Of a stretch of DNA of 56,280 bases, positions 1 through 56,280 are shown piece after piece. How positions within the stretch are numbered: the stretch's first letter is position 1; each line of letters opens with the position of its first letter. Position numbers and translations under genes: made by a program. Below the pieces are notes generated by a model. The model had not been told where the DNA came from, searched no databases, and worked only from the letters and a program-made list of their open reading frames with translations. This DNA comes from an uncultured Verrucomicrobia subdivision 3 bacterium (lineage in GTDB: Bacteria > Verrucomicrobiota > Verrucomicrobiia > Limisphaerales > UBA11358), in the NCBI GenBank assembly GCA_903888765.1, contig CAISVF010000087.1, positions 1 to 56,280 of the forward strand, in the 5' to 3' direction.

Positions 1-1151
1 CCGTGCACAAAATTCTTTTCACCGACCGGGCCGATTTCGCCGTTGCAAAAAAAGCCGGAGAGAGCGGGCAGATTGAAATGCTTTTGCACCAATGCGGCAT
101 CGTGGCTCGGCTTGCCAAAAAGGTTTTTTCCCCGACCATTGCAACAAAACAGGCAGCCGCCGTAAATGGTGGCCCCCTCCAAATCCTGCCGGGCGCGCGC
201 CAGCAATTCGTTCATATCCTCGTCCGCTGTGGCGGCATCGCGACGCTGGAACTGAATGGTTTGGCCCATGCGCGGCAGCGCCCCGACGGCTAGCACGCCG
301 GAATTCGGGTCGCCACTGATCAGATTGCGAACCAGAAAATCCCCGCGATGAAACGTCTCCAAATACTCGTTCACCACCAGGCCAATGCATAAATTACCCT
401 GGGCACGACGTTGCTCCTCCGGGGTCAATTGCTGCACCGTTTCGGAAAGCACGGTGTAGGCGGGGCGATTGCCGATATGGCGGATGAGATTTTGTTCGAC
501 GCGCGTGAGCGGCCACGCCTCGCCAATGGGCGTGCATCCCTGCGAAATCACACCGGCCAGCGTCACCGCTCCGCCGACGGCAATGGCGACGCCACCATCT
601 TCGAACACCTCGCCATTGAGATAGACCTGCGCTCGCGGTTCCGGAAAAGCGCCGCTGGCGAGACCGCCGTAAACCGGCTGGGCCGGATAGCTCCGATTCC
701 ATGTTCGCAACCAGCCTTCCGCGTCGAAGTTGAACGTATCCAGGAAGGCAAGCCAGCTATTCACCGCTTCAGGTGCCACGCCGATGGTGGCTGGCCAATC
801 CATGGGATCGGCCGAGGCATTCACATCTTCCGGGGTCAAGCGAACGCCTTTTAATTGCGCTCCAGGCAGCGAATAGAGCGCCAGAACCAGACCGCCGGTA
901 CTTTCAATTTCCTCCGCATTGGCGACCAAGCCACTGCTCGAACAGCCGGCCAGCAGCGGAATCTGCGCGTGAACCCGGAGAATTTCCAAAACCTCCCCGG
1001 CGTGCTCGAAAAATTTAGGGGACAGGAATACCAGCCCCAGGGAAACGTCGGGCGCGCGCAGCCGGGCGCGCAGGCCGGCGGCCCAATTGCTCAAGCCGTC
1101 CTCGTCAAATCCGTGCGGCCAGTGGTCCGCGATGGAGAATTCACCGTTCAT
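1..1151 (-). CDS. FIST N/C-domain sensory protein (3' end cut by window edge)
   Basis: FIST proteins are signal-transduction proteins thought to bind small ligands, often amino acids. Reading the minus strand from the ATG at 1151 gives an uninterrupted frame of about 383 residues that leaves the window. The N-terminal half contains GCSSSG and a LVLALYSLPGA stretch typical of FIST_N. The C-terminal half contains SVLAVGALPRMGQT-like and IYGGCLFCCNGRG segments, followed by a GFFCNGEIGPVG segment, as in FIST_C. No membrane segment or attached output domain is visible. The start lies one base after the lysA stop (TGAAATG), so the two are almost certainly cotranscribed and translationally coupled. 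Only the last few residues should be missing compared with the family length of about 390-400. The link to lysA suggests, but does not prove, an amino-acid-related role. Confidence 0.85.
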   Translation of the reverse strand, partial: MNGEFSIADHWPHGFDEDGLSNWAAGLRARLRAPDVSLGLVFLSPKFFEHAGEVLEILRVHAQIPLLAGCSSSGLVANAEEIESTGGLVLALYSLPGAQLKGVRLTPEDVNASADPMDWPATIGVAPEAVNSWLAFLDTFNFDAEGWLRTWNRSYPAQPVYGGLASGAFPEPRAQVYLNGEVFEDGGVAIAVGGAVTLAGVISQGCTPIGEAWPLTRVEQNLIRHIGNRPAYTVLSETVQQLTPEEQRRAQGNLCIGLVVNEYLETFHRGDFLVRNLISGDPNSGVLAVGALPRMGQTIQFQRRDAATADEDMNELLARARQDLEGATIYGGCLFCCNGRGKNLFGKPSHDAALVQKHFNLPALSGFFCNGEIGPVGEKNFVH

Positions 1152-1152
1152 T

Positions 1153-2457
1153 TCACTTCAACCATGCCACAACTTTCTCGCCGGCCCAAATATCTTTTAC
1201 GGGCTGACGTTCGCGAACCAGGGCAAACTTCTTGCCGTTCACCAAAACTTCCGCTGCCAAAGGGCGCGTGTTGTAAGTGCTGGCCATGACAAATCCATAC
1301 GCACCGGCGCTCAAGAGCGCGAGGTGGTCGCCCTCGCCGACTTTGGGCAGGGGCCGGTCTTTGCAGAAATAATCGCCGGATTCACAGATGGGCCCGACGA
1401 CATCGGACGCCACGGCCTTGCCGCCGCCGGCTTTTTTAACAAGCGGGACAATCTCATGGTGCGCATCGTAAAACGCGGGACGGATGAGGTCGTTCATGGC
1501 GGCATCCACGATGACAAAATTCTTTTTGCCGGTGCGCTTGACGAATTCCACCCGCGTGAGGAGGACACCGGCGTTGCCGGAAATGAAGCGGCCGGGCTCC
1601 ATCAGAATTTTCAGGCCGAGCGGCTGGAGCAGCGGCAGAATGCGCGCGGCGTAGCTGGCCGGCGTGAGAATATTTTTGGCGGCGGGACTGTGCCACCAGG
1701 CCGGGCGGCCGCTCGCAAGCATGGGATCGTAGATGATGCCGAGACCGCCGCCGACGCTGAAAAATTCCAGCGCGTATTTGGTTTTCAATTTCTGGACCAG
1801 CGGCAAAACTTTTTTCACCGCCTGTTCAAACGGGGTGGTTTCCGTAATCTGGGAACCGATGTGCATCTGCACCCCGCGGAGGTGGAGATTTTTGAGGCGG
1901 GACGCGCGGGCATAAATGGCCTCGACCTGTTCAAAGGCGATGCCGAATTTGTTTTCGTAGGTGCCGGTGGTGATTTTGGCGTGGGTGTGCGCCTCGATGT
2001 TTGGATTGATGCGGACGGCGACGGGGGCGACTTTTTTCAGTCGGGCAGCGACGCGATTGATGCGCAGCAATTCCGGTTCGCTTTCGCAGTTGAAGGAATA
2101 GACCTGCTGGCGCAGGGCGAATTCAATCTCCTTTTCCGTCTTGCCCACGCCAGCGAAGACACATTGGCGCGGGTTGCCGCCGGCGGCGATGACGCGCTGC
2201 AACTCGCCGGCACTGACGATGTCAAAGCCGCTGCCGGCGTTGGCGAGCACGCGGAGAACGGCGAGGTTGGAGTTGGATTTGACGGCGAAGCAAATGAGAT
2301 GATCCACCGGAGCCATGGCGGTATCCAACTTCTGAAAATGATCGGTCAGCGTGTGCTGGGAATAGACGTAGAGCGGGGTGCCAAATTTTTTGGCCAGGGT
2401 GTTGAGCGCGACGCCCTCGCAATGGAGCTGGCCATCGGCAAAATGAAAATCATGCAT
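1153..2457 (-). CDS. lysA: Diaminopimelate decarboxylase
   Basis: This PLP enzyme converts meso-diaminopimelate to L-lysine and CO2, the last step of lysine synthesis, in the cytoplasm. The 434-residue protein has the fold-type III decarboxylase layout. The PLP lysine is K60 in CFAVKSNSN, followed by the GSGFDIVSAGEL helix, the GGGLGI phosphate-binding loop and EPGRFI. The CESGDYF motif near residue 345 supplies the active-site Cys at the dimer interface, and SAGAYGFVMASTYN lies near the C-terminus. Length is normal for the family. The ATG at 2457 gives the expected N-terminal strand (TPLYVYS). A FIST gene follows one base after the stop. Presence of lysA implies a DAP pathway, although murE is not in the cell-wall cluster further along. 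Confidence 0.95.
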   Translation of the reverse strand: MHDFHFADGQLHCEGVALNTLAKKFGTPLYVYSQHTLTDHFQKLDTAMAPVDHLICFAVKSNSNLAVLRVLANAGSGFDIVSAGELQRVIAAGGNPRQCVFAGVGKTEKEIEFALRQQVYSFNCESEPELLRINRVAARLKKVAPVAVRINPNIEAHTHAKITTGTYENKFGIAFEQVEAIYARASRLKNLHLRGVQMHIGSQITETTPFEQAVKKVLPLVQKLKTKYALEFFSVGGGLGIIYDPMLASGRPAWWHSPAAKNILTPASYAARILPLLQPLGLKILMEPGRFISGNAGVLLTRVEFVKRTGKKNFVIVDAAMNDLIRPAFYDAHHEIVPLVKKAGGGKAVASDVVGPICESGDYFCKDRPLPKVGEGDHLALLSAGAYGFVMASTYNTRPLAAEVLVNGKKFALVRERQPVKDIWAGEKVVAWLK

Positions 2458-2610
2458 GCAGCGCTGATATTAGGCAACCGGTGCGAAAATTCAAGGTTGA
2501 GGAATCGCGAATCAGCAGGGCGAGTTGTGACAGTATTTACAGGATGAACCGGATACAATGAGCAGAGATCCAGCGCCGCCGATGGAGGTTTGTGGAGGGA
2601 TGCTTGGCAG

Positions 2611-3306
2611 TCAGCGTTTTACGGCATCCAGCAGCGCTTTTACTCGCTCTGGATCCAATTCAGTGAAACTGCGACTGATGCCGGTGGCGACGAGGAAACA
2701 GTTGGCCAGATCAAGATAATCGGAAACATTTTCCGGGGTGATACCGCTGGCGATGGCGAGCGGGGCATCGCCGAGACCGCGCTTCATGGCGGCAATCTTC
2801 TCGCGCGATGCCGCTTGGCCGGTGCCCAGACCGCTGGTGGTCACCACGTCCAAGTAACGGGCGGCGACCCGGGCGGCTTGTTCCAGTTCGGTTACCTCCC
2901 GCTGGTATTTAAAGGCGACACCACCTAAATATACGCCGTTCCAATTGCGCGCCTGCCGGGCTTGCAGAAATTTCTCCGCTGCCGGCTGGGACCGGGAATT
3001 TTCGTCTATGCCGGCGTTGTCTGCCCAAATTCCAGAAATATTTGAGTCAATTTGTGAAACCACAGCTTCCGGCTCCAAGCCAAGGCAATTGACCCCGATC
3101 CACCAGCCGGGAAATTCCGCCACCACACCGCGTGCAATCGGCAACAGCTCCGGCCAGCGGATGAAATGATTGATCAGGAAAACGCCATTGCAACCGGCAT
3201 TCTTTGCAATGGCCACGTTCGACAGGGCCTGGTCAAGGGTTTCGACATGAATCACCGGCAACACCACATGAGTTGCCCCGGGAAAGTGATCTTTAAATCG
3301 TTGCAC
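2611..3306 (-). CDS. BtpA/SgcQ-family TIM-barrel protein
   Basis: The 231-residue protein has no signal peptide or membrane segment and reads as a compact TIM barrel. The closest match by eye is the BtpA family, named for a cyanobacterial photosystem I biogenesis factor but widespread in non-phototrophs with unknown chemistry. Support comes from the C-terminal half: DVVTTSGLGTGQAAS, then PLAIASGITPENVSDYL and a final LVATGIS strand, which match the family's phosphate-binding end. The N-terminal strand VVLPVIHVETLDQAL fits the family's VIGVVHL-type start. It lies upstream of lysA on the same strand with about 150 bp between, so it could be the first gene of a three-gene transcript. The substrate is unknown. 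Confidence 0.7.
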   Translation of the reverse strand: MQRFKDHFPGATHVVLPVIHVETLDQALSNVAIAKNAGCNGVFLINHFIRWPELLPIARGVVAEFPGWWIGVNCLGLEPEAVVSQIDSNISGIWADNAGIDENSRSQPAAEKFLQARQARNWNGVYLGGVAFKYQREVTELEQAARVAARYLDVVTTSGLGTGQAASREKIAAMKRGLGDAPLAIASGITPENVSDYLDLANCFLVATGISRSFTELDPERVKALLDAVKR

Positions 3307-3450
3307 AGGCGCAAAATACTGCGGCAGGCGCAGAATGCAAACGGAGTGTGCTTACAAAACGCATTTTTTCAAAAGCCGGACTTGACGGTAACACTGCCAT
3401 GCTTTTGCGCGGATATCGGTCATTTAAGCCGGCCCACATGATGGCATCTG

Positions 3451-3567
3451 GCGGGAAGTGGAACGTCAGGCTGCTTTTTTTGTCAGCGAAGCGGGTGGTG
3501 TTTGCAAGGTGGCTTTGCCCGTGCGAAAGCGGTGTCGCGGCTGCGCCTTGCCACCGCAGTCCATGAC
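3451..3567 (+). repeat. Dispersed ~115 bp repeat, copy 1
   Basis: First of three same-orientation copies in this window. The copy starts at GCGGGAAGTGGAACGTC and ends at CCATGAC. It shares AGCGAAGCGGGTGG and GCGAAAGCGGTGT with the other copies. The 3' half can fold through an imperfect palindrome with GCGGTG paired to CACCGC. It is non-coding and lies upstream of a RAYT transposase gene, the arrangement expected of REP-like elements. Confidence 0.85.
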
Positions 3568-3682
3568 CTTGCGGGGTTGGCGATGCTGTAAAAAAATCGG
3601 GTGGTTTTTGGTTGGGCGGAGTTTAAGACTCGGTGCAATATTGCGAAGATCATCGGTGAATCCGTAGGCTGCGTGGAGTGCG

Positions 3683-3797
3683 GCGGGAAGTGGAACGTCA
3701 GGCCGCTTTTGTGTCAGCGAAGCGGGTGGTGTTTGCAAGGTGGCTTGCACGCGCGAAAGCGGTGTTGGCGCTATCGCTCTGCACCGCAGTTCATGAC
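3683..3797 (+). repeat. Dispersed ~115 bp repeat, copy 2 (abuts the transposase stop)
   Basis: Second copy, very similar to the one at 3451-3567 except for a few substitutions in the middle. It keeps the GCGGTG/CACCGC palindrome arms. It ends one base before the stop codon of the RAYT gene (TTA at 3799-3801 on the plus strand), so repeat and transposase gene are directly joined. Confidence 0.85.
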
Positions 3798-3798
3798 G

Positions 3799-4368
3799 TT
3801 ACCAGTCCGGCGATGGTGCAAAATCATCTGGCGCTTTGATCTGACTGGTCTTGAATTTGTAAATGGTCTTGATTTGGGCGGGCGTGGCGGTGCGTTCAAA
3901 CCAGCGGGCGGAACTCCACGGATACAGGTTGGCCACCGGCACAAGGCCGTGCTTTACCGGATTTTGATGTGTGTAGTTGAGGCGGGCGAGATAGGATTTT
4001 TCGTAGGTCAGTCGCGTCTCGCGGTAGTTGTGCCAGACCTTCCGGGCGGGAGCGGAATCAAGTTGATTGACCCACTTGGCGGTTTTCTCGTGCAACAAGC
4101 TGAGCATTCGCGACAAATTTTCCGCTGTGTCCGCATCCGCCGGGGAGTGGCCAACAAAGTGATAGTGGTTCGAGAATACCGCCCAAGCTTCGAGTCGCCA
4201 GCCGAAATCGGCGGTAACTCGCAATAGCCCCCGATGCAAAACTGCCAGCCGTGCCTTGCCGGAAAAGTGGTGCACGCTCTGGTAAGTGCTGGCCGTGACA
4301 AAATAAGTTCCGCGAACACATAGGCGATGCTCCGGCGCGTGCGGCCACGAAGTTATGTCAGCAGCCAT
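3799..4368 (-). CDS. REP-associated tyrosine transposase (RAYT, Y1_Tnp/HUH family)
   Basis: The 189-residue protein belongs to the Y1 HUH single-strand transposases. The HUH motif is visible as NHYH (H68-Y69-H70) after a hydrophobic strand. The likely nucleophile is Y132 in NYTHQNPVKHGLV, which matches the family's YxxxNPVxxGL pattern. The RAYT-typical N-terminal RGTYFVTAST (a YHVT-like strand) is also present. Length is typical (150-200 residues), with no frameshift, so it may be active. Two copies of a ~115 bp palindromic repeat lie on its 3' side (one touching the stop codon) and one on its 5' side. Such enzymes act as domesticated movers of REP elements. Function is inferred from motifs and context. 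Confidence 0.88.
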   Translation of the reverse strand: MAADITSWPHAPEHRLCVRGTYFVTASTYQSVHHFSGKARLAVLHRGLLRVTADFGWRLEAWAVFSNHYHFVGHSPADADTAENLSRMLSLLHEKTAKWVNQLDSAPARKVWHNYRETRLTYEKSYLARLNYTHQNPVKHGLVPVANLYPWSSARWFERTATPAQIKTIYKFKTSQIKAPDDFAPSPDW

Positions 4369-4459
4369 GTGAAGAATGTGGAGAATTTAGGTGGTGATGG
4401 CAAGCCACGCGACTACGAAGAATTTGTGTGGCCCAGACTGGCGTGTGTCAGGGAATGCG

Positions 4460-4574
4460 GCGGGAGGTGGGAGCACGCGGCTTTTGTGTGCACGGAGCGG
4501 GTGGTATTTTCAAGGGGGCTTTGCCCGTGCGAAAGCGGTGTCGGCGCTGCCGCTCTGCCTTCGCAGTCCATGAC
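4460..4574 (+). repeat. Dispersed ~115 bp repeat, copy 3
   Basis: Third and most diverged copy, in the same orientation as the other two, about 90 bp upstream of the transposase start and about 90 bp before metG. It has GCGGGAGGTGGGAGCACG at its start, GAGCGGGTGGTATTTTCAAG in the middle and CAGTCCATGAC at its end. Its palindrome uses AGCGG/CCGCT arms because the terminal CACCGC has become CTTCGC. Confidence 0.8.
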
Positions 4575-4666
4575 CCGCGACGTGCTCGGGTCGCAGGTTG
4601 ATGGCTGGCACGTTGGCACGGCGTCATTGCCTTTGCGGCGTTTGTCCGGCACATTATCGGTTCACG

Positions 4667-6172
4667 ATGAGTAAACGGTTTTACATCACCACGGCGATCA
4701 ATTACGTCAATGGCCAGCCGCATCTGGGGCATGGCTACGAAGCCATCATTGCGGACGTTATCGCCCGGGCGCGTCGCAGCATGGGCCAGGAGGTTTTCTT
4801 TCTTACCGGTCTCGACGAGCACGGCCAGAAGGTTCAGCAAGCGGCGCTGGCCGAGAAGAAATATCCCCAGGAATATTGCGATGAGCTGGCCAGGGACTGG
4901 CAGGCATTCGCGCAGAAGCTGGAGCTGACGAACGACGATTTTGTGCGCACCACGCAGCCGCGGCACAAGGAGTTTGTGCAGGCCACGCTGGCGAAACTGC
5001 ACGCCGCCGGGCATTTCTACAAGGCGAGTTACACCGGTTTTTATTCGACCCGAGAGGAAACCTTCCTCACGGAAAAAGACCGTCTGCCGGACGGCACATT
5101 TGACGCCAGCTACGGCGAGGTGCTGGAACTGAAGGAGGACAATTATTACTTCCGGCTCGGGGCGCATCAGCAATGGCTGATTGATACCATTGAGGCGAAT
5201 CCAGATTTCATCGCACCCTCGTATCGCCGCAATGAAGTGCTGGGCTTCCTCAAAAACAACACGCTGGAGGATTTGTGCATCTCGCGTCCGCTGGCGCGGC
5301 TGAACTGGGGTATTCCGCTGCCGTTCGATCCGGAGTTTGTGACGTATGTCTGGTTTGATGCGCTGGTGAACTACGCCAGCATGGCCGCCGCGCACGCTCC
5401 GCTGAACCTCTGGCCAGCGGATATTCACGTCATCGGCAAGGACATTGTAAAGTTTCATGCGGTTTATTGGCCGATCATGCTCAAAGCCATGGGTTTGCCA
5501 TTGCCAAAACAAATCCTGGTTCACGGCTGGTGGCAGAAGGACGGCGCAAAAATCAGTAAAAGCACCGGCAACATCATTGACCCTATTGCCGTCATCAATG
5601 AATGGGGGCTGGATGCTTTTCGCTTTTATGTGCTGCGGGAACTGGACATCGGGCCGGACGGCAACTGGACGGACGCCGGGTTCCGCTCCCGCTACCAGGC
5701 AGAGCTGGCGAATGGGCTGGGCAATCTCGTGAACCGCTCGCTTTCGATGCTGAAACGCTATCGCGCTGGCGTGGTGCCCGCTCGTTCCCATGAACTGGCG
5801 GCGGATGCCGCGAAGGCGGCCGATGAAACCCGTGCCTTGCTTAAGCAAAATCAATTGCAAGCTGCGCTGCAAAGCATCTGGGGGCTAGTCACCCGGGCTA
5901 ATCAATATGTGGATCAAACGGCACCGTTCAAACTGGCCAAAGACCCGGCACAAGCGCAGCGTCTGGATGAAGTTTTATATAATCTGGCCGAGACCTGCCG
6001 CATTCTGGCGGTGCTGCTGAACCCATTTCTGCCCGGCACGGCGCAGAAGATATACGGGCAGTTGGGCCTGACAGATTTGCCTGACAAACTGGCTGCGGCA
6101 GCCTGGGGCGGCCTGACGGCGGGGCACACGATTGGTGAGCCAGCCCCGCTGTTTCCGCGCAAGGACGTTTGA
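4667..6172 (+). CDS. metG: Methionyl-tRNA synthetase (short form)
   Basis: This class I aminoacyl-tRNA synthetase charges tRNA-Met and is essential in the cytoplasm. The HIGH motif appears as HLGH (residues 19-22) within NGQPHLGHGYEAI, and the KMSKS motif as KISKS near residue 296. The Met-pocket and CP-domain regions are normal (FFLTGLDEHGQKV). The knuckle region reads FYSTREETFL and lacks the cysteines of zinc-binding forms. There is no C-terminal dimerisation (Arc1p-like) domain; 501 residues is the usual length for this short form. An in-frame upstream start at 4598 exists, but the ATG at 4667 begins MSKRFYITTAINYVNG, as in the family, so it is preferred. The gene sits just downstream of a repeat/transposase cluster. 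Confidence 0.96.
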   Translation: MSKRFYITTAINYVNGQPHLGHGYEAIIADVIARARRSMGQEVFFLTGLDEHGQKVQQAALAEKKYPQEYCDELARDWQAFAQKLELTNDDFVRTTQPRHKEFVQATLAKLHAAGHFYKASYTGFYSTREETFLTEKDRLPDGTFDASYGEVLELKEDNYYFRLGAHQQWLIDTIEANPDFIAPSYRRNEVLGFLKNNTLEDLCISRPLARLNWGIPLPFDPEFVTYVWFDALVNYASMAAAHAPLNLWPADIHVIGKDIVKFHAVYWPIMLKAMGLPLPKQILVHGWWQKDGAKISKSTGNIIDPIAVINEWGLDAFRFYVLRELDIGPDGNWTDAGFRSRYQAELANGLGNLVNRSLSMLKRYRAGVVPARSHELAADAAKAADETRALLKQNQLQAALQSIWGLVTRANQYVDQTAPFKLAKDPAQAQRLDEVLYNLAETCRILAVLLNPFLPGTAQKIYGQLGLTDLPDKLAAAAWGGLTAGHTIGEPAPLFPRKDV

Positions 6173-6175
6173 ACT

Positions 6176-7960
6176 GTGACTGCGCTGCGGCAAATCGTTT
6201 TGATTTGTTTGGCCACCAGCAGTATAGCCGCCCAGACACTTGACGTGCCTCCCCGCGCCATTCACGCAGTGCGCGGCAGTGAGTTTATTCAAAAAATCCA
6301 GGCGCTGGATTGGCCGCAGCGGGACCAGTTGGTGCTGGAGGAAGTGCTGGCTGGGAACATTCCGGATTTTCAACGGAAACTTTGTCCGGTTACGGTTACC
6401 AATGTTGCCCAAGGCCAAACCAATCGGGCCACATTTTTTGCCATGCCCGATTACGTGGCCATTGGTTCGGAGGCCGATTATTTCCTCGCGCCCGTATCGC
6501 CGGCAACAGCCCAGCGCATAGCCGACCGCTTAAATTGCTTATTGCCGACCCGCAGAATGGTGGATGCCATTTACGCCAGTGCCGAAGTGAAACTGGTGCC
6601 AGCGCCGATACCGCCCAGCAAGGCGATGACGACGGTGCCGGTTTTTGCGCAGCACAATGCCACCGTTTGCGCGCAACGCCAGGCGCTGGCGCAGGTACAT
6701 CCGCCGGGCGCACTGACGGCCGGACATAAAAAGGATGTGGTGATTTCGCCCAGATTGGCGAGCGTGACCCGCAAGGTGGCGATTTATGGCTGGCACCAGA
6801 CGAATGGCATGGCCATCCAACCCCTATACCTTGGTCATATGGACACGTGGGTGGATTATAGCCAGTGTGTCCGGCTGATTTCACAAATCATGCTGGTGAA
6901 CGGCGGGGAAAAAAAGGTGGCCGAAGTGCTGGCCGATCCCAAACTATGCGGGCTTATTAGCGATGAGGGGATTATTGCGGACCCGCGTTATGCCACCAAT
7001 GCGGCGACGCCACGGAGTAGCGTAAATAAAATTGCCGCACCAACAAACGCACCTGTGTTTTTCAGGAGTTCTCATTTTAACGAAATGATTGGGGTCATCC
7101 AAGGGTCAGAGGATGTGCGCATCCTCATCAACCAGCCCGAATCACGACCCACCAATCAACCGGTGCTCCTGATTTATTACGCGCTGCCCAACGGCAATAC
7201 GATTGAGCAAACCATGGGCAGATCCATAAAGCCGGGCGAGGACTGGCACTTTGACATTCAGCACATTGGGGCCCAAACGCGCTGGCTGCGCCAGGTCATC
7301 ACAAACCGGACGCTGGTGGTGGCCTATCTGGAAGCAGGTCAAAAAAGCTGGCCGGCATGGCGCAAGGCGCATGGGGATCATGCCATCGTGGACGTGATGA
7401 ACAGCGTGCGCCGCCTTTGTTCGGCAAGCCAAACCGAGGTGGTGCTGGCCAGTCACAGCGGGGGGGGGAGTTTGATTTTCGGATATTTGAATGCCGTGGC
7501 GGCAATCCCGAACGAGGTGAAGCGCATCGCGTTTCTCGACAGTAATTACGGCTACGATGCGAAATTGCATGCGAACAAACTCAAAGACTGGCTGGGAGCT
7601 TCGAGCGAACATGGCCTGTGCGTGCTAGCGTATCAGGACTACGTTGCGCTGCTCAATGGGAAGACATTTGTCAGCGAGGCCGGCGGAACCTGGGGACGCA
7701 GCCGGGCCATGCTTAGCGACCTCGGCGCAGCCTTTCCGTTTGCGGGCCAGACGAATGGCGAATTGGAGGGGTTTTCCGCGTTGAACGGCCGGATTCAATT
7801 TCTGCTCAAGGAAAATCCAACCCGGAAAATTTTTCATACAGTGCAAGTGGAGCGTAATGGTTTTATTCACGCGCTGCTGGCGGGCAGCCTGATGGAAAGC
7901 AGGGGGTACGAATATTTGGGGGAGAGAGTTTATTCTCAATGGATTCAAGAGAACCAGTAG
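6176..7960 (+). CDS. Secreted two-domain protein: unknown N-terminal domain + alpha/beta hydrolase-like domain
   Basis: The GTG start at 6176, three bases after metG, has an AAGGA element about 10 bases upstream. The 594-residue product starts with a signal-like segment (residues 1-19, ending SIAAQ). Residues about 40-270 form a domain I cannot name. It contains LLPTRRMVDAIYA, GHKKDVVISPRL, VAIYGWHQTNG and IQPLYLGHMDTWVDYS, a pattern rich in His and Asp that may bind metal. Residues about 295-590 look like an alpha/beta hydrolase. The nucleophile elbow is SHSGGGS (Ser428), and GFIHALL lies near the end as a candidate catalytic His. A run of nine Gs (7460-7468) encodes the glycines just after Ser428. 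Signal, elbow and two-domain layout are visible; the enzymatic role is inference. Confidence 0.6.
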   Translation: MTALRQIVLICLATSSIAAQTLDVPPRAIHAVRGSEFIQKIQALDWPQRDQLVLEEVLAGNIPDFQRKLCPVTVTNVAQGQTNRATFFAMPDYVAIGSEADYFLAPVSPATAQRIADRLNCLLPTRRMVDAIYASAEVKLVPAPIPPSKAMTTVPVFAQHNATVCAQRQALAQVHPPGALTAGHKKDVVISPRLASVTRKVAIYGWHQTNGMAIQPLYLGHMDTWVDYSQCVRLISQIMLVNGGEKKVAEVLADPKLCGLISDEGIIADPRYATNAATPRSSVNKIAAPTNAPVFFRSSHFNEMIGVIQGSEDVRILINQPESRPTNQPVLLIYYALPNGNTIEQTMGRSIKPGEDWHFDIQHIGAQTRWLRQVITNRTLVVAYLEAGQKSWPAWRKAHGDHAIVDVMNSVRRLCSASQTEVVLASHSGGGSLIFGYLNAVAAIPNEVKRIAFLDSNYGYDAKLHANKLKDWLGASSEHGLCVLAYQDYVALLNGKTFVSEAGGTWGRSRAMLSDLGAAFPFAGQTNGELEGFSALNGRIQFLLKENPTRKIFHTVQVERNGFIHALLAGSLMESRGYEYLGERVYSQWIQENQ

Positions 7961-8138
7961 CCGGCCGGAAGCGTGTGTTTTTGAAACCCGAGCCTTTTTG
8001 CATTTTGGCGGAAGGTTCATCTTTTTTCAGCGCCGAGGTGCGGCAGGTTTTATCCACTGCGCAGGCCGGCTACGACGGAGCTTTCCTGTTTTGAGGTTTG
8101 GCAGACTACCGAGCTATACTCCGCAATTGAATTTGAAA

Positions 8139-8262
8139 AACCACGGATGGACACCGATGGACACGGACGAAAATGGGTTGCAGGTCATTCACTCATCGGT
8201 TGAAGCGAAGCCAATCTTCGAACGCCTTTATTATCCGTGACAATCTATGTGCATCCGTGGTT
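8139..8262. repeat. Short element bounded by an 11-bp inverted repeat (AACCACGGATG)
   Basis: AACCACGGATG at 8139-8149 is matched by its exact reverse complement at 8252-8262. Just inside the left arm the sequence repeats GGATGGACACCGATGGACACGGACG. The element is about 124 bp, non-coding, and lies between two convergent genes. This looks like a small palindromic or MITE-like repeat. Similar CACGGATGGACACGGATG strings are, from memory, common in intergenic DNA of related bacteria. Nothing else is seen in the 7961-8363 gap. Confidence 0.55.
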
Positions 8263-8363
8263 GAACTGCGGTTGCCAGCACCAAGATGTCAGCCCAACAG
8301 GCTTCCAAAAAAAGTGACCAAACTTTTCAAAAATGGTTGAACTTTTTTCCAAAGGATTCGGCC

Positions 8364-10109
8364 TCAGCCTGGATTGGAGGAGAGCCAAAACCGGATATCG
8401 GACGCGGCCGGATTTTGCGGATCCAGGGCCAGCACTTTCAGGTAATGCGGGCGGGCTTTGGCTGGGTCGTGCAACGTTTGTGCGTAAAGATTGGCGAGCG
8501 CCAATTGCGTGCGCACTTCGCTTGAATCGGCCGCGAGGATCTTTTTGAATTCCTCCGCTGCGTCCAGCACATAGCCGGCGGCTTTGAGGGCCAAGGCAAA
8601 ATTGTAACGCGCATCGGCAGAATCCGGACGGACGGCCAGCGCCTGTTCGTAGCGAGCCAGGGCGGGCGAATAATTGCGCATGCGGTGGGCGATGACTGCG
8701 GTATTGAACTGGGCTTCGAACCAGGCGGGATCGAATTCGGCTGCCTGCTGATACCATTGTTCGGCATCCACCCATTTCTCGCCCTGCTCATAAACCTGAG
8801 CCCGGGTGAAAGCACCGCTGGCGGCGGTTCGATTGCCCGCTGCCGGCGGGCGGGGCGCGAGATAATGATAGCGAGGAATGCTGGCCAAAGGAGGCGGCTC
8901 GACTGCGCGGCGCGCGCGGCTGGCGGTTTCCTCCGGCGAGGGCAGCGGGGTCACGCCTTGTTCGAGGTATTGAGGCCGAGGCGCGCTGGCGGCTTTTTCC
9001 GAGCCAAACAATTTGTGCCACAGGCTGGATTTGGGTTCCGGCGCAGGTTCCGGCGGTGGCACTGCCACCACGGCGGGCGGTGTCACGGTTGCCATTCTTG
9101 GCACCAGCTTGGGAACTGGCGGCGGAGCGGTGATGATTTTTGGTGATGGTGTCGGCGCAATTTTCAGAGCCAGGGGAGCGGAAGTTGCGGCGGGACGGGC
9201 CACGAGGACTAAAGGTCTCGGTGCCGAAACGTTGGTGGCGGCTGCCGGCGCTTTGGCGACAACCAAGGAAGGGGCGGGGACAGGGGCGGCTATGCTCTTG
9301 GGCGGCGGTTGGTTGACCACCACGGCGGTAGCAGTCCCGCCGGACAAGGTCTGTTCCAGCGCATTGGCCAGGGTGTTTACTTCGTCCCAATTCGCGGCGC
9401 GGGGGGTTAGCGCCAGCCAGGCCCGGTAATAGGAAAGCGCGGTTTTCGGGTCGCGTAAATATTGCTGGCTCACAATGGCATAATCCAGAATCGCCGGGCC
9501 GAAATCGGGTTGCGAGCGGAGGGCGGCGGCAAAAAATTGAGCAGCCTCGCGCGATTTACCCCGCTGCAGCCGGGTCAGGCCGAGGCCGTGATACGCTTCG
9601 GCATCGTCTTTTTTTAAGGCGAGAATGGAACTGTAACTGCGTTCAGCCGAGTTAAATTCCCCCAGCTTCCATTGCGCGTAGGCCAGTTTGCGCCAGCCTT
9701 CCACGTCGTTGGGCCGGTGCAGCGAATAGGCCGTAAATTCGGCAGCGGCCGCGTCGAATTTGTTTTGTTCCTGCCAGAGACTGCCGAGGTTAAAATGAAC
9801 CTCGACCAGATCCCGGTCGTATTTCAGGGCCATCTGATAGGCCCGGGCGGCCTCGTCCGGCTGGCCGGTGCGCTGCAGGGCCACGCCGTAGTAATTCCAG
9901 GCATTGGCATTGGTTACCAGCAGGGAGGTGGCAAGGCGAAATTGCTCCGCCGCCGCCGCATCATTGCCGGCATCAAGCTCACGTTTGCCTTGAAGCAAGG
10001 CGCGCGGGCCGGCCGGCGTGCAACCGGAAAGGACCAGCGCGAACGCAAACAGGAAAATCAGCGCGTAAACAGAATTTATTTTGGCCAACATTGCAGATGG
10101 TGTTAGCAT
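8364..10109 (-). CDS. TPR lipoprotein with a central Pro/Ala-rich linker
   Basis: The 581-residue protein begins with a lipoprotein signal: a hydrophobic helix followed by LVLSGC, with Cys30 as the acylation site. It is probably anchored to a membrane and faces the periplasm. Residues about 37-205 contain at least four tetratricopeptide repeats (for example NAWNYYGVALQRTGQPDEA and EAYHGLGLTRLQRGKSREA). Residues about 265-440 are a low-complexity linker of Pro, Ala, Val and Lys. A second TPR block follows at about 450-575. Such proteins scaffold envelope complexes; the partner is unknown. The ATG at 10109 is preferred over the one at 10091 because a GGA element precedes it. It diverges from the DUF362 gene with only 12 bp between starts. 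Confidence 0.85.
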   Translation of the reverse strand: MLTPSAMLAKINSVYALIFLFAFALVLSGCTPAGPRALLQGKRELDAGNDAAAAEQFRLATSLLVTNANAWNYYGVALQRTGQPDEAARAYQMALKYDRDLVEVHFNLGSLWQEQNKFDAAAAEFTAYSLHRPNDVEGWRKLAYAQWKLGEFNSAERSYSSILALKKDDAEAYHGLGLTRLQRGKSREAAQFFAAALRSQPDFGPAILDYAIVSQQYLRDPKTALSYYRAWLALTPRAANWDEVNTLANALEQTLSGGTATAVVVNQPPPKSIAAPVPAPSLVVAKAPAAATNVSAPRPLVLVARPAATSAPLALKIAPTPSPKIITAPPPVPKLVPRMATVTPPAVVAVPPPEPAPEPKSSLWHKLFGSEKAASAPRPQYLEQGVTPLPSPEETASRARRAVEPPPLASIPRYHYLAPRPPAAGNRTAASGAFTRAQVYEQGEKWVDAEQWYQQAAEFDPAWFEAQFNTAVIAHRMRNYSPALARYEQALAVRPDSADARYNFALALKAAGYVLDAAEEFKKILAADSSEVRTQLALANLYAQTLHDPAKARPHYLKVLALDPQNPAASDIRFWLSSNPG

Positions 10110-10121
10110 CCGCGTCCGAAA

Positions 10122-11174
10122 GTGTCAAGAAACGCAAGGGCTCAATTCATCCTGCTGGCGCTGCTGCTCCTCACCGGACGGCTGCGTGCGGCCGAATCGT
10201 TGCCAGCACCAGCGAGCGCGGCGACGGCGCGCGTGGTCCTGGTGCAAGGTCAAAATCTGCTCTCCGCCTATCTGCCGGATAACGCGCGGGTGGAGGCCGC
10301 TTTCAATCGCGGGCTGACGCAATTCACCCATTCCCGCGATGCGGCAGCAGCCTGGCTGGCGCTGGTGACCACCAACGACACCGTGGGAATCAAGGTGTTT
10401 TCAGCGCCCGGGCCATTGTGCGGAACCCGGCCAGCCGTGGTGGCCGCCATGGTGCGAGGACTCCTGGCAGCCGGCTTGCCGCAACAGCACATCCTGATCT
10501 GGGACAAGCACGCGGAGGATTTGCGCTCGGCGGGATTTTTTGCACTGGGCGAAGCCCTGGGGGTGCGCGTGGCGGGTGCGATGGAAACCGGCTACGATGA
10601 AAATTCTTTTTATCTGCCGGATTCCCCCGTCATCGGTGCTCTCCTGTGGGGTGATCTGGAATTTGGCAAAAAGGAAAAAGATCCGGCCGCCGGTAAAAAA
10701 TCCTTTGTCGCAAAACTCGTCAGCCGGCAAATGACAAAAATCATTTCCGTGGCTCCGCTGATCAACGAAAACAATGCCGGCGTGTGCGGTCACCTGTTCA
10801 GCCTGGCGCTGGGCAGCGTGGATAATACCCGCCGCTTTGAGGCCAACAGCGGGGAACGCCTGGCCCGCGCCCTGGCAGAAATCAATGCGCTACCGGTCAT
10901 CGGAGACCGCGTGGTGTTGCATGTCACGGACGCCTTGCTGGGACAATCCGAGGGCGGGCCGGCGAGCTATCTGCAATTTTCCACGGTGCTGAATCAGCTT
11001 TGGTTCAGCCATGACCCCGTGGCGCTGGATCTGCTGGCAGCGAAGGAATTGGAACAAGAAAGCAAGCTGGCCGGGCGGCAGTTCCGTGCCAATCAGGAAA
11101 TTTTCAATCTGGCGGCATTACTGCAACTCGGCGTCAACGAGCCGAACCGGATCTACGTGGAAAAAGTTCGATAG
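10122..11174 (+). CDS. Secreted DUF362-domain protein
   Basis: The 350-residue protein starts at GTG 10122 and carries a signal peptide (FILLALLLLTGRLRAAES). The mature part fits the DUF362 family, a domain of unknown biochemical role often found near iron-sulfur or redox proteins. The supporting segments are TVGIKVFSAPGPLCGTRPAVV, ILIWDKHAEDLRSAGF, VAPLINENNAGVCGHL and DALLGQSEGGP. No ferredoxin-type cysteine clusters are present, so it is a stand-alone DUF362 form. It diverges from a TPR lipoprotein 12 bp away, so each promoter must overlap the other's 5' region or the pair shares a bidirectional control site. Function beyond the family name is unknown. Confidence 0.75.
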   Translation: MSRNARAQFILLALLLLTGRLRAAESLPAPASAATARVVLVQGQNLLSAYLPDNARVEAAFNRGLTQFTHSRDAAAAWLALVTTNDTVGIKVFSAPGPLCGTRPAVVAAMVRGLLAAGLPQQHILIWDKHAEDLRSAGFFALGEALGVRVAGAMETGYDENSFYLPDSPVIGALLWGDLEFGKKEKDPAAGKKSFVAKLVSRQMTKIISVAPLINENNAGVCGHLFSLALGSVDNTRRFEANSGERLARALAEINALPVIGDRVVLHVTDALLGQSEGGPASYLQFSTVLNQLWFSHDPVALDLLAAKELEQESKLAGRQFRANQEIFNLAALLQLGVNEPNRIYVEKVR

Positions 11175-11465
11175 CCCATTTCCGACCATGCGGTCGCGAG
11201 GCGGAATTTGATTTGAGCGTAGTAATCTTTTTTTGGGGCTACGCTTCAGCTTCGTTTGCCTTCCCAGGTTCATCAACAAGGATGACCTGATCCGCCGCTG
11301 CGCTTAGGGGTATTGCCATCAGTTGGTGAAATTGGCGTATTGGCCAAAGCCTCGCGCACCCCAAAAAATCGCCGCTTTGTCTCGCGGCATCATTTCGGTG
11401 AAACACTCCTCCAAGCCGAACAGCGGTTTAACGGGAGGTGATTCTGCCATGGGCAGTCAGCAACT

Positions 11466-11708
11466 TTAGAGCATTTCCATCAAATGTATAGCGATGCGCC
11501 TTTGTTTGGAAGAAACAACGGTCTTTTGGGTTTTTGGCTTGGTTTCAGCGCAGTTTGACTTCCCAAGTCCTGCGAGAATAATGCCCAGATGCGTCGATGC
11601 GCTGGCGCATGGCACTCAGGGTTTTCAAACCTGCGCCTTCGCTAAAGCCTCGCCAAAAAACAAAAAACCTCGCTGCCCATCGCTACATCTTTTCTGTCAA
11701 TGCTCTAA
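11466..11708. repeat. Foldback/MITE-like element with terminal inverted repeats
   Basis: The 10-mer TTAGAGCATT (11466-11475) is exactly inverted as AATGCTCTAA (11699-11708). The similarity continues inward imperfectly: TATAGCGATG on the left and CATCGCTAC on the right, then poly-T/G and poly-A/C stretches that also pair. The element is 243 bp and non-coding. Its right end overlaps the stop codon of the PEP-CTERM gene (CTA at 11705-11707). The preceding 11212-11400 stretch has a weaker, similar layout (TTTTTTGGGG near 11231 against CCCCAAAAAA near 11366) and may be an older decayed copy. I see no gene in 11175-11704. Confidence 0.55.
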
Positions 11709-12799
11709 TCCACCGTTTTATGGCGTTGGCGAAACCGCCAGAGCATCACCATGCCGAGTCCGCCCAGTGCGAGCGTGGCCGGTTCGGGCACCGGGGAGGG
11801 GGCGAAATCCAACCCGCGAAAAGCCTGGTTGGATCCGGCGGTGGCCAGCAGCGTGCCGGAAGCTCCAGTCCCAGTGTCTATGATACTAAACAGGCTGTTA
11901 CCGCTGGCGCTGGTGGCATAAATAATTGCATTTACCCCGCTGAAATCTACGGCCAGGCCAACCGCCCCATTGGTGCCTAGCGAGAGGGAATAGTTGAATG
12001 TCCACGCATTGCCAGCCAGTGTCCACTTTTCGACTCCGCCGATGGTAGTCGAATTGACATAGGCATCCGAATCCGCGATGTAGGCAACGGTCATACTTGG
12101 GTCAAAGGCAAAGTCGTAGGGGCTTGCCGCTGCTCCATTATTAATCAAACTCACGGCAGGGTTGGCGCCACTGGTTGGGCTGCCGCTAATTTTATAAATA
12201 CCACGAGTCGAACCCGCTCCGGTTGAAAAGTACAGATTGCCGCCAATATCCTGAATCACGCGATTATTGGCGCTAGTCGTGGAAACCGCACCGGGAGTTC
12301 CAGTTCCGAGGTAAAATGCCCCGCTATTCGCTCCAGCCGCCCAATAATTACCATTACCATCAGCCGTCCCGGAACGAACGTTGTTGGCGCTAAATGCGGA
12401 TGAGGTCGTGGCGGCAAGGGTGTAATTCCCGATCGCATCCACCGTGGCCACGCCGCGTGGTGCGGCCGCTGCCGTGGAACTGGCAATGGAGGTCACTCCG
12501 GCATTCGTATTATATCCGCTGAAGACTAAATATTGTCCGTTGGCGGACAGGTTTAAAGCCCCCTCCGAACCAGCTGAACCGCTATTTACCAAAGCGGTGG
12601 GTCCGCTCGAAGGAATCGCCTGGCTGCTGACCAAGCTGCCGGCGGTGGTGTATTGATCCAGATAAATGGCGGTGCCGGCACTGGTGAGCGCGCTAAGACC
12701 TGACCCGTCGCGAAGGACCACCAGGTTGCCCGGGGTGAACTGTGCGTGAGCTGTGGGGAAGGCGGCTAAAGTCAGAGCCACAAGGAATATTTTGTTCAT
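11705..12799 (-). CDS. PEP-CTERM sorting-domain protein with beta-propeller-like body
   Basis: The protein (364 residues from the ATG at 12799) has a signal peptide ending in AHAQ. Its large repetitive body is rich in Gly, Ser, Thr and Ala. The C-terminal sorting signal is complete: PVPEPATLALGGLGMVMLW followed by the basic tail RFRQRHK. PEP-CTERM proteins are cut and attached or exported by exosortase, usually with exopolysaccharide. The body (FTPGNLVVLRDGSG, RGVATVDAIGNYT, TADGNGNYWAAG, VAYIADSDAY) aligns segment by segment with the first ~400 residues of the secreted protein at 14674-17901, so the two are paralogues. The TTG at 12817 is in frame but the ATG at 12799 fits the signal peptide better. 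It is probably the last gene of a three-gene minus-strand unit with the phosphatase and prepilin. Confidence 0.85.
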   Translation of the reverse strand: MNKIFLVALTLAAFPTAHAQFTPGNLVVLRDGSGLSALTSAGTAIYLDQYTTAGSLVSSQAIPSSGPTALVNSGSAGSEGALNLSANGQYLVFSGYNTNAGVTSIASSTAAAAPRGVATVDAIGNYTLAATTSSAFSANNVRSGTADGNGNYWAAGANSGAFYLGTGTPGAVSTTSANNRVIQDIGGNLYFSTGAGSTRGIYKISGSPTSGANPAVSLINNGAAASPYDFAFDPSMTVAYIADSDAYVNSTTIGGVEKWTLAGNAWTFNYSLSLGTNGAVGLAVDFSGVNAIIYATSASGNSLFSIIDTGTGASGTLLATAGSNQAFRGLDFAPSPVPEPATLALGGLGMVMLWRFRQRHKTVD

Positions 12800-12870
12800 G
12801 AGTGCTAGAAATGCCAATTCTCTGCCGGTTTCTCAGCGGCAGGCAACTCCTTGTTTGCAAAAAGCCGGTC

Positions 12871-13575
12871 TTATTTTGCTGCCAACTCTGCTTTCACCTC
12901 ATCAAATTCGCTTTGAAAGGATTCGCTTTTCTTCAGTTGTTTCAGGATGGCTTGGGCTAATACGCGGCCCGCATAAATATCGGTTGGATAATGCCGCGCT
13001 ATTTGGACCCGGTGCCAGCCCATTAACCGGGCGTGGGCGAGAATCGCGTCATGTTTTGCCGGTATCAATTCCGCCAATACCAGCGCCAGCACCATGGATT
13101 CGGTGGAATGGCCGCTAGGGTAGCTGAAGGATTTTTCCAGTTTGCCGTTGGCCAGGCTGGGATCGGTGGTGAAGGGGCGGGGGCGGTGAAAATAATCCTT
13201 GCCGAGATCAGTGACGGTTTCCGCATCCAACTGCACTTTTTCAAAAAAGGCGGTTGTTTTGGGCAGATTGGTGGATTGAAAAAACGAGCCGACCGCGGCG
13301 GCAAAATTGAATACGGAAAATTTCTTTTCATCGTGAGCCGCCTGCTTTTCCGCCTCGGTGGCGGAATGGTAAACGCTCTTTACCGCTGCCATGTCGGTCA
13401 TCTGCTCGGGGGAGTCCGGCAGCGGGGGCGGGGCCAGAATTTCCCCGGCATCCGGCTTGCCGGGCTTGAGGTAATTGAGGACGGATTCCTTGGCCCAGGT
13501 GCTGCTGCACAGGGCAAGAATGATTGCGAAAGCGAGGACCTTGGGCCAGGGCCGGAGCTGATGTTTGAAATTCAT
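12871..13575 (-). CDS. Class A-type nonspecific acid phosphatase (PAP2 superfamily), secreted
   Basis: This enzyme hydrolyses phosphomonoesters outside the cytoplasm. The 234-residue protein has a signal peptide (about residues 1-28) and the three PAP2 motifs: K126-x6-R133-P as KDYFHRPRP, PSGHS (153-157), and HRVQIARHYPTD. In the last motif His195 is the expected nucleophile and Asp199 its partner; the usual Ser before the Arg is His188. Size and motif spacing match class A acid phosphatases. The gene sits between a prepilin-like gene (18 bp upstream) and the PEP-CTERM gene (71 bp downstream), all minus strand, so they are likely cotranscribed. A link to phosphate scavenging at the cell surface is inference. 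Confidence 0.9.
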   Translation of the reverse strand: MNFKHQLRPWPKVLAFAIILALCSSTWAKESVLNYLKPGKPDAGEILAPPPLPDSPEQMTDMAAVKSVYHSATEAEKQAAHDEKKFSVFNFAAAVGSFFQSTNLPKTTAFFEKVQLDAETVTDLGKDYFHRPRPFTTDPSLANGKLEKSFSYPSGHSTESMVLALVLAELIPAKHDAILAHARLMGWHRVQIARHYPTDIYAGRVLAQAILKQLKKSESFQSEFDEVKAELAAK

Positions 13576-13593
13576 GATTTAAAAATTTAGGGT

Positions 13594-14451
13594 TTAGGGA
13601 ACCACATGTCCATCAAAGGTCCACTGAATATCCGGTCGTCCCGGGTCGGCAGCGAGTTTGCCGTTGCTGTTTTGATGCGCGACCACGTAGTCGTATTTGA
13701 ACCACGCGGCGTGGCCATCGCAGAAGGCGATGTTCCCGCCCTTGCCATGCCGCCCGGAGAACCGGGTGGTATAGCACTGCGGACTTCCTAGAACCTGCGC
13801 CTTGGCGGGGTCGCCGTAGTAAGGGGTGTCATCGGAGCGCATACGATTTTCAGAAAACATAGCAAGGGCAGACGGGTTTCTAACGGCGGTCATCTTGAGC
13901 GGAGTGGTGATGGGATCCGACGGGTCCACGCGCTTGGAATTAATGCCATACGAAAACATGACGCGATCAGGACTGATAATGGTAGATGATTCGACCCCCT
14001 GGGAAACTGCGGTTGGACACCAGAAAATATTTTTTCCACTGCTATAATTTTTCTGGGTGGAATTAACAGCAACCATGTAGAGGGGATCGGCGTGGATATA
14101 TGGAGGAAGGGCATTGAACCAGGCATCACGGCCGTAGGTGGTGCCGTTTTGGCGGTTGAGATATTCCACGCTGGTCAGATCCAGCCAATTGGGCGTGTCT
14201 TCATTGCCAGAAAATCCTGGAGTTCCGGTGGGGATTTTAGTCGTGGGAAGCAATTGATTACTATCATCAACGTACATGGTCAGGGCAAGTCCCCATTGTT
14301 TGGTGTTGCTGAGGCTGGAGATGCCTTGAGCCTTCGCTTTGGCCTTGCTCAAGGCGGGCAGGAGCATGGAGGCGAGAATGGCGATGATGGCAATGACCAC
14401 CAGCAATTCAATCAGCGTGAAGGCGTAATGACGGCGTAGGTTTGATTTCAT
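13594..14451 (-). CDS. Prepilin-type protein with H-X9-DG C-terminal motif
   Basis: The 285-residue protein begins with a type IV prepilin/pseudopilin leader. The basic stretch [10 protein letters not shown] precedes [20 protein letters not shown], with cleavage expected before Phe and the conserved Glu at position +5. The C-terminus has [13 protein letters not shown], which is the H-X9-DG motif. This family of pseudopilin-like proteins is hugely expanded in Planctomycetota and Verrucomicrobiota, and its members are thought to be processed by a prepilin peptidase. The ATG at 14451 is chosen because it gives the canonical short leader; the longer frame to 14508 would add 19 unlikely residues. 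It heads the minus-strand unit with the acid phosphatase and PEP-CTERM gene. The role is unknown. Confidence 0.9.
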
Positions 14452-14499
14452 GCGTATAATCAGTTTGGTAATTACTAAAGGTGAAAGTATTGCGCCGCC

Positions 14500-14590
14500 G
14501 TGTGACAATCATATGTAGATTGCGTTACGAATGTGTGACAAAAACCGGGAAGTGTTTGCCGATGGGGCGGACGTAACCTAATTGTCACAC
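14500..14590. promoter_or_regulatory. Three copies of the 9-mer GTGTGACAA in a divergent promoter region
   Basis: GTGTGACAA occurs at 14500-14508 and 14533-14541 (33 bp apart, about three helical turns) and inverted as TTGTCACAC at 14582-14590. The third copy contains the -35 hexamer of the rightward promoter. The second could supply a -35 (TTGTCA) for a leftward promoter with TACATA 18 bp further. This may be an operator for a regulator common to the prepilin unit and the Ig-domain gene. Confidence 0.5.
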
Positions 14591-14610
14591 AACTGCCATG
14601 GGATTGTAAT
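14582..14610 (+). promoter_or_regulatory. Sigma-70-type promoter for the Ig-domain secreted protein
   Basis: TTGTCA (14582-14587), a 17-bp spacer and TGTAAT (14605-14610) match the -35/-10 consensus with one change in each box. Transcription would start near 14617, leaving a leader of about 57 nt before the ATG at 14674. This rules out the in-frame GTG at 14611 as the start. Confidence 0.6.
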
Positions 14611-14673
14611 GTGAATGGTGATAATGGGCGGGTCTGTAAAATAAAAGTTCGTACAAAAAACAAAATCAAATCA

Positions 14674-17600
14674 ATGAAACGCATATTGTTAAACACGGGC
14701 TTGTTTGCCCTGCTCGCTTGCAGCGCGAAAGCCTTGCCGCCCACCATATTTCAACCTGGCAAATTGGCTGTCATCCAATTTGGCGATGGTGCCACGAATC
14801 GCTGCCTCCCGCTGGGGGCTGTGACCGGGATTACCAATTATTCGGCGTCCGACATTTTCGGTAGCCGGCAAAACCAGATTTTCATTGATCAATTTGATCC
14901 CAATGGAGTGAATCAAACCCGGCCCTCGGTGCAAGTTGCCATCCCCACCAACGGCCCCGGTGCGCTGCTCGTGAATGGCAATGCTGGCACGGAAGGGAAC
15001 ATGACATTGTCGGATGACCGCAGCGTATTGGCGTTTGCGGGGTATGCCGGTGACATTTTGTCGGTCACGACCGGTGGTCAGACCGCGCCGTCAAATCTAT
15101 CGTATGAACGCGGGGTTGCCACCGTGGATGCTTTCACCAACTACACAACAGTGTATCGAGGCAACCAGTGGTATGGCACAGCGACGGGCAAAACCAATCC
15201 GCGCGGGGTGGCGACGGATGGCAATGGCAAATTCTGGGGCTGCGGCAACGGCTACGGCAGTCTTTATTACGATGCAAATTCTGGAAACGATCCCATTCAA
15301 TTCCAGAGCATTGCGTTGACGTCCTGCTCCAAGGTTATCAACGGTGTTTTGTACAACACGGTCAAGTCCAGCGAGTCGGTGAACCTTTATCCCGCCGGTA
15401 TCTATACCTGCGTTGATTTTTTCAACAATCCGGCAAACCTGCCCACGTCTGCCTCGTTCTTGCACCTGTATTTGCAAGCCCAAGCCCCTTATACCACTTG
15501 CATTGGCTTTGATATCAATCCGCAGCAGACCATCGCCTATGTGGCGGACACCACCTATGGTATTCAAAAATACATCCGCTCCGGTTTGTCCTGGAAATTC
15601 GCGTACAATCTGGCCATTCCGGGATACACGAATCACATTTCGGGAACCTTCACCAATGCGGCGCAGACCAATGTGCTCGTAGGTGCCTTCAGTGTGACGG
15701 CCGATTGGAGTGGGCCGAATCCGGTTTTGTATGCTACCACGTCGGATTGCGGCAATGATAACAAAGACCCCTATTATGGCAACCGCGTCATCCGCATTAA
15801 CGACACGAATACGGTGCAGGACGGACGCATTATTATTGCCACCACCAACATCCTCACGACGGTGGCCATGCCTCCGACGGTTAATGGTTTGGTCGTCACG
15901 AACATTGTTTATAAGTCCGTCACTTTTACTCCTGATTTGCGCCCGTTGATCACCAGCAATCCGACCAGTTGGGCGGCAGCAGCGGGCGACAACGTCAGCT
16001 TTAGCGTGGCCGCCACCGCCAAATATGATTTGAGCTACCAGTGGTTGGAAAACGGGGTCGCCATGAACAGCCAAACCGCTGCGGTGCTCAATCTCAATGC
16101 GGTAAGCCTGAGCTCCAGCAATTATAACTATCAGTGCGTCGTGTCGGACTTTTATGGTTCAGTCACCAGTTCAGCGGCCACATTGACGGTAACCGCCACC
16201 AGTATGCCGCCGGTTATTGGCACGGTGCAAAACCTTACCAATTACATTGGTAACAATGTGAGCATCACGGTAAATGTGACGGGCACCGACGTGAAGGGTG
16301 GATACCAATGGTATTTCAAAGGCAATCCGTTGTCGGATGCGAATGAATACTCCGGAACCGCGACACCCACCTTGAGCATCAGCCAAGCTGCCCTCGGTGA
16401 TGCCGGTAATTATTCTGTTTCGGTGACCAATCTGGCCGGTTCGGCAAGCAACATCGTTGCCGTGCTGACTTTGGTGTATGCGCCGCCCGCTTTGGTGCAA
16501 CCGCCGCAGGCTTTTACCACTTTTGTGGGGCGTAACATCACGAATGCCGTTTCTGCTTACGGCCAGTTGCTGAGCTATCAATGGTATCAGGTCAAAGCCA
16601 ATGGCACTTCTCCGGTAGCTTTGGGTAATGCAGGTGATTTCAGCGGTGTAGATACCGCGAATTTGGTCATTACCGGGGTTAAGACTTCAGAATCAACCAA
16701 CTACGTGGTGGTCGTGACTAATCCCGGCGGCTCCATTACCAGTGCCCCCGCCTTGCTGACGGTGGCAACGCCCCCAGCGCACACGTTTGTTTCTTATACC
16801 AATCAACTATACACGCAAAATTTTGACAGCCTGCCAATTCCCGGCGGCAGCAGCGCAGAAGGCGGTAATCCGTTAACGATCTCCTACGTGATCACCAATT
16901 TGGCGCTCATCACCGCCAATCCTTCGACCAACTATGTGCTAGCTAATAATGTTGCCAACCAGTTTACCTATTCAATGGATAATCCTTTTGATTTTGGTTA
17001 CCCCGTATTCACCAATGGCAACATTGGTGGCTATGGACTGGCCAGCAAAATGGCCGGGTGGTACGGATGGTGTCAGAAGAGCATGGTGATCTCTGCCACA
17101 CGCGGCGATCAGACGCAAGGAGCCATTGTGGATAACGGGATGAATTATCTCGGCGACGGGACTTCTATTGCGGGTGTCACCAACCGGGCACTGGGCCTGG
17201 TGGCCACCTCTAAGACAGGCGTGAATGCCTTCGCCCTGGCACTGGTCAACACCAGCACCAACACGTACACTACGATCAACCTCAGTTATTTGGGCGAGCT
17301 CTGGCACAATGTTCCCAAACAGCAGGTGTTGTATTTTGGCTATTCGATTGACAGCACGGCCAATTCCACCTTTTCGCCCGGATTGTCGGATGGAACCTCA
17401 ATTGATAGCCTGAATGGCAATACGCTCTACAGCGTGACGAATCTCAACGTGATGTTCGCAACCAACAATGATACCATCAGCGTCTGGCCATTGACGGCTA
17501 ATCAGGTCACTAGCATTGGCGTGACTAACCTGGCCATCACCAATTGGCCACCGAACACCACCCTCTGGCTCGTATGGCAGGCGGACACGCTGGGCAGTGC

Positions 17601-17901
17601 TCAGAACGTAGCGATTGACAACCTGAGTTTCTCCGCGTCGGTGGGACCGGTTACCGCGCCGCAGCTCAGCGTGGTTTCATATCGCGGTGGTGCTACCGGA
17701 ACCGGACTGAAACTCGGCTTCTCGAATGTCGTGGGTGCCGCTGGCCAGTTTACCGTTTGGGGCAGCACGAATGTCAACCTGCCCTTCAGCCAGTGGTCCA
17801 ACCTGGGCCATCCGGCGGAAGTCTCTTCAGGTACGTACCAATTCACGGACGCCCAGGCGACCAACAAGCCGGCCCGGTTCTACAAGGTGACCAGCCCGTA
17901 A
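14674..17901 (+). CDS. Large secreted protein: propeller-like domain + three Ig-like domains
   Basis: The 1075-residue protein starts at ATG 14674 with the signal MKRILLNTGLFALLACSAKA. Residues about 22-415 are paralogous to the neighbouring PEP-CTERM protein (FQPGKLAVIQFGDG, ERGVATVDAFTNYT, RGVATDGNGKFWGCG, TIAYVADTTYG). Three Ig-like domains follow at about 423-507, 511-602 and 608-700. Each ends in the usual DAGNYSVSVTN-type strand and is followed by a Pro-rich joint. Residues 700-1075 are an unnamed beta-rich region that ends in FTDAQATNKPARFYKVTSP, resembling a C-terminal motif I recall from secreted proteins of this phylum. No PEP-CTERM signal is present, unlike its paralogue. It is likely a surface or extracellular adhesion or carbohydrate-binding protein; the ligand is unknown. 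A strong terminator follows. Confidence 0.85.
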   Translation: MKRILLNTGLFALLACSAKALPPTIFQPGKLAVIQFGDGATNRCLPLGAVTGITNYSASDIFGSRQNQIFIDQFDPNGVNQTRPSVQVAIPTNGPGALLVNGNAGTEGNMTLSDDRSVLAFAGYAGDILSVTTGGQTAPSNLSYERGVATVDAFTNYTTVYRGNQWYGTATGKTNPRGVATDGNGKFWGCGNGYGSLYYDANSGNDPIQFQSIALTSCSKVINGVLYNTVKSSESVNLYPAGIYTCVDFFNNPANLPTSASFLHLYLQAQAPYTTCIGFDINPQQTIAYVADTTYGIQKYIRSGLSWKFAYNLAIPGYTNHISGTFTNAAQTNVLVGAFSVTADWSGPNPVLYATTSDCGNDNKDPYYGNRVIRINDTNTVQDGRIIIATTNILTTVAMPPTVNGLVVTNIVYKSVTFTPDLRPLITSNPTSWAAAAGDNVSFSVAATAKYDLSYQWLENGVAMNSQTAAVLNLNAVSLSSSNYNYQCVVSDFYGSVTSSAATLTVTATSMPPVIGTVQNLTNYIGNNVSITVNVTGTDVKGGYQWYFKGNPLSDANEYSGTATPTLSISQAALGDAGNYSVSVTNLAGSASNIVAVLTLVYAPPALVQPPQAFTTFVGRNITNAVSAYGQLLSYQWYQVKANGTSPVALGNAGDFSGVDTANLVITGVKTSESTNYVVVVTNPGGSITSAPALLTVATPPAHTFVSYTNQLYTQNFDSLPIPGGSSAEGGNPLTISYVITNLALITANPSTNYVLANNVANQFTYSMDNPFDFGYPVFTNGNIGGYGLASKMAGWYGWCQKSMVISATRGDQTQGAIVDNGMNYLGDGTSIAGVTNRALGLVATSKTGVNAFALALVNTSTNTYTTINLSYLGELWHNVPKQQVLYFGYSIDSTANSTFSPGLSDGTSIDSLNGNTLYSVTNLNVMFATNNDTISVWPLTANQVTSIGVTNLAITNWPPNTTLWLVWQADTLGSAQNVAIDNLSFSASVGPVTAPQLSVVSYRGGATGTGLKLGFSNVVGAAGQFTVWGSTNVNLPFSQWSNLGHPAEVSSGTYQFTDAQATNKPARFYKVTSP

Positions 17902-17941
17902 TTGGTGCAGTAAGGCGATCTGCCACTTTTTTCAGCTCACG

Positions 17942-17977
17942 ACGGGCGGGTTTCACAAAACCCGCCCGTTTTTTTTA
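17942..17977 (+). terminator. Rho-independent terminator
   Basis: A perfect 12-bp stem (ACGGGCGGGTTT paired with AAACCCGCCCGT), a 4-base CACA loop and a run of eight Ts follow the Ig-domain gene by 40 bp. Confidence 0.95.
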
Positions 17978-18058
17978 TGTGCGCCCGGCAGGGAGCACTG
18001 ACGAATTGGTTCTTTTCCCGTCGCCGGCCAGATCGTGTCAAGAGGGAGTCAATCCCCG

Positions 18059-18772
18059 TTATTTCCTGCGGGAAAAGGTGGTGAATAACTCGTCATTAAC
18101 CCGGCGAATCCGACTGATTTCGAAATCTTTGGCTGCTGCCAGACGCTTAAAGCCCAGGCCTTCAGCAATCGTAGGGGCGGTGCGGCCGCCGAAGATTTTG
18201 GGACAAATAGTCAAGTGAATCTCATCAATCAAGTCCGCACGAAACAGCGCATCATTTAATTCCCCGCCGCCCTCGCATAAAAGGCGCTGCACATTCCACC
18301 TGACCTTAAGCCAGTGGAAGGCGGCGCGGAAGTCAATCTCCCGTGGCCCGCAAACTTTCACCTCATCCACCAATGGCCGCAGGCGCGCCAGTTTTTTGGC
18401 CGGTGCCAGCCTGGTGGTGAGCACAATAATGGGAGAACATTTTTCGCGAAAAATCCGGGCCTCGGGGTCGAGGGAGCCGCTGCCGCTCACGACAATGCGC
18501 AACGCATTTTCAGCCAGTCCAAGGCCTCGGCGCTGGCGCTGGAACTTTTCCCCGCCGCCGTCCAAAACACTTTGCGAGATTTCCACGGTACGAGCGCCAC
18601 ACATCACCGCATCCGCCGTGGCGCGCAACTCGTAAAGGTGCGTCAAATCTCGGGGGCTGCTGAAGCGATGGACCGCCCGATTGGCCGTGGCAATTTTTCC
18701 ATCGGCGGTCATGGCCAGGTTGATAAAGACGAAGGGCAACCCGGGCTGGCGAGCAGGGGATGATTGGCTCAT
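18059..18772 (-). CDS. RibD C-terminal-domain reductase (pyrimidine reductase family)
   Basis: The 237-residue protein matches the stand-alone RibD_C/dihydrofolate-reductase-like fold, which reduces the ribosylamino-pyrimidine intermediate of riboflavin synthesis with NADPH. Visible motifs are FINLAMTADGKIA at the N-terminus, ATADAVMCGARTV, and LLCEGGGELNDALFRADLIDEI with CPKIFGG near the C-terminus. The deaminase half of RibD is absent, so it either complements a separate deaminase or works in a related pathway. The ATG overlaps the queA stop by four bases (18769-18772), so it is translated as the second gene after queA. The exact substrate is inferred from the family only. Confidence 0.8.
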   Translation of the reverse strand: MSQSSPARQPGLPFVFINLAMTADGKIATANRAVHRFSSPRDLTHLYELRATADAVMCGARTVEISQSVLDGGGEKFQRQRRGLGLAENALRIVVSGSGSLDPEARIFREKCSPIIVLTTRLAPAKKLARLRPLVDEVKVCGPREIDFRAAFHWLKVRWNVQRLLCEGGGELNDALFRADLIDEIHLTICPKIFGGRTAPTIAEGLGFKRLAAAKDFEISRIRRVNDELFTTFSRRK

Positions 18773-19842
18773 AAAATCAGCAAGGCGTCGCCGTAACTAA
18801 AAAAGCGGTAGCGTTCACGGATGGCTTCCGCATAGGTGGCCAAAACGAGGTCGCGCCCCCGCGTGGTTTCGCCGGGAGCGGCGAAGGCGCTCACGAGCAT
18901 TAGCAGCGTGGAGGCCGGCAAATGGAAGTTGGTCAACAGGCCGTCAACGATGGGAAACCGCGCCGGCGGGAAAATGAAAATATCGGTTTTACCCCTATGA
19001 ACATTGAGTTTTCCCTGATTCAGCCGGGCAACGCTTTCGAGCGTTCGCAGCACCGTGGTGCCAACGGCGATGACACGATGCCCATTATTTTTAGCCTGAT
19101 TCACTGCCTGAACCGTGGCGGCACCGACCTCGATTCGCTCGGCATGCATCTGGTGATCCGCCACATTTTCCGCTTTGACGGGCAGAAAAGTTCCCGCACC
19201 AACGTGCAGGGTGACGAAGCAGACCTGAACGCCGCGCGACCGGAGTTTTTCCAGGAGTTCCGGGGTGAAATGCAGCCCGGCGGTGGGAGCGGCGACGGAG
19301 CCGGAGGGGCGCGCGAAAACGGTCTGGTAACGCTCGCGGTCCTCGGCTTTTTGGGCGGGACGCTGAATGTAAGGTGGCAACGGCAATTCACCCAGGTTTT
19401 CGAGTTCCGCAAATAGATTTTCCGTCCCGGCAAAGTGGAGCCGCCGATGGCCGTCCGCATTCATGCCGCTGACGGTGGCAGTTAATTCAGTGAGGGTACC
19501 ATTTTCAGCAAGCAACTGGATCACCGTGCCAATTTTAGCCCGTTTGGCGGGTCGCAGCATGGCCCACCAATCGTTCACAGTAACTTCCTCCAGCAGCAGA
19601 ATTTCAAACTTTCCCCCGGTTGTGGCATTCAGTCCGCGTAAACGGGCGGGGATCACGCGGGAGTCATTCAGCACGAGGATGTCGCCGGGGCGCAAAAATT
19701 CCAGCAAGTCGGGGAAAAATCGGTGCTGGATTTTGCCGTTGGTTCGGTCCAGAGTAAGGAGGCGCGAGCCATCGCGTTGCGCGGCGGGAGCCTGCGCGAT
19801 GAGTTCAGGAGGCAGATCAAAATGAAAATCGGCAGTTCGCAC
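18769..19842 (-). CDS. queA: S-adenosylmethionine:tRNA ribosyltransferase-isomerase
   Basis: QueA transfers the ribosyl part of SAM to 7-aminomethyl-7-deazaguanine in tRNA, giving epoxyqueuosine. The 357-residue product is full length and shows the family signatures: FHFDLPPELIAQ at the start, DILVLNDSRVIPARL, PTAGLHFTPELLEKL, LHVGAGTFLPVKAENV and TNFHLPASTLLMLVSAF near the end. The ATG at 19842 has no rival. It faces away from mraZ across 180 bp and is followed by a RibD-like reductase with a 4-bp overlap. No tgt or queG is visible nearby. Confidence 0.96.
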   Translation of the reverse strand: MRTADFHFDLPPELIAQAPAAQRDGSRLLTLDRTNGKIQHRFFPDLLEFLRPGDILVLNDSRVIPARLRGLNATTGGKFEILLLEEVTVNDWWAMLRPAKRAKIGTVIQLLAENGTLTELTATVSGMNADGHRRLHFAGTENLFAELENLGELPLPPYIQRPAQKAEDRERYQTVFARPSGSVAAPTAGLHFTPELLEKLRSRGVQVCFVTLHVGAGTFLPVKAENVADHQMHAERIEVGAATVQAVNQAKNNGHRVIAVGTTVLRTLESVARLNQGKLNVHRGKTDIFIFPPARFPIVDGLLTNFHLPASTLLMLVSAFAAPGETTRGRDLVLATYAEAIRERYRFFSYGDALLIL

Positions 19843-19943
19843 CGCCCGAGCTTAACAGAAGCGGGCAAAGGCTGACAATTCACAGTTCGAGGCAAATTGT
19901 GAATAACTTTTGAATAATTAACGGTTTCGAAGCCCAAATTTGA

Positions 19944-19972
19944 TTGACAGAAGGGGGGCAAAGTGGGATAAA
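19944..19972 (+). promoter_or_regulatory. Promoter of the dcw cluster
   Basis: TTGACA (19944-19949), a 17-bp spacer and GATAAA (19967-19972) give a perfect -35 and a 4/6 -10. Transcription would start near 19979, about 45 nt before the mraZ ATG, inside the array of MraZ-type boxes. Confidence 0.6.
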
Positions 19973-20013
19973 GGGGGACATTTTGGGTGATTTTGGCCGT
20001 TTGTGGGATAACG
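19964..20013 (+). promoter_or_regulatory. MraZ operator: five TGGGN-type boxes at 10-nt period
   Basis: Five consecutive 10-nt units start with TGGGA, GGGGA, TGGGT, TGGCC and TGGGA at 19964, 19974, 19984, 19994 and 20004. MraZ is known to bind direct TGGGN repeats separated by 5 nt in front of its own gene, so this is an autorepression site. The array covers the -10 box and the leader up to 9 nt before the start codon. Confidence 0.85.
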
Positions 20014-20022
20014 GTGAATAAC

Positions 20023-20487
20023 ATGAGCGACGCGAAACAGGCACTGCCTACATACTACAACTCGAGCTATCGGCACGGGGTAGATGAGAAGCGTCGCGTC
20101 CAGATTCCGGCGAAATGGCGTCCAGCGGAAGAAGGCACGGAACTGACGGTTATTTACTGGCCCAAACATGCGGCCGGAGTCTGCTTGCGGGTGCTGCCGC
20201 CGGCGGAAATGGCGAAAATGAAGGCCAGCATAGATGCGCTGCCGAACAACGACCCGAACAAGAGCGTGCTGAAACGGGTGATCGGGAGCAAATCGGTGCA
20301 AGTGGCGCTCGATAAAACGGGCCGGATTTGTCTGCCGGAGGAAATGGCCCGGGCCGCAGACATCAAGGAAGAAGCTTTGCTGGTGGGATTGCTGGACCGT
20401 TTTGAAATATGGAATCCGGCTCGTTACGAAAATGTGGAGGCTACGGACGAATTGCTAGCGCCCAAGGCCTTTGAATTGATGGAGTAA
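20023..20487 (+). CDS. mraZ: Transcriptional regulator MraZ
   Basis: MraZ is the SpoVT/AbrB-like DNA-binding regulator at the head of division/cell-wall clusters and usually represses its own operon. The 154-residue protein has two AbrB-like half-domains. The first is YRHGVDEKRRVQIPAKWRP; the second is VQVALDKTGRICLPEEMARAA. Both carry the D-x-K/GR-x-x-(I/L)P pattern. The ATG at 20023 with GGTGA upstream is chosen; the longer frame from 19987 would read through the operator. Five MraZ-type boxes lie directly upstream. The next gene starts two bases after the stop. Confidence 0.95.
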   Translation: MSDAKQALPTYYNSSYRHGVDEKRRVQIPAKWRPAEEGTELTVIYWPKHAAGVCLRVLPPAEMAKMKASIDALPNNDPNKSVLKRVIGSKSVQVALDKTGRICLPEEMARAADIKEEALLVGLLDRFEIWNPARYENVEATDELLAPKAFELME

Positions 20488-20489
20488 AT

Positions 20490-20945
20490 ATGAACCTTGG
20501 AAAATTGCTGGGTGCAGGAAAAACTTTTTTTGGCGCATACGGAATGCCGGCTTACCGGAAAAACAAACACGTATATTTGCCGAAATTCAACGCACCGAAG
20601 AATCCCTTCAACCCGAAAAGCGAGGAGGGCACCAGTGGCGCAAGCCAAGCGGAGCAGAAACAGTTTGCCTCGTCCCCCGGAGCCCGCCCCGCGCGCGCGA
20701 CGAACTGGACGACAAAATTAAATCCGTTCCGGGCGCCGGCAGCGCAGCGGCCTGAAGGGGCGCTGGCCGTGCAGCCGGAGCTTTCTCTAGGCGACGTGAA
20801 GGTGGTGCAAAATGACTTATCGGATGCGGACATCGAAATTGTGCCGATGAAGTCGCATACGGTCTCGCCTGGAGAACTGCCCATGCTGATGCCGGAGCGG
20901 GAGCCCTGGGGATTTGCGAAGGAACGGCTGGTCAAAAACGGTTAA
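20490..20945 (+). CDS. Uncharacterised small protein between mraZ and rsmH
   Basis: The 151-residue protein starts two bases after mraZ, with GGAG inside the mraZ end as a ribosome site, and ends nine bases before rsmH, so it is tightly embedded in the dcw operon. I do not recognise a domain. The N-terminus (LGKLLGAGKTFFG) could form an amphipathic helix. Residues 20-45 are basic and Pro/Asn-rich (YRKNKHVYLPKFNAPKNPF). The middle is low-complexity Ala/Pro/Ser. The C-terminus (VKVVQNDLSDADIEIVP, then EPWGFAKERLVKNG) is more ordered and acidic to basic. There is no signal peptide or membrane helix. Position argues for a division or cell-wall accessory role; this is inference. Confidence 0.75.
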   Translation: MNLGKLLGAGKTFFGAYGMPAYRKNKHVYLPKFNAPKNPFNPKSEEGTSGASQAEQKQFASSPGARPARATNWTTKLNPFRAPAAQRPEGALAVQPELSLGDVKVVQNDLSDADIEIVPMKSHTVSPGELPMLMPEREPWGFAKERLVKNG

Positions 20946-20954
20946 TCATGCGCA

Positions 20955-21887
20955 GTGGCCGGATTCATTCACAGACCAGTGATGGCGGAGGAGGTGCTGA
21001 CCGCACTGAGGCCGCAGCCGCAAGGCCGATACGTGGACGGAACGCTCGGTGGAGGTGGGCACGCGGCGCGATTGCTGGACGCGAGTTCACCGACTGGATG
21101 GCTGTCTGGGTGCGATCGCGATGGCGTCGCGATTGAAGCGGCCAAGGTGCGATTGACGGAACATTATGCCGGCCGCTTTGAAATACGGCGGGGAAATTTT
21201 GCAGAAATGGCGGATTGGCTGCCCGGAGCCAGTTTTGATGGGGTTCTGCTGGACCTAGGGGTCAGCTCTCCGCAACTGGATGTCGCGGAGCGCGGGTTCA
21301 GTTTTCAGCAGGACGGCCCGCTGGACATGCGGATGGACCATAGGCAGGGCGTGACGGCGGCTGATCTGGTGAATCGTGAAGACGCGGAAACGCTGGCGAA
21401 TATTTTTTGGAAATTCGGTGACGAACGGGATTCCCGGCGTTTCGCGAGGGCGATTGTGCTGGACCGGGCGCAGCGAAAATTTGAGACGACGAAGCAACTC
21501 GCGGATTTGATCGAGCGGTTGGCCCCGAGGCATGGGAAGAAAGCCCACCCGGCGACGAAAGTATTTCAAGCACTGCGCATCGCGGTCAATGACGAGATCG
21601 GTTCGTTACAGCGCGGTTTGGACGCGGCGGTGGCTATTTTAAAGCCGGGCGGGCGACTGGCGGTCATTACGTTTCATTCACTAGAAGACCGCATGGTTAA
21701 ATTGTTCGGCCGCGAGCAGACGCGGGATTACACGTTCACGGGCGACGTGGATGTGCCGGAGTTGCGCCGAGCACGCATCCCGGAGCTGCGGTGGGTTTCG
21801 CGCAAGGCGATTTTGCCGGGCGACGGCGAATTGAAGGAAAATCCGCGCGCCCGGAGCGCGCAATTGCGGGTTTTGGAAAAAATTTAA
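20955..21887 (+). CDS. rsmH: 16S rRNA (cytosine-1402-N4)-methyltransferase
   Basis: RsmH (MraW) methylates N4 of C1402 in the ribosomal P site using SAM. The 310-residue protein is full length. HRPVMAEEVL opens the fold, YVDGTLGGGGHAARLL is the SAM-binding loop, and DGVLLDLGVSSPQLD and RGFSFQQDGPLDMRM are family hallmarks. HPATKVFQALRIAVNDE and AVITFHSLEDRMVK follow near the C-terminus. GTG at 20955 is the start. It occupies its usual place, second or third in the dcw cluster, and ftsL starts two bases after its stop. Confidence 0.97.
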   Translation: MAGFIHRPVMAEEVLTALRPQPQGRYVDGTLGGGGHAARLLDASSPTGWLSGCDRDGVAIEAAKVRLTEHYAGRFEIRRGNFAEMADWLPGASFDGVLLDLGVSSPQLDVAERGFSFQQDGPLDMRMDHRQGVTAADLVNREDAETLANIFWKFGDERDSRRFARAIVLDRAQRKFETTKQLADLIERLAPRHGKKAHPATKVFQALRIAVNDEIGSLQRGLDAAVAILKPGGRLAVITFHSLEDRMVKLFGREQTRDYTFTGDVDVPELRRARIPELRWVSRKAILPGDGELKENPRARSAQLRVLEKI

Positions 21888-21889
21888 AG

Positions 21890-22267
21890 ATGGCAAAAAA
21901 CCGTAAAAATCAGCCGGTGACCAGCCAATTTGGCCTGGCGCTGAAAGTGGTGCTGGCCTGCATCGTCATTGGCGGTGCGGCGGTCGGATTTGTCTGGCAA
22001 AAAAATGAAATCTACCGGCTGGGGCAGCAAATCCGGCTGCATGAGACCAAACTGCTACAACTGCAGGCGGACAACAAGCGGTTGGGCGAGCAGATCATGA
22101 TTTTACATTCGCCGGTCATGCTGGACCGCCGGGCCAAGGAATTGAACCTTGGGCTCGCGCCGGCATCGCCGTTTCAAGTGGTGCACCTGGTGGAAACACC
22201 GGTTGCCCCGGAGAGGAAAAGTGCGCGCCAGTTTGCCCAGCGGCAGCGGCCCGACTTGACGCCGTGA
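21890..22267 (+). CDS. ftsL: FtsL-like septum protein
   Basis: FtsL is a small bitopic divisome protein whose periplasmic coiled coil pairs with FtsB/DivIC. The 125-residue product has a short basic N-terminus, one membrane helix (about residues 13-35, LKVVLACIVIGGAAVGFVW), then a coiled-coil-like stretch (IYRLGQQIRLHETKLLQLQADNKRL) and LDRRAKELNLGLAPAS, which resembles the FtsL end. Sequence similarity in this family is poor, so the call rests on size, topology and position between rsmH and ftsI. ATG 21890 follows the rsmH stop directly; the in-frame start at 21791 lies inside rsmH and is rejected. Confidence 0.8.
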   Translation: MAKNRKNQPVTSQFGLALKVVLACIVIGGAAVGFVWQKNEIYRLGQQIRLHETKLLQLQADNKRLGEQIMILHSPVMLDRRAKELNLGLAPASPFQVVHLVETPVAPERKSARQFAQRQRPDLTP

Positions 22268-22342
22268 GCAATATTTTTTGGCCGCCGCTCGTGACGCCGT
22301 TGGTTGAGGAACCGATCGCCACGAGCGGTTGGCCTTTGTCAA

Positions 22343-24232
22343 ATGATCAACCAAGAACAATTCCGCCGGGGGCTGCTGCTGCTGCTATTTTTAGCGGCGG
22401 CGTTTGCCGGACTGGGCTATCGGCTCGTGGATTTGCAGGTTATACGGCATGACGAGCTGGCGGCCCGGGGCGAGCAGTTGACGCAGCAGAAGTTCTGGCA
22501 GGCACCGCGCCGGGGGGACATCCTGGATGCCAACGGCAACATTCTCGCCACCAGCATCGCGACCAAGAATATCAGTGCAGATCCCGCCCTGGTGGGAAAC
22601 TATCAACCCATGGTCGCCCAGGCGCTGGCACCGCTGCTCAATTTAAACCCCAACGAGCTAGCCCGGAAACTCACTCCGCAAATAACACGCAATCCCCGGG
22701 GCGAGCTGGTTACGAATGGATTGCACTATGTGCGCCTCGCCAAAAACATCTCTCCGGAAACCTGGCTGCGGGTGACGTCCCTAATGAGCGGCCTCACGTT
22801 TGGTCTGGATGAAAAAAAGCTGACGCGAGCGGAAAAAGGTTTTTATCGTAATCTGCGGGAACACGCCGTTTTTCTGGAGCCGGATCAAAAGCGGAATTAC
22901 CCCAATCAAGCGCTGGCGGCCCAGGTTATCGGCTTTCCCGCCGTGGAGGAGAAAAAAGTAAACGGCAGGATCTTCACGCAAATTGTCGGCTGCGACGGCG
23001 TGGAAGCGATCATGCAAAAGCAATTGAGCGGGGTGGCGGGGTGGCGGTTAACGGAAACGGATCGCGCCCGGCGGGAATTGGTCTCACTCCGCGACGAGGA
23101 GGTGGTGGCGCGGGACGGATTAAACGTGGTGTTAACCATTGACGTGGCCGTGCAACATATTCTCGAACAGGCGCTGGCGGAGGCTGTTCAAAAGCATTCG
23201 CCCAAGGGCATCACCGGCATTGTCATGCGGCCGCGCACCGGAGAAATACTGGCCATGGTATCGCTGCCGAATTTCGACCCCAACCAGCCGAACACGATCA
23301 CCCCGGAAACCAAAAACCGCATTATCACCGATGTGGTCGAGCCCGGTTCCACCTTTAAAATTGTCGTGGTGTCTGGTGCCCTGAACAACGGCACCGTGAA
23401 ATTGACCGATTCGTTTGATTGCGAACATGGTCACTTTGCCTATGCCGGAAGGGTGCTACATGATCACGAGGCCTACGGCATGTTGACGGTGAAAGACATC
23501 ATCATGAAGTCGTCGAATATTGGCGCGGCCAAAATCGGCATCAAGCTCGGCGAACAAAACCTTTACGACTATGCCTGGAACTACGGTTTTGGCCATGGGA
23601 CAGGCATCACCCTGCCGGGTGAAGTGCGCGGCATCCTGAACAAAGTAAAGGATTGGAGCAAGGTTTCGATAGCGCAGATTCCGATGGGGCACGGGATTGC
23701 CGTGACGCGGCTGCAAATGGTTTATGCCATGGCGGCCATTGCCAACGATGGCTGGCTGATGCACCCGCTAATCATCAGCCGCCTCCAGGAACGTGATGGC
23801 TCCGTGGTCCAGCGCTATGCCCCGGAACGCGTGCGACAGGTGATCAGCCCGACGGCGAGCCGGCAGATGATTGAAGCTTTGAAAGCGGTGGTGACCAAAG
23901 ACGGAACGGCACCTGGCGCGGCCCTGAAAAATTACGTGGTCGCCGGCAAAACCGGCACGGCGCAGAAAGCGGAAAACGGCGGGTATGCGAGCGGAAAATA
24001 TGTTTCCTCATTCATCGGGTTTTTGCCGGCAGACAATCCGGAGCTTTGTATTTCGGTGGTGATGGACGAACCGAAGGAAGGCTATTACGGTGGCAGAGTA
24101 TGCGGTCCGGTATTCAAAGACATTGCCGAACGCTGCGCCAGCTACTTGAACATACCGCCGGATCCGAATCTGATGACTAATGCGCCAGCTCTGGCCACGG
24201 ACAACAACTACCGCAACCCGCAAAAACCATGA
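22343..24232 (+). CDS. ftsI: Division-specific transpeptidase (class B PBP, FtsI/PBP3 type)
   Basis: FtsI cross-links septal peptidoglycan. The 629-residue protein has a short cytoplasmic part, one membrane anchor (about residues 8-30), a dimerisation/pedestal domain (PRRGDILDANGNILATS) and a C-terminal transpeptidase domain. All three active-site motifs are present: STFK with the acyl Ser336, SSN at 390-392, and KTGT beginning at K536. No PASTA domain follows, so this is the FtsI rather than SpoVD type. ATG 22343 is chosen; the longer frame from 22304 lacks a leader role. The stop overlaps the next gene (ATGA at 24229-24232). murE, the usual next gene, is absent. Confidence 0.95.
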   Translation: MINQEQFRRGLLLLLFLAAAFAGLGYRLVDLQVIRHDELAARGEQLTQQKFWQAPRRGDILDANGNILATSIATKNISADPALVGNYQPMVAQALAPLLNLNPNELARKLTPQITRNPRGELVTNGLHYVRLAKNISPETWLRVTSLMSGLTFGLDEKKLTRAEKGFYRNLREHAVFLEPDQKRNYPNQALAAQVIGFPAVEEKKVNGRIFTQIVGCDGVEAIMQKQLSGVAGWRLTETDRARRELVSLRDEEVVARDGLNVVLTIDVAVQHILEQALAEAVQKHSPKGITGIVMRPRTGEILAMVSLPNFDPNQPNTITPETKNRIITDVVEPGSTFKIVVVSGALNNGTVKLTDSFDCEHGHFAYAGRVLHDHEAYGMLTVKDIIMKSSNIGAAKIGIKLGEQNLYDYAWNYGFGHGTGITLPGEVRGILNKVKDWSKVSIAQIPMGHGIAVTRLQMVYAMAAIANDGWLMHPLIISRLQERDGSVVQRYAPERVRQVISPTASRQMIEALKAVVTKDGTAPGAALKNYVVAGKTGTAQKAENGGYASGKYVSSFIGFLPADNPELCISVVMDEPKEGYYGGRVCGPVFKDIAERCASYLNIPPDPNLMTNAPALATDNNYRNPQKP

Positions 24233-24960
24233 ACGATTCACGCACCCACTTATTTGGCATGGTGGCCGGCCTGTTTCTGGCCGCCGGCCTGGTGTTTTCA
24301 GCGATGCTGGGCACCAGCGCCTGGGTGAAAATCAAGAACTCCCATTTAATCACGGTAAAAGGATCGGCGCGAAAAAACATTGATTCGGATCTGGCCATCT
24401 GGCGCGGGAGTTTTGTGGTCGAATCGGAAACCCTGCTGGAGGCGCAGCACAAAATCCAGGCCAACCGCAAAGTGGTGGAACAATTTCTGGGGAATGCCGG
24501 CATCACCAACTTTTCCTTTGCCCCCATCAATATTGAGGAAGTCCGCGCGATGCAGAAAAGTCCGGAGGGCTGGACGCAGCAGCGCACGACCGGATTCCGG
24601 TTAAGCCAGTTTGTGCATGTGGAATCAGCGGATGTCACGCGACTGGAGCATCTGGATTCGACCCCGCTTCTGGAACAAGGACTGCTGTTCACCACCGAGC
24701 CGCCGCAATTCATCTACACCAGCGTGGGCGAGACGAAAATTGAAATGCTCGCCGAAGCGACCAAAAACGCCCGCGCCCGAGCGGAGCAGATTGCGGCGAA
24801 CGGGGGCAGCGGCATCGCTCAGCTCCACGATGCGGACATGGGCATTTTTCAAATCACCCCGCTGCACAGCAACGACACCAGCGGCGAGGGGATGAATGAC
24901 ACCTCCTCGCGACAGAAAACCATCACGGCGGTGGTCACGGCGACCTTTTTACTGAAATAA
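24229..24960 (+). CDS. SIMPL-domain (DUF541) membrane-anchored protein inside the dcw cluster
   Basis: The 243-residue protein has one N-terminal membrane helix (about residues 8-30) and a SIMPL/DUF541 domain outside the cytoplasm. The domain is shown by the opening ITVKGSARKNIDSDLAIWRG (family: V.G.G......D.A.....), the middle VEQFLGNAGI, and the C-terminal AEATKNARARAEQIAANGG helix followed by QITPLHS. Family members include BP26/OMP28-like periplasmic oligomers of uncertain role. Its ATG overlaps the ftsI stop by four bases, and murF starts four bases after its stop, so it is fully integrated in the operon where murE would normally be. A role in envelope or septum assembly is inferred from location. 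Confidence 0.88.
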   Translation: MNDSRTHLFGMVAGLFLAAGLVFSAMLGTSAWVKIKNSHLITVKGSARKNIDSDLAIWRGSFVVESETLLEAQHKIQANRKVVEQFLGNAGITNFSFAPINIEEVRAMQKSPEGWTQQRTTGFRLSQFVHVESADVTRLEHLDSTPLLEQGLLFTTEPPQFIYTSVGETKIEMLAEATKNARARAEQIAANGGSGIAQLHDADMGIFQITPLHSNDTSGEGMNDTSSRQKTITAVVTATFLLK

Positions 24961-24964
24961 AATT

Positions 24965-26362
24965 GTGGAATCGCGCACCCTAAAATCCATTGCCGAGGCC
25001 TGCGCGGCAGAGTTTTGTCAAGGCCCGGCGAATGGAGAAATCAAAGCCATCTGCATTGATTCGCGGATGGTGAAGGCGGGTGATTTGTTTTTTGCCATTA
25101 AAGGCGACAAGTTTGACGGGCACGATTTTGTGGCTGAAGTGGCCAGGCAAAAAGCCGCAGCCATCGTGCTGGAAAAATCTAAATACCCCGAACTAAAGGC
25201 AAAGCTCCCGGCCGACATTTCGGTGCTGGCGGTGCAGGATGTTCGCGCGGCCTTTGGCCAATGGGCGGCGGCTTATCGGGGAAGCTTCGCTTTACCGGTT
25301 ATCGTGGTGGGCGGATCGAATGGCAAAACCACCACCAAGGAACTGATCGCATCGGCACTCCGCCAGAAATTTCCGACGCTTTGGAGCGAGGCGAGTTTCA
25401 ACAACGATATCGGCGTGCCGGCAACCCTGCTGCGTCTGGAGACCGCCCATCAGGCAGCGGTGCTCGAAGCCGGGACCAATCATCCGGGCGAGTTGGCGCC
25501 CCTGGTCAAATTAATAGCCCCGAAATTTGGAGTCATCACGAATATCGGCCGCGAGCATCTGGAATTTTTTGGCGACATCGCAGGCGTGGCCCAGGAGGAA
25601 GGCGCGATTGCGGCACAACTGCCGGCGGACGGAACCTTGTTTTTGAATGGAGACAACGGCTGGTCGGAAAAGATTGCCGCGCGGACCCGGGCAAAAATTG
25701 TTCAGGTCGGCTTTGGTGAAAACAATGACTGGCGTGCCAGCAAAGTCCGGCTGGACAAAAATGGAGTGACCTTCCAAGTCGCGGCACCCAAGGCAGAATG
25801 GGGCGGCGAGTATCGCGTGAATCTGCTAGGCCGGCATCAAGCGGTAAACGCGCTGCTGGCAGCGGCGGTTGGCGCGGAACTCGGACTGAGCCGTCGGGAG
25901 GTTCAAAGCGGCCTGACAGAATGCCTTCCGGCTAAAATGCGCCTGAATTTTTGGGAAGCGGGCGGCGTGCGCGTGCTGGACGATTGTTACAATGCCAACG
26001 CGGATTCAACCATCGCGGCCCTGGAAACCCTGTGCGGACTGCCCTTGCAGGGCCGGCGAGTGGCAGTGCTGGGCGACATGAACGAGCTCGGCGAACATAG
26101 CGTGGCGGCCCATGCGGAAGTCGGGCTGCGCGCGGCGGAACTAAAGGTGGGACAACTGGTGGCGATCGGCCTCATGGCTGCAGTTACCGCGCAGGCGGCG
26201 CGAACCGCCGGATTGACGCGCATATTTGAATTTGCGGAGGTGGAGGGGGCGGCGCGTGCCGCGAAAAACTTTTTGCGGCCGGGCGATGTGGTTTTATTGA
26301 AAGCATCGCGCGGAGTGCGGCTGGAGCGATTGGCAGAAACTTTGAAAGCCTGGAAGAGCTGA
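24965..26362 (+). CDS. murF: UDP-MurNAc-tripeptide:D-Ala-D-Ala ligase
   Basis: MurF adds D-Ala-D-Ala to the UDP-MurNAc-tripeptide with ATP, the last cytoplasmic precursor step. The 465-residue protein shows the Mur ligase pattern. The N-terminal domain (AICIDSRMVKAGDLFFAIKG) binds the UDP-substrate; the P-loop is GGSNGKTTTKE (about residues 116-126). It is followed by EAGTNHPGELA and NIGREHLEFFG, then LDDCYNANADST and LGDMNELGEHS in the C-terminal domain. GTG at 24965 is the start. It is the only Mur ligase in this cluster; murE, murD and murC are missing from their usual places. Confidence 0.95.
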   Translation: MESRTLKSIAEACAAEFCQGPANGEIKAICIDSRMVKAGDLFFAIKGDKFDGHDFVAEVARQKAAAIVLEKSKYPELKAKLPADISVLAVQDVRAAFGQWAAAYRGSFALPVIVVGGSNGKTTTKELIASALRQKFPTLWSEASFNNDIGVPATLLRLETAHQAAVLEAGTNHPGELAPLVKLIAPKFGVITNIGREHLEFFGDIAGVAQEEGAIAAQLPADGTLFLNGDNGWSEKIAARTRAKIVQVGFGENNDWRASKVRLDKNGVTFQVAAPKAEWGGEYRVNLLGRHQAVNALLAAAVGAELGLSRREVQSGLTECLPAKMRLNFWEAGGVRVLDDCYNANADSTIAALETLCGLPLQGRRVAVLGDMNELGEHSVAAHAEVGLRAAELKVGQLVAIGLMAAVTAQAARTAGLTRIFEFAEVEGAARAAKNFLRPGDVVLLKASRGVRLERLAETLKAWKS

Positions 26363-26363
26363 G

Positions 26364-27545
26364 ATGATTTACTATTTAAGCCAACAGGTTTTGGATTGGG
26401 CGCACGGAGGCGACTGGGAATCCCGGGTATCGTTCTTGCGCCTGTTTCGCTACATTACGGTGCGCTCGGCCGGGGCAGCGGTAACCGCCTTGGTGCTCTG
26501 CTGGTGGCTGGGGCCAAAAATCATCCGCTGGCTGATTCTGCAAAAATTCGGTCAGGAGTACGTGGACCGGGCGGGAGAAGCCGGCAAGTCGGATGTGCGT
26601 GAGCGCAAGAAGGGCACGCCCACGATGGGCGGATTGCTGATTGTGGTGGCCCTGGTTTTTTCCACGATGCTGTGGGCACAATGGAATGCGCAAGTGGAGT
26701 TAACGATGCTGTCTGTGCTGGTTCTGGCTGGCCTGGGTTTTTATGATGACTACGCGAAGATTTTGAAACAGAACTCGGATGGCACCCCGCCGAGAGTAAA
26801 GCTCATCACCCAGTTCGCCCTGGCGGCATTCGTGGGTATCTACTTATGGAATCTGCCGGCAAGTAGCGAATTGCACCTCACCGGCAGCAAGGCTGTCTGG
26901 CACAGTAATCTGGTTTCCGACGTGATGCTGCCTTTCTGCAAATATCCCTATCATGTGGGGGCGGTGACGGGGCTGGCGATTGTCTCGCTGGCGATTGTCG
27001 GCAGCTCCAATGCGGTCAATCTGACCGATGGACTAGACGGTCTGGCCATTGGCTGCACGCTGATCACCGGATTTGTCTTCCTGTTTTTTACCTATCTCGC
27101 CGGCAACGTGAAGGCAGCGACGTACCTGCAAATTCCGTTTGTTCCGGGGGCAGGGGAATTGACCGTTTTCTGTTCTGCGCTTATCGGAGCCGGGTTGGGT
27201 TTTTTGTGGTTTAACTGCCATCCGGCGCAGGTTTTCATGGGCGATACGGGATCCCTCTCACTCGGCGGTGCCTTCGGCATTGTGGCGGTACTGATTCATC
27301 AACCATTTGTATTGGTGATCGCCGGTGGCGTTTTTGTGGCGGAGGCCGTCTCGGTGATTTTGCAGAAGAGCTGGTTCAAATTCACCCGCATCAGGACCGG
27401 CACGGGCCAGCGGATATTTTTAATGGCTCCGCTGCACCATCATTTTGAAAAAAAGGGTTGGCATGAATCGCAGGTCGTGATGCGCTTTTACATTTTATGC
27501 GTGCTCTGCGCGGTGGTGGCGCTAGCAACCCTGAAACTTCGATAA
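26364..27545 (+). CDS. mraY: Phospho-MurNAc-pentapeptide transferase
   Basis: MraY transfers phospho-MurNAc-pentapeptide to undecaprenyl phosphate, making lipid I on the inner membrane face. The 393-residue protein has about ten membrane helices. Family motifs are complete: KKGTPTMGGLL, LGFYDDYAK (with the catalytic Asp pair), SNAVNLTDGLDGLA, FMGDTGSLSLGG and the HHHFEKKGW loop (APLHHHFE). ATG 26364 starts one base after the murF stop. murD, usually next, is not present; a gap of 290 bp and a LysM gene follow. Confidence 0.97.
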   Translation: MIYYLSQQVLDWAHGGDWESRVSFLRLFRYITVRSAGAAVTALVLCWWLGPKIIRWLILQKFGQEYVDRAGEAGKSDVRERKKGTPTMGGLLIVVALVFSTMLWAQWNAQVELTMLSVLVLAGLGFYDDYAKILKQNSDGTPPRVKLITQFALAAFVGIYLWNLPASSELHLTGSKAVWHSNLVSDVMLPFCKYPYHVGAVTGLAIVSLAIVGSSNAVNLTDGLDGLAIGCTLITGFVFLFFTYLAGNVKAATYLQIPFVPGAGELTVFCSALIGAGLGFLWFNCHPAQVFMGDTGSLSLGGAFGIVAVLIHQPFVLVIAGGVFVAEAVSVILQKSWFKFTRIRTGTGQRIFLMAPLHHHFEKKGWHESQVVMRFYILCVLCAVVALATLKLR

Positions 27546-27552
27546 AAAGCCG

Positions 27553-27840
27553 ATGGATCAACAAAAAAACATCGAAAAAACACGTTTTGTTGCTTGCGCG
27601 ATCATGCCGCAATTGCTAACAATTCCTGCGAGAGCGGCAGGTCTTGTGCCGGTCAGCGAGAGTAGTTCACCAGTTTATCTTTCTGCCGGTCGTTTTTTTC
27701 ACTCTGGACCAATGCCCGGCTCCCAAAACAAACACCATTTAACACGCTGCGGAATTTTTCGAGGGAAAATTTCTCGGCGCAAAAATCAAAACCAAAACAG
27801 CACCTCGAAGAAAGGACGCCTCGCGCGCCAAAATGTATGA
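27553..27840 (+). CDS. Possible small ORF in the mraY-LysM gap (doubtful)
   Basis: An ATG-initiated frame of 95 codons starts seven bases after mraY and ends with an ATGA overlap with the LysM gene, the spacing expected of an operon member. However, the predicted product (basic, rich in Ser, Arg and Gln, with no hydrophobic or domain-like segment) looks random, base composition is lower in GC than neighbours, and no clear ribosome site precedes it. It may simply be a leader region for the LysM gene, which has its own good site (AGAAAGGA). If it is not coding, 27546-27836 holds nothing I recognise. Confidence 0.25.
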   Translation: MDQQKNIEKTRFVACAIMPQLLTIPARAAGLVPVSESSSPVYLSAGRFFHSGPMPGSQNKHHLTRCGIFRGKISRRKNQNQNSTSKKGRLARQNV

Positions 27841-28658
27841 ATAATCCTAATCCGTTTCTCCCCAAAGGCTCCCTGCTCGAGCAGCAGAGCCTGCGTCGCT
27901 CACGCCTCAAACTTGCCGTGGGCTGCGTGCTTACGGTGAGCGTGACCGGCTTGGTTGTGATGTTGATTCAAGGCTGCGAACGCAAAAAGCCGGACCTGGA
28001 ATTGAATCCGCCGCCCGTCGTGGACGCCAACACGATGCCAGTGGATACGAATACCTTACCCAATTCGGTTTCGAATCCGCCAGTGACCATCCCGGCGATG
28101 TCAACGAATCCCACTCCGGTGCCACCGACTATACCTCCCTCGACCACCCAGGCAAACCCGATACCTCCAGTGCCGCCGGTGGCACCGGAAACTTCCGGTT
28201 CCGAATACACGGTGGTGAAAGGTGATTCCCTGGCGAAGATCGCCAAAAAATACGGGATATCGGCCAAGGCGCTGCAAGCCGCCAATCCGGATGTCGTACC
28301 GACCAAACTGAAAATCGGTAAAAAACTGGTGATTCCCGCAGGCGGTAAAACTGCCGTGACGGATGCCGGAACGGCTGCACCAGCCGCTGCTGCCACGGAA
28401 GCAGGCACGACAACCTATACGGTCAAGTCCGGTGATACCTTGATGAAAATAGCCAAGGCACATGGGACCACCGCGAAGGCCATCCAGGCAGCGAACAATC
28501 TTACAACCACGAAAATTGCCGTCGGTAAAAAATTAAAGATTCCGTCAAAAGCACAACCCGCACCTGCGCCCCCGGCAACGGTACCCGTTCCGGACACCAC
28601 GCCTGTGCCCATGGTGCCCCCGCCGGTTTCCACCCCGGCACCGGCACCCACCAAGTAA
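27837..28658 (+). CDS. LysM-repeat envelope protein
   Basis: The 273-residue protein has a cytoplasmic N-terminus of about 28 residues, then a hydrophobic helix ending in LIQGC (residue 48). This could be a lipobox or a simple membrane anchor. A Pro/Thr/Asn-rich spacer follows. Two LysM domains lie at about 121-165 (YTVVKGDSLAKIAKKYGI to KKLVIPAG) and about 192-236 (YTVKSGDTLMKIAKAHGT to KKLKIPSK). A Pro/Ala-rich tail ends the protein. LysM binds GlcNAc units in peptidoglycan. Its place between mraY and ftsW, where murD usually lies, suggests a wall-binding role in septal growth; this is inference. No catalytic domain is attached. Confidence 0.9.
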   Translation: MNNPNPFLPKGSLLEQQSLRRSRLKLAVGCVLTVSVTGLVVMLIQGCERKKPDLELNPPPVVDANTMPVDTNTLPNSVSNPPVTIPAMSTNPTPVPPTIPPSTTQANPIPPVPPVAPETSGSEYTVVKGDSLAKIAKKYGISAKALQAANPDVVPTKLKIGKKLVIPAGGKTAVTDAGTAAPAAAATEAGTTTYTVKSGDTLMKIAKAHGTTAKAIQAANNLTTTKIAVGKKLKIPSKAQPAPAPPATVPVPDTTPVPMVPPPVSTPAPAPTK

Positions 28659-28697
28659 TTCCGCCGCGCAAGCGGCAGACATGCTGGAATTGTTGAG

Positions 28698-29849
28698 ATG
28701 AAGGTAGCCGTCACCACTCTGGTATTTTGTGTCACCAGCCTCCTCGTTCTGGGGCTGGTGATGCTTTATAGCGCCAGTATGATGATGGTGGATAAGCACA
28801 CACACTCGGAAATCGGCGCCCACATGCTGCAAATGCAGATGGTGTGGTGTGTTCTGGGGTTTATCGCCTGCGTGGTGCTGGCGGTTATGGACTATGAATT
28901 GCTGAAACTGTTAGCCCTGCCGCTTTTTATTATTTCGCTGTTGCTGGCCGCCCTGGTTTTCACCTCGCACGGCGTTGAGTTCAACGGTGCCCGCCGGTGG
29001 ATCCGTCTGCCGGGTGCCACTTTCCAGCCATCCGAAGTGGTGAAAATCACGGTTATCATCATGGTGGCCTGGTTGGGAGATTATGCGCAGCGCAAAATAA
29101 AAACCTTTCAATGGGGCATTCTCGTTCCCGGAAGCATTGTTGCGGCGGCCTTGGGCTTGATCTTTATCGAACCGGACCGGGGTACGACCATCCTGCTTGG
29201 CGGAGTCACCGGGACCATGCTGTTTCTCGCCGGAGCTCGCTGGCTGCATCTAATACCAACGGCCTTGGCAGCTGGCGCGGCGCTGGTGTATTCACTGAAA
29301 CACGACTCCATGCGCACCGGGCGCATCAACGCCTGGCTACACCCGGAGGCGCATGCCAATGGGGTGGCATTGCAGGCGGAACAGGCCAAAATTGCCATCG
29401 GCTCCGGTGGATTTACCGGGCTGGGACTTGGCGATGGGCTGCAAAAACACGGATTCCTGCCCGAAATTCAAAGTGATTTCATTTTCGCAAATATCGGTGA
29501 AGAACTCGGCCTGGTTGCAACCGCGCTCGTCCTGCTGGCCTTCCTGCTGATTGCCCTTTGCGGCCTTTTTATTGCGCGCCGGGCACGTGACCAATTTGGA
29601 AGCCTGCTGGCAATAGGCATCACCTCACTCATCAGCTATCAGGCTATTATTAACATCAGTGTGGTGACCAGTCTCGTTCCCAACAAGGGGCTGGCTTTGC
29701 CGTTCATCAGTGCCGGCGGCTCCAGTCTGGTGGCGATGCTCATTGGCGTGGGGCTTTTGCTCAGCGTGGCGCGGTACGCGAGCGCAGCACCCGTTTCAAC
29801 ACCGGACTTTGTCGCTGACGACAACCCTTTTGCCGCCAAGGCAGCATGA
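28698..29849 (+). CDS. ftsW: Septal peptidoglycan polymerase / SEDS protein FtsW
   Basis: FtsW is the SEDS-family glycosyltransferase that polymerises lipid II at the septum with FtsI. The 383-residue protein has about nine or ten membrane helices. Family motifs are NGARRWIRLPGATFQPSE, IFIEPDRGTT, GGFTGLGLGDGLQK (a variant of the GxxGxGxG region), SDFIFANIGEELG, and LPFISAGGSSLVA at the C-terminus. The stop overlaps murG (ATGA at 29846-29849). Presence with ftsI in one operon fits their known complex. Confidence 0.96.
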   Translation: MKVAVTTLVFCVTSLLVLGLVMLYSASMMMVDKHTHSEIGAHMLQMQMVWCVLGFIACVVLAVMDYELLKLLALPLFIISLLLAALVFTSHGVEFNGARRWIRLPGATFQPSEVVKITVIIMVAWLGDYAQRKIKTFQWGILVPGSIVAAALGLIFIEPDRGTTILLGGVTGTMLFLAGARWLHLIPTALAAGAALVYSLKHDSMRTGRINAWLHPEAHANGVALQAEQAKIAIGSGGFTGLGLGDGLQKHGFLPEIQSDFIFANIGEELGLVATALVLLAFLLIALCGLFIARRARDQFGSLLAIGITSLISYQAIINISVVTSLVPNKGLALPFISAGGSSLVAMLIGVGLLLSVARYASAAPVSTPDFVADDNPFAAKAA

Positions 29850-31030
29850 CTGTGACCGCGAACGCAAGACCCCTCGTTGCCATTGCTTGCGGTGGCACCG
29901 GCGGACATCTTTTCCCCGGCCTGGCCGTGGCGGAGCAGTTGCAGCGGCGTGGTTGCGACGTGGTGCTGCTCATCTCTCCCAAAGAAATTGACCAACAAGC
30001 GGTAAAAAACACCACCAATCTGGAGGTGTTCACCCTTCCGGCGGTTGCGCTACAAAACGGCAATTATTTTTCTTTTAGCTCGGCTTTTGTTAAATCGCTC
30101 ATTAGCACCGGGAAGATTTTCCGACGACGCAAGCCGGCGGCGGTACTGGCAATGGGAGGATTCACCAGCGCACCTCCGGTTTTCGCAGCGAAAGCCATGG
30201 GCGCAAAAACTTTTCTGCACGAGTCAAACACCATCCCCGGGCGAGCCAACCGATTACTCGCGCGCTTCGTAGATGCAGCCTTCATCGGTTTTCCGGAAAG
30301 CGCTGGCAGGCTGGGGGCGAAAAGACATTTGCTAACCGGAACTCCGGTCCGTCCTCAGTTTACGCCTGCCTGCCGTCCAGCGTTCACGCCGTCCGAATGC
30401 CGGATGGCGCTGGGACTCAAGGCCAGCCTGCCAACCATTCTTGTGGTCGGCGGCAGTCAGGGGGCGCACGGCTTGAATGAGCTGGTTTTAGCTGCGCTGC
30501 CGCTGCTTAAAAACTGCGGATGGCAATGGCTGCACCTAACTGGCGCAAATGATTTTGAGAAGGTAAAGACCACCTATGCCCGGCATGGCATTAGTGCGGT
30601 GGTGAAACCGTTTCTAAAGGAAATGGAACTGGCTCTCGGGGCCGCTACTGCGGCAGTCAGTCGCGCGGGAGCATCCTCACTGGCGGAAATAGCGGCCATG
30701 CAAGTGGTGCCCCTGCTGGTCCCATTGCCAACCGCCGCGGACAACCACCAGTATTTCAACGCCAGGGCTTTTGAAAAATCCGGTGCCGCCCGCGTGATAG
30801 AACAAAAAAGCAGCACTCCGGAAGACTTGGCAAAGTTGCTCACGGAACTGGTTGACGACGAAACCAAACGGCAACAAATCAAAACAGCCCTCGCAAAGTG
30901 GTACGCCCCGGAAGCGGCGACACAAATTGCCCAAAACATGGTCATGCAGTTGGGTGAAAAATTTGTCCCGGGCAAGCCTCAATACGATGGGGCGGAGACC
31001 GGCAGCATGGATTTGAAGATTGTGACATGA
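29846..31030 (+). CDS. murG: UDP-GlcNAc:lipid I GlcNAc transferase
   Basis: MurG adds GlcNAc to lipid I to form lipid II at the inner membrane. The 394-residue protein starts with the G-loop ACGGTGGHLFPGLAVAE. It continues with LAMGGFTSAPPVFAAKAMG, LHESNTIPGRANRLLAR, LVVGGSQGAHGLNEL and SRAGASSLAEIAAM, then the UDP-GlcNAc site PLPTAADNHQYFNAR. It is slightly longer than E. coli MurG because of C-terminal residues. Both ends overlap neighbours by ATGA. murC, commonly next, is absent. Confidence 0.96.
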   Translation: MTVTANARPLVAIACGGTGGHLFPGLAVAEQLQRRGCDVVLLISPKEIDQQAVKNTTNLEVFTLPAVALQNGNYFSFSSAFVKSLISTGKIFRRRKPAAVLAMGGFTSAPPVFAAKAMGAKTFLHESNTIPGRANRLLARFVDAAFIGFPESAGRLGAKRHLLTGTPVRPQFTPACRPAFTPSECRMALGLKASLPTILVVGGSQGAHGLNELVLAALPLLKNCGWQWLHLTGANDFEKVKTTYARHGISAVVKPFLKEMELALGAATAAVSRAGASSLAEIAAMQVVPLLVPLPTAADNHQYFNARAFEKSGAARVIEQKSSTPEDLAKLLTELVDDETKRQQIKTALAKWYAPEAATQIAQNMVMQLGEKFVPGKPQYDGAETGSMDLKIVT

Positions 31031-31977
31031 CCACGGCCACCGACATTCAGACCAGACCGGTGCCGGGCAAAAGCGATTTTGTCAGGGAAATGTCATTTCG
31101 CGTATCACCGGCGACCGTCATTCGCTGTGACGAACCGCTGGCCAAGCACACCACATTGCGGGTGGGTGGCCCGGCGGATTTTTTTGTGGAGCCAGCGACG
31201 GAAGCCGATCTGGCAGCCATGCTGCGATGGTGTACGGAGAACTCCCTGCCGGTTTTCGTGCTGGGGCGCGGATCCAATCTGCTGGTGCGGGACGGCGGGG
31301 TTCGCGGGGTGGTCATCCGGCTATCGGCGGCGGCCTTTTCCCGCATTGAAATCAACGGCTGCCGCATGGTTTGTGGTGCCGGGGCGAAACAAAAAAATGT
31401 CGCGGTGGAAGCCAGGCGCGCCGGGCTAAGTGGCCTGGAATTTCTCGAAGGTATTCCGGGCAGCGTGGGTGGCGCACTTCGCATGAATGCCGGGGCCATG
31501 GGCAGCGAGACGTTTCAGGTGGTCGAATCTTTGCGCATCATGGATTTCGGCGGGAACATCAGCGAATTGGCATCCGCACAGGCGAAGGCAAGCTATCGCT
31601 GCTGCGCCACCTTAAAAAACCAAATTGCGCTGAGCGCGGCTTTTAAAGGCCAACCGCAGCCGATTGAGGAAATCACCGCGCGCATGCAGCAATACAGCGC
31701 GAAACGCTGGGCGGCACAACCAGCCGCGCCGAGCGCCGGTTGCATTTTCAAAAATCCGGAAGCCATTCCCGCAGGCAAACTCATAGATGAACTCGGCCTG
31801 AAAGGAACGAGCATCGGCGGCGCACGCATTTCCCTGGAGCACGGCAATTTCCTGGTCAATGACGGTGGCGCGACCGCTCAGGAGGTGCTCGAATTAATTG
31901 AGAGGTTGCGCGCGAAAGCAAAAATGGAACGCGGGATTGATTTGCAGATGGAAGTGGAAATTATGGGCGAAGCATGA
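31027..31977 (+). CDS. murB: UDP-N-acetylenolpyruvoylglucosamine reductase
   Basis: MurB reduces UDP-GlcNAc-enolpyruvate to UDP-MurNAc with NADPH and FAD. The 316-residue protein has the FAD-binding segments TLRVGGPADFFVEPA and LGRGSNLLVRDGGVRG, then LEFLEGIPGSVGGALRMNAGAMG. PSAGCIFKNPE is the proton-donor loop; Cys replaces the Ser of E. coli, as in a number of type II MurBs. The C-terminal ISLEHGNFLVNDGGAT is normal. It is not fused to MurC, although the two are fused or adjacent in many relatives. ATGA overlaps occur at both ends. Confidence 0.95.
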   Translation: MTTATDIQTRPVPGKSDFVREMSFRVSPATVIRCDEPLAKHTTLRVGGPADFFVEPATEADLAAMLRWCTENSLPVFVLGRGSNLLVRDGGVRGVVIRLSAAAFSRIEINGCRMVCGAGAKQKNVAVEARRAGLSGLEFLEGIPGSVGGALRMNAGAMGSETFQVVESLRIMDFGGNISELASAQAKASYRCCATLKNQIALSAAFKGQPQPIEEITARMQQYSAKRWAAQPAAPSAGCIFKNPEAIPAGKLIDELGLKGTSIGGARISLEHGNFLVNDGGATAQEVLELIERLRAKAKMERGIDLQMEVEIMGEA

Positions 31978-32927
31978 GCCGCAAATTAAACATCACCGTG
32001 ATGTTGGGTGGACCGAGCGCAGAGCGCGAGGTTTCGCTGCGCACCGGCGCGGCGGTGGCGCAGGCGCTCCGCTCGCTCGGGCACGAGGTGCAGGAGCTCG
32101 ACCCGCGCACTCCGGACTGGTCGCTGAGGGCGGGAACGGAAGTCGTGTTTCTCGCCCTGCACGGAACCTACGGCGAGGATGGCACGGTGCAAAAGCAGCT
32201 TGAGCAGTTGGGCGTGGCTTATACCGGGTGCGATGCAGAATCCAGCCGCATCGCGTTCGACAAAGTGCTCACGAAACTGCGCTGCATCAAGGCTGGCGTG
32301 CCAACGGCTAAATTCATAGTGGCGAAGTCGGCGCAGGCTCCGCTGCCGGAAAATTTAACCTTGCCCCTGGTGGTAAAACCTTCCCGGCAGGGATCCAGCG
32401 TTGGACTACAATTTGTGGAACAAGCCGAGGCCTGGCCGGCTGCTTTGGCGGAGGCCTTGAAATTTGACTCGGAAGTCTTGGTGGAAGAGAAGATCACCGG
32501 TCGGGAGACAACGGTGGGAATTCTCAACGGAAAACCTTTACCCGTGGTGGAAGTGCGTCCCAAGACTGGCAGCTATGATTACAACCACAAATACACGGCT
32601 GGCGCGACAGAGTATTTCTGTCCGGCTGATTTTGATGCGGCAACTACCACGCGCATTCAAGGCGCCGCGCTGGAAGCTTTCCGGGCGGTGGGGGCGCGCG
32701 ATTACGCACGCGTGGATGTCATGGTAAGGCCGGACGGCTCCCCGGTAGTCCTGGAAGTCAACACTCTGCCGGGCATGACCGAAACGAGTTTGCTGCCCAA
32801 GGCGGCAACCGCGGCGGGCCTGACTTATGGCGAGCTTTGTCAGCAGATGATTGATCTGGCGATGGCACGCCATGAAAAATTCAAGAGGGAGAAAACTGCG
32901 GAGCCAATTGGCGGCGCAGCGATTTAA
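31974..32927 (+). CDS. ddl: D-alanine--D-alanine ligase
   Basis: Ddl makes the D-Ala-D-Ala dipeptide used by MurF. The 317-residue ATP-grasp protein contains VMLGGPSAEREVSLRTG, VFLALHGTYGEDGTVQ, YTGCDAESSRIAFDK, LVVKPSRQGSSVGL, YDYNHKYTAGATEY and LEVNTLPGMTETSLLPKAA. These correspond to substrate, ATP and Mg sites, and the Tyr before the K-Y-T loop is consistent with a D-Ala (not D-Lac) ligase. The start overlaps the murB stop (ATGA), and ftsQ starts six bases after the stop. Confidence 0.96.
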   Translation: MSRKLNITVMLGGPSAEREVSLRTGAAVAQALRSLGHEVQELDPRTPDWSLRAGTEVVFLALHGTYGEDGTVQKQLEQLGVAYTGCDAESSRIAFDKVLTKLRCIKAGVPTAKFIVAKSAQAPLPENLTLPLVVKPSRQGSSVGLQFVEQAEAWPAALAEALKFDSEVLVEEKITGRETTVGILNGKPLPVVEVRPKTGSYDYNHKYTAGATEYFCPADFDAATTTRIQGAALEAFRAVGARDYARVDVMVRPDGSPVVLEVNTLPGMTETSLLPKAATAAGLTYGELCQQMIDLAMARHEKFKREKTAEPIGGAAI

Positions 32928-32933
32928 ACGACC

Positions 32934-33899
32934 ATGTGGTTTAGGCGAGAAAGAAACAAAAACCGTCGCAAGCACCGGAACCATGTGCTGGACGTCAAGC
33001 TGCGCTCCGACCAGGTGCGAGCGCAGCGCTTGCGACTGCTCGTGATGTCAGTGCTGGTGGTGGTCGGTCCGTTTTTGGGCATCTATCTCCTTTGGCGGGC
33101 GGGCGAGGCGGGGTTGGATTTTTTTGTCTATGAAAACGCTGACTTTGCCATCCAGCAGATTGATGCCCAATCGGACGGCGTGATTGCACCCGAGCAACTG
33201 CGCCGCTGGGCCGGGGTAAAGTCAGGGGCCAACCTGATCAGACTCGATCTGGCGTCAGTGAAACGCAATCTGGAGCTGGTTTCAGCGATTGATTCGGTCT
33301 CGGTGGAACGCGTGCTGCCGCGGACGCTGAAAATCCGGGTGACGGAACGCAACCCCATTGCCCAGGTTAACGTGCCACGGGCGGAAGGGCCCACTGGGAT
33401 GGCTTTCAACGTTTTTCAACTTGATGCTGATGGCACGGTGATTCAACCGCTGGATCCACGTTTAAGTCAGGTTTCACCGGGGCAGATGAATGCACTACTC
33501 CCGGTGATTACCGGGTTGACGGTGGGGCAACTCCAGCCAGGTCGGCGGATAGAGCAGCCGCAGGCGCAGGCAGCCATCCATCTGGTGGCAGCCTTCAGGA
33601 AATCACCCATGGCCGGGTTGGTGGATATGCGACGCGTGGATGTTTCTGCCCCGGGCGTACTGGTGGTTACCACGGGGCAAGGCGGAGAGGTCATTTTTAA
33701 ACCGGATAATTTGGAGCGGCAATTGTCCCGCTGGCGGGCAGCTTATGACTGGTCGCTGGCCCGGCAGAGATCAATTTTATCCCTGGATTTGGCAGTGGCC
33801 AACAATCTGCCGCTGCGCACCATGCTAGCCAGCACCGTAGCGGCCACTCCAATCAACAACCTGCAACCCATAAGAAATCGGAGGCAACATGTTCGATGA
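32934..33899 (+). CDS. ftsQ: Cell division protein FtsQ/DivIB
   Basis: FtsQ links the cytoplasmic and periplasmic parts of the divisome. The 321-residue protein has a basic cytoplasmic start (MWFRRERNKNRRKHRN), a membrane helix at about residues 38-60 and a POTRA domain (FAIQQIDAQSDGVIAPEQL to VLPRTLKIRVTERNPIAQV). The FtsQ beta domain ends in ARQRSILSLDLAVANNLPLR. Length is slightly above E. coli FtsQ. Its last 11 bases overlap ftsA, whose ribosome site GGAGG lies inside it. Confidence 0.9.
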   Translation: MWFRRERNKNRRKHRNHVLDVKLRSDQVRAQRLRLLVMSVLVVVGPFLGIYLLWRAGEAGLDFFVYENADFAIQQIDAQSDGVIAPEQLRRWAGVKSGANLIRLDLASVKRNLELVSAIDSVSVERVLPRTLKIRVTERNPIAQVNVPRAEGPTGMAFNVFQLDADGTVIQPLDPRLSQVSPGQMNALLPVITGLTVGQLQPGRRIEQPQAQAAIHLVAAFRKSPMAGLVDMRRVDVSAPGVLVVTTGQGGEVIFKPDNLERQLSRWRAAYDWSLARQRSILSLDLAVANNLPLRTMLASTVAATPINNLQPIRNRRQHVR

Positions 33900-35121
33900 A
33901 TCTAATATCGTGGTCGGTCTGGAGATCGGCACATCAAAAATTTGCGTGGTGGTCGGGGAAGAAAATGCGGAAGGCGCACCGAATATCATCGGGTTGGGCC
34001 AGTCCCTTTCCAACGGAGTTCGCAAAGGCGAAATCTGCGATCAGGAAAAAGTCGAACACGAGTTGCGCCTGGCCATTAGCGAGGCTGAGCAGATGGCGGA
34101 TGTGGAAATTCGTAGCGTTTATCTGGGCGTCACGGGAGGACATATTCGCGGGTTCAATAATCGGGGTAAACATCCGGTAGTCACTGCTGACCGTGAAATT
34201 TCCGAGGACGATGTCCAGGATGTCATTAAGAATGCCAAGGCGATCAACCTTCCGAGTGAAAACACCGTGATTCACGCGGTGCGCCAGAACTTCTGCGTGG
34301 ACGGCCAGGATGGAGTGATGAAGCCCGTCGGTATGCTCGGGTCATGGCTGGAAGTGGATATGCACGTTGTCCATGGCCACGCGAATCGCCTGCAAAATGC
34401 TATTCGTCTGGTCAAGGGAATGCAGGTGGAAGTGGATGATGTGGTGTTTAATGGTTTGGCATCGTCGCTGGCCGTGCTCAACAATGAGCAAAAAGAATTG
34501 GGTGCGCTGGTAATTGATATCGGTGGCGGCACCACGGAATACGTGGTCTATGTTGAGGGCGGCATCCGGCACAGCGGGGTGCTGGCGGTGGGGGGAGACC
34601 ATCTTTCCAATGACTTGGGCCATGGATTAAAGCTGCCCTTGAGTCGGGCGGAAAAATTGAAGCGTGACAATGGTTCGGCCCTGGTAAAAGAGGAGAACCG
34701 AGGGCAAACGCTGTCGCTGCTGAATGAGTTTGGCCTGGCGGTCAAAACCGTAAATGTCGAATACCTGCAACGCATCATGTCGCTGCGGCTGGAAGAACTT
34801 TTCGAGATCATTGCCCAGGAATTGGAGCAGGCGGGACTCACCAATTATTTACGGGCCGGAGTTTTCCTTACCGGAGGCAGTTCACGGGTGCCGGACATTG
34901 AAAAACTCGCGGAACGGATTTTTCAGATGAACGTGACGCACGGCCATGCGGACAGCGTGGGCGGAATCACGGCAGCGCTGGATCAACCCGAATTCGCCAC
35001 GGCTATTGGACTGGTTAAGTATGGGGCGCTGAAAAAACGCCAGCGAGTTCAGCGTCCCAACCTGACAACAGGCCTGAAAAATATGACTAACATGGTTGGC
35101 CGGCTGCTGCAACGCTCTTAA
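33889..35121 (+). CDS. ftsA: Cell division protein FtsA
   Basis: FtsA is the actin-like ATPase that tethers FtsZ to the membrane. The 410-residue protein has the phosphate-1 motif VVGLEIGTSKICVVVGE, the 1C domain, the phosphate-2 motif LVIDIGGGTTEYVVY and the adenosine motif FLTGGSSRVPDIEKLA. The C-terminal amphipathic helix (NMTNMVGRLLQRS) is the membrane-targeting sequence. All ATPase motifs look normal, in contrast to the downstream ftsZ. A strong GGAGG ribosome site lies upstream of the ATG at 33889. Confidence 0.96.
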   Translation: MFDESNIVVGLEIGTSKICVVVGEENAEGAPNIIGLGQSLSNGVRKGEICDQEKVEHELRLAISEAEQMADVEIRSVYLGVTGGHIRGFNNRGKHPVVTADREISEDDVQDVIKNAKAINLPSENTVIHAVRQNFCVDGQDGVMKPVGMLGSWLEVDMHVVHGHANRLQNAIRLVKGMQVEVDDVVFNGLASSLAVLNNEQKELGALVIDIGGGTTEYVVYVEGGIRHSGVLAVGGDHLSNDLGHGLKLPLSRAEKLKRDNGSALVKEENRGQTLSLLNEFGLAVKTVNVEYLQRIMSLRLEELFEIIAQELEQAGLTNYLRAGVFLTGGSSRVPDIEKLAERIFQMNVTHGHADSVGGITAALDQPEFATAIGLVKYGALKKRQRVQRPNLTTGLKNMTNMVGRLLQRS

Positions 35122-35132
35122 AAAGGATGCAT

Positions 35133-36350
35133 ATGGAACCCCATCTTTCCCTGGCGCCAGAAGAAAACCCCAAGCGGGTGGCGATTAAAATTTTTGGTGT
35201 GGGCGGTGCCGGTATTACTTTGCTTTCGGCGGTCAATACCTCCGAATTTGCGGGGATTGATTTTGTTGCCGTGGACGCCGATTCGCCGGCGGCAGCGAAT
35301 GCCACAGTAAAAATTCAGCTCGAAACCAAACTGCTGCGCGGTCTCGGATCCGGCGGCGATGTGGAGCGGGGACGCGCGATCGCTGAGGAGCAGTTTTCCA
35401 CGCTGAAATCCGCCTGTGAAGGTGCCAATGTCATTTTCATCCTGGCCGGTCTGGGAGGTGGTGCCGGCAGCGGCATTAGTCCGGTGCTGGCGAAAGCGGC
35501 CCGGGAGGCGGGCGCGCTGGTTCTGGCCTTCGTCACCCTGCCTTTTGAATGTGAAGGGAACCGCCGGGAGGCGCAGGCTCAACAAAGTCTGGAGGCTTTG
35601 CGCTTAGTGGCCGATGGCGTCATTTGCCTGCCATGCCAGAAAATTTTCCGGCTGGTGGACGAAAATACCGGGGTCGTGGAGACCTTTCAAACTATCGGCC
35701 GCCTGCTCCTTGAGGGAGTTCGCGGCGTCTGGCAGTTATTGGTGCGCCCGGGTTTGATTCCAATTCATTTCTCCGATCTGTGCTCGCTGCTACGCGATCG
35801 TCATGCTGAAAATGCCTTTGCGTTTGTCACGGCCACCGGTCCCGCTCGCGCCCGCGAAGCCGTGGAGAAAATCCTGTCACACCCGCTCTTCGATGATGGC
35901 CGGGTGCTGGCGGAGTCTAATGCCGTACTAGTCAGCCTGACCGCAGGGAAAGACCTTACCATGGCGGAGATGAACCGCGTCATGGACCACATAAAACGCC
36001 AATGTACCCATGCTGAAATAATCATGGGTGCCTCCGTGGACGCCACCTTGCAGGAAAAACTTTGCGTGACGGTTATTGCAGCCAAACGAGGTTTGCATAC
36101 GAACAAAGAAGAACCGGCGCTGTCGATCACACCGCGAGGAGAGGCCACGTCCCTTTTGCCGGGGCATCACCGGGAATCATCCGTCCCGCGTTCCGGGCGG
36201 ACGCGACGGGCCGGAGCCAAACTCATACAGACGCAACTGCCCCTGTCCATAGTATCACGCGGGCGCTTTGATAAAAGCGAGCCCACCCTGCATCAGGGCG
36301 AAGATTTGGATGTGCCCACGTATTTGCGGCGCGGTGCCGTTTGGCAATGA
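35133..36350 (+). CDS. ftsZ: Divergent FtsZ with degenerate GTPase motifs
   Basis: The gene lies in the normal ftsZ position. The protein (405 residues from ATG 35133, which has AAAAAGG at ideal spacing; an ATG at 35127 is too close) is clearly of FtsZ fold: FGVGGAG at the start, VTLPFECEGNRRE in the middle and the C-terminal DLDVPTYLRR tail that in FtsZ binds FtsA. Several functional residues differ from the canonical protein. GGGTGTG is GGGAGSG, NTD is DAD, and the base-contacting PND is PCQ. The AND/D187 region reads IGR, and the T7 loop NxDFADV is PIHFSDL, losing the Asn and first Asp. GTP binding and hydrolysis are therefore doubtful; whether it polymerises is unknown. Confidence 0.88.
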   Translation: MEPHLSLAPEENPKRVAIKIFGVGGAGITLLSAVNTSEFAGIDFVAVDADSPAAANATVKIQLETKLLRGLGSGGDVERGRAIAEEQFSTLKSACEGANVIFILAGLGGGAGSGISPVLAKAAREAGALVLAFVTLPFECEGNRREAQAQQSLEALRLVADGVICLPCQKIFRLVDENTGVVETFQTIGRLLLEGVRGVWQLLVRPGLIPIHFSDLCSLLRDRHAENAFAFVTATGPARAREAVEKILSHPLFDDGRVLAESNAVLVSLTAGKDLTMAEMNRVMDHIKRQCTHAEIIMGASVDATLQEKLCVTVIAAKRGLHTNKEEPALSITPRGEATSLLPGHHRESSVPRSGRTRRAGAKLIQTQLPLSIVSRGRFDKSEPTLHQGEDLDVPTYLRRGAVWQ

Positions 36351-36456
36351 GTTTGAGCGGGGCTTTTGCTAGCGAAACTGGCGGCGGACAACCGGTGTGG
36401 TTGATTACGGAAAAATCCTCGCTCGCCAGTAGCCCTGGTGTTCAATAAACTCGGCA

Positions 36457-37392
36457 ATGCTTACGTTGCCCAAGCCCGAAGTCATTCTCACTCATGAGAG
36501 CGATCTGGATGGCTTTGTTGCCGGCTTGCTGCTTCAGCGATTAGCCTTAAAAATTTATGGCGAACCGGTACCGCTGCAGGCCTACCATTATAATTATTGG
36601 AAGCAGCGAGAGCTGCGTGAGTCGGCGGCTTGGATAACCGATTTCGCTTTCGAGTCGCGCATGGACAGAAAAGACTGGCTGGTGGTGGATCACCACGTTA
36701 CGGCGACGCGCGCCACACAAGCGCATTTTTACCACGATGTAAATAAATCCGCCGGGCTGCTGGCTTATGAACTTTGTCGCGAACACGGCCTTGCCTCGCC
36801 GGCACTCGACCGGCTGGTTCACTTGAACAATGTGGCCGACTTATTTCTGGAGGAGGATCCGGATTTTGAGGTGGCCGGCGATTATGCTGGACTGGTGAAG
36901 ATTTATTCCTTTTGGAATCTGCATACGCTCATTGACGGCGAACTGGAACGGCTCATTGATCATCCTCTGCTAGAAGTCATGGCCGTGAAGCGTCGCGTGG
37001 AAGATCCCATAGGCTTTGAGTGGAGTAAAAAGCACCTCGCCGAGTTGTCTCCCACCGTAGGCTATGTGGATACGATCGTGGGCAACAGCAATCAGGTAGT
37101 ACATCGCTTGCTGGAAATGCGGGCCACGAAATACCCCGTGCTGGTGACCCTTTATCGTCGCATGAACTCGGTTTTTGCCAGTTTTCGCAGCCGCAACGGT
37201 GAGGCGCTTACAGTGGCGGAAAAATTTCAGGGCGGTGGTCATGCCAATGCTGCCGGTGCCATCCTTCCCAAATCAGTCCGCACCGTGGACGACGGAGTTG
37301 AATTTCTCCGGCGGATGCTGAACATCAAAAACGAAACTCCAATCAATAATCTGGCCGGGCTTTTTTCCGGGTTTGATCTGGAGAAAAAGTGA
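36457..37392 (+). CDS. DHH-family phosphoesterase (NrnA/DHHA1-like)
   Basis: The 311-residue protein belongs to the DHH/DHHA1 superfamily, Mn-dependent enzymes that cleave phosphodiester bonds in nanoRNA, pAp or cyclic dinucleotides. THESDLDGF (12-20) carries the first metal-binding residues, VVDHH (76-80) is the DHH motif, and GGGHANAAGA near residue 260 is the DHHA1 substrate loop. No RecJ-specific or CBS domains are attached. It lies about 100 bp after ftsZ in the same direction and ends 12 bp from the convergent mazG. The exact substrate cannot be told from sequence. Confidence 0.85.
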   Translation: MLTLPKPEVILTHESDLDGFVAGLLLQRLALKIYGEPVPLQAYHYNYWKQRELRESAAWITDFAFESRMDRKDWLVVDHHVTATRATQAHFYHDVNKSAGLLAYELCREHGLASPALDRLVHLNNVADLFLEEDPDFEVAGDYAGLVKIYSFWNLHTLIDGELERLIDHPLLEVMAVKRRVEDPIGFEWSKKHLAELSPTVGYVDTIVGNSNQVVHRLLEMRATKYPVLVTLYRRMNSVFASFRSRNGEALTVAEKFQGGGHANAAGAILPKSVRTVDDGVEFLRRMLNIKNETPINNLAGLFSGFDLEKK

Positions 37393-37404
37393 ATCTAGGC
37401 AAGG

Positions 37405-38076
37405 TTATCCCGGGTCGGGTTCACGGCGACGGAATTGCTTTTCCTGCCGCCTGGTTTCTGAGGTGAGCAATTCTTCCGCACACCAACCACGTGCCTGAGC
37501 CGTCGCAACGAGGGAAAATAGTTCTTTCGCCAGGGCCGATTTTGATCTGGGGCGGGGTGACTTGGCCAGGGCTGTCTGATCCTCAGACGTCCACACTTTG
37601 GCTTTACGAGCTTTCTTCAGGAGTTTTTCCGCGCGCAGCAGGGCTGGCAAATGTTTGGGGATGCCATCCAGGACTGACTTGCGCTCATGCCGGGTGCCGT
37701 CTTTTTCCGCGCGTTTGATTTTTTCCCAGTTGGCCCAGACCTCATCAATGTTTTTAACCTTGGTGGAACCAAAGACGTGCGGATGGCGCCGGATTAGTTT
37801 ATCGACCAGATGTCGCGTGACACTTTCAAAATCAAAGGCACCGCGCTCGCTGGCGAGCTGGCAATGGAAGGCAACCTGTAATAACAGATCGCCCAATTCC
37901 TCGGCCATCTCCATGTCATCGCGCGCCTCAATGGCATCAATGAGTTCATAAACTTCCTCGATTGCATGGCGGCGCAAGGTCAAGTGCGTCTGTTCGCGAT
38001 CCCAGGGGCAACCGGTGGGGGAGCGAAGCCTAGACATGACTTTCAACAAATCGTTGATGGCAGGTGGGTTTTTCAT
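37405..38076 (-). CDS. mazG: Nucleoside triphosphate pyrophosphohydrolase MazG
   Basis: MazG hydrolyses (d)NTPs to NMPs and pyrophosphate, a house-cleaning role. The 223-residue product starts at ATG 38076 (a TTG at 38127 would add 17 residues). It has the family opening LLKVMSRLRSPTGCPWDREQTHLTLRRHAIEEVYELIDAI with the EExxE metal site, and continues DMEMAEELGDLLLQVAFHC. The second MazG half is shortened to a degenerate tail (RHPHVFGSTKVKNIDEVWANWEKIK then a basic region), whereas E. coli MazG has two domains in 263 residues. It converges with the DHH gene. Confidence 0.93.
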   Translation of the reverse strand: MKNPPAINDLLKVMSRLRSPTGCPWDREQTHLTLRRHAIEEVYELIDAIEARDDMEMAEELGDLLLQVAFHCQLASERGAFDFESVTRHLVDKLIRRHPHVFGSTKVKNIDEVWANWEKIKRAEKDGTRHERKSVLDGIPKHLPALLRAEKLLKKARKAKVWTSEDQTALAKSPRPRSKSALAKELFSLVATAQARGWCAEELLTSETRRQEKQFRRREPDPG

Positions 38077-38149
38077 GGGGAATTTTGGCGGCAGCAATAA
38101 GGTGGAAAGGCAAACCTCGTCAGGCAATCGGGTAGGTTGTTCTGGTGGG

Positions 38150-39226
38150 TTATAATATCACCAGGTCGTCCCGATGAACCAATTCCACGCGGGTCAGGAT
38201 TTTGCTTCGGATTTCTGCGGCGCTAAAACGAGCGATGCCGCGCGCAAATTCGGTTCCATCCAGATCGCAGATGCGAATGACGTCTCCAGCTGCAAACTCC
38301 CCGTCGCATCCGGTGACCCCCGGCGGCAGAAGGCTTTTGCCGCTTTCGCGCAACGCTTTCTTAGCTCCATCATCGACGAACAGCGTTCCCTGGGGATGAT
38401 GAAAAAAGGCTATCCATCGTTTGCGGCCCTGCAGCCGGGTGGGGATGGCGACGAACATCGTACCTTCGTCTGCACCTGCCAGAATGTTGGCCAGCACGCC
38501 CGCCTTTTGACCGGAAGCGATGACCAACGGGATGCCGGAGCGCACGACAATCTTGGCCGCCTCGATTTTAGATTTCATGCCCCCCACTGCTGTGGTGCTG
38601 GTGGTGGTACCGGCCATGTTTTCTATGGCAGAGTCAATATGTTCCACAACCGAAAGCAACTTCGCGTTGGTCTTGCCAAAGTTTTCGATCACGCCGTCAA
38701 CGGTGGTTAAAATGACGAGCAAATCTGCCGGCAGCAAAGCGGCGACCAGGGCGGATAATTTGTCGTTGTCACCAAACTTGATTTCGGTGAAAGAGACGGC
38801 GTCGTTCTCATTGATAATAGGCACCACACCACGTTCAAGCAGGGTGACCAGCGTGTTGCGGGCGTTGAGATGGCGTTCGTGATGTTCCAGATCGTCATGA
38901 GTCAGCAGCACTTGCGCCACGACCAGGCCATGGGCGGCAAACATTTTCTCATAAACCGCCATAAGCCGTGACTGCCCGACCGCCGCACAGGCTTGCTTTT
39001 CCGCGAGATTGGTCGGACGCGTTTCATATCCCAGCGCCCCCATACCGGCTCCAACGGCACCGGAAGTCACCAGTACCACCTGACGTCCGGCCCGACGCAA
39101 GGCGGCAAGCTGCGCTACCAGTTGCTCAAGCTGGGCGGGGTCAATCAGTTTGCGGCTATCGGTGAGGACGCCGGTGCCGAGTTTTACAACCAAGCGGCTG
39201 GCGGATTGGAGCGGTACACGATACAC
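38150..39226 (-). CDS. proB: Glutamate 5-kinase
   Basis: ProB phosphorylates L-glutamate, the first step of proline synthesis. The 358-residue protein has an amino-acid-kinase domain (LVVKLGTGVLTDS, VTSGAVGAGMGALG, IINENDAVSFTEIKFGDNDKLSALVA, TTTSTTAVGGMKSKIEAA) and a C-terminal PUA domain (about 275-358, GTLFVDDGAKKALRESGKSLLPPGV). Length matches E. coli. proA is not adjacent. It lies 73 bp upstream of mazG on the same strand. Confidence 0.96.
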   Translation of the reverse strand: MYRVPLQSASRLVVKLGTGVLTDSRKLIDPAQLEQLVAQLAALRRAGRQVVLVTSGAVGAGMGALGYETRPTNLAEKQACAAVGQSRLMAVYEKMFAAHGLVVAQVLLTHDDLEHHERHLNARNTLVTLLERGVVPIINENDAVSFTEIKFGDNDKLSALVAALLPADLLVILTTVDGVIENFGKTNAKLLSVVEHIDSAIENMAGTTTSTTAVGGMKSKIEAAKIVVRSGIPLVIASGQKAGVLANILAGADEGTMFVAIPTRLQGRKRWIAFFHHPQGTLFVDDGAKKALRESGKSLLPPGVTGCDGEFAAGDVIRICDLDGTEFARGIARFSAAEIRSKILTRVELVHRDDLVIL

Positions 39227-39386
39227 GTCGAAAGTTTAAGTAATATTCATCAGGCGGAAAATGCAAAAATAGCAGAATTGCGGATCAAAATTCGACTCCA
39301 CATCAGCAAAACCGCACGTCTGTTATTTGAATTTGGTTGGCAATCGCAGGGGTACTGCTTATCGTAACAGCGGTAATCTTATCGTC

Positions 39387-40388
39387 ATGCCGAAGAAAAA
39401 GCCGAGCAAAATCATGGGCGGGCCGGTCTCCCGGTTTATCCAGCGCCATTACCGGCATTTCAACGCTGCCTCGCTGGTGGACGCTGCTCAGGGCTATGTT
39501 CAGCATTTAGACAATGGCGGTCGTATGATGATCACTCTGGGGGGAGCCATGAGCACGGCAGAACTCGGCCTTTCCCTCGCCGAAATGATCCGGCAGGATA
39601 AAGTGCACCTCATCACTTGCACCGGCGCAAATTTGGAGGAGGATGTATTCAATCTGGTGGCGCATGATTACTACGAACGTGTGCCAGGCTATCGTTCGCT
39701 GACGGCGGAAGATGAGCAGGCCTTGTTGCACCGCCACATGAATCGTGTGACGGATACTTGCATTCCGGAAGGCGAAGCCATGCGCCGCATGGAGAAAGCC
39801 ATGATCGAAGTCTGGACTGCGGCGGACAAAGGCGGAGAGCGGTTTTTCCCTCACGAATTTTTCTATCAGGTATTGTTGAGCGGCAAATACGAGAAATACT
39901 ATCAAATCGACCCAAAGGACTCGTGGATGCTGGCCGCCGCGCAAAAAAATCTGCCCATTATCGTGCCGGGCTGGGAGGATGCGACGCTGGGCAACATGTA
40001 TGCTGCCGCCGTGATTCGCGGCGACGTGAAGAACGTGCATACTGTCCGCACCGGCATTGAATACATGACATGGCTGGCGGATTTCTACACGCGCACGACC
40101 AGGAAGAGTCCGCTCGGCATGTTTCAAATCGGCGGCGGTATTGCCGGCGATTTTCCGATCTGCGTGGTACCGATGCTACACCAGGATCTGGGCCGGACCG
40201 GCGTGCCGCTCTGGGGTTATTTCTGTCAAATCAGCGATTCCACGACGAGCTACGGGAGCTATTCGGGTGCGGTGCCTAATGAAAAAATTACGTGGGGCAA
40301 ACTGGGCGTTAAAACACCGAAATATATTATTGAATCCGATGCCACGATAGTAGCGCCCCTCGTCTTTGCGCATGTTTTAGGATGGTAA
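39387..40388 (+). CDS. Deoxyhypusine-synthase-like protein
   Basis: The 333-residue protein belongs to the deoxyhypusine/homospermidine synthase family, which uses NAD to transfer a butylamine group. In eukaryotes and archaea the acceptor is eIF5A; bacteria lack that protein, so the substrate here is probably a polyamine or unknown. Segments LGGAMSTAELGLSLAEMI, TCTGANLEEDVFNLVAHDYY and FQIGGGIAGDFPI match the NAD fold. ITWGKLGVK contains Lys305, aligning with the enzyme-imine lysine of eukaryotic DHS, and SDATIVAPLVFA follows. ATG 39387 is chosen (the frame opens at 39327). hldD starts directly after the stop codon, implying cotranscription. Confidence 0.88.
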   Translation: MPKKKPSKIMGGPVSRFIQRHYRHFNAASLVDAAQGYVQHLDNGGRMMITLGGAMSTAELGLSLAEMIRQDKVHLITCTGANLEEDVFNLVAHDYYERVPGYRSLTAEDEQALLHRHMNRVTDTCIPEGEAMRRMEKAMIEVWTAADKGGERFFPHEFFYQVLLSGKYEKYYQIDPKDSWMLAAAQKNLPIIVPGWEDATLGNMYAAAVIRGDVKNVHTVRTGIEYMTWLADFYTRTTRKSPLGMFQIGGGIAGDFPICVVPMLHQDLGRTGVPLWGYFCQISDSTTSYGSYSGAVPNEKITWGKLGVKTPKYIIESDATIVAPLVFAHVLGW

Positions 40389-41396
40389 ATGAAACCGAAT
40401 GATTTTTCTAATTCAAGGGTGTTAGTCACCGGCGGTGCCGGTTTTATCGGCAGCGCACTGGTTTGGGCGCTGAACCGGCGCGGTTGCGACAGCATCGTGG
40501 TTTGTGACATCCTGGGGACGGACGAAAAATGGCGCAATCTGACGCCGTTGCGTTTCGCTGATTACGTCGAAGCCGCCGACTTGCTGCCGCGCCTGCAAAA
40601 CGGTGCGCTGGGAAAATTCGATCTCATTCTCCACATGGGTGCTTGTTCCGCCACCACGGAAAAGGACGCCACGTATCTGGCCAGGAATAATTATGAGTTT
40701 ACCAAAGAGCTGGCGCATTGGTCCCTGGCTCACAAAACGCGGTTTGTCTATGCGTCGTCCGCAGCAACTTACGGCGACGGTGCCCAAGGCATGGAAGACA
40801 ATGAATTGATGCTCGACACGCTGCGGCCGCTTAACATGTATGGCTATTCCAAACACCTTTTCGATTTGCACGCCAAGCGTGCCGGTTTTTTGAACAAGAT
40901 TGTGGGCTTGAAATATTTCAATGTCTTTGGCCCGAACGAGGATCACAAGGGCGACATGCGGTCGCTCGTTCACAAAAGTTTCGCGCAGGTGCAAAAAGAA
41001 AGCCTGATTCGCCTGTTCAAGAGCCATCGCAAAGACTACAAGGACGGAGAGCAGAAGCGGGATTTTCTTTACGTCAAAGACTGCGTGGCCATGACATTGC
41101 ACCTCGCCGCGACGCCGCGTGCGAATGGTTTGTTTAACGTGGGCAGCGGCGGCGCGCGTTCCTGGATTGATCTGGCCAACGCCGTTTTTACAGCGACGAA
41201 AAAGAAGCCCGTTATCAAATTCATCGATATGCCGGAAGCCATCCGTGATAAATACCAGTATTTCACCCAGGCCAATTTGCTGCGCCTGCGCGGAGCCGGT
41301 TATGCCGAACCGGTCACCTCGCTAGAAAATGCCGTGTGCGACTACGTCCGCAAATATCTTGTGCCCGACTGCCGGCTGGACCCATCGGTGGAATAA
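40389..41396 (+). CDS. hldD: ADP-L-glycero-D-manno-heptose-6-epimerase
   Basis: HldD epimerises the heptose precursor for lipopolysaccharide core. The 335-residue extended SDR protein has VLVTGGAGFIGSALVWALN as NADP-binding loop, DILGTDEKWRNL, HMGACSATTEKDATYL, and the catalytic Tyr/Lys in NMYGYSKHLFD. KYFNVFGPNEDHKGDMRSLVHK and QKRDFLYVKDC follow. Presence indicates a Gram-negative envelope with heptose-containing LPS. It starts immediately after the deoxyhypusine-synthase-like gene stop. Confidence 0.94.
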   Translation: MKPNDFSNSRVLVTGGAGFIGSALVWALNRRGCDSIVVCDILGTDEKWRNLTPLRFADYVEAADLLPRLQNGALGKFDLILHMGACSATTEKDATYLARNNYEFTKELAHWSLAHKTRFVYASSAATYGDGAQGMEDNELMLDTLRPLNMYGYSKHLFDLHAKRAGFLNKIVGLKYFNVFGPNEDHKGDMRSLVHKSFAQVQKESLIRLFKSHRKDYKDGEQKRDFLYVKDCVAMTLHLAATPRANGLFNVGSGGARSWIDLANAVFTATKKKPVIKFIDMPEAIRDKYQYFTQANLLRLRGAGYAEPVTSLENAVCDYVRKYLVPDCRLDPSVE

Positions 41397-41916
41397 TTTT
41401 TCAGCATCGCCTTGGGCTATTACGAAGGATTTGCACGCGAATTAAGGCAACGGTCGGGGCAACCGAAGCAGCTTTTGCCGATGATATTCAAAGTTGTTGG
41501 TCGAGGAGGGCGCTAAGTGTCGGTTTTCCAGCATTTCCGGAGATTTCCCTTTTACAACCGGCCCATCCCGCCAAAGCTGGCTTCATTTTTGCACCGCAGG
41601 CGCAATGGATGGTGCCTGTTGACCCTCTCAGGCAGATGTTCTCAAAATGTCCGCGCATTGACGTTCATCTTCGACCGAGGTATGGCGCTGATTGTTGGTC
41701 TGCGAAAAGTTATTACAACTTATGATATAAAAACGGATTTTTTATTTGAGGTGTTTCAAAAGCATAAGTCATTGGCGCGCAATGAGATATACATGGTATT
41801 AGAAATTGACACGATGGGCTGAAGTGACTTACTGTATAGACGCAACGGTGCCGTGCTGATTATGTGTCAGCTCACCAATCCACCTTGCGTATAGTAATCC
41901 TTTAATCCGAGGTTCC
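41397..41916. other. Intergenic region with no recognised gene
   Basis: 520 bases between hldD and korA. Short open frames occur but none has a believable product or ribosome site. The last 150 bases are AT-rich and contain a candidate promoter: TTGACA at 41806-41811 followed by TACTGT at 41830-41835 (18-bp spacer). No terminator hairpin, RNA gene or repeat was noticed. Confidence 0.5.
41806..41835 (+). promoter_or_regulatory. Candidate promoter for korAB
   Basis: A perfect TTGACA with an 18-bp spacer to TACTGT, about 80 nt upstream of the korA start. The -10 box is weak (3/6), so this is tentative. Confidence 0.35.
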
Positions 41917-43728
41917 ATGAGTAATACAACGACAACGGGCGCAGTGTCGCCAGGCGACGCCAAAAAAGTTTCGCGGATAAACGAAGTGGTCATCCGCATT
42001 GCCGGTAATTCGCAGGACGGCATCCAAGCCATCGGCGGATTCCTCGCCCGGCTCGCCGGCCGCAGTGAGCAGGAAGTCATGACTTTCATGACGATCCCCT
42101 CCACCATTTCGGGCGGCCCGTCCATCTTTCAGGTGCGCATCGGCAGTGGCGAAGTGCTCACTTCGGGAGATGACGCCGACGTATTATTGTGTTTTTACCA
42201 GCACAGCTATGAGGGGCACATTAACTCGCTCAAGAAAAAGGGCATCGTCCTTTACGACAGCGATCATGTGGTGCCCAAGCCGGAATGGCAGGACGCCTAT
42301 CATCACGTCGGCATCCCCATTTCCTCACTCACCGTTGAAGCCATTGGAGGCACAGCCAAGGATAAGGGGAAAAACCTCTACTCGCTCGGTCTCATCGCCA
42401 AGATGTTCGACCTCAACGTTCCGAAACTTGAAAAATTGCTCGGCGAACGTTTCACCGGCAAGGACCCGAGCATTTTGAACAACGCTCTCGCTGCTTTCCA
42501 CGCCGGCTATGCGAATTCCCCCGGCAACGTTGTTGAAACGTTTCAGATCACGGACAGTGATAAGAAAGGTGTCTCACAAGTCGTCATGAATGGCAACGAA
42601 GCCATCGCCTACGGTCTAATTGCCGCAGGTGTCCGTTTTGGAGCGGCGTATCCGATTACGCCCTGGACCGACATCATGGAAATCCTGCGACGCGAACTTC
42701 CCAAGTACGGCGGGACGTTCATCCAGTGCGAAGATGAAATTGCTTCCGTCTCCATGGCGCTCGGAGCCAGCTTTGCCGGACGCGTGGCGGTGACCGGTTC
42801 CAGCGGCCCCGGCATCGCTCTTAAGACCGAGGCCATCGGCTGGGCGGTCATGGCCGAAATGCCGCTCGTCATCATCAATGTCCAGCGCGGCGGTCCTTCC
42901 ACCGGCATGCCGACTAATATTGAGCAATCCGACTTGAACATCGCCATCAACGGTGGCCACGGCGATGCTCCTCGCGTCGTGCTCGCACCCGCTAATGTGG
43001 AAGATTGTTTCTATATGGCCATTGAGGCCGTGAACATCGCCCGCAAATACAGCGTGCCCGTGTTCTTCCTTACGGATCAAGGCATTGCCACGCGCATTGA
43101 GGCGTTTCCCTCGCCGGATCTGGAAAAAGTTTGCCAGGATATCACCCCGGATTTCACGCCGGTGGCTACGCACAAGCCCTACGACCTCACGGCAAAGGAC
43201 GGAGTGACCCAGCACATCAAACCCGGCACCCGCATTCTTGATGGCAAGTACCCTATTGCCACTGGTTTGGAACATGATGAGTATGGCCACCCCAGCGGTT
43301 CGCCCAAAGTGCATATGCTACAGAACGCCAAACGCCGTATTAAATTGCAGGCGCTCGGTGCCAGTCTGCCGTTGCCGAAAGTGTACGGTCCGGCGGAAGG
43401 CAAGACTTTGCTTGTCGGCTGGGGTTCCACCGAAGGTCCCATTCGCGAGGCGGTGGACCGTTTCCGTGCCGCAGGCGACAGTGTTTCCGCCCTTCATTTG
43501 CGCCATGTCAATCCGCTGCCGAACGGGTTGGAAAATATTTTCTCCGGTTTCAGTCAGGTACTGGTTGTAGAGATGAATGACGAGGGACTATATGGCTTTG
43601 GGCAACTCGGGTCGATTCTTCGAGCCCGCTACTGCGATCCGAAGATTCAGGGCGTTAACAAAACCGACGGCCTGACCTGGAAGGTGAAGGAAATTGTCGA
43701 GCTGGTGAAAAGCAAAACCGCCAAATAA
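41917..43728 (+). CDS. korA: 2-oxoacid:ferredoxin oxidoreductase, gamma-alpha fusion subunit
   Basis: This subunit, with the beta subunit next door, oxidatively decarboxylates a 2-oxoacid (likely 2-oxoglutarate) to the acyl-CoA and reduces ferredoxin. The 603-residue protein is a fusion. Residues about 20-190 are the gamma domain (VVIRIAGNSQDGIQAIGGFLA), and residues about 210-600 the alpha domain with YPITPWTDIMEIL, the CoA/TPP-handling QCEDEIASVSMALGAS and NVQRGGPSTGMPT. GAG G at 41903-41906 provides a ribosome site. The korB gene follows after 21 bases. Substrate choice (2-oxoglutarate versus pyruvate) is inferred from subunit form. Confidence 0.93.
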   Translation: MSNTTTTGAVSPGDAKKVSRINEVVIRIAGNSQDGIQAIGGFLARLAGRSEQEVMTFMTIPSTISGGPSIFQVRIGSGEVLTSGDDADVLLCFYQHSYEGHINSLKKKGIVLYDSDHVVPKPEWQDAYHHVGIPISSLTVEAIGGTAKDKGKNLYSLGLIAKMFDLNVPKLEKLLGERFTGKDPSILNNALAAFHAGYANSPGNVVETFQITDSDKKGVSQVVMNGNEAIAYGLIAAGVRFGAAYPITPWTDIMEILRRELPKYGGTFIQCEDEIASVSMALGASFAGRVAVTGSSGPGIALKTEAIGWAVMAEMPLVIINVQRGGPSTGMPTNIEQSDLNIAINGGHGDAPRVVLAPANVEDCFYMAIEAVNIARKYSVPVFFLTDQGIATRIEAFPSPDLEKVCQDITPDFTPVATHKPYDLTAKDGVTQHIKPGTRILDGKYPIATGLEHDEYGHPSGSPKVHMLQNAKRRIKLQALGASLPLPKVYGPAEGKTLLVGWGSTEGPIREAVDRFRAAGDSVSALHLRHVNPLPNGLENIFSGFSQVLVVEMNDEGLYGFGQLGSILRARYCDPKIQGVNKTDGLTWKVKEIVELVKSKTAK

Positions 43729-43749
43729 CAACCACCAACGAAAACCATT

Positions 43750-44685
43750 ATGAGCCAGATTTTATCCGATAAACCCGTTGTCCCCGCTGCCGTGACTGAA
43801 ACCGCCACCGGCGAACGCAAGGGGCTCACCAAAAAGGAAATCGCCGCCGACCACCCGACCTGGTGTCCCGGTTGCGGCGACTTCTCCGTCCTCGCCCTGT
43901 ATTTTAAGCTTATTGAAAAGCGCAAGCTGTGGCACGAGAAGATCACCACCATCTCCGGCATCGGCTGTTCCAGCCGTTTTCCGTATTTTGTGCAGGCTCA
44001 CGGGGCGCATTTCATTCATGGCCGCGCGCTGCCATTTGCCAGCGGGGTTTCGCTTTCGCGTCCGGATTTGCATGTGTTCGCCTTCAGCGGCGACGGCGAT
44101 GCCTTCTCCATCGGCGGCAACCATTTCACGCACACCGCGCGCAAAAATATCAAGATGACGCTCGTCGTCATGGATAACCAGGTCTATGGCCTCACGAAGA
44201 AACAGACTTCGCCCACGTCGCCACTTGGTTTCAAGAGCAAGACCGACATCTGGGGCGCGGTGGATTATCCCATCAATCCCGCCAAACAGGCTATTGCGGT
44301 CGGAGCCTCCTTTGTAGCGCGCACCTCTGCCGCGAACCCGAACCACGTTCTTGCCATGATGGAAGCGGCAATGGACCACGATGGCTTCAGCTTCGTCCAT
44401 TGCTTGAGCGAATGCGTGGAGTTTTACGAAGGCGCGTTCGACGTCGCCAATCCACGCAAGGGCGGCGCTTTCAATGAAGTGCCCAAAAACCACGACGTGA
44501 CCGATGAACTCGCCGCCTATAAACTTGCTGGCGCGGATTTTCCCGGCAACTTCGGCGTGCTTTACAAGGTCAACAAACCCACCAAGAACGCCCGCGAAGC
44601 CGAGATCAATGCGAGTTTCCAAAGCAAATTCACCGGACTCAAAGACTGGCAGATTTTGCAGAAAACCTTCGACCGGATGAAATAA
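43750..44685 (+). CDS. korB: 2-oxoacid:ferredoxin oxidoreductase, beta (TPP) subunit
   Basis: The 311-residue protein binds thiamine diphosphate and probably a 4Fe-4S cluster. Visible are TWCPGCGDFSVL with two of the cluster cysteines, GIGCSS with a third, and the TPP motif SGDGDAFSIGGNH ending in VVMDNQVYGLTKKQTSPTS. FVHCLSECVEFY near residue 220 carries the usual last cysteine region. It pairs with the fused alpha-gamma subunit 21 bases upstream. A strong terminator lies 28 bp after its stop. Confidence 0.93.
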   Translation: MSQILSDKPVVPAAVTETATGERKGLTKKEIAADHPTWCPGCGDFSVLALYFKLIEKRKLWHEKITTISGIGCSSRFPYFVQAHGAHFIHGRALPFASGVSLSRPDLHVFAFSGDGDAFSIGGNHFTHTARKNIKMTLVVMDNQVYGLTKKQTSPTSPLGFKSKTDIWGAVDYPINPAKQAIAVGASFVARTSAANPNHVLAMMEAAMDHDGFSFVHCLSECVEFYEGAFDVANPRKGGAFNEVPKNHDVTDELAAYKLAGADFPGNFGVLYKVNKPTKNAREAEINASFQSKFTGLKDWQILQKTFDRMK

Positions 44686-44713
44686 GTTTCCGGCCCAAAA
44701 CCTGTTATTACCC

Positions 44714-44740
44714 ACCCCGGCAAAAGCCGGGGTTTCTTTT
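44714..44740 (+). terminator. Rho-independent terminator after korB
   Basis: A perfect 8-bp stem (ACCCCGGC / GCCGGGGT), AAAA loop and a T-rich tail (TTTCTTTT). Confidence 0.9.
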
Positions 44741-45021
44741 GGGAGAAACGCCCCACGAAGTCGTGCCGGTTTCTCACAGACATATTGTTTTGGCAGGGGC
44801 AATCATCTCCCGCATGATGTTCCCAAGGGAAGCGACAGTTTGCGTGCCGCTTGATGTATTAGCCGGAGGTTGACGGGGCGTTCACAGCCCCAAGCGAAGT
44901 TAAAATTGAGATTTCTTTGTCCTGCGCCGGCGGCTATTTTCTACCCCATGTCTTCCATTTTTAAAGACGGAGAAGTGGTTGCTATGGCAGTCGCCAGCCA
45001 ATCGCCATTTAAATTGACCCC
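44741..45021. other. Intergenic region, nothing recognised
   Basis: Between the korB terminator and the Nudix gene. A small GGGGC/GCCCC hairpin lies near 44876-44893. A 36-codon frame (ATG at 44948) overlaps the Nudix start and is not convincing. Confidence 0.4.
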
Positions 45022-45495
45022 ATGGCCCACATTCACGAAAAAATTGATTTCACCGTAGCAATTTTCATTGTTTACGACGCGAAGGTTCTGGTCATTCACC
45101 ATCGCAAACTTGGCAAATGGCTGCCGCTTGGCGGGCATATTGAACTGGACGAAGACCCGGAGCAGGCTGCGATCCGCGAGGCGAAGGAAGAAAGCGGGCT
45201 CGACGTAGAATTGCTGGGCGAGCGGCCGCCCACAACTTCGCCCGGCACTCGCGCACTCATCGCGCCGCGCTTTCTTGATATTCATCGCATCAGTGACACG
45301 CATGAGCATATTGGCATGATTTACTGGGCGCGGCCCAGGATGGTGAGCCAGGCCAACGCCAACCCCGTTTTGGCAGTGGGGGAACATCATGACATCCGCT
45401 GGTGTTCGCAGGAGGATTTGGAAAAACTGTCGCCGCCCATGACTGATGCGGTGAAATGGTATTGCCACCAGGCACTCAAGGAATTTTCGCAATGA
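45022..45495 (+). CDS. Nudix hydrolase
   Basis: The 157-residue protein has a clear Nudix box from G38 to L60 (GHIELDEDPEQAAIREAKEESGL), fitting G-x5-E-x7-REUxEExGU. The N-terminus (DFTVAIFIVYDAKVLVIHH) is the usual first strands and PLGGHIELD precedes the box. Family members cleave nucleoside diphosphates linked to other groups; the substrate is unknown. Its stop overlaps the MFS gene by four bases, so the pair is translationally coupled. Confidence 0.92.
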   Translation: MAHIHEKIDFTVAIFIVYDAKVLVIHHRKLGKWLPLGGHIELDEDPEQAAIREAKEESGLDVELLGERPPTTSPGTRALIAPRFLDIHRISDTHEHIGMIYWARPRMVSQANANPVLAVGEHHDIRWCSQEDLEKLSPPMTDAVKWYCHQALKEFSQ

Positions 45496-46688
45496 GCCTG
45501 CGTCAGTTGAAGGCGGGCTATTTCGTGCTCACCGGGCTGAACACGCTCGCAACCTCGTATTTTTTCAATTACCTGTTTTTTTATTTCCATGACCGCTTTG
45601 GTTTTGGGAATCGCGAGAACCTTGGGGTCTCGGCGTTGCACGGTTTCATCTATATATTTTCCGCGTGGCAATGCGGCCGATTCGCCGCGCGGTTTGGCCG
45701 GCGGCTCAGTCTCAAGCTGGGGTTTTTCGGATTGTCCGCCACGATGGCCGTCGGCGCCTTTTTGCACAGCGTGCCTGCGTTGCTCGGGTTGGTCGCGGTG
45801 TATAGCGTCGTGCTGCTGCTCACCTGGCCGGCGCTGGAGGCGCTGGTCAGCGAGCGGGAATCGCAGAGCGGGGTGCAGGAAATGGTGGGTATCTACAATT
45901 GCACCTGGGCCGGTGCGGCCGCTTTCGGGTATTTCACCGGTGGCAAATTATATGATGCGCTCGGGGTGGGCGCAGTGTTCTGGCTGCCGGCGGCAATTTT
46001 CTTCGCGCAATTTCTCTTATTGCTCTGGCTGGAAAAGCAGCACGACGGCGTCCTGGCGAACACACCGCAGCCGCTGCCGGAAACGGCGCATACTCCGGAA
46101 AACGCCGGGTTAAACCAGTCGCTTAGTCCGGCGGCGTTTTTAAAAATGGCGTGGCTCGCGAATCCGTTCGCCTATATCGCCATTAACACGCTGCTCGCCG
46201 TCATGCCCGGGGTGGCGCAGCACCTCGCACTGACGCCCACGCAGGCGGGACTTTTCTGTTCGGTGTGGTTTTTCGGACGGTTCGGCGCCTTCGCGCTGCT
46301 TTGGCAATGGCGAAGCTGGCATTACCGATTCCGCTGGCTCTTGACCGCGTTTGTGCTGCTCATTGCGAGCCTGGCGGCAATTTTGCTCGCCCAGCAGCTC
46401 TGGGTGGTGGTGGCGGCGCAGGTTTTTTTCGGCCTCGCAACCGGCCTTATTTATTATTCATCGCTGTTTTATTCCATGGATGTGGGCGAGGCGAGTAGCG
46501 AGCATGGTGGCCTGCACGAGGCGTTTATTGGCGCAGGCATCTGTCTCGGACCGGCTACCGGGGCGGTCGCGCTGCTGCTGGCACCGCAATCTGCCAACGC
46601 CGCGACGTGGGCGGTGACGGGGTTGCTCACTGCCGGTTTGGGAGGATTGCTCTGGCTGCGCCGCCAATCCCACAAACGGGTGAGCTAA
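45492..46688 (+). CDS. Major facilitator superfamily transporter
   Basis: The 398-residue protein has about twelve hydrophobic helices in two halves separated by a hydrophilic loop (ANTPQPLPETAHTPENAG, near residue 200). The 2-3 loop reads GRFAARFGRRLSLKLG, a version of the MFS A motif. The frame is open from 45456, but ATG 45492 overlaps the Nudix stop and gives a normal first helix (QLKAGYFVLTGLNTLATSYFFNYLF). Substrate cannot be inferred. Confidence 0.88.
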   Translation: MSLRQLKAGYFVLTGLNTLATSYFFNYLFFYFHDRFGFGNRENLGVSALHGFIYIFSAWQCGRFAARFGRRLSLKLGFFGLSATMAVGAFLHSVPALLGLVAVYSVVLLLTWPALEALVSERESQSGVQEMVGIYNCTWAGAAAFGYFTGGKLYDALGVGAVFWLPAAIFFAQFLLLLWLEKQHDGVLANTPQPLPETAHTPENAGLNQSLSPAAFLKMAWLANPFAYIAINTLLAVMPGVAQHLALTPTQAGLFCSVWFFGRFGAFALLWQWRSWHYRFRWLLTAFVLLIASLAAILLAQQLWVVVAAQVFFGLATGLIYYSSLFYSMDVGEASSEHGGLHEAFIGAGICLGPATGAVALLLAPQSANAATWAVTGLLTAGLGGLLWLRRQSHKRVS

Positions 46689-46733
46689 ATTCGCTTAATT
46701 TTTTCCGACAATCGTTTTAGACTGGGGCCACGA

Positions 46734-48023
46734 ATGAAAGCCGTGCCACTGCCGTCCGCTCTGTTCACGCTGAACCGCGAGCGCCTCGTTTCCAAACTGC
46801 TGCCGCGCTCGCTCGCGGTGTTCAACGCCAATGACATCATGCCCACGAACGCCGACGGTTCGCTGGGGCACCTGCAAAACGCCGACCTATATTACCTGAC
46901 CGGCGTGCATCAGGAGGAGACTATTTTACTTCTCGCACCGGACGCGTTTGATCCGAAACACCGCGAAATTTTGTTTGTGCGGCAGCCGAACGAACATCTC
47001 GCCATCTGGGAAGGTCACAAATTGACGAAAGACCAGGCCACAGGGATTTCCGGAGTCAAAAATGTAAAATGGATTTCCGAATTTCCGGCCATCTTCCGTT
47101 CGCTCGCCTGTGAACTGGAAAACATTTATCTCAACACCAATGAACATCAACGAGCCGATGTCACGGTCGAGACGCGCGACGGCCGGTTCATTCGCGATTG
47201 CCAGAAATCGTTTCCGCTGCACCGCTACCAGCGACTGGCGCCGCTTATGCATGAGTTGCGCGTGGTGAAATCCACCTATGAAATCGACGCCATCCAGGCG
47301 GCGTGTGATCTCACCGGCAAGGGCTTCGAACGGGTTTGCAAATTTCTTCGGCCGGGCGTGAATGAAGCTGAGGTTGAGGCGGAGTTTGCGCACGAGTTTA
47401 TCCGCCATAAAGGCCAGTTTGCTTACAACCCCATAGTGGCCAGCGGGGCGAATAACAACATCCTTCATTACAATCAGAATGACCAGATATGCAAAAAGGG
47501 CGATTTGCTACTGGTGGACGTTGCCGCCGGCCTGGGCAACTACATGAGCGATCTGACGCGCACAATTCCCGTGAGCGGCCGTTTCTCGCGCCGGCAGAAA
47601 CAGGTTTATAATGCCGTATTGCGCATTTTCCGTGCTCAGGTAGCCGCTTGCATACCGGGCAAAACCACCAAGGATTTGCGCGTCGAGTGCGAGGAACTGA
47701 CCACCAGGGAATGTGTTGACCTCGGCCTGATTAAACCCGCGCAACTCAAAAAGCAGACGCCGGATAACTTGGCGGTTCGGCCTTTTTTTATGCACGGCGT
47801 GTCCCACCCCCTGGGGTTGGATGTCCATGATGTGACCTATAACCATCTGAAAATTTCCCCCGGCTGGGTGCTGACGGTAGAGCCGGCGATATATATCCAG
47901 CAAGAGGGGTTTGGCGTGCGCATTGAAAATACCGTGGTCGTCACGGAAAGTGGTCAGGTGGATTTCATGGCGAATATTCCGGTTGAGGTGGATGAAATTG
48001 AGGCCCTGATGAACCGTAAATGA
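46734..48023 (+). CDS. pepP: Xaa-Pro aminopeptidase (M24B)
   Basis: This metallopeptidase removes the N-terminal residue before proline. The 429-residue protein has the N-terminal creatinase-like domain (about 1-170; DLYYLTGVHQEETILLLA) and the pita-bread catalytic domain. Metal ligands are visible as VDVAAG and SDLTRTIPV (two Asp), HGVSHPLGLDVHD (His), VEPAIYI (Glu) and RIENTVVV (Glu). Length is normal. The stop overlaps the S9 peptidase start (ATGA at 48020-48023), so both peptidases are made together, which fits processing of proline-containing peptides. Confidence 0.95.
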   Translation: MKAVPLPSALFTLNRERLVSKLLPRSLAVFNANDIMPTNADGSLGHLQNADLYYLTGVHQEETILLLAPDAFDPKHREILFVRQPNEHLAIWEGHKLTKDQATGISGVKNVKWISEFPAIFRSLACELENIYLNTNEHQRADVTVETRDGRFIRDCQKSFPLHRYQRLAPLMHELRVVKSTYEIDAIQAACDLTGKGFERVCKFLRPGVNEAEVEAEFAHEFIRHKGQFAYNPIVASGANNNILHYNQNDQICKKGDLLLVDVAAGLGNYMSDLTRTIPVSGRFSRRQKQVYNAVLRIFRAQVAACIPGKTTKDLRVECEELTTRECVDLGLIKPAQLKKQTPDNLAVRPFFMHGVSHPLGLDVHDVTYNHLKISPGWVLTVEPAIYIQQEGFGVRIENTVVVTESGQVDFMANIPVEVDEIEALMNRK

Positions 48024-50371
48024 AGTTGCACTTTTTGGGTTTTCTGGCCCTCCTTGCTGCTGCGGCAAATGCCGCTCCCGGCAGTAAGGAAGCGGACTAT
48101 GTCCGCGCCTTGTCATTTGCTCATCGTACTGAGGGCAAGGTTTTTCGTGAGGTGGTGTCACCCCACTGGCTGCCGGACCAGACCCATTTTTGGTATCGCG
48201 TCATGATCGGGCCCGATACGCAGGAGTATGTTTTGGTGGATACGCAAACCGGCAACATCCGACGCGCCGATACCGCTGAAAAACTAGGCTTGAAGGGAAG
48301 CGAACCCCTCAAAACTTCCACACAGACATCGCTCGTCCCCAAACGTTCGGTGCATACTGGTAATAAAACCGTAATCCGGTTCAACAACCGCATGTCCAGT
48401 GACGTGGACATTTTCTGGCTGGATGAAAGCGGGGTTCGCCAGCCTTATGGCCGCGTGCTTTCCGGCGTTACTACGGAGTTTCACACCTACGCCGGTCATG
48501 TTTGGCTGGTAACCGACCTACCAGGCAGTCCTCTGGGTTTTTTTGAAGCCAAGACCGAACCGCTGGAAGTGCAAATTGATGGCAAGCCCTTCAACTTCAA
48601 GCCAGAGCGACCCCACGCAAACCGGAAGCGTTCAAACCAATCGCCGGATAAAAGTACGTTGGTGCAGTTCACGAATCAAAATATCCTCCTAGTTACCAGC
48701 CCTCATGAAATGACTTGGCTGACTACTAATGGCACGCCGGCGAATCCTTACTGTGGGCCGCTGGCCTGGTCGCCGGACGCGCAAAATTGCGTCGCTTTTA
48801 CCGTGGAGGAAGTGCCACGCCATATCGTGACAATTGTGGAGTCGTCGCCGCGCGATCAGTTGCAACCGAAGGTGCAAACCTACGATTATTTTAAACCCGG
48901 TGACCCATTGCCCCGCGTGCAGCCAGTGCTGATACGAATCAGGGAGAAAAAAGTTGTGCCGGTGCCGACCGATTTATTTCCCAATAATTTTACGCCTGAT
49001 GGCAGAATAGCCATACGGTGGTCGCCCCAGGGCGACGAATTTTATTTTGATTACAACCAGCGCGGGCACCAAGTCTATCGCATTCTGGCCGTGAACGCGA
49101 CTAACGGGACCGTGCGAACGGTGATCGAGGAACGCAGCCAGACTTTTATTGATTACGAAACAAAAACGTGGCGCGATTGGCTGGACGATACGGGTGAATT
49201 ATTGTGGCTGAGCGAACGCGACGGCTGGGCGCATTTATGGCTGTACGATGTGGCGACCGGCCGGGTGAAAAATCAGGTCACCCACGGGAATTGGGTGGTG
49301 CGCGAAGTCCTCAAGGTGGACCCGGCAAGACGGCAGGTTTGGTTCCTGGCGGGCGGTATCCGTCCCGGTGAAGACCCTTATTATCGGCAGCTTTGCCGGG
49401 TGAACTTGGACGGTTCCGGTTTGGTTCAACTGACGCAGGGTGACGGTGATAATGCCGTGGAATTTTCCCCGGATGGCAAAACGTTTATCGCCAAATATTC
49501 GCGAGTTGATCTGCCTTGCGTTACGGAATTGCGCCGGAGTGAGGATGGCAGGTTAATCTGCGAACTCGAACACGGCGACGCCTCCTCGTTGCTCGCATCC
49601 GGTTGGACCCTGCCGGAACGTTTTACTGCCAAGGGCCGCGATGGCCAGACGGATATTTATGGCGTGATCATAAAGCCTTCCCATTTTAATGTTTTTAAAA
49701 AATACCCTGTCGTGGAAGAAGTTTATGCCGGGCCGCAAAATTCATTCGCTCCCAAGAGTTTTGGCCGCCAAATCCGGCAGCATGCGATTGCGGAACTCGG
49801 ATTCATTGTCGTCCAATCCGATGGGATGGGTACGGATAATCGCGGCAAAAAATTCCACGACGTATGCTGGAAAAATCTCGCGGACGCCGGTTTTCCCGAC
49901 CGCATCGCCTGGATTAAAGCCGCCGCCCGAACCCGACCCTGGATGGACCTGCGCCACGTGGGCATTTACGGCGGCTCCGCCGGAGGGCAGAACGCGATGC
50001 GGGCGCTTTTGGATTACCCTGATTTTTACCAGGTGGCCGTGGCCGATTGTGGCTGCCACGACAATCGCATGGACAAACTCTGGTGGAATGAGCAGTGGCT
50101 GGGGTGGCCGGTGGATGCCGCTTATGCGCGCAGTTCCAATGTGGAAGATGCGCACAAATTAAAGGGCGAACTTCTGCTGATGGTCGGGGAATTGGATCAT
50201 AATGTGGACCCGGCCTCAACCATGCAGGTGGTGAATGCTTTGGAAAAGGCCGGCAAAGATTTTGAGTACATTGTGATTGCCGGCTCAGATCACGGCTCGG
50301 CAGAAACGCCCTACGGCAGTCGGCGGCGGATGGACTTTCTCGCTCGCCATTTGCTTGGTCCCGGGAAATAA
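48020..50371 (+). CDS. S9 family (dipeptidyl-peptidase IV-like) serine peptidase, secreted
   Basis: The 783-residue protein has a signal peptide (MKLHFLGFLALLAAAANAA). A beta-propeller region (about 60-520) with many WSP- and DG-type turns precedes a C-terminal alpha/beta-hydrolase domain. The nucleophile is Ser653 in IYGGSAGG. The Asp lies in GELDHNVDP and the His in GSDHGSAE, completing the triad. Residues WNEQW fit the DPP IV family. It is coupled to a proline aminopeptidase upstream, consistent with proline-peptide use. The exported location is inferred from the signal. Confidence 0.9.
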   Translation: MKLHFLGFLALLAAAANAAPGSKEADYVRALSFAHRTEGKVFREVVSPHWLPDQTHFWYRVMIGPDTQEYVLVDTQTGNIRRADTAEKLGLKGSEPLKTSTQTSLVPKRSVHTGNKTVIRFNNRMSSDVDIFWLDESGVRQPYGRVLSGVTTEFHTYAGHVWLVTDLPGSPLGFFEAKTEPLEVQIDGKPFNFKPERPHANRKRSNQSPDKSTLVQFTNQNILLVTSPHEMTWLTTNGTPANPYCGPLAWSPDAQNCVAFTVEEVPRHIVTIVESSPRDQLQPKVQTYDYFKPGDPLPRVQPVLIRIREKKVVPVPTDLFPNNFTPDGRIAIRWSPQGDEFYFDYNQRGHQVYRILAVNATNGTVRTVIEERSQTFIDYETKTWRDWLDDTGELLWLSERDGWAHLWLYDVATGRVKNQVTHGNWVVREVLKVDPARRQVWFLAGGIRPGEDPYYRQLCRVNLDGSGLVQLTQGDGDNAVEFSPDGKTFIAKYSRVDLPCVTELRRSEDGRLICELEHGDASSLLASGWTLPERFTAKGRDGQTDIYGVIIKPSHFNVFKKYPVVEEVYAGPQNSFAPKSFGRQIRQHAIAELGFIVVQSDGMGTDNRGKKFHDVCWKNLADAGFPDRIAWIKAAARTRPWMDLRHVGIYGGSAGGQNAMRALLDYPDFYQVAVADCGCHDNRMDKLWWNEQWLGWPVDAAYARSSNVEDAHKLKGELLLMVGELDHNVDPASTMQVVNALEKAGKDFEYIVIAGSDHGSAETPYGSRRRMDFLARHLLGPGK

Positions 50372-50508
50372 GTAAATTCAGGATCCTGGAGTGCGAATCC
50401 AAAACCGGGCGTCTGACCGTCGCCTGCCAATCAGAAATATGAGTCGCCCGGCTTTTGATTTTGGTGGCAATCTAAAAAACTATTCCAGACCGTGGTAAAA
50501 GCAAGTGG

Positions 50509-50582
50509 TGCATCCGGCAGGACTTGAACCTGCAACATTCTGATCCGAAGTCAGATGCTCTATCCAATTGAGCTACGGATGC
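50509..50582 (-). tRNA. tRNA-Arg (TCG)
   Basis: A 74-nt cloverleaf on the minus strand: acceptor arms GCATCCG / CGGATGC plus discriminator A, D-arm AGCTCAATTGGATAGAGC, anticodon stem TCTGA/TCAGA with loop CTTCGGA, and T-arm with GGTTCAAGTCC. The anticodon TCG (plus strand 50546-50548 CGA) reads CGN Arg codons. No CCA is encoded. It lies 44 bp after the ClpX-like gene on the same strand. Confidence 0.96.
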
Positions 50583-50626
50583 AATGGTCCAAGGCTACCA
50601 GCAATGCCACCAACAATCCAGCGCCT

Positions 50627-51823
50627 CTATTTATTTGTCTGCAATAATTGTCTGAGAACTTCTGTCGGCGAGTTCACCACCTTGGCCGTGACGGAGAAGC
50701 GTTTTACGTGGCTGCCCGGAAGTTGAAATTTGAACTCGCGAAAAACGCGCTCGCAAGTGGTCATCAACCCTCTCGCTCCGGTCTGCTCGCCAGCCGCGAG
50801 TTCGGCGAGGCGGCGCAACCCGTCATCGCGAAATTTGCACTGGATGCCGTAGGCGGAAAAGGCGCGCTCGTATTGATGGATTAAGCTGCTTTCGCTGCGG
50901 CGCAGCACGTTAAATAAATCATCCTGGTTGAGGCCATGGCACGCCACGCGCACCGGCAGGCGGCCAATGAATTCCGGCTCCAGTCCATAAGCAATCAGGT
51001 CGGCGGTTGAAGCGCGGGAAATCAACTCATCTTTGGTTTGCTGGCCATTGGAGCCGAGTCGCTGGCGGATGATTTCATCGATTCCAGAAAAGGATCCGCT
51101 GACGATGAAGAGCATGTGACGTGTATTGATGCTTTCCGGTTGCGGTAAACCGCCGCCCCGCATGGCGGACATGGCGCTTTGCAACTGTCCGTTCATGTCG
51201 TTGGGTGAAACTACCGGCACATCGCCGTCTTCCATGAGTTTCAACAAATTGGTTTGCACACCGCGACCGGAAACATCCCGCCCGCCGCCTTCACCACGCG
51301 TGGCGAGTTTATCGACCTCATCGAGATAAATGATGCCGTGCTCGGCTTTTTTAACCTCGCCGCCGGCGCGTCGGAGGAGGTCTCGCACGAGGTCGTCCAC
51401 ATCACCGCCCACATATCCGGTTTCGCTGAATTTGGTTGCGTCCGCTTTCACAAACGGCACTCCGATGAGTTCTGCCGCCGAGCGGATGAGATGGGTTTTG
51501 CCCACGCCCGTCGGGCCGAGTAACAGCACATTTTGTTTTTGATAAAACGGTGCGGCATCGCCCGTCAGGGTGAGCCGGACGTGCTGGAAGTGATCGCACA
51601 GCGCCACGCTTAAGACTTTCTTGGCTTCGCCCTGGCCGATGACGAACCGGTTCAAATGCCTCGCAATGTCGGTGGGTTTGAGGTCGAAGCTAAACTCTGG
51701 CCTCGGCGGTGCGGCTGATTCCACGACGCCCGGTTTGGTGATACGGGTAGCCCGGATTTTTTTTGGCACACCGGCGGTCACGGGGCCAAGGGCATCAGGA
51801 TGTCCACTGGAAAGGTTGGGCAT
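50627..51823 (-). CDS. ClpX-like AAA+ unfoldase lacking the zinc domain and IGF loop
   Basis: The 398-residue protein (ATG 51823; an in-frame TTG at 51844 is less likely) is a ClpX-type AAA+ ATPase. LNRFVIGQGEAKKVLSVAL opens the large domain. Walker A is GPTGVGKT (103-110), the pore loop GYVGGD (136-141), Walker B IIYLDEVDK, and sensor-2 GARGL. It differs from ClpX in two ways. Residues 1-45 contain no Cys4 zinc-binding domain. The region between GSFSGIDEIIRQRLG and IAYGLEPEFIGRLPV is short and has no IGF/LGF tripeptide that docks ClpX on ClpP. The RKH pore loop is also not seen. It may remodel proteins without ClpP. A tRNA-Arg follows. Confidence 0.85.
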   Translation of the reverse strand: MPNLSSGHPDALGPVTAGVPKKIRATRITKPGVVESAAPPRPEFSFDLKPTDIARHLNRFVIGQGEAKKVLSVALCDHFQHVRLTLTGDAAPFYQKQNVLLLGPTGVGKTHLIRSAAELIGVPFVKADATKFSETGYVGGDVDDLVRDLLRRAGGEVKKAEHGIIYLDEVDKLATRGEGGGRDVSGRGVQTNLLKLMEDGDVPVVSPNDMNGQLQSAMSAMRGGGLPQPESINTRHMLFIVSGSFSGIDEIIRQRLGSNGQQTKDELISRASTADLIAYGLEPEFIGRLPVRVACHGLNQDDLFNVLRRSESSLIHQYERAFSAYGIQCKFRDDGLRRLAELAAGEQTGARGLMTTCERVFREFKFQLPGSHVKRFSVTAKVVNSPTEVLRQLLQTNK

Positions 51824-51947
51824 GACTTGTTTCAACGCAGCCAACTTGAACAGAAAAGCTGCCGGGCTTCAATCCGATTCTCCGAATCTTGTCTCAGCTT
51901 GAAAATAAATCTGTCCCCTTTTCACATTTGGCGGCATTTATTGGTAG

Positions 51948-53894
51948 ATGCACGAATTGGATGACAATGTCCTGCTGCGGCAATACGCGGAGCAAAACTC
52001 CGAAACGGCCTTTGCTGCGCTCGTCGCGCGCCATGTGAACAAGGTCTATTCAGTCGCGCTGCGATACACGCGTAACGCCTACGCCGCCGAGGAAATCACC
52101 CAAGCCGTATTCGTCATCCTCGCCAAAAAATCCGGGCGGCTGGGTAGGAAGGTCATCTTCTCCGGCTGGCTGTATGAAACCGCGCGGCTTACGGCGGTGA
52201 CTTACATCCGCAGTGAAATCCGCCGAGCCCACCGCGAACAGGAGGCTCACATGCAAACCGCCCTGAATGAAAATGCCGACGACGCCTGGCCGCACATCGC
52301 GCCGCTGCTGGATGACGCGATGAGCAAATTAAGCGAGGCGGATCGCCACGCGGTCGTGTTGCGGTATTTCAATGGCAAGAGTTTGGGCGAAGTCGGCGCG
52401 GCGATGGGCGCGAGCGAAGACGCCGCCAAGAAGCGCGTGACCCGTGCGGTGGAAAAGCTTCGCGGCTACTTCACCAAGCGCAGGGTGACGCTGACGGCGG
52501 CGATTTTGACGGCGGCGATTTCGGCGAATTCCGTGCAAGCCGCGCCGCTGAGCCTGGCAGCCACCGTCACGGCGACAGCGGCGAAAGGCGCGGCGGTCAG
52601 TGGTTCAATTTTAACCCTCATCAAAGGAGCATTGAAAATTATGGCGTATACAAAAATGAAAACGGCAGCAGTCACCGGCGCAGTGGTGCTAATTGCGACC
52701 CTTGGAACAGTTTCCACAATCAATTATTTCCGACACCACGGCCCACCACCTCAAAACGGGAAAATGAATTTACCAACAGGCAATGTGACTCCAATGGCTG
52801 CTTATGGTTTCAGCCGTTTCGTTTTATTTCTCGCTTCCAATGGCAGCATCTGGAGTTGGGGTGAGGAACGGTTAGGCTGGCCTGTTTTAGGTTATAGCAA
52901 TACCAACATTCAGAACGCTACGTCACTTCGCCGCATTGGCCGTGACTCTGACTGGATCAACATTTCAGCAGGGTATTCTCACTGCCTCGCCATCAAGTCT
53001 GACGGGACGCTTTGGGCTTGGGGCATGAATTTGCACTACAATCTGGGCGACGGGACAAAAACAACAAGAGCCGTGCCTGTGCCATCCATTCCCGGTAATG
53101 ATTGGAAGCAAGTTGCAGCCGGAGCGTCGCAGAGTTTTGCTTTGAAGAATAACGGTACTTTGTGGGCTTGGGGAAATAATTGGGCGGGGAATTTAGGAGT
53201 TGGCGACGAAAAAGATAGATCCCAAGCCAGACAAGTTGGCACTGCGGCCAACTGGAAGAAATTTTGGGCGGGTGGAATCCAAACCGTCGGCTTGCAAACG
53301 GATGGCAGTTTGTGGTTCTGGGGTTCGTGGGATGGCGAAAGCGCCGCCAAAGACAATGCCCTCGTTCCTGCTCGCATATCACCGGACACAAATTGGGTGG
53401 ATGTTTGCTTCGGGTACTTCACTGTATTTGCCATCAAGGCAGACGGGACGCTTTGGAGTTGGGGCAGGGATGCACGTTTCTATGTGCAAACTTCCGGCGT
53501 GGACGCCAGAACGACGCCATTGCAAGTCGGCAATGAAACAGACTGGCAATCCTGCGCGGCGGGAGCTAGCGGCTATTACCAACTACTCACAAAAAAGGAT
53601 GGTTCTCTGTGGGCGATGGATGCTTCTGATCACCGCATCGTAAAGGCCAACAAAATGTATAAGCCTGTGAAATTCACAAAAATTGACTGGCATAAGGATA
53701 TTGCCGCTTTCACAGCTGGCGGCGACAACATCGGAGTGGTTATGACCCACGACGGCGAAGTTTGGACTTGGGGACGTGTCATAGGTGAACTCAAATCGAA
53801 GGATTTTTTTGGACCAAAAGGCCAAGCGATTGACCCTGAATCGCGGATTATTCAGAAGCCATGGCAGCTTGCGAATATTGATTCTGAACCGTGA
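51948..53894 (+). CDS. ECF sigma factor fused through a membrane helix to an RCC1-type propeller
   Basis: The 648-residue protein combines domains that are normally separate. Residues 1-175 form an ECF sigma factor: sigma-2 (NKVYSVALRYTRNAYAAEEITQAVFVILAKK) and sigma-4 (LSEADRHAVVLRYFNGKSLGEVGAAMGASEDAAKKRV). Residues about 180-235 are Ala/Thr-rich, and about 239-256 (AAVTGAVVLIATLGTVST) form a membrane helix. Residues about 285-640 hold RCC1/BNR-like repeats with the hallmark SDGTLWAWG, NNGTLWAWGNN, ADGTLWSWG and DGEVWTWG units. The topology places the propeller outside and the sigma region inside. A membrane-tethered, signal-sensing sigma factor is the likely idea; how sigma would be released is unknown. 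Confidence 0.88.
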   Translation: MHELDDNVLLRQYAEQNSETAFAALVARHVNKVYSVALRYTRNAYAAEEITQAVFVILAKKSGRLGRKVIFSGWLYETARLTAVTYIRSEIRRAHREQEAHMQTALNENADDAWPHIAPLLDDAMSKLSEADRHAVVLRYFNGKSLGEVGAAMGASEDAAKKRVTRAVEKLRGYFTKRRVTLTAAILTAAISANSVQAAPLSLAATVTATAAKGAAVSGSILTLIKGALKIMAYTKMKTAAVTGAVVLIATLGTVSTINYFRHHGPPPQNGKMNLPTGNVTPMAAYGFSRFVLFLASNGSIWSWGEERLGWPVLGYSNTNIQNATSLRRIGRDSDWINISAGYSHCLAIKSDGTLWAWGMNLHYNLGDGTKTTRAVPVPSIPGNDWKQVAAGASQSFALKNNGTLWAWGNNWAGNLGVGDEKDRSQARQVGTAANWKKFWAGGIQTVGLQTDGSLWFWGSWDGESAAKDNALVPARISPDTNWVDVCFGYFTVFAIKADGTLWSWGRDARFYVQTSGVDARTTPLQVGNETDWQSCAAGASGYYQLLTKKDGSLWAMDASDHRIVKANKMYKPVKFTKIDWHKDIAAFTAGGDNIGVVMTHDGEVWTWGRVIGELKSKDFFGPKGQAIDPESRIIQKPWQLANIDSEP

Positions 53895-53967
53895 CTCCTT
53901 TGGAATTCTCGTGGTTGAAAAGTTGAAATGGTTTCGCGCGGCGCAGGCCACCAGCGGAGTCGGTTGT

Positions 53968-54089
53968 GCCGGGGGGCAGCCGCAGCAACATACCCACCAA
54001 CAGACGCGGGAGTGATTTCACCACACCGTCTCGCCATACGGCTGCAGCTGATCCCGCCCGGCGCGGGACACAGCCGCGCTCCATCAAAT
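53968..54089. repeat. GC-rich sequence resembling a dispersed palindromic repeat (remnant)
   Basis: GCAGCCG (53976-53982) and CGGCTGC (54039-54045) are exact inverted arms. Beyond them the minus strand starts with GGAGCGCGGCTGTGTCCCG, which resembles a family I recall from intergenic DNA of Verrucomicrobiota. Identification is from memory and unverified. I see no gene in 53895-54174, and short frames on either strand are not convincing. Confidence 0.35.
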
Positions 54090-54116
54090 TTTGTGTGTGG
54101 CAAACCCCTTCGGTAT

Positions 54117-54150
54117 AAATATAAAAAGGCGCGTCATTGCTGACGCGCCT
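54117..54150 (-). terminator. Rho-independent terminator after ahcY
   Basis: On the minus strand AGGCGCGTCA and TGACGCGCCT form a perfect 10-bp stem with a GCAA loop, followed by TTTTATATT. It lies 25 bp after the ahcY stop. Confidence 0.93.
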
Positions 54151-54174
54151 GTGAAATATTGCGGTTAAGAATTA

Positions 54175-55680
54175 TCAGTAGCGGTAGTGTTCCGGCTTGT
54201 ACGGTCCGTCCAGCGGCACGCCGAGATATTCGGCTTGAGCCTTGCTCAGCTTGGTCAGAACGACGCCGATTTTTTCAAGGTGCAAGCGCGCGACTTCTTC
54301 GTCGAGCTTCTTGGGCAAACGATAGACGGTCTTCTCGTATTTATCCTTGTTCGCCCAGAGATCAATCTGCGCGAGGGTCTGGTTCGTGAAGCTGTTGCTC
54401 ATCACGAAGCTCGGATGGCCGGTGGCGCAACCGAGGTTCACGAGGCGGCCTTCGGCGAGCATGTAAATGCTCTTGTTGCCGGGCAGATAGTAGCGGTCGT
54501 ATTGCGGCTTGATGTTCTCGATGCGGATGCCCTTGGTCTTCTTCAATGCGTCCACTTGGATCTCATTGTCGAAATGGCCGATGTTACAAACGATGGCCTG
54601 ATCTTTCATCGCGAGCATGTGCGCAGCGGTGATGATGTCGCAGTTGCCGGTGGTGGTGACGTAGATGTCGCCGACGCCGAGCGTGCTTTCGACGGTGTTG
54701 ACTTCGAAACCTTCCATTGCGGCTTGCAGCGCGTTGATGGGATCAATCTCGGTGACGACCACGCGTGAACCGTAAGCGCGGAGCGAATGCGCGCAGCCCT
54801 TGCCGACATCGCCGTAACCGCAGACGACGGCGACTTTGCCAGCGAGCATGACGTCCGTGGCGCGTTTGATGCCGTCCGCGAGCGATTCGCGGCAGCCGTA
54901 GAGATTGTCGAATTTCGATTTGGTGACGGAGTCGTTCACGTTGATGGCGGGCACGAGCAACTTGCCGGCTTCCCTCATCTGATAGAGGCGATGCACGCCA
55001 GTAGTCGTCTCTTCGGAAACGCCGCGCCAATCTTTGACGATCTTCGTCCACAAGCCGGGCTTCTCTTTCGCGAGGCGGCGCAGGAGCGCTTTCACGACGG
55101 AAACTTCGTGGCTGTCGCCTTTGGATTCATAGGCCCACTTGGAACCGTTTTCGAGTTCGTAGCCTTTGTGAATCAGCAAGGTGACGTCGCCGCCATCATC
55201 CACGACGAGCTCCGGGCCTTGATCACCCGGGAACAAAATCGCCTTGAGCGTGAGTTCCCAATATTCTTCGAGCGTTTCACCCTTCCAGGCAAACACCGGC
55301 GTGCCCGTGGCCGCAATGGCCGAGGCGGCGTGATCTTGCGTGGAAAAAATATTACAACTTGCCCAGCGCACATTGGCTCCGAGCGCCACTAGGGTTTCAA
55401 TCAGTACGGCAGTCTGGATCGTCATGTGCAACGAGCCGGTGACCCGCACCCCTTTGAGCGGCTTTTGTTTGGCGTACTTTTTGCGGACGGACATCAGTCC
55501 GGGCATCTCGTGCTCAGCCACAGCAATTTCTTTGCGGCCCCATTCGGCAAGCGCAAAATCGCGGACTATAAAATCTTTCCCGGCAGGCGTCTGCGCGGCA
55601 AAGCTGGCAAGATTGGGCAAGGCGGCGCTGACTTCAGCCAGCACGGCGGAGGCGGTGGTGTTTTTTTTGGTTTTGGACAT
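54175..55680 (-). CDS. ahcY: S-adenosylhomocysteine hydrolase
   Basis: AhcY splits S-adenosylhomocysteine into adenosine and homocysteine, recycling SAM. The 501-residue protein starts at ATG 55680 (a longer frame to 55722 reads through the upstream hairpin). Motifs include [14 protein letters not shown] with the bacterial insert region, the NAD-binding loop [36 protein letters not shown], and the C-terminal [10 protein letters not shown] that closes over NAD. It is about 25 residues longer than many forms because of its N-terminus. metK lies upstream on the same strand, a natural methyl-cycle pairing. Both are separated by a terminator-like hairpin. Confidence 0.97.
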
Positions 55681-55689
55681 AGTCTTTAT

Positions 55690-55727
55690 AAAAATAAAAA
55701 GGGTTGAAGCGGTAAACTCCAACCCTT
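55690..55727 (-). terminator. Terminator or attenuator hairpin between metK and ahcY
   Basis: On the minus strand AAGGGTTG pairs with CAACCCTT around a 13-base loop and is followed by TTTTTATTTTT. It lies 15 bp after the metK stop and just upstream of the ahcY start codon. It can end the metK transcript; if read through, it forms part of the ahcY leader. Confidence 0.7.
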
Positions 55728-55741
55728 CGATTAAAAATTGG

Positions 55742-56280
55742 TTAGATGGCTTTCAAGAGTGCCTCAACCTTGTCGGTTGCCTCCCAGGTGAGGTCCTTGT
55801 CGTTCTTGCCAAAGTGACCGTAGTTGGTCGTCTTGGAATAAATCGGGCGGCGCAAGTTGAGCTGGTCGATAATATCCGCCGGCTGGAAGCTGAACACTTT
55901 GTTTATGGCAGCGATGATTTTTGAGTCCTCCACGGTCGCCGTGCCGAAAGTATCCACGTGCACGCTGACCGGGTCAGGATAGCCGATGGCGTAGGCAAAC
56001 TGCACTTCGCAACGGTCGGCGAGTTTTGCGGCCACGACATTTTTGGCCACCCAGCGGCCCATATAGGCGGCGCTACGGTCCACTTTTGTCGGGTCCTTGC
56101 CGGAAAACGCACCGCCGCCATGGCGACCAGAGCCGCCATAACTGTCAACGATGATTTTGCGGCCGGTCAAGCCCGTATCTCCCTGTGGTCCGCCTACGAC
56201 GAAGCGGCCGGTGGGGTTGATAGAAATTCCGTCTGCTTGGTCAGCAGCTTGGACGGCAGAACCTTCTTGATGATTTGCTC
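55742..56280 (-). CDS. metK: S-adenosylmethionine synthetase, C-terminal part, with apparent frameshift
   Basis: MetK makes SAM from methionine and ATP. The C-terminal part is visible: [35 protein letters not shown] and [17 protein letters not shown], ending at 55742. The downstream frame reads [23 protein letters not shown]. The preceding segment, [20 protein letters not shown], is MetK but lies in a different frame. In that first frame the sequence hits a stop after STPPAASS. One base appears to be missing between 56221 and 56222. The 5' two-thirds of the gene lies beyond the window. A sequencing error or a real frameshift cannot be told apart here. Confidence 0.9.

Follow-up and report, generated by a model that had tools for sequence, protein, structure and literature searches.

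The window analysed here, a stretch of 56,280 nucleotides from an uncultured Verrucomicrobia subdivision 3 bacterium, carries ftsZ at the end of a dcw cluster, directly 3' of ftsQ–ftsA. Further upstream lie genes that, from their translations, we take to be mraW, ftsI, murF, mraY, murG, murB and ddl. The features on which the identification of the locus depends are the following.

28698..29849, plus strand: ftsW (TIGR02614, 346.5 bits, above the cut-off of 337.5).
32934..33899, plus strand: ftsQ (weak NCBIfam FtsQ match of 24.7 bits, below cut-off, taken together with its position).
33889..35121, plus strand: ftsA, canonical by profile (TIGR01174, 361.6 bits against a cut-off of 175.85; solved FtsA relatives).
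35133..36350, plus strand: ftsZ orthologue of 405 amino acids, in the dcw cluster (Pfam Tubulin and FtsZ_C matches); an alternative ATG lies upstream in the same frame, at 35127.
36228..36332, plus strand: conserved C-terminal block, defined by alignment, comprising the tail LDVPTYLRR of FtsA-binding type and, ahead of it, a GRF...EPT box.

The protein passes both Pfam cut-offs comfortably (Tubulin 104.4 bits, cut-off 33; FtsZ_C 64.7 bits, cut-off 27), and structure prediction, using as input 29 of the 119 other listed homologues and 38 more distant sequences, gives the FtsZ fold over its whole core. A bacterial tubulin of the BtubA/B type was considered and rejected, as the match to B. subtilis FtsZ (197.3 bits) is far above that to the tubulin 2bto (22.7 bits). 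The LDVPTYLRR-type tail pattern is present in 32 of 33 members of the genus, its FtsA-binding role being assigned by sequence only. By descent, gene position, fold and tail, the window gene is an FtsZ orthologue. The original prediction of a dcw-cluster FtsZ with a clear fold and an intact DVPTYLRR tail, encoded beside a normal FtsA, is therefore upheld. A box of the form GxF...EPT, scored with a loose pattern, occurs just upstream of the tail in 32/33 genus members and in 92/124 other sequences of the order.

The match to the NCBIfam FtsZ equivalog, TIGR00065, is 233.6 bits and falls below the cut-off of 295.2, as does that of a relative (L003, 229.7 bits), while two other sequences exceed it (L065, 321.5 bits; L199, 314.7 bits). 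Alignment to E. coli K-12 FtsZ (L090), whose residue numbers are used throughout, locates the differences in the GTP site.

35196..35225, plus strand: T1 loop GVGGAGITLL, with Thr at the E. coli N24 position; N24 is absent from 34/34 genus members.
35274..35282, plus strand: DAD replacing NTD (E. coli 43–45), with a less certain placement.
35454..35474, plus strand: T4 phosphate loop GGGAGSG (E. coli GGGTGTG, 105–111; T108A, T110S).
35541..35567, plus strand: PFECEGNRR, in which the E138 and R142 equivalents are kept.
35631..35639, plus strand: PCQ replacing PND (164–166), with loss of N165.
35694..35702, plus strand: IGR at E. coli 185–187, Gly occupying the base-contact position (N186 in E. 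coli, D187 in B. subtilis).
35760..35780, plus strand: T7 loop PIHFSDL, as against NVDFADV (207–213), with N207P, D209H and D212 kept.

The substitutions are thus T108A, T110S, N43D, T44A, N165C, D166Q, N186G, D187R, N207P and D209H, with the equivalents of D212, E138 and R142 unchanged. The placements of T4, PND and T7 agree in an independent alignment to B. subtilis FtsZ, so that the altered T4 loop, the PCQ and, in the E. coli alignment, the IGR are as originally described, and the T7 loop had not been misplaced. The change of NTD to DAD is likewise seen in the E. coli alignment, although a two-residue length difference adjoins positions 43–44 and one alignment (A3) shifts the placement. 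The claim that the T7 loop had lost its catalytic residues stands for N207 and D209, which are changed, but not for D212, which is retained in FSD. Compared with the canonical FtsZ of E. coli, B. subtilis and M. tuberculosis, the window protein carries T108A, lacks N24, N165, N186, N207 and D209, and scores under the NCBIfam cut-off. The signatures that define the canonical FtsZ GTPase, namely the T4 GGGTGTG, the T7 N-x-D-F-x-D and the guanine contacts N165 and N186, are not matched, and we therefore do not file it, as judged from these signatures, as a canonical member. The conservation of these residues outside Verrucomicrobiota is taken from E. coli, B. subtilis, the papers cited below and general background.

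We then compared FtsZ from 248 genomes, together with E. coli and B. subtilis (G027 was left out). This set includes 34 genomes labelled as the same genus, the window's among them, one of which yields a fragment lacking T7. Within the genus, Ala108 is found in 33/34 and Ser110 in 34/34; N207 is lost in 33/33, His209 is present in 32/33 and D212 in 32/33, the remaining one having Glu. E138 and R142 are kept throughout (34/34 each) and F182 nearly so (33/34). On the guanine side, N165 is lost in 27/34 and kept in 7/34, and Gly186 occurs in 28/34. Most of the genus does not have DAD, as 27/34 keep N43, and the Gln of D166Q is order-wide, as it is found in 109 of the 124 other genomes of the order. 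Among the 120 homologues listed, window protein included, of 5135 passing the search, GGGAGSG is present in 112 and His209 with Asp or Glu at 212 in all 120; the 28 homologue loci in named genomes include entries labelled 'Verrucomicrobia subdivision 3', 'Limisphaerales' and 'Pedosphaera'. Because the substitutions are common to these listed proteins, and dN/dS is low (below), we reject a sequencing error or a pseudogene. The GTP-site changes are a fixed trait of the lineage.

Of nine site residues, a mean of 3.3 is kept in the genus (33 genomes), compared with 6.2 in the rest of the order (124), 7.2 in other members of the class (38) and 5.9 in other members of the phylum (50), the class and phylum genomes having been partly chosen by score and family, so that percentages drawn from them are not population frequencies. 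The phylum draw comprised 193 genomes, of which 188 had a match and 90 were aligned (the 30 best-scoring and 60 chosen for family coverage).

Could this simply be an odd-looking FtsZ with normal GTPase activity? Verrucomicrobial FtsZ, with some CPR copies, is among the most divergent in bacteria according to the accessible text of PMC9871819, in which we found no discussion of its GTP site. Moreover, PMC12283558 describes ftsZ as essential in V. spinosum, a bacterium with canonical binary fission, and its FtsZ as having an unusual C-terminal extension; the protein was called canonical in an early paper (PMC1845146). Two genomes that are probably family relatives of V. spinosum (G347 and G350; a link drawn from their tubulin genes) have a T7 loop reading KLGLDDL and hence lack D209. 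Nevertheless, in two families of the window's own order (f20 and f23), all 14 genomes retain every listed site residue except F182, where either F or L is found; divergence by itself therefore need not bring about the changes seen in the window FtsZ, and T108A by itself nearly abolishes the GTPase of E. coli FtsZ. We regard ordinary divergence as quite improbable. In the open-licence literature, as far as its text was accessible, we found no report of lost GTP-site residues or of truncated forms in verrucomicrobial FtsZ.

The window gene is kept under purifying selection. In the 10 most similar genus pairs dN/dS is ∼0.03 to 0.19, and over the 355 of 528 genus pairs with 0<dS<1.5 it has a median of 0.17 and a maximum of 0.33; between window ftsZ and its nearest relative, dN is 0.15 and dS 1.90. 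We also measured column entropy within the genus, for a set of columns that we take to be those contacting the nucleotide. Their mean entropy is 0.40, as against 0.75 for the core, and a fraction of 0.0024 of 5,000 random sets is as low. Taken together, the T7 columns (0.61; 0.26 of random sets as low) are not unusually conserved. Drift is centred on G20, N24 and N165, with N186 less affected; the glycine loop, E138 and R142 vary hardly or not at all. With the phosphate side held and the guanine side drifting, the protein presumably still grips the phosphates and probably no longer selects strictly for guanine. The contact list is partly supported by PMC8456036.

A second true FtsZ elsewhere in the cell, as the original prediction had allowed, would make the window gene a paralogue. 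In the genome of the window, G000 (5.4 Mb in 621 contigs, 92.9% complete), the single PF00091 gene and the single PF12327 gene are one and the same, the window gene, and no second FtsZ was found in this assembly, whose incompleteness could, for this one genome, hide a gene. Of the 144 genomes of the order, 141 carry a gene of the tubulin family, a single one in 140 cases. The phylum does contain a distinct FtsZ-like family, A2, matched at >490 bits in 17/193 genomes, three of these 17 matches holding one TAA by the search count; however, its profile does not match G000 at E 0.001, and its five matches among the 144 genomes of the order are all <30 bits and at ftsZ places. As the window gene is, in addition, the dcw ftsZ adjoining ftsA, a paralogue is very improbable indeed: this is the sole FtsZ detected in its genome, and the suggestion of a second copy is not borne out. 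The A2 proteins (L321–L332) have GGGTGNG and a mean identity of 62% over five members. The one exception in the order, G152, encodes a further tubulin-like protein, 492 amino acids long and very divergent, with GGGYGAGAG (L170:1454-2932).

The history of the site was followed on a FastTree tree built without the 11 diagnostic sites and rooted on E. coli. Its 245 tips, E. coli and B. subtilis among them, come from 250 sequences; those left out are G347 and G350, where the picked ORF is a bacterial tubulin, and G153, G129 and G096 (one fragment and two poorly aligned). The genus forms one clade of 33 tips with a support of 1.0. Over the 245 tips, N207 is kept in 105 with a minimum of 27 changes, D209 in 133 (19 changes), D212 in 158 (28), both aspartates in 61 (23) and T108 in 157 (25), whereas E138 is kept in all 245 with no change. 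In family f49 of the same class, all 17 sampled genomes keep N24, T108, E138, R142, N165, N207 and D209, and have T, A, S or G in place of D212. Among 70 diverse verrucomicrobial FtsZ proteins no more than six columns are invariant: a single Gly in T1, Pro and Glu in PF..E, and, in the C-terminal tail, D, P and R. As read from these alignments, loss of the catalytic site recurs across Verrucomicrobiota, and the pattern in the window gene is part of that erosion.

The same data bear on whether the site has been rewired rather than lost, His209 and Asp212 replacing the canonical pair of aspartates with Ala108 and Ser110 tuned to them. Some other GTPases, EF-Tu for example, use a catalytic His. 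His209 is nearly fixed in the genus and accompanies D/E212 in every listed homologue, E138, R142 and F182 are held, and of the tree sequences with Ala108 (n=48) only one, G294, has D209, the rest having His or another residue. Similarly, in the 157 sequences of the order and genus, Ala108 is paired with His209 42 times and never with Asp209. The tree nevertheless gives His209 one origin in a 64-tip clade plus a single tip (G067), and Ala108 one main origin within that clade (57 tips, with reversions) plus two small groups elsewhere. With about one origin each, the pairing is not independent proof of coupling, and we reject T108A/D209H coevolution as proof of an intact subunit interface. As T108 is, in addition, needed for hydrolysis in E. 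coli FtsZ, a rewired GTPase seems to us somewhat doubtful, though the likeliest of the rival readings.

Fifteen genomes with no, weak or second tubulin matches were searched with the A1 profile, and 12 of them matched; the lengths given here are of stop-to-stop frames. Four genomes of family f75 (G244, G316, G351 and G319) have FtsZ-derived frames of 257–304 amino acids that overlap or adjoin ftsA. In these, the tail comes directly after an N-terminal part that can still be recognised, though weakly in G319, and model positions ∼200–340, with the T7 loop and C-terminal domain, are absent. In G345 a 247-amino-acid frame lies away from ftsA and little beyond the tail is recognisable; G240 and G331, two other sampled f75 members, still have longer forms. 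In the window's own order, G107 has a 439-amino-acid frame in the ftsZ slot of a murB–ddl–ftsQ–ftsA cluster, and G094 a 526-amino-acid frame after ftsA, and in both the GTPase part is unrecognisable and only the later part, with an intact tail, can be made out.

L340:3086-3997, L341:2056-2856, L342:1442-2212 and L343:1275-2060: short FtsZ-derived frames, adjoining or overlapping ftsA.
L348:4010-5326 and L347:1642-3219: frames from the window's order that follow ftsA where ftsZ would lie; their tail is intact, but the GTPase part cannot be recognised.

The sampled f75 and f77 genomes with a truncated or badly degraded dcw FtsZ also carry A2, which is a possible replacement for it; A2 was not matched in G094, G107 or the window genus.

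That relatives elsewhere in the phylum lacking the T4 motif or the T7 and C-terminal half still keep the tail would fit an FtsZ that here no longer used nucleotide at all and served as a passive platform for FtsA, and the altered guanine-side positions of the window protein (T24, C165 and G186) point the same way. If no nucleotide were bound, however, the glycine loop, E138 and R142 should have drifted, and they are close to fixed in the genus. We consider a nucleotide-free scaffold unlikely.

The reading we prefer, to which we would give about an even chance, is that the window FtsZ is the sole Z-ring protein of the cell, probably nucleotide-bound and anchored by FtsA, with hydrolysis very slow or absent and a ring that is static or slow. 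Subunits would bind nucleotide through the conserved phosphate loop, recognising guanine only loosely, and would stack head to tail, with FtsA tying the filaments to the membrane through the conserved C-terminal peptide. Hydrolysis would be very slow or absent because Ala108 occupies one side of the subunit interface, and His209 with Pro or Gln at 207 the other; filaments would then exchange subunits slowly or not at all, and it would be the synthesis of septal wall by FtsW/FtsI, and not treadmilling powered by GTP, that drives constriction. These properties, from nucleotide binding and polymerisation to low GTPase activity and a static ring, are all predictions from the protein's residues. 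The non-hydrolysing FtsZ-like scaffold proposed originally thus finds partial backing: the fixed loss of canonical residues beside a normal FtsA, with T108A alone nearly abolishing GTPase activity in E. coli, makes slow or absent hydrolysis plausible, but with D212, E138 and R142 retained the site is not simply dead.

The strongest precedent is the E. coli FtsZ(T108A) mutant, which has the same substitution. As a fusion it has almost no GTPase activity and forms rings that do not treadmill (PMC5979038, PMC8175707), although it lacks the accompanying D209H. PMC4383033 and PMC5405962 similarly describe E. coli D212A as still building filaments and rings, and D212G as cited to support division and, in another study, as doing so with suppressors only. 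Each of these mutants has one engineered change in a cell otherwise adapted to the wild type, whereas the window FtsZ has several changes, naturally arisen and fixed, and retains D212. Against the preferred reading, the kept D212, a key catalytic Asp, together with the equally conserved His209, fits a working active site. Two observations also argue against a static working ring: E. coli FtsZ(D209A) forms aggregates rather than filaments in yeast (PMC3684127), and treadmilling is reported to be essential in B. subtilis (PMC8079713).

Unusual natural FtsZ and FtsZ-like proteins are known elsewhere. The FtsZ of Nitrosopumilus maritimus, like the window protein, has lost GTP-site motifs: it lacks the conserved GTP-binding motif and apparently T7, and forms no polymers in yeast (PMC3684127). 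N. maritimus is, however, thought to divide with Cdv, whereas no replacement was found for the window genus, in which selection holds the phosphate loop. FtsZ of Ca. Thiosymbion oneisti has weak GTPase activity and, although it fails to polymerise in vitro, assembles into rings in E. coli (PMC8953583); it is likewise natural, but proteobacterial, and is compared here by its reported behaviour. FtsZl1, in which T6–H7 is not identifiable (PMC2875224), and FtsZl2 are, like the window FtsZ, divergent members of the FtsZ–tubulin family, but they typically occur beside a conventional FtsZ, FtsZl1 in gene neighbourhoods of its own, whereas the window gene is the dcw ftsZ itself.

Taking the phylum together, we tentatively suggest, at rather less than even confidence, that across Verrucomicrobiota FtsZ is converting from a GTP-driven polymer to an FtsA-bound adaptor. 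The catalytic residues would be lost first (the window genus and the D212-less members of its class), then the T4 motif and then T7 with the C-terminal half, the tail staying, and the window gene would be an early, still selected step toward the kind of division without FtsZ known from the related phyla Planctomycetota and Chlamydiota. Whether division needs FtsZ GTPase activity and treadmilling, and by what route PVC bacteria lost FtsZ, are questions usually approached with laboratory mutants. Here, a natural T108A/D209H FtsZ is the sole copy detected in whole lineages, and in others the protein is lost by degrees, until a remnant with the tail is left next to ftsA. Such proteins could be tested as they stand and form a series of intermediates; the window FtsZ in particular lets one ask, with a protein from nature, whether FtsZ GTPase is needed for bacterial division at all.

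In three genomes (G085, G306 and G264) we found neither an ftsZ with the A1 profile nor an ftsA over cut-off, the best matches to the ftsA model, 53–62 bits over part of the model, being probably of MreB or DnaK type; FtsZ-less division and assembly gaps are both possible there, and no conclusion draws on these genomes. In genomes that encode bacterial tubulins, the FtsZ frames are ∼600 amino acids long, with a T7 loop of KLGLDDL in which D209 is lost (L336:1311-3230, L337:1319-3109).
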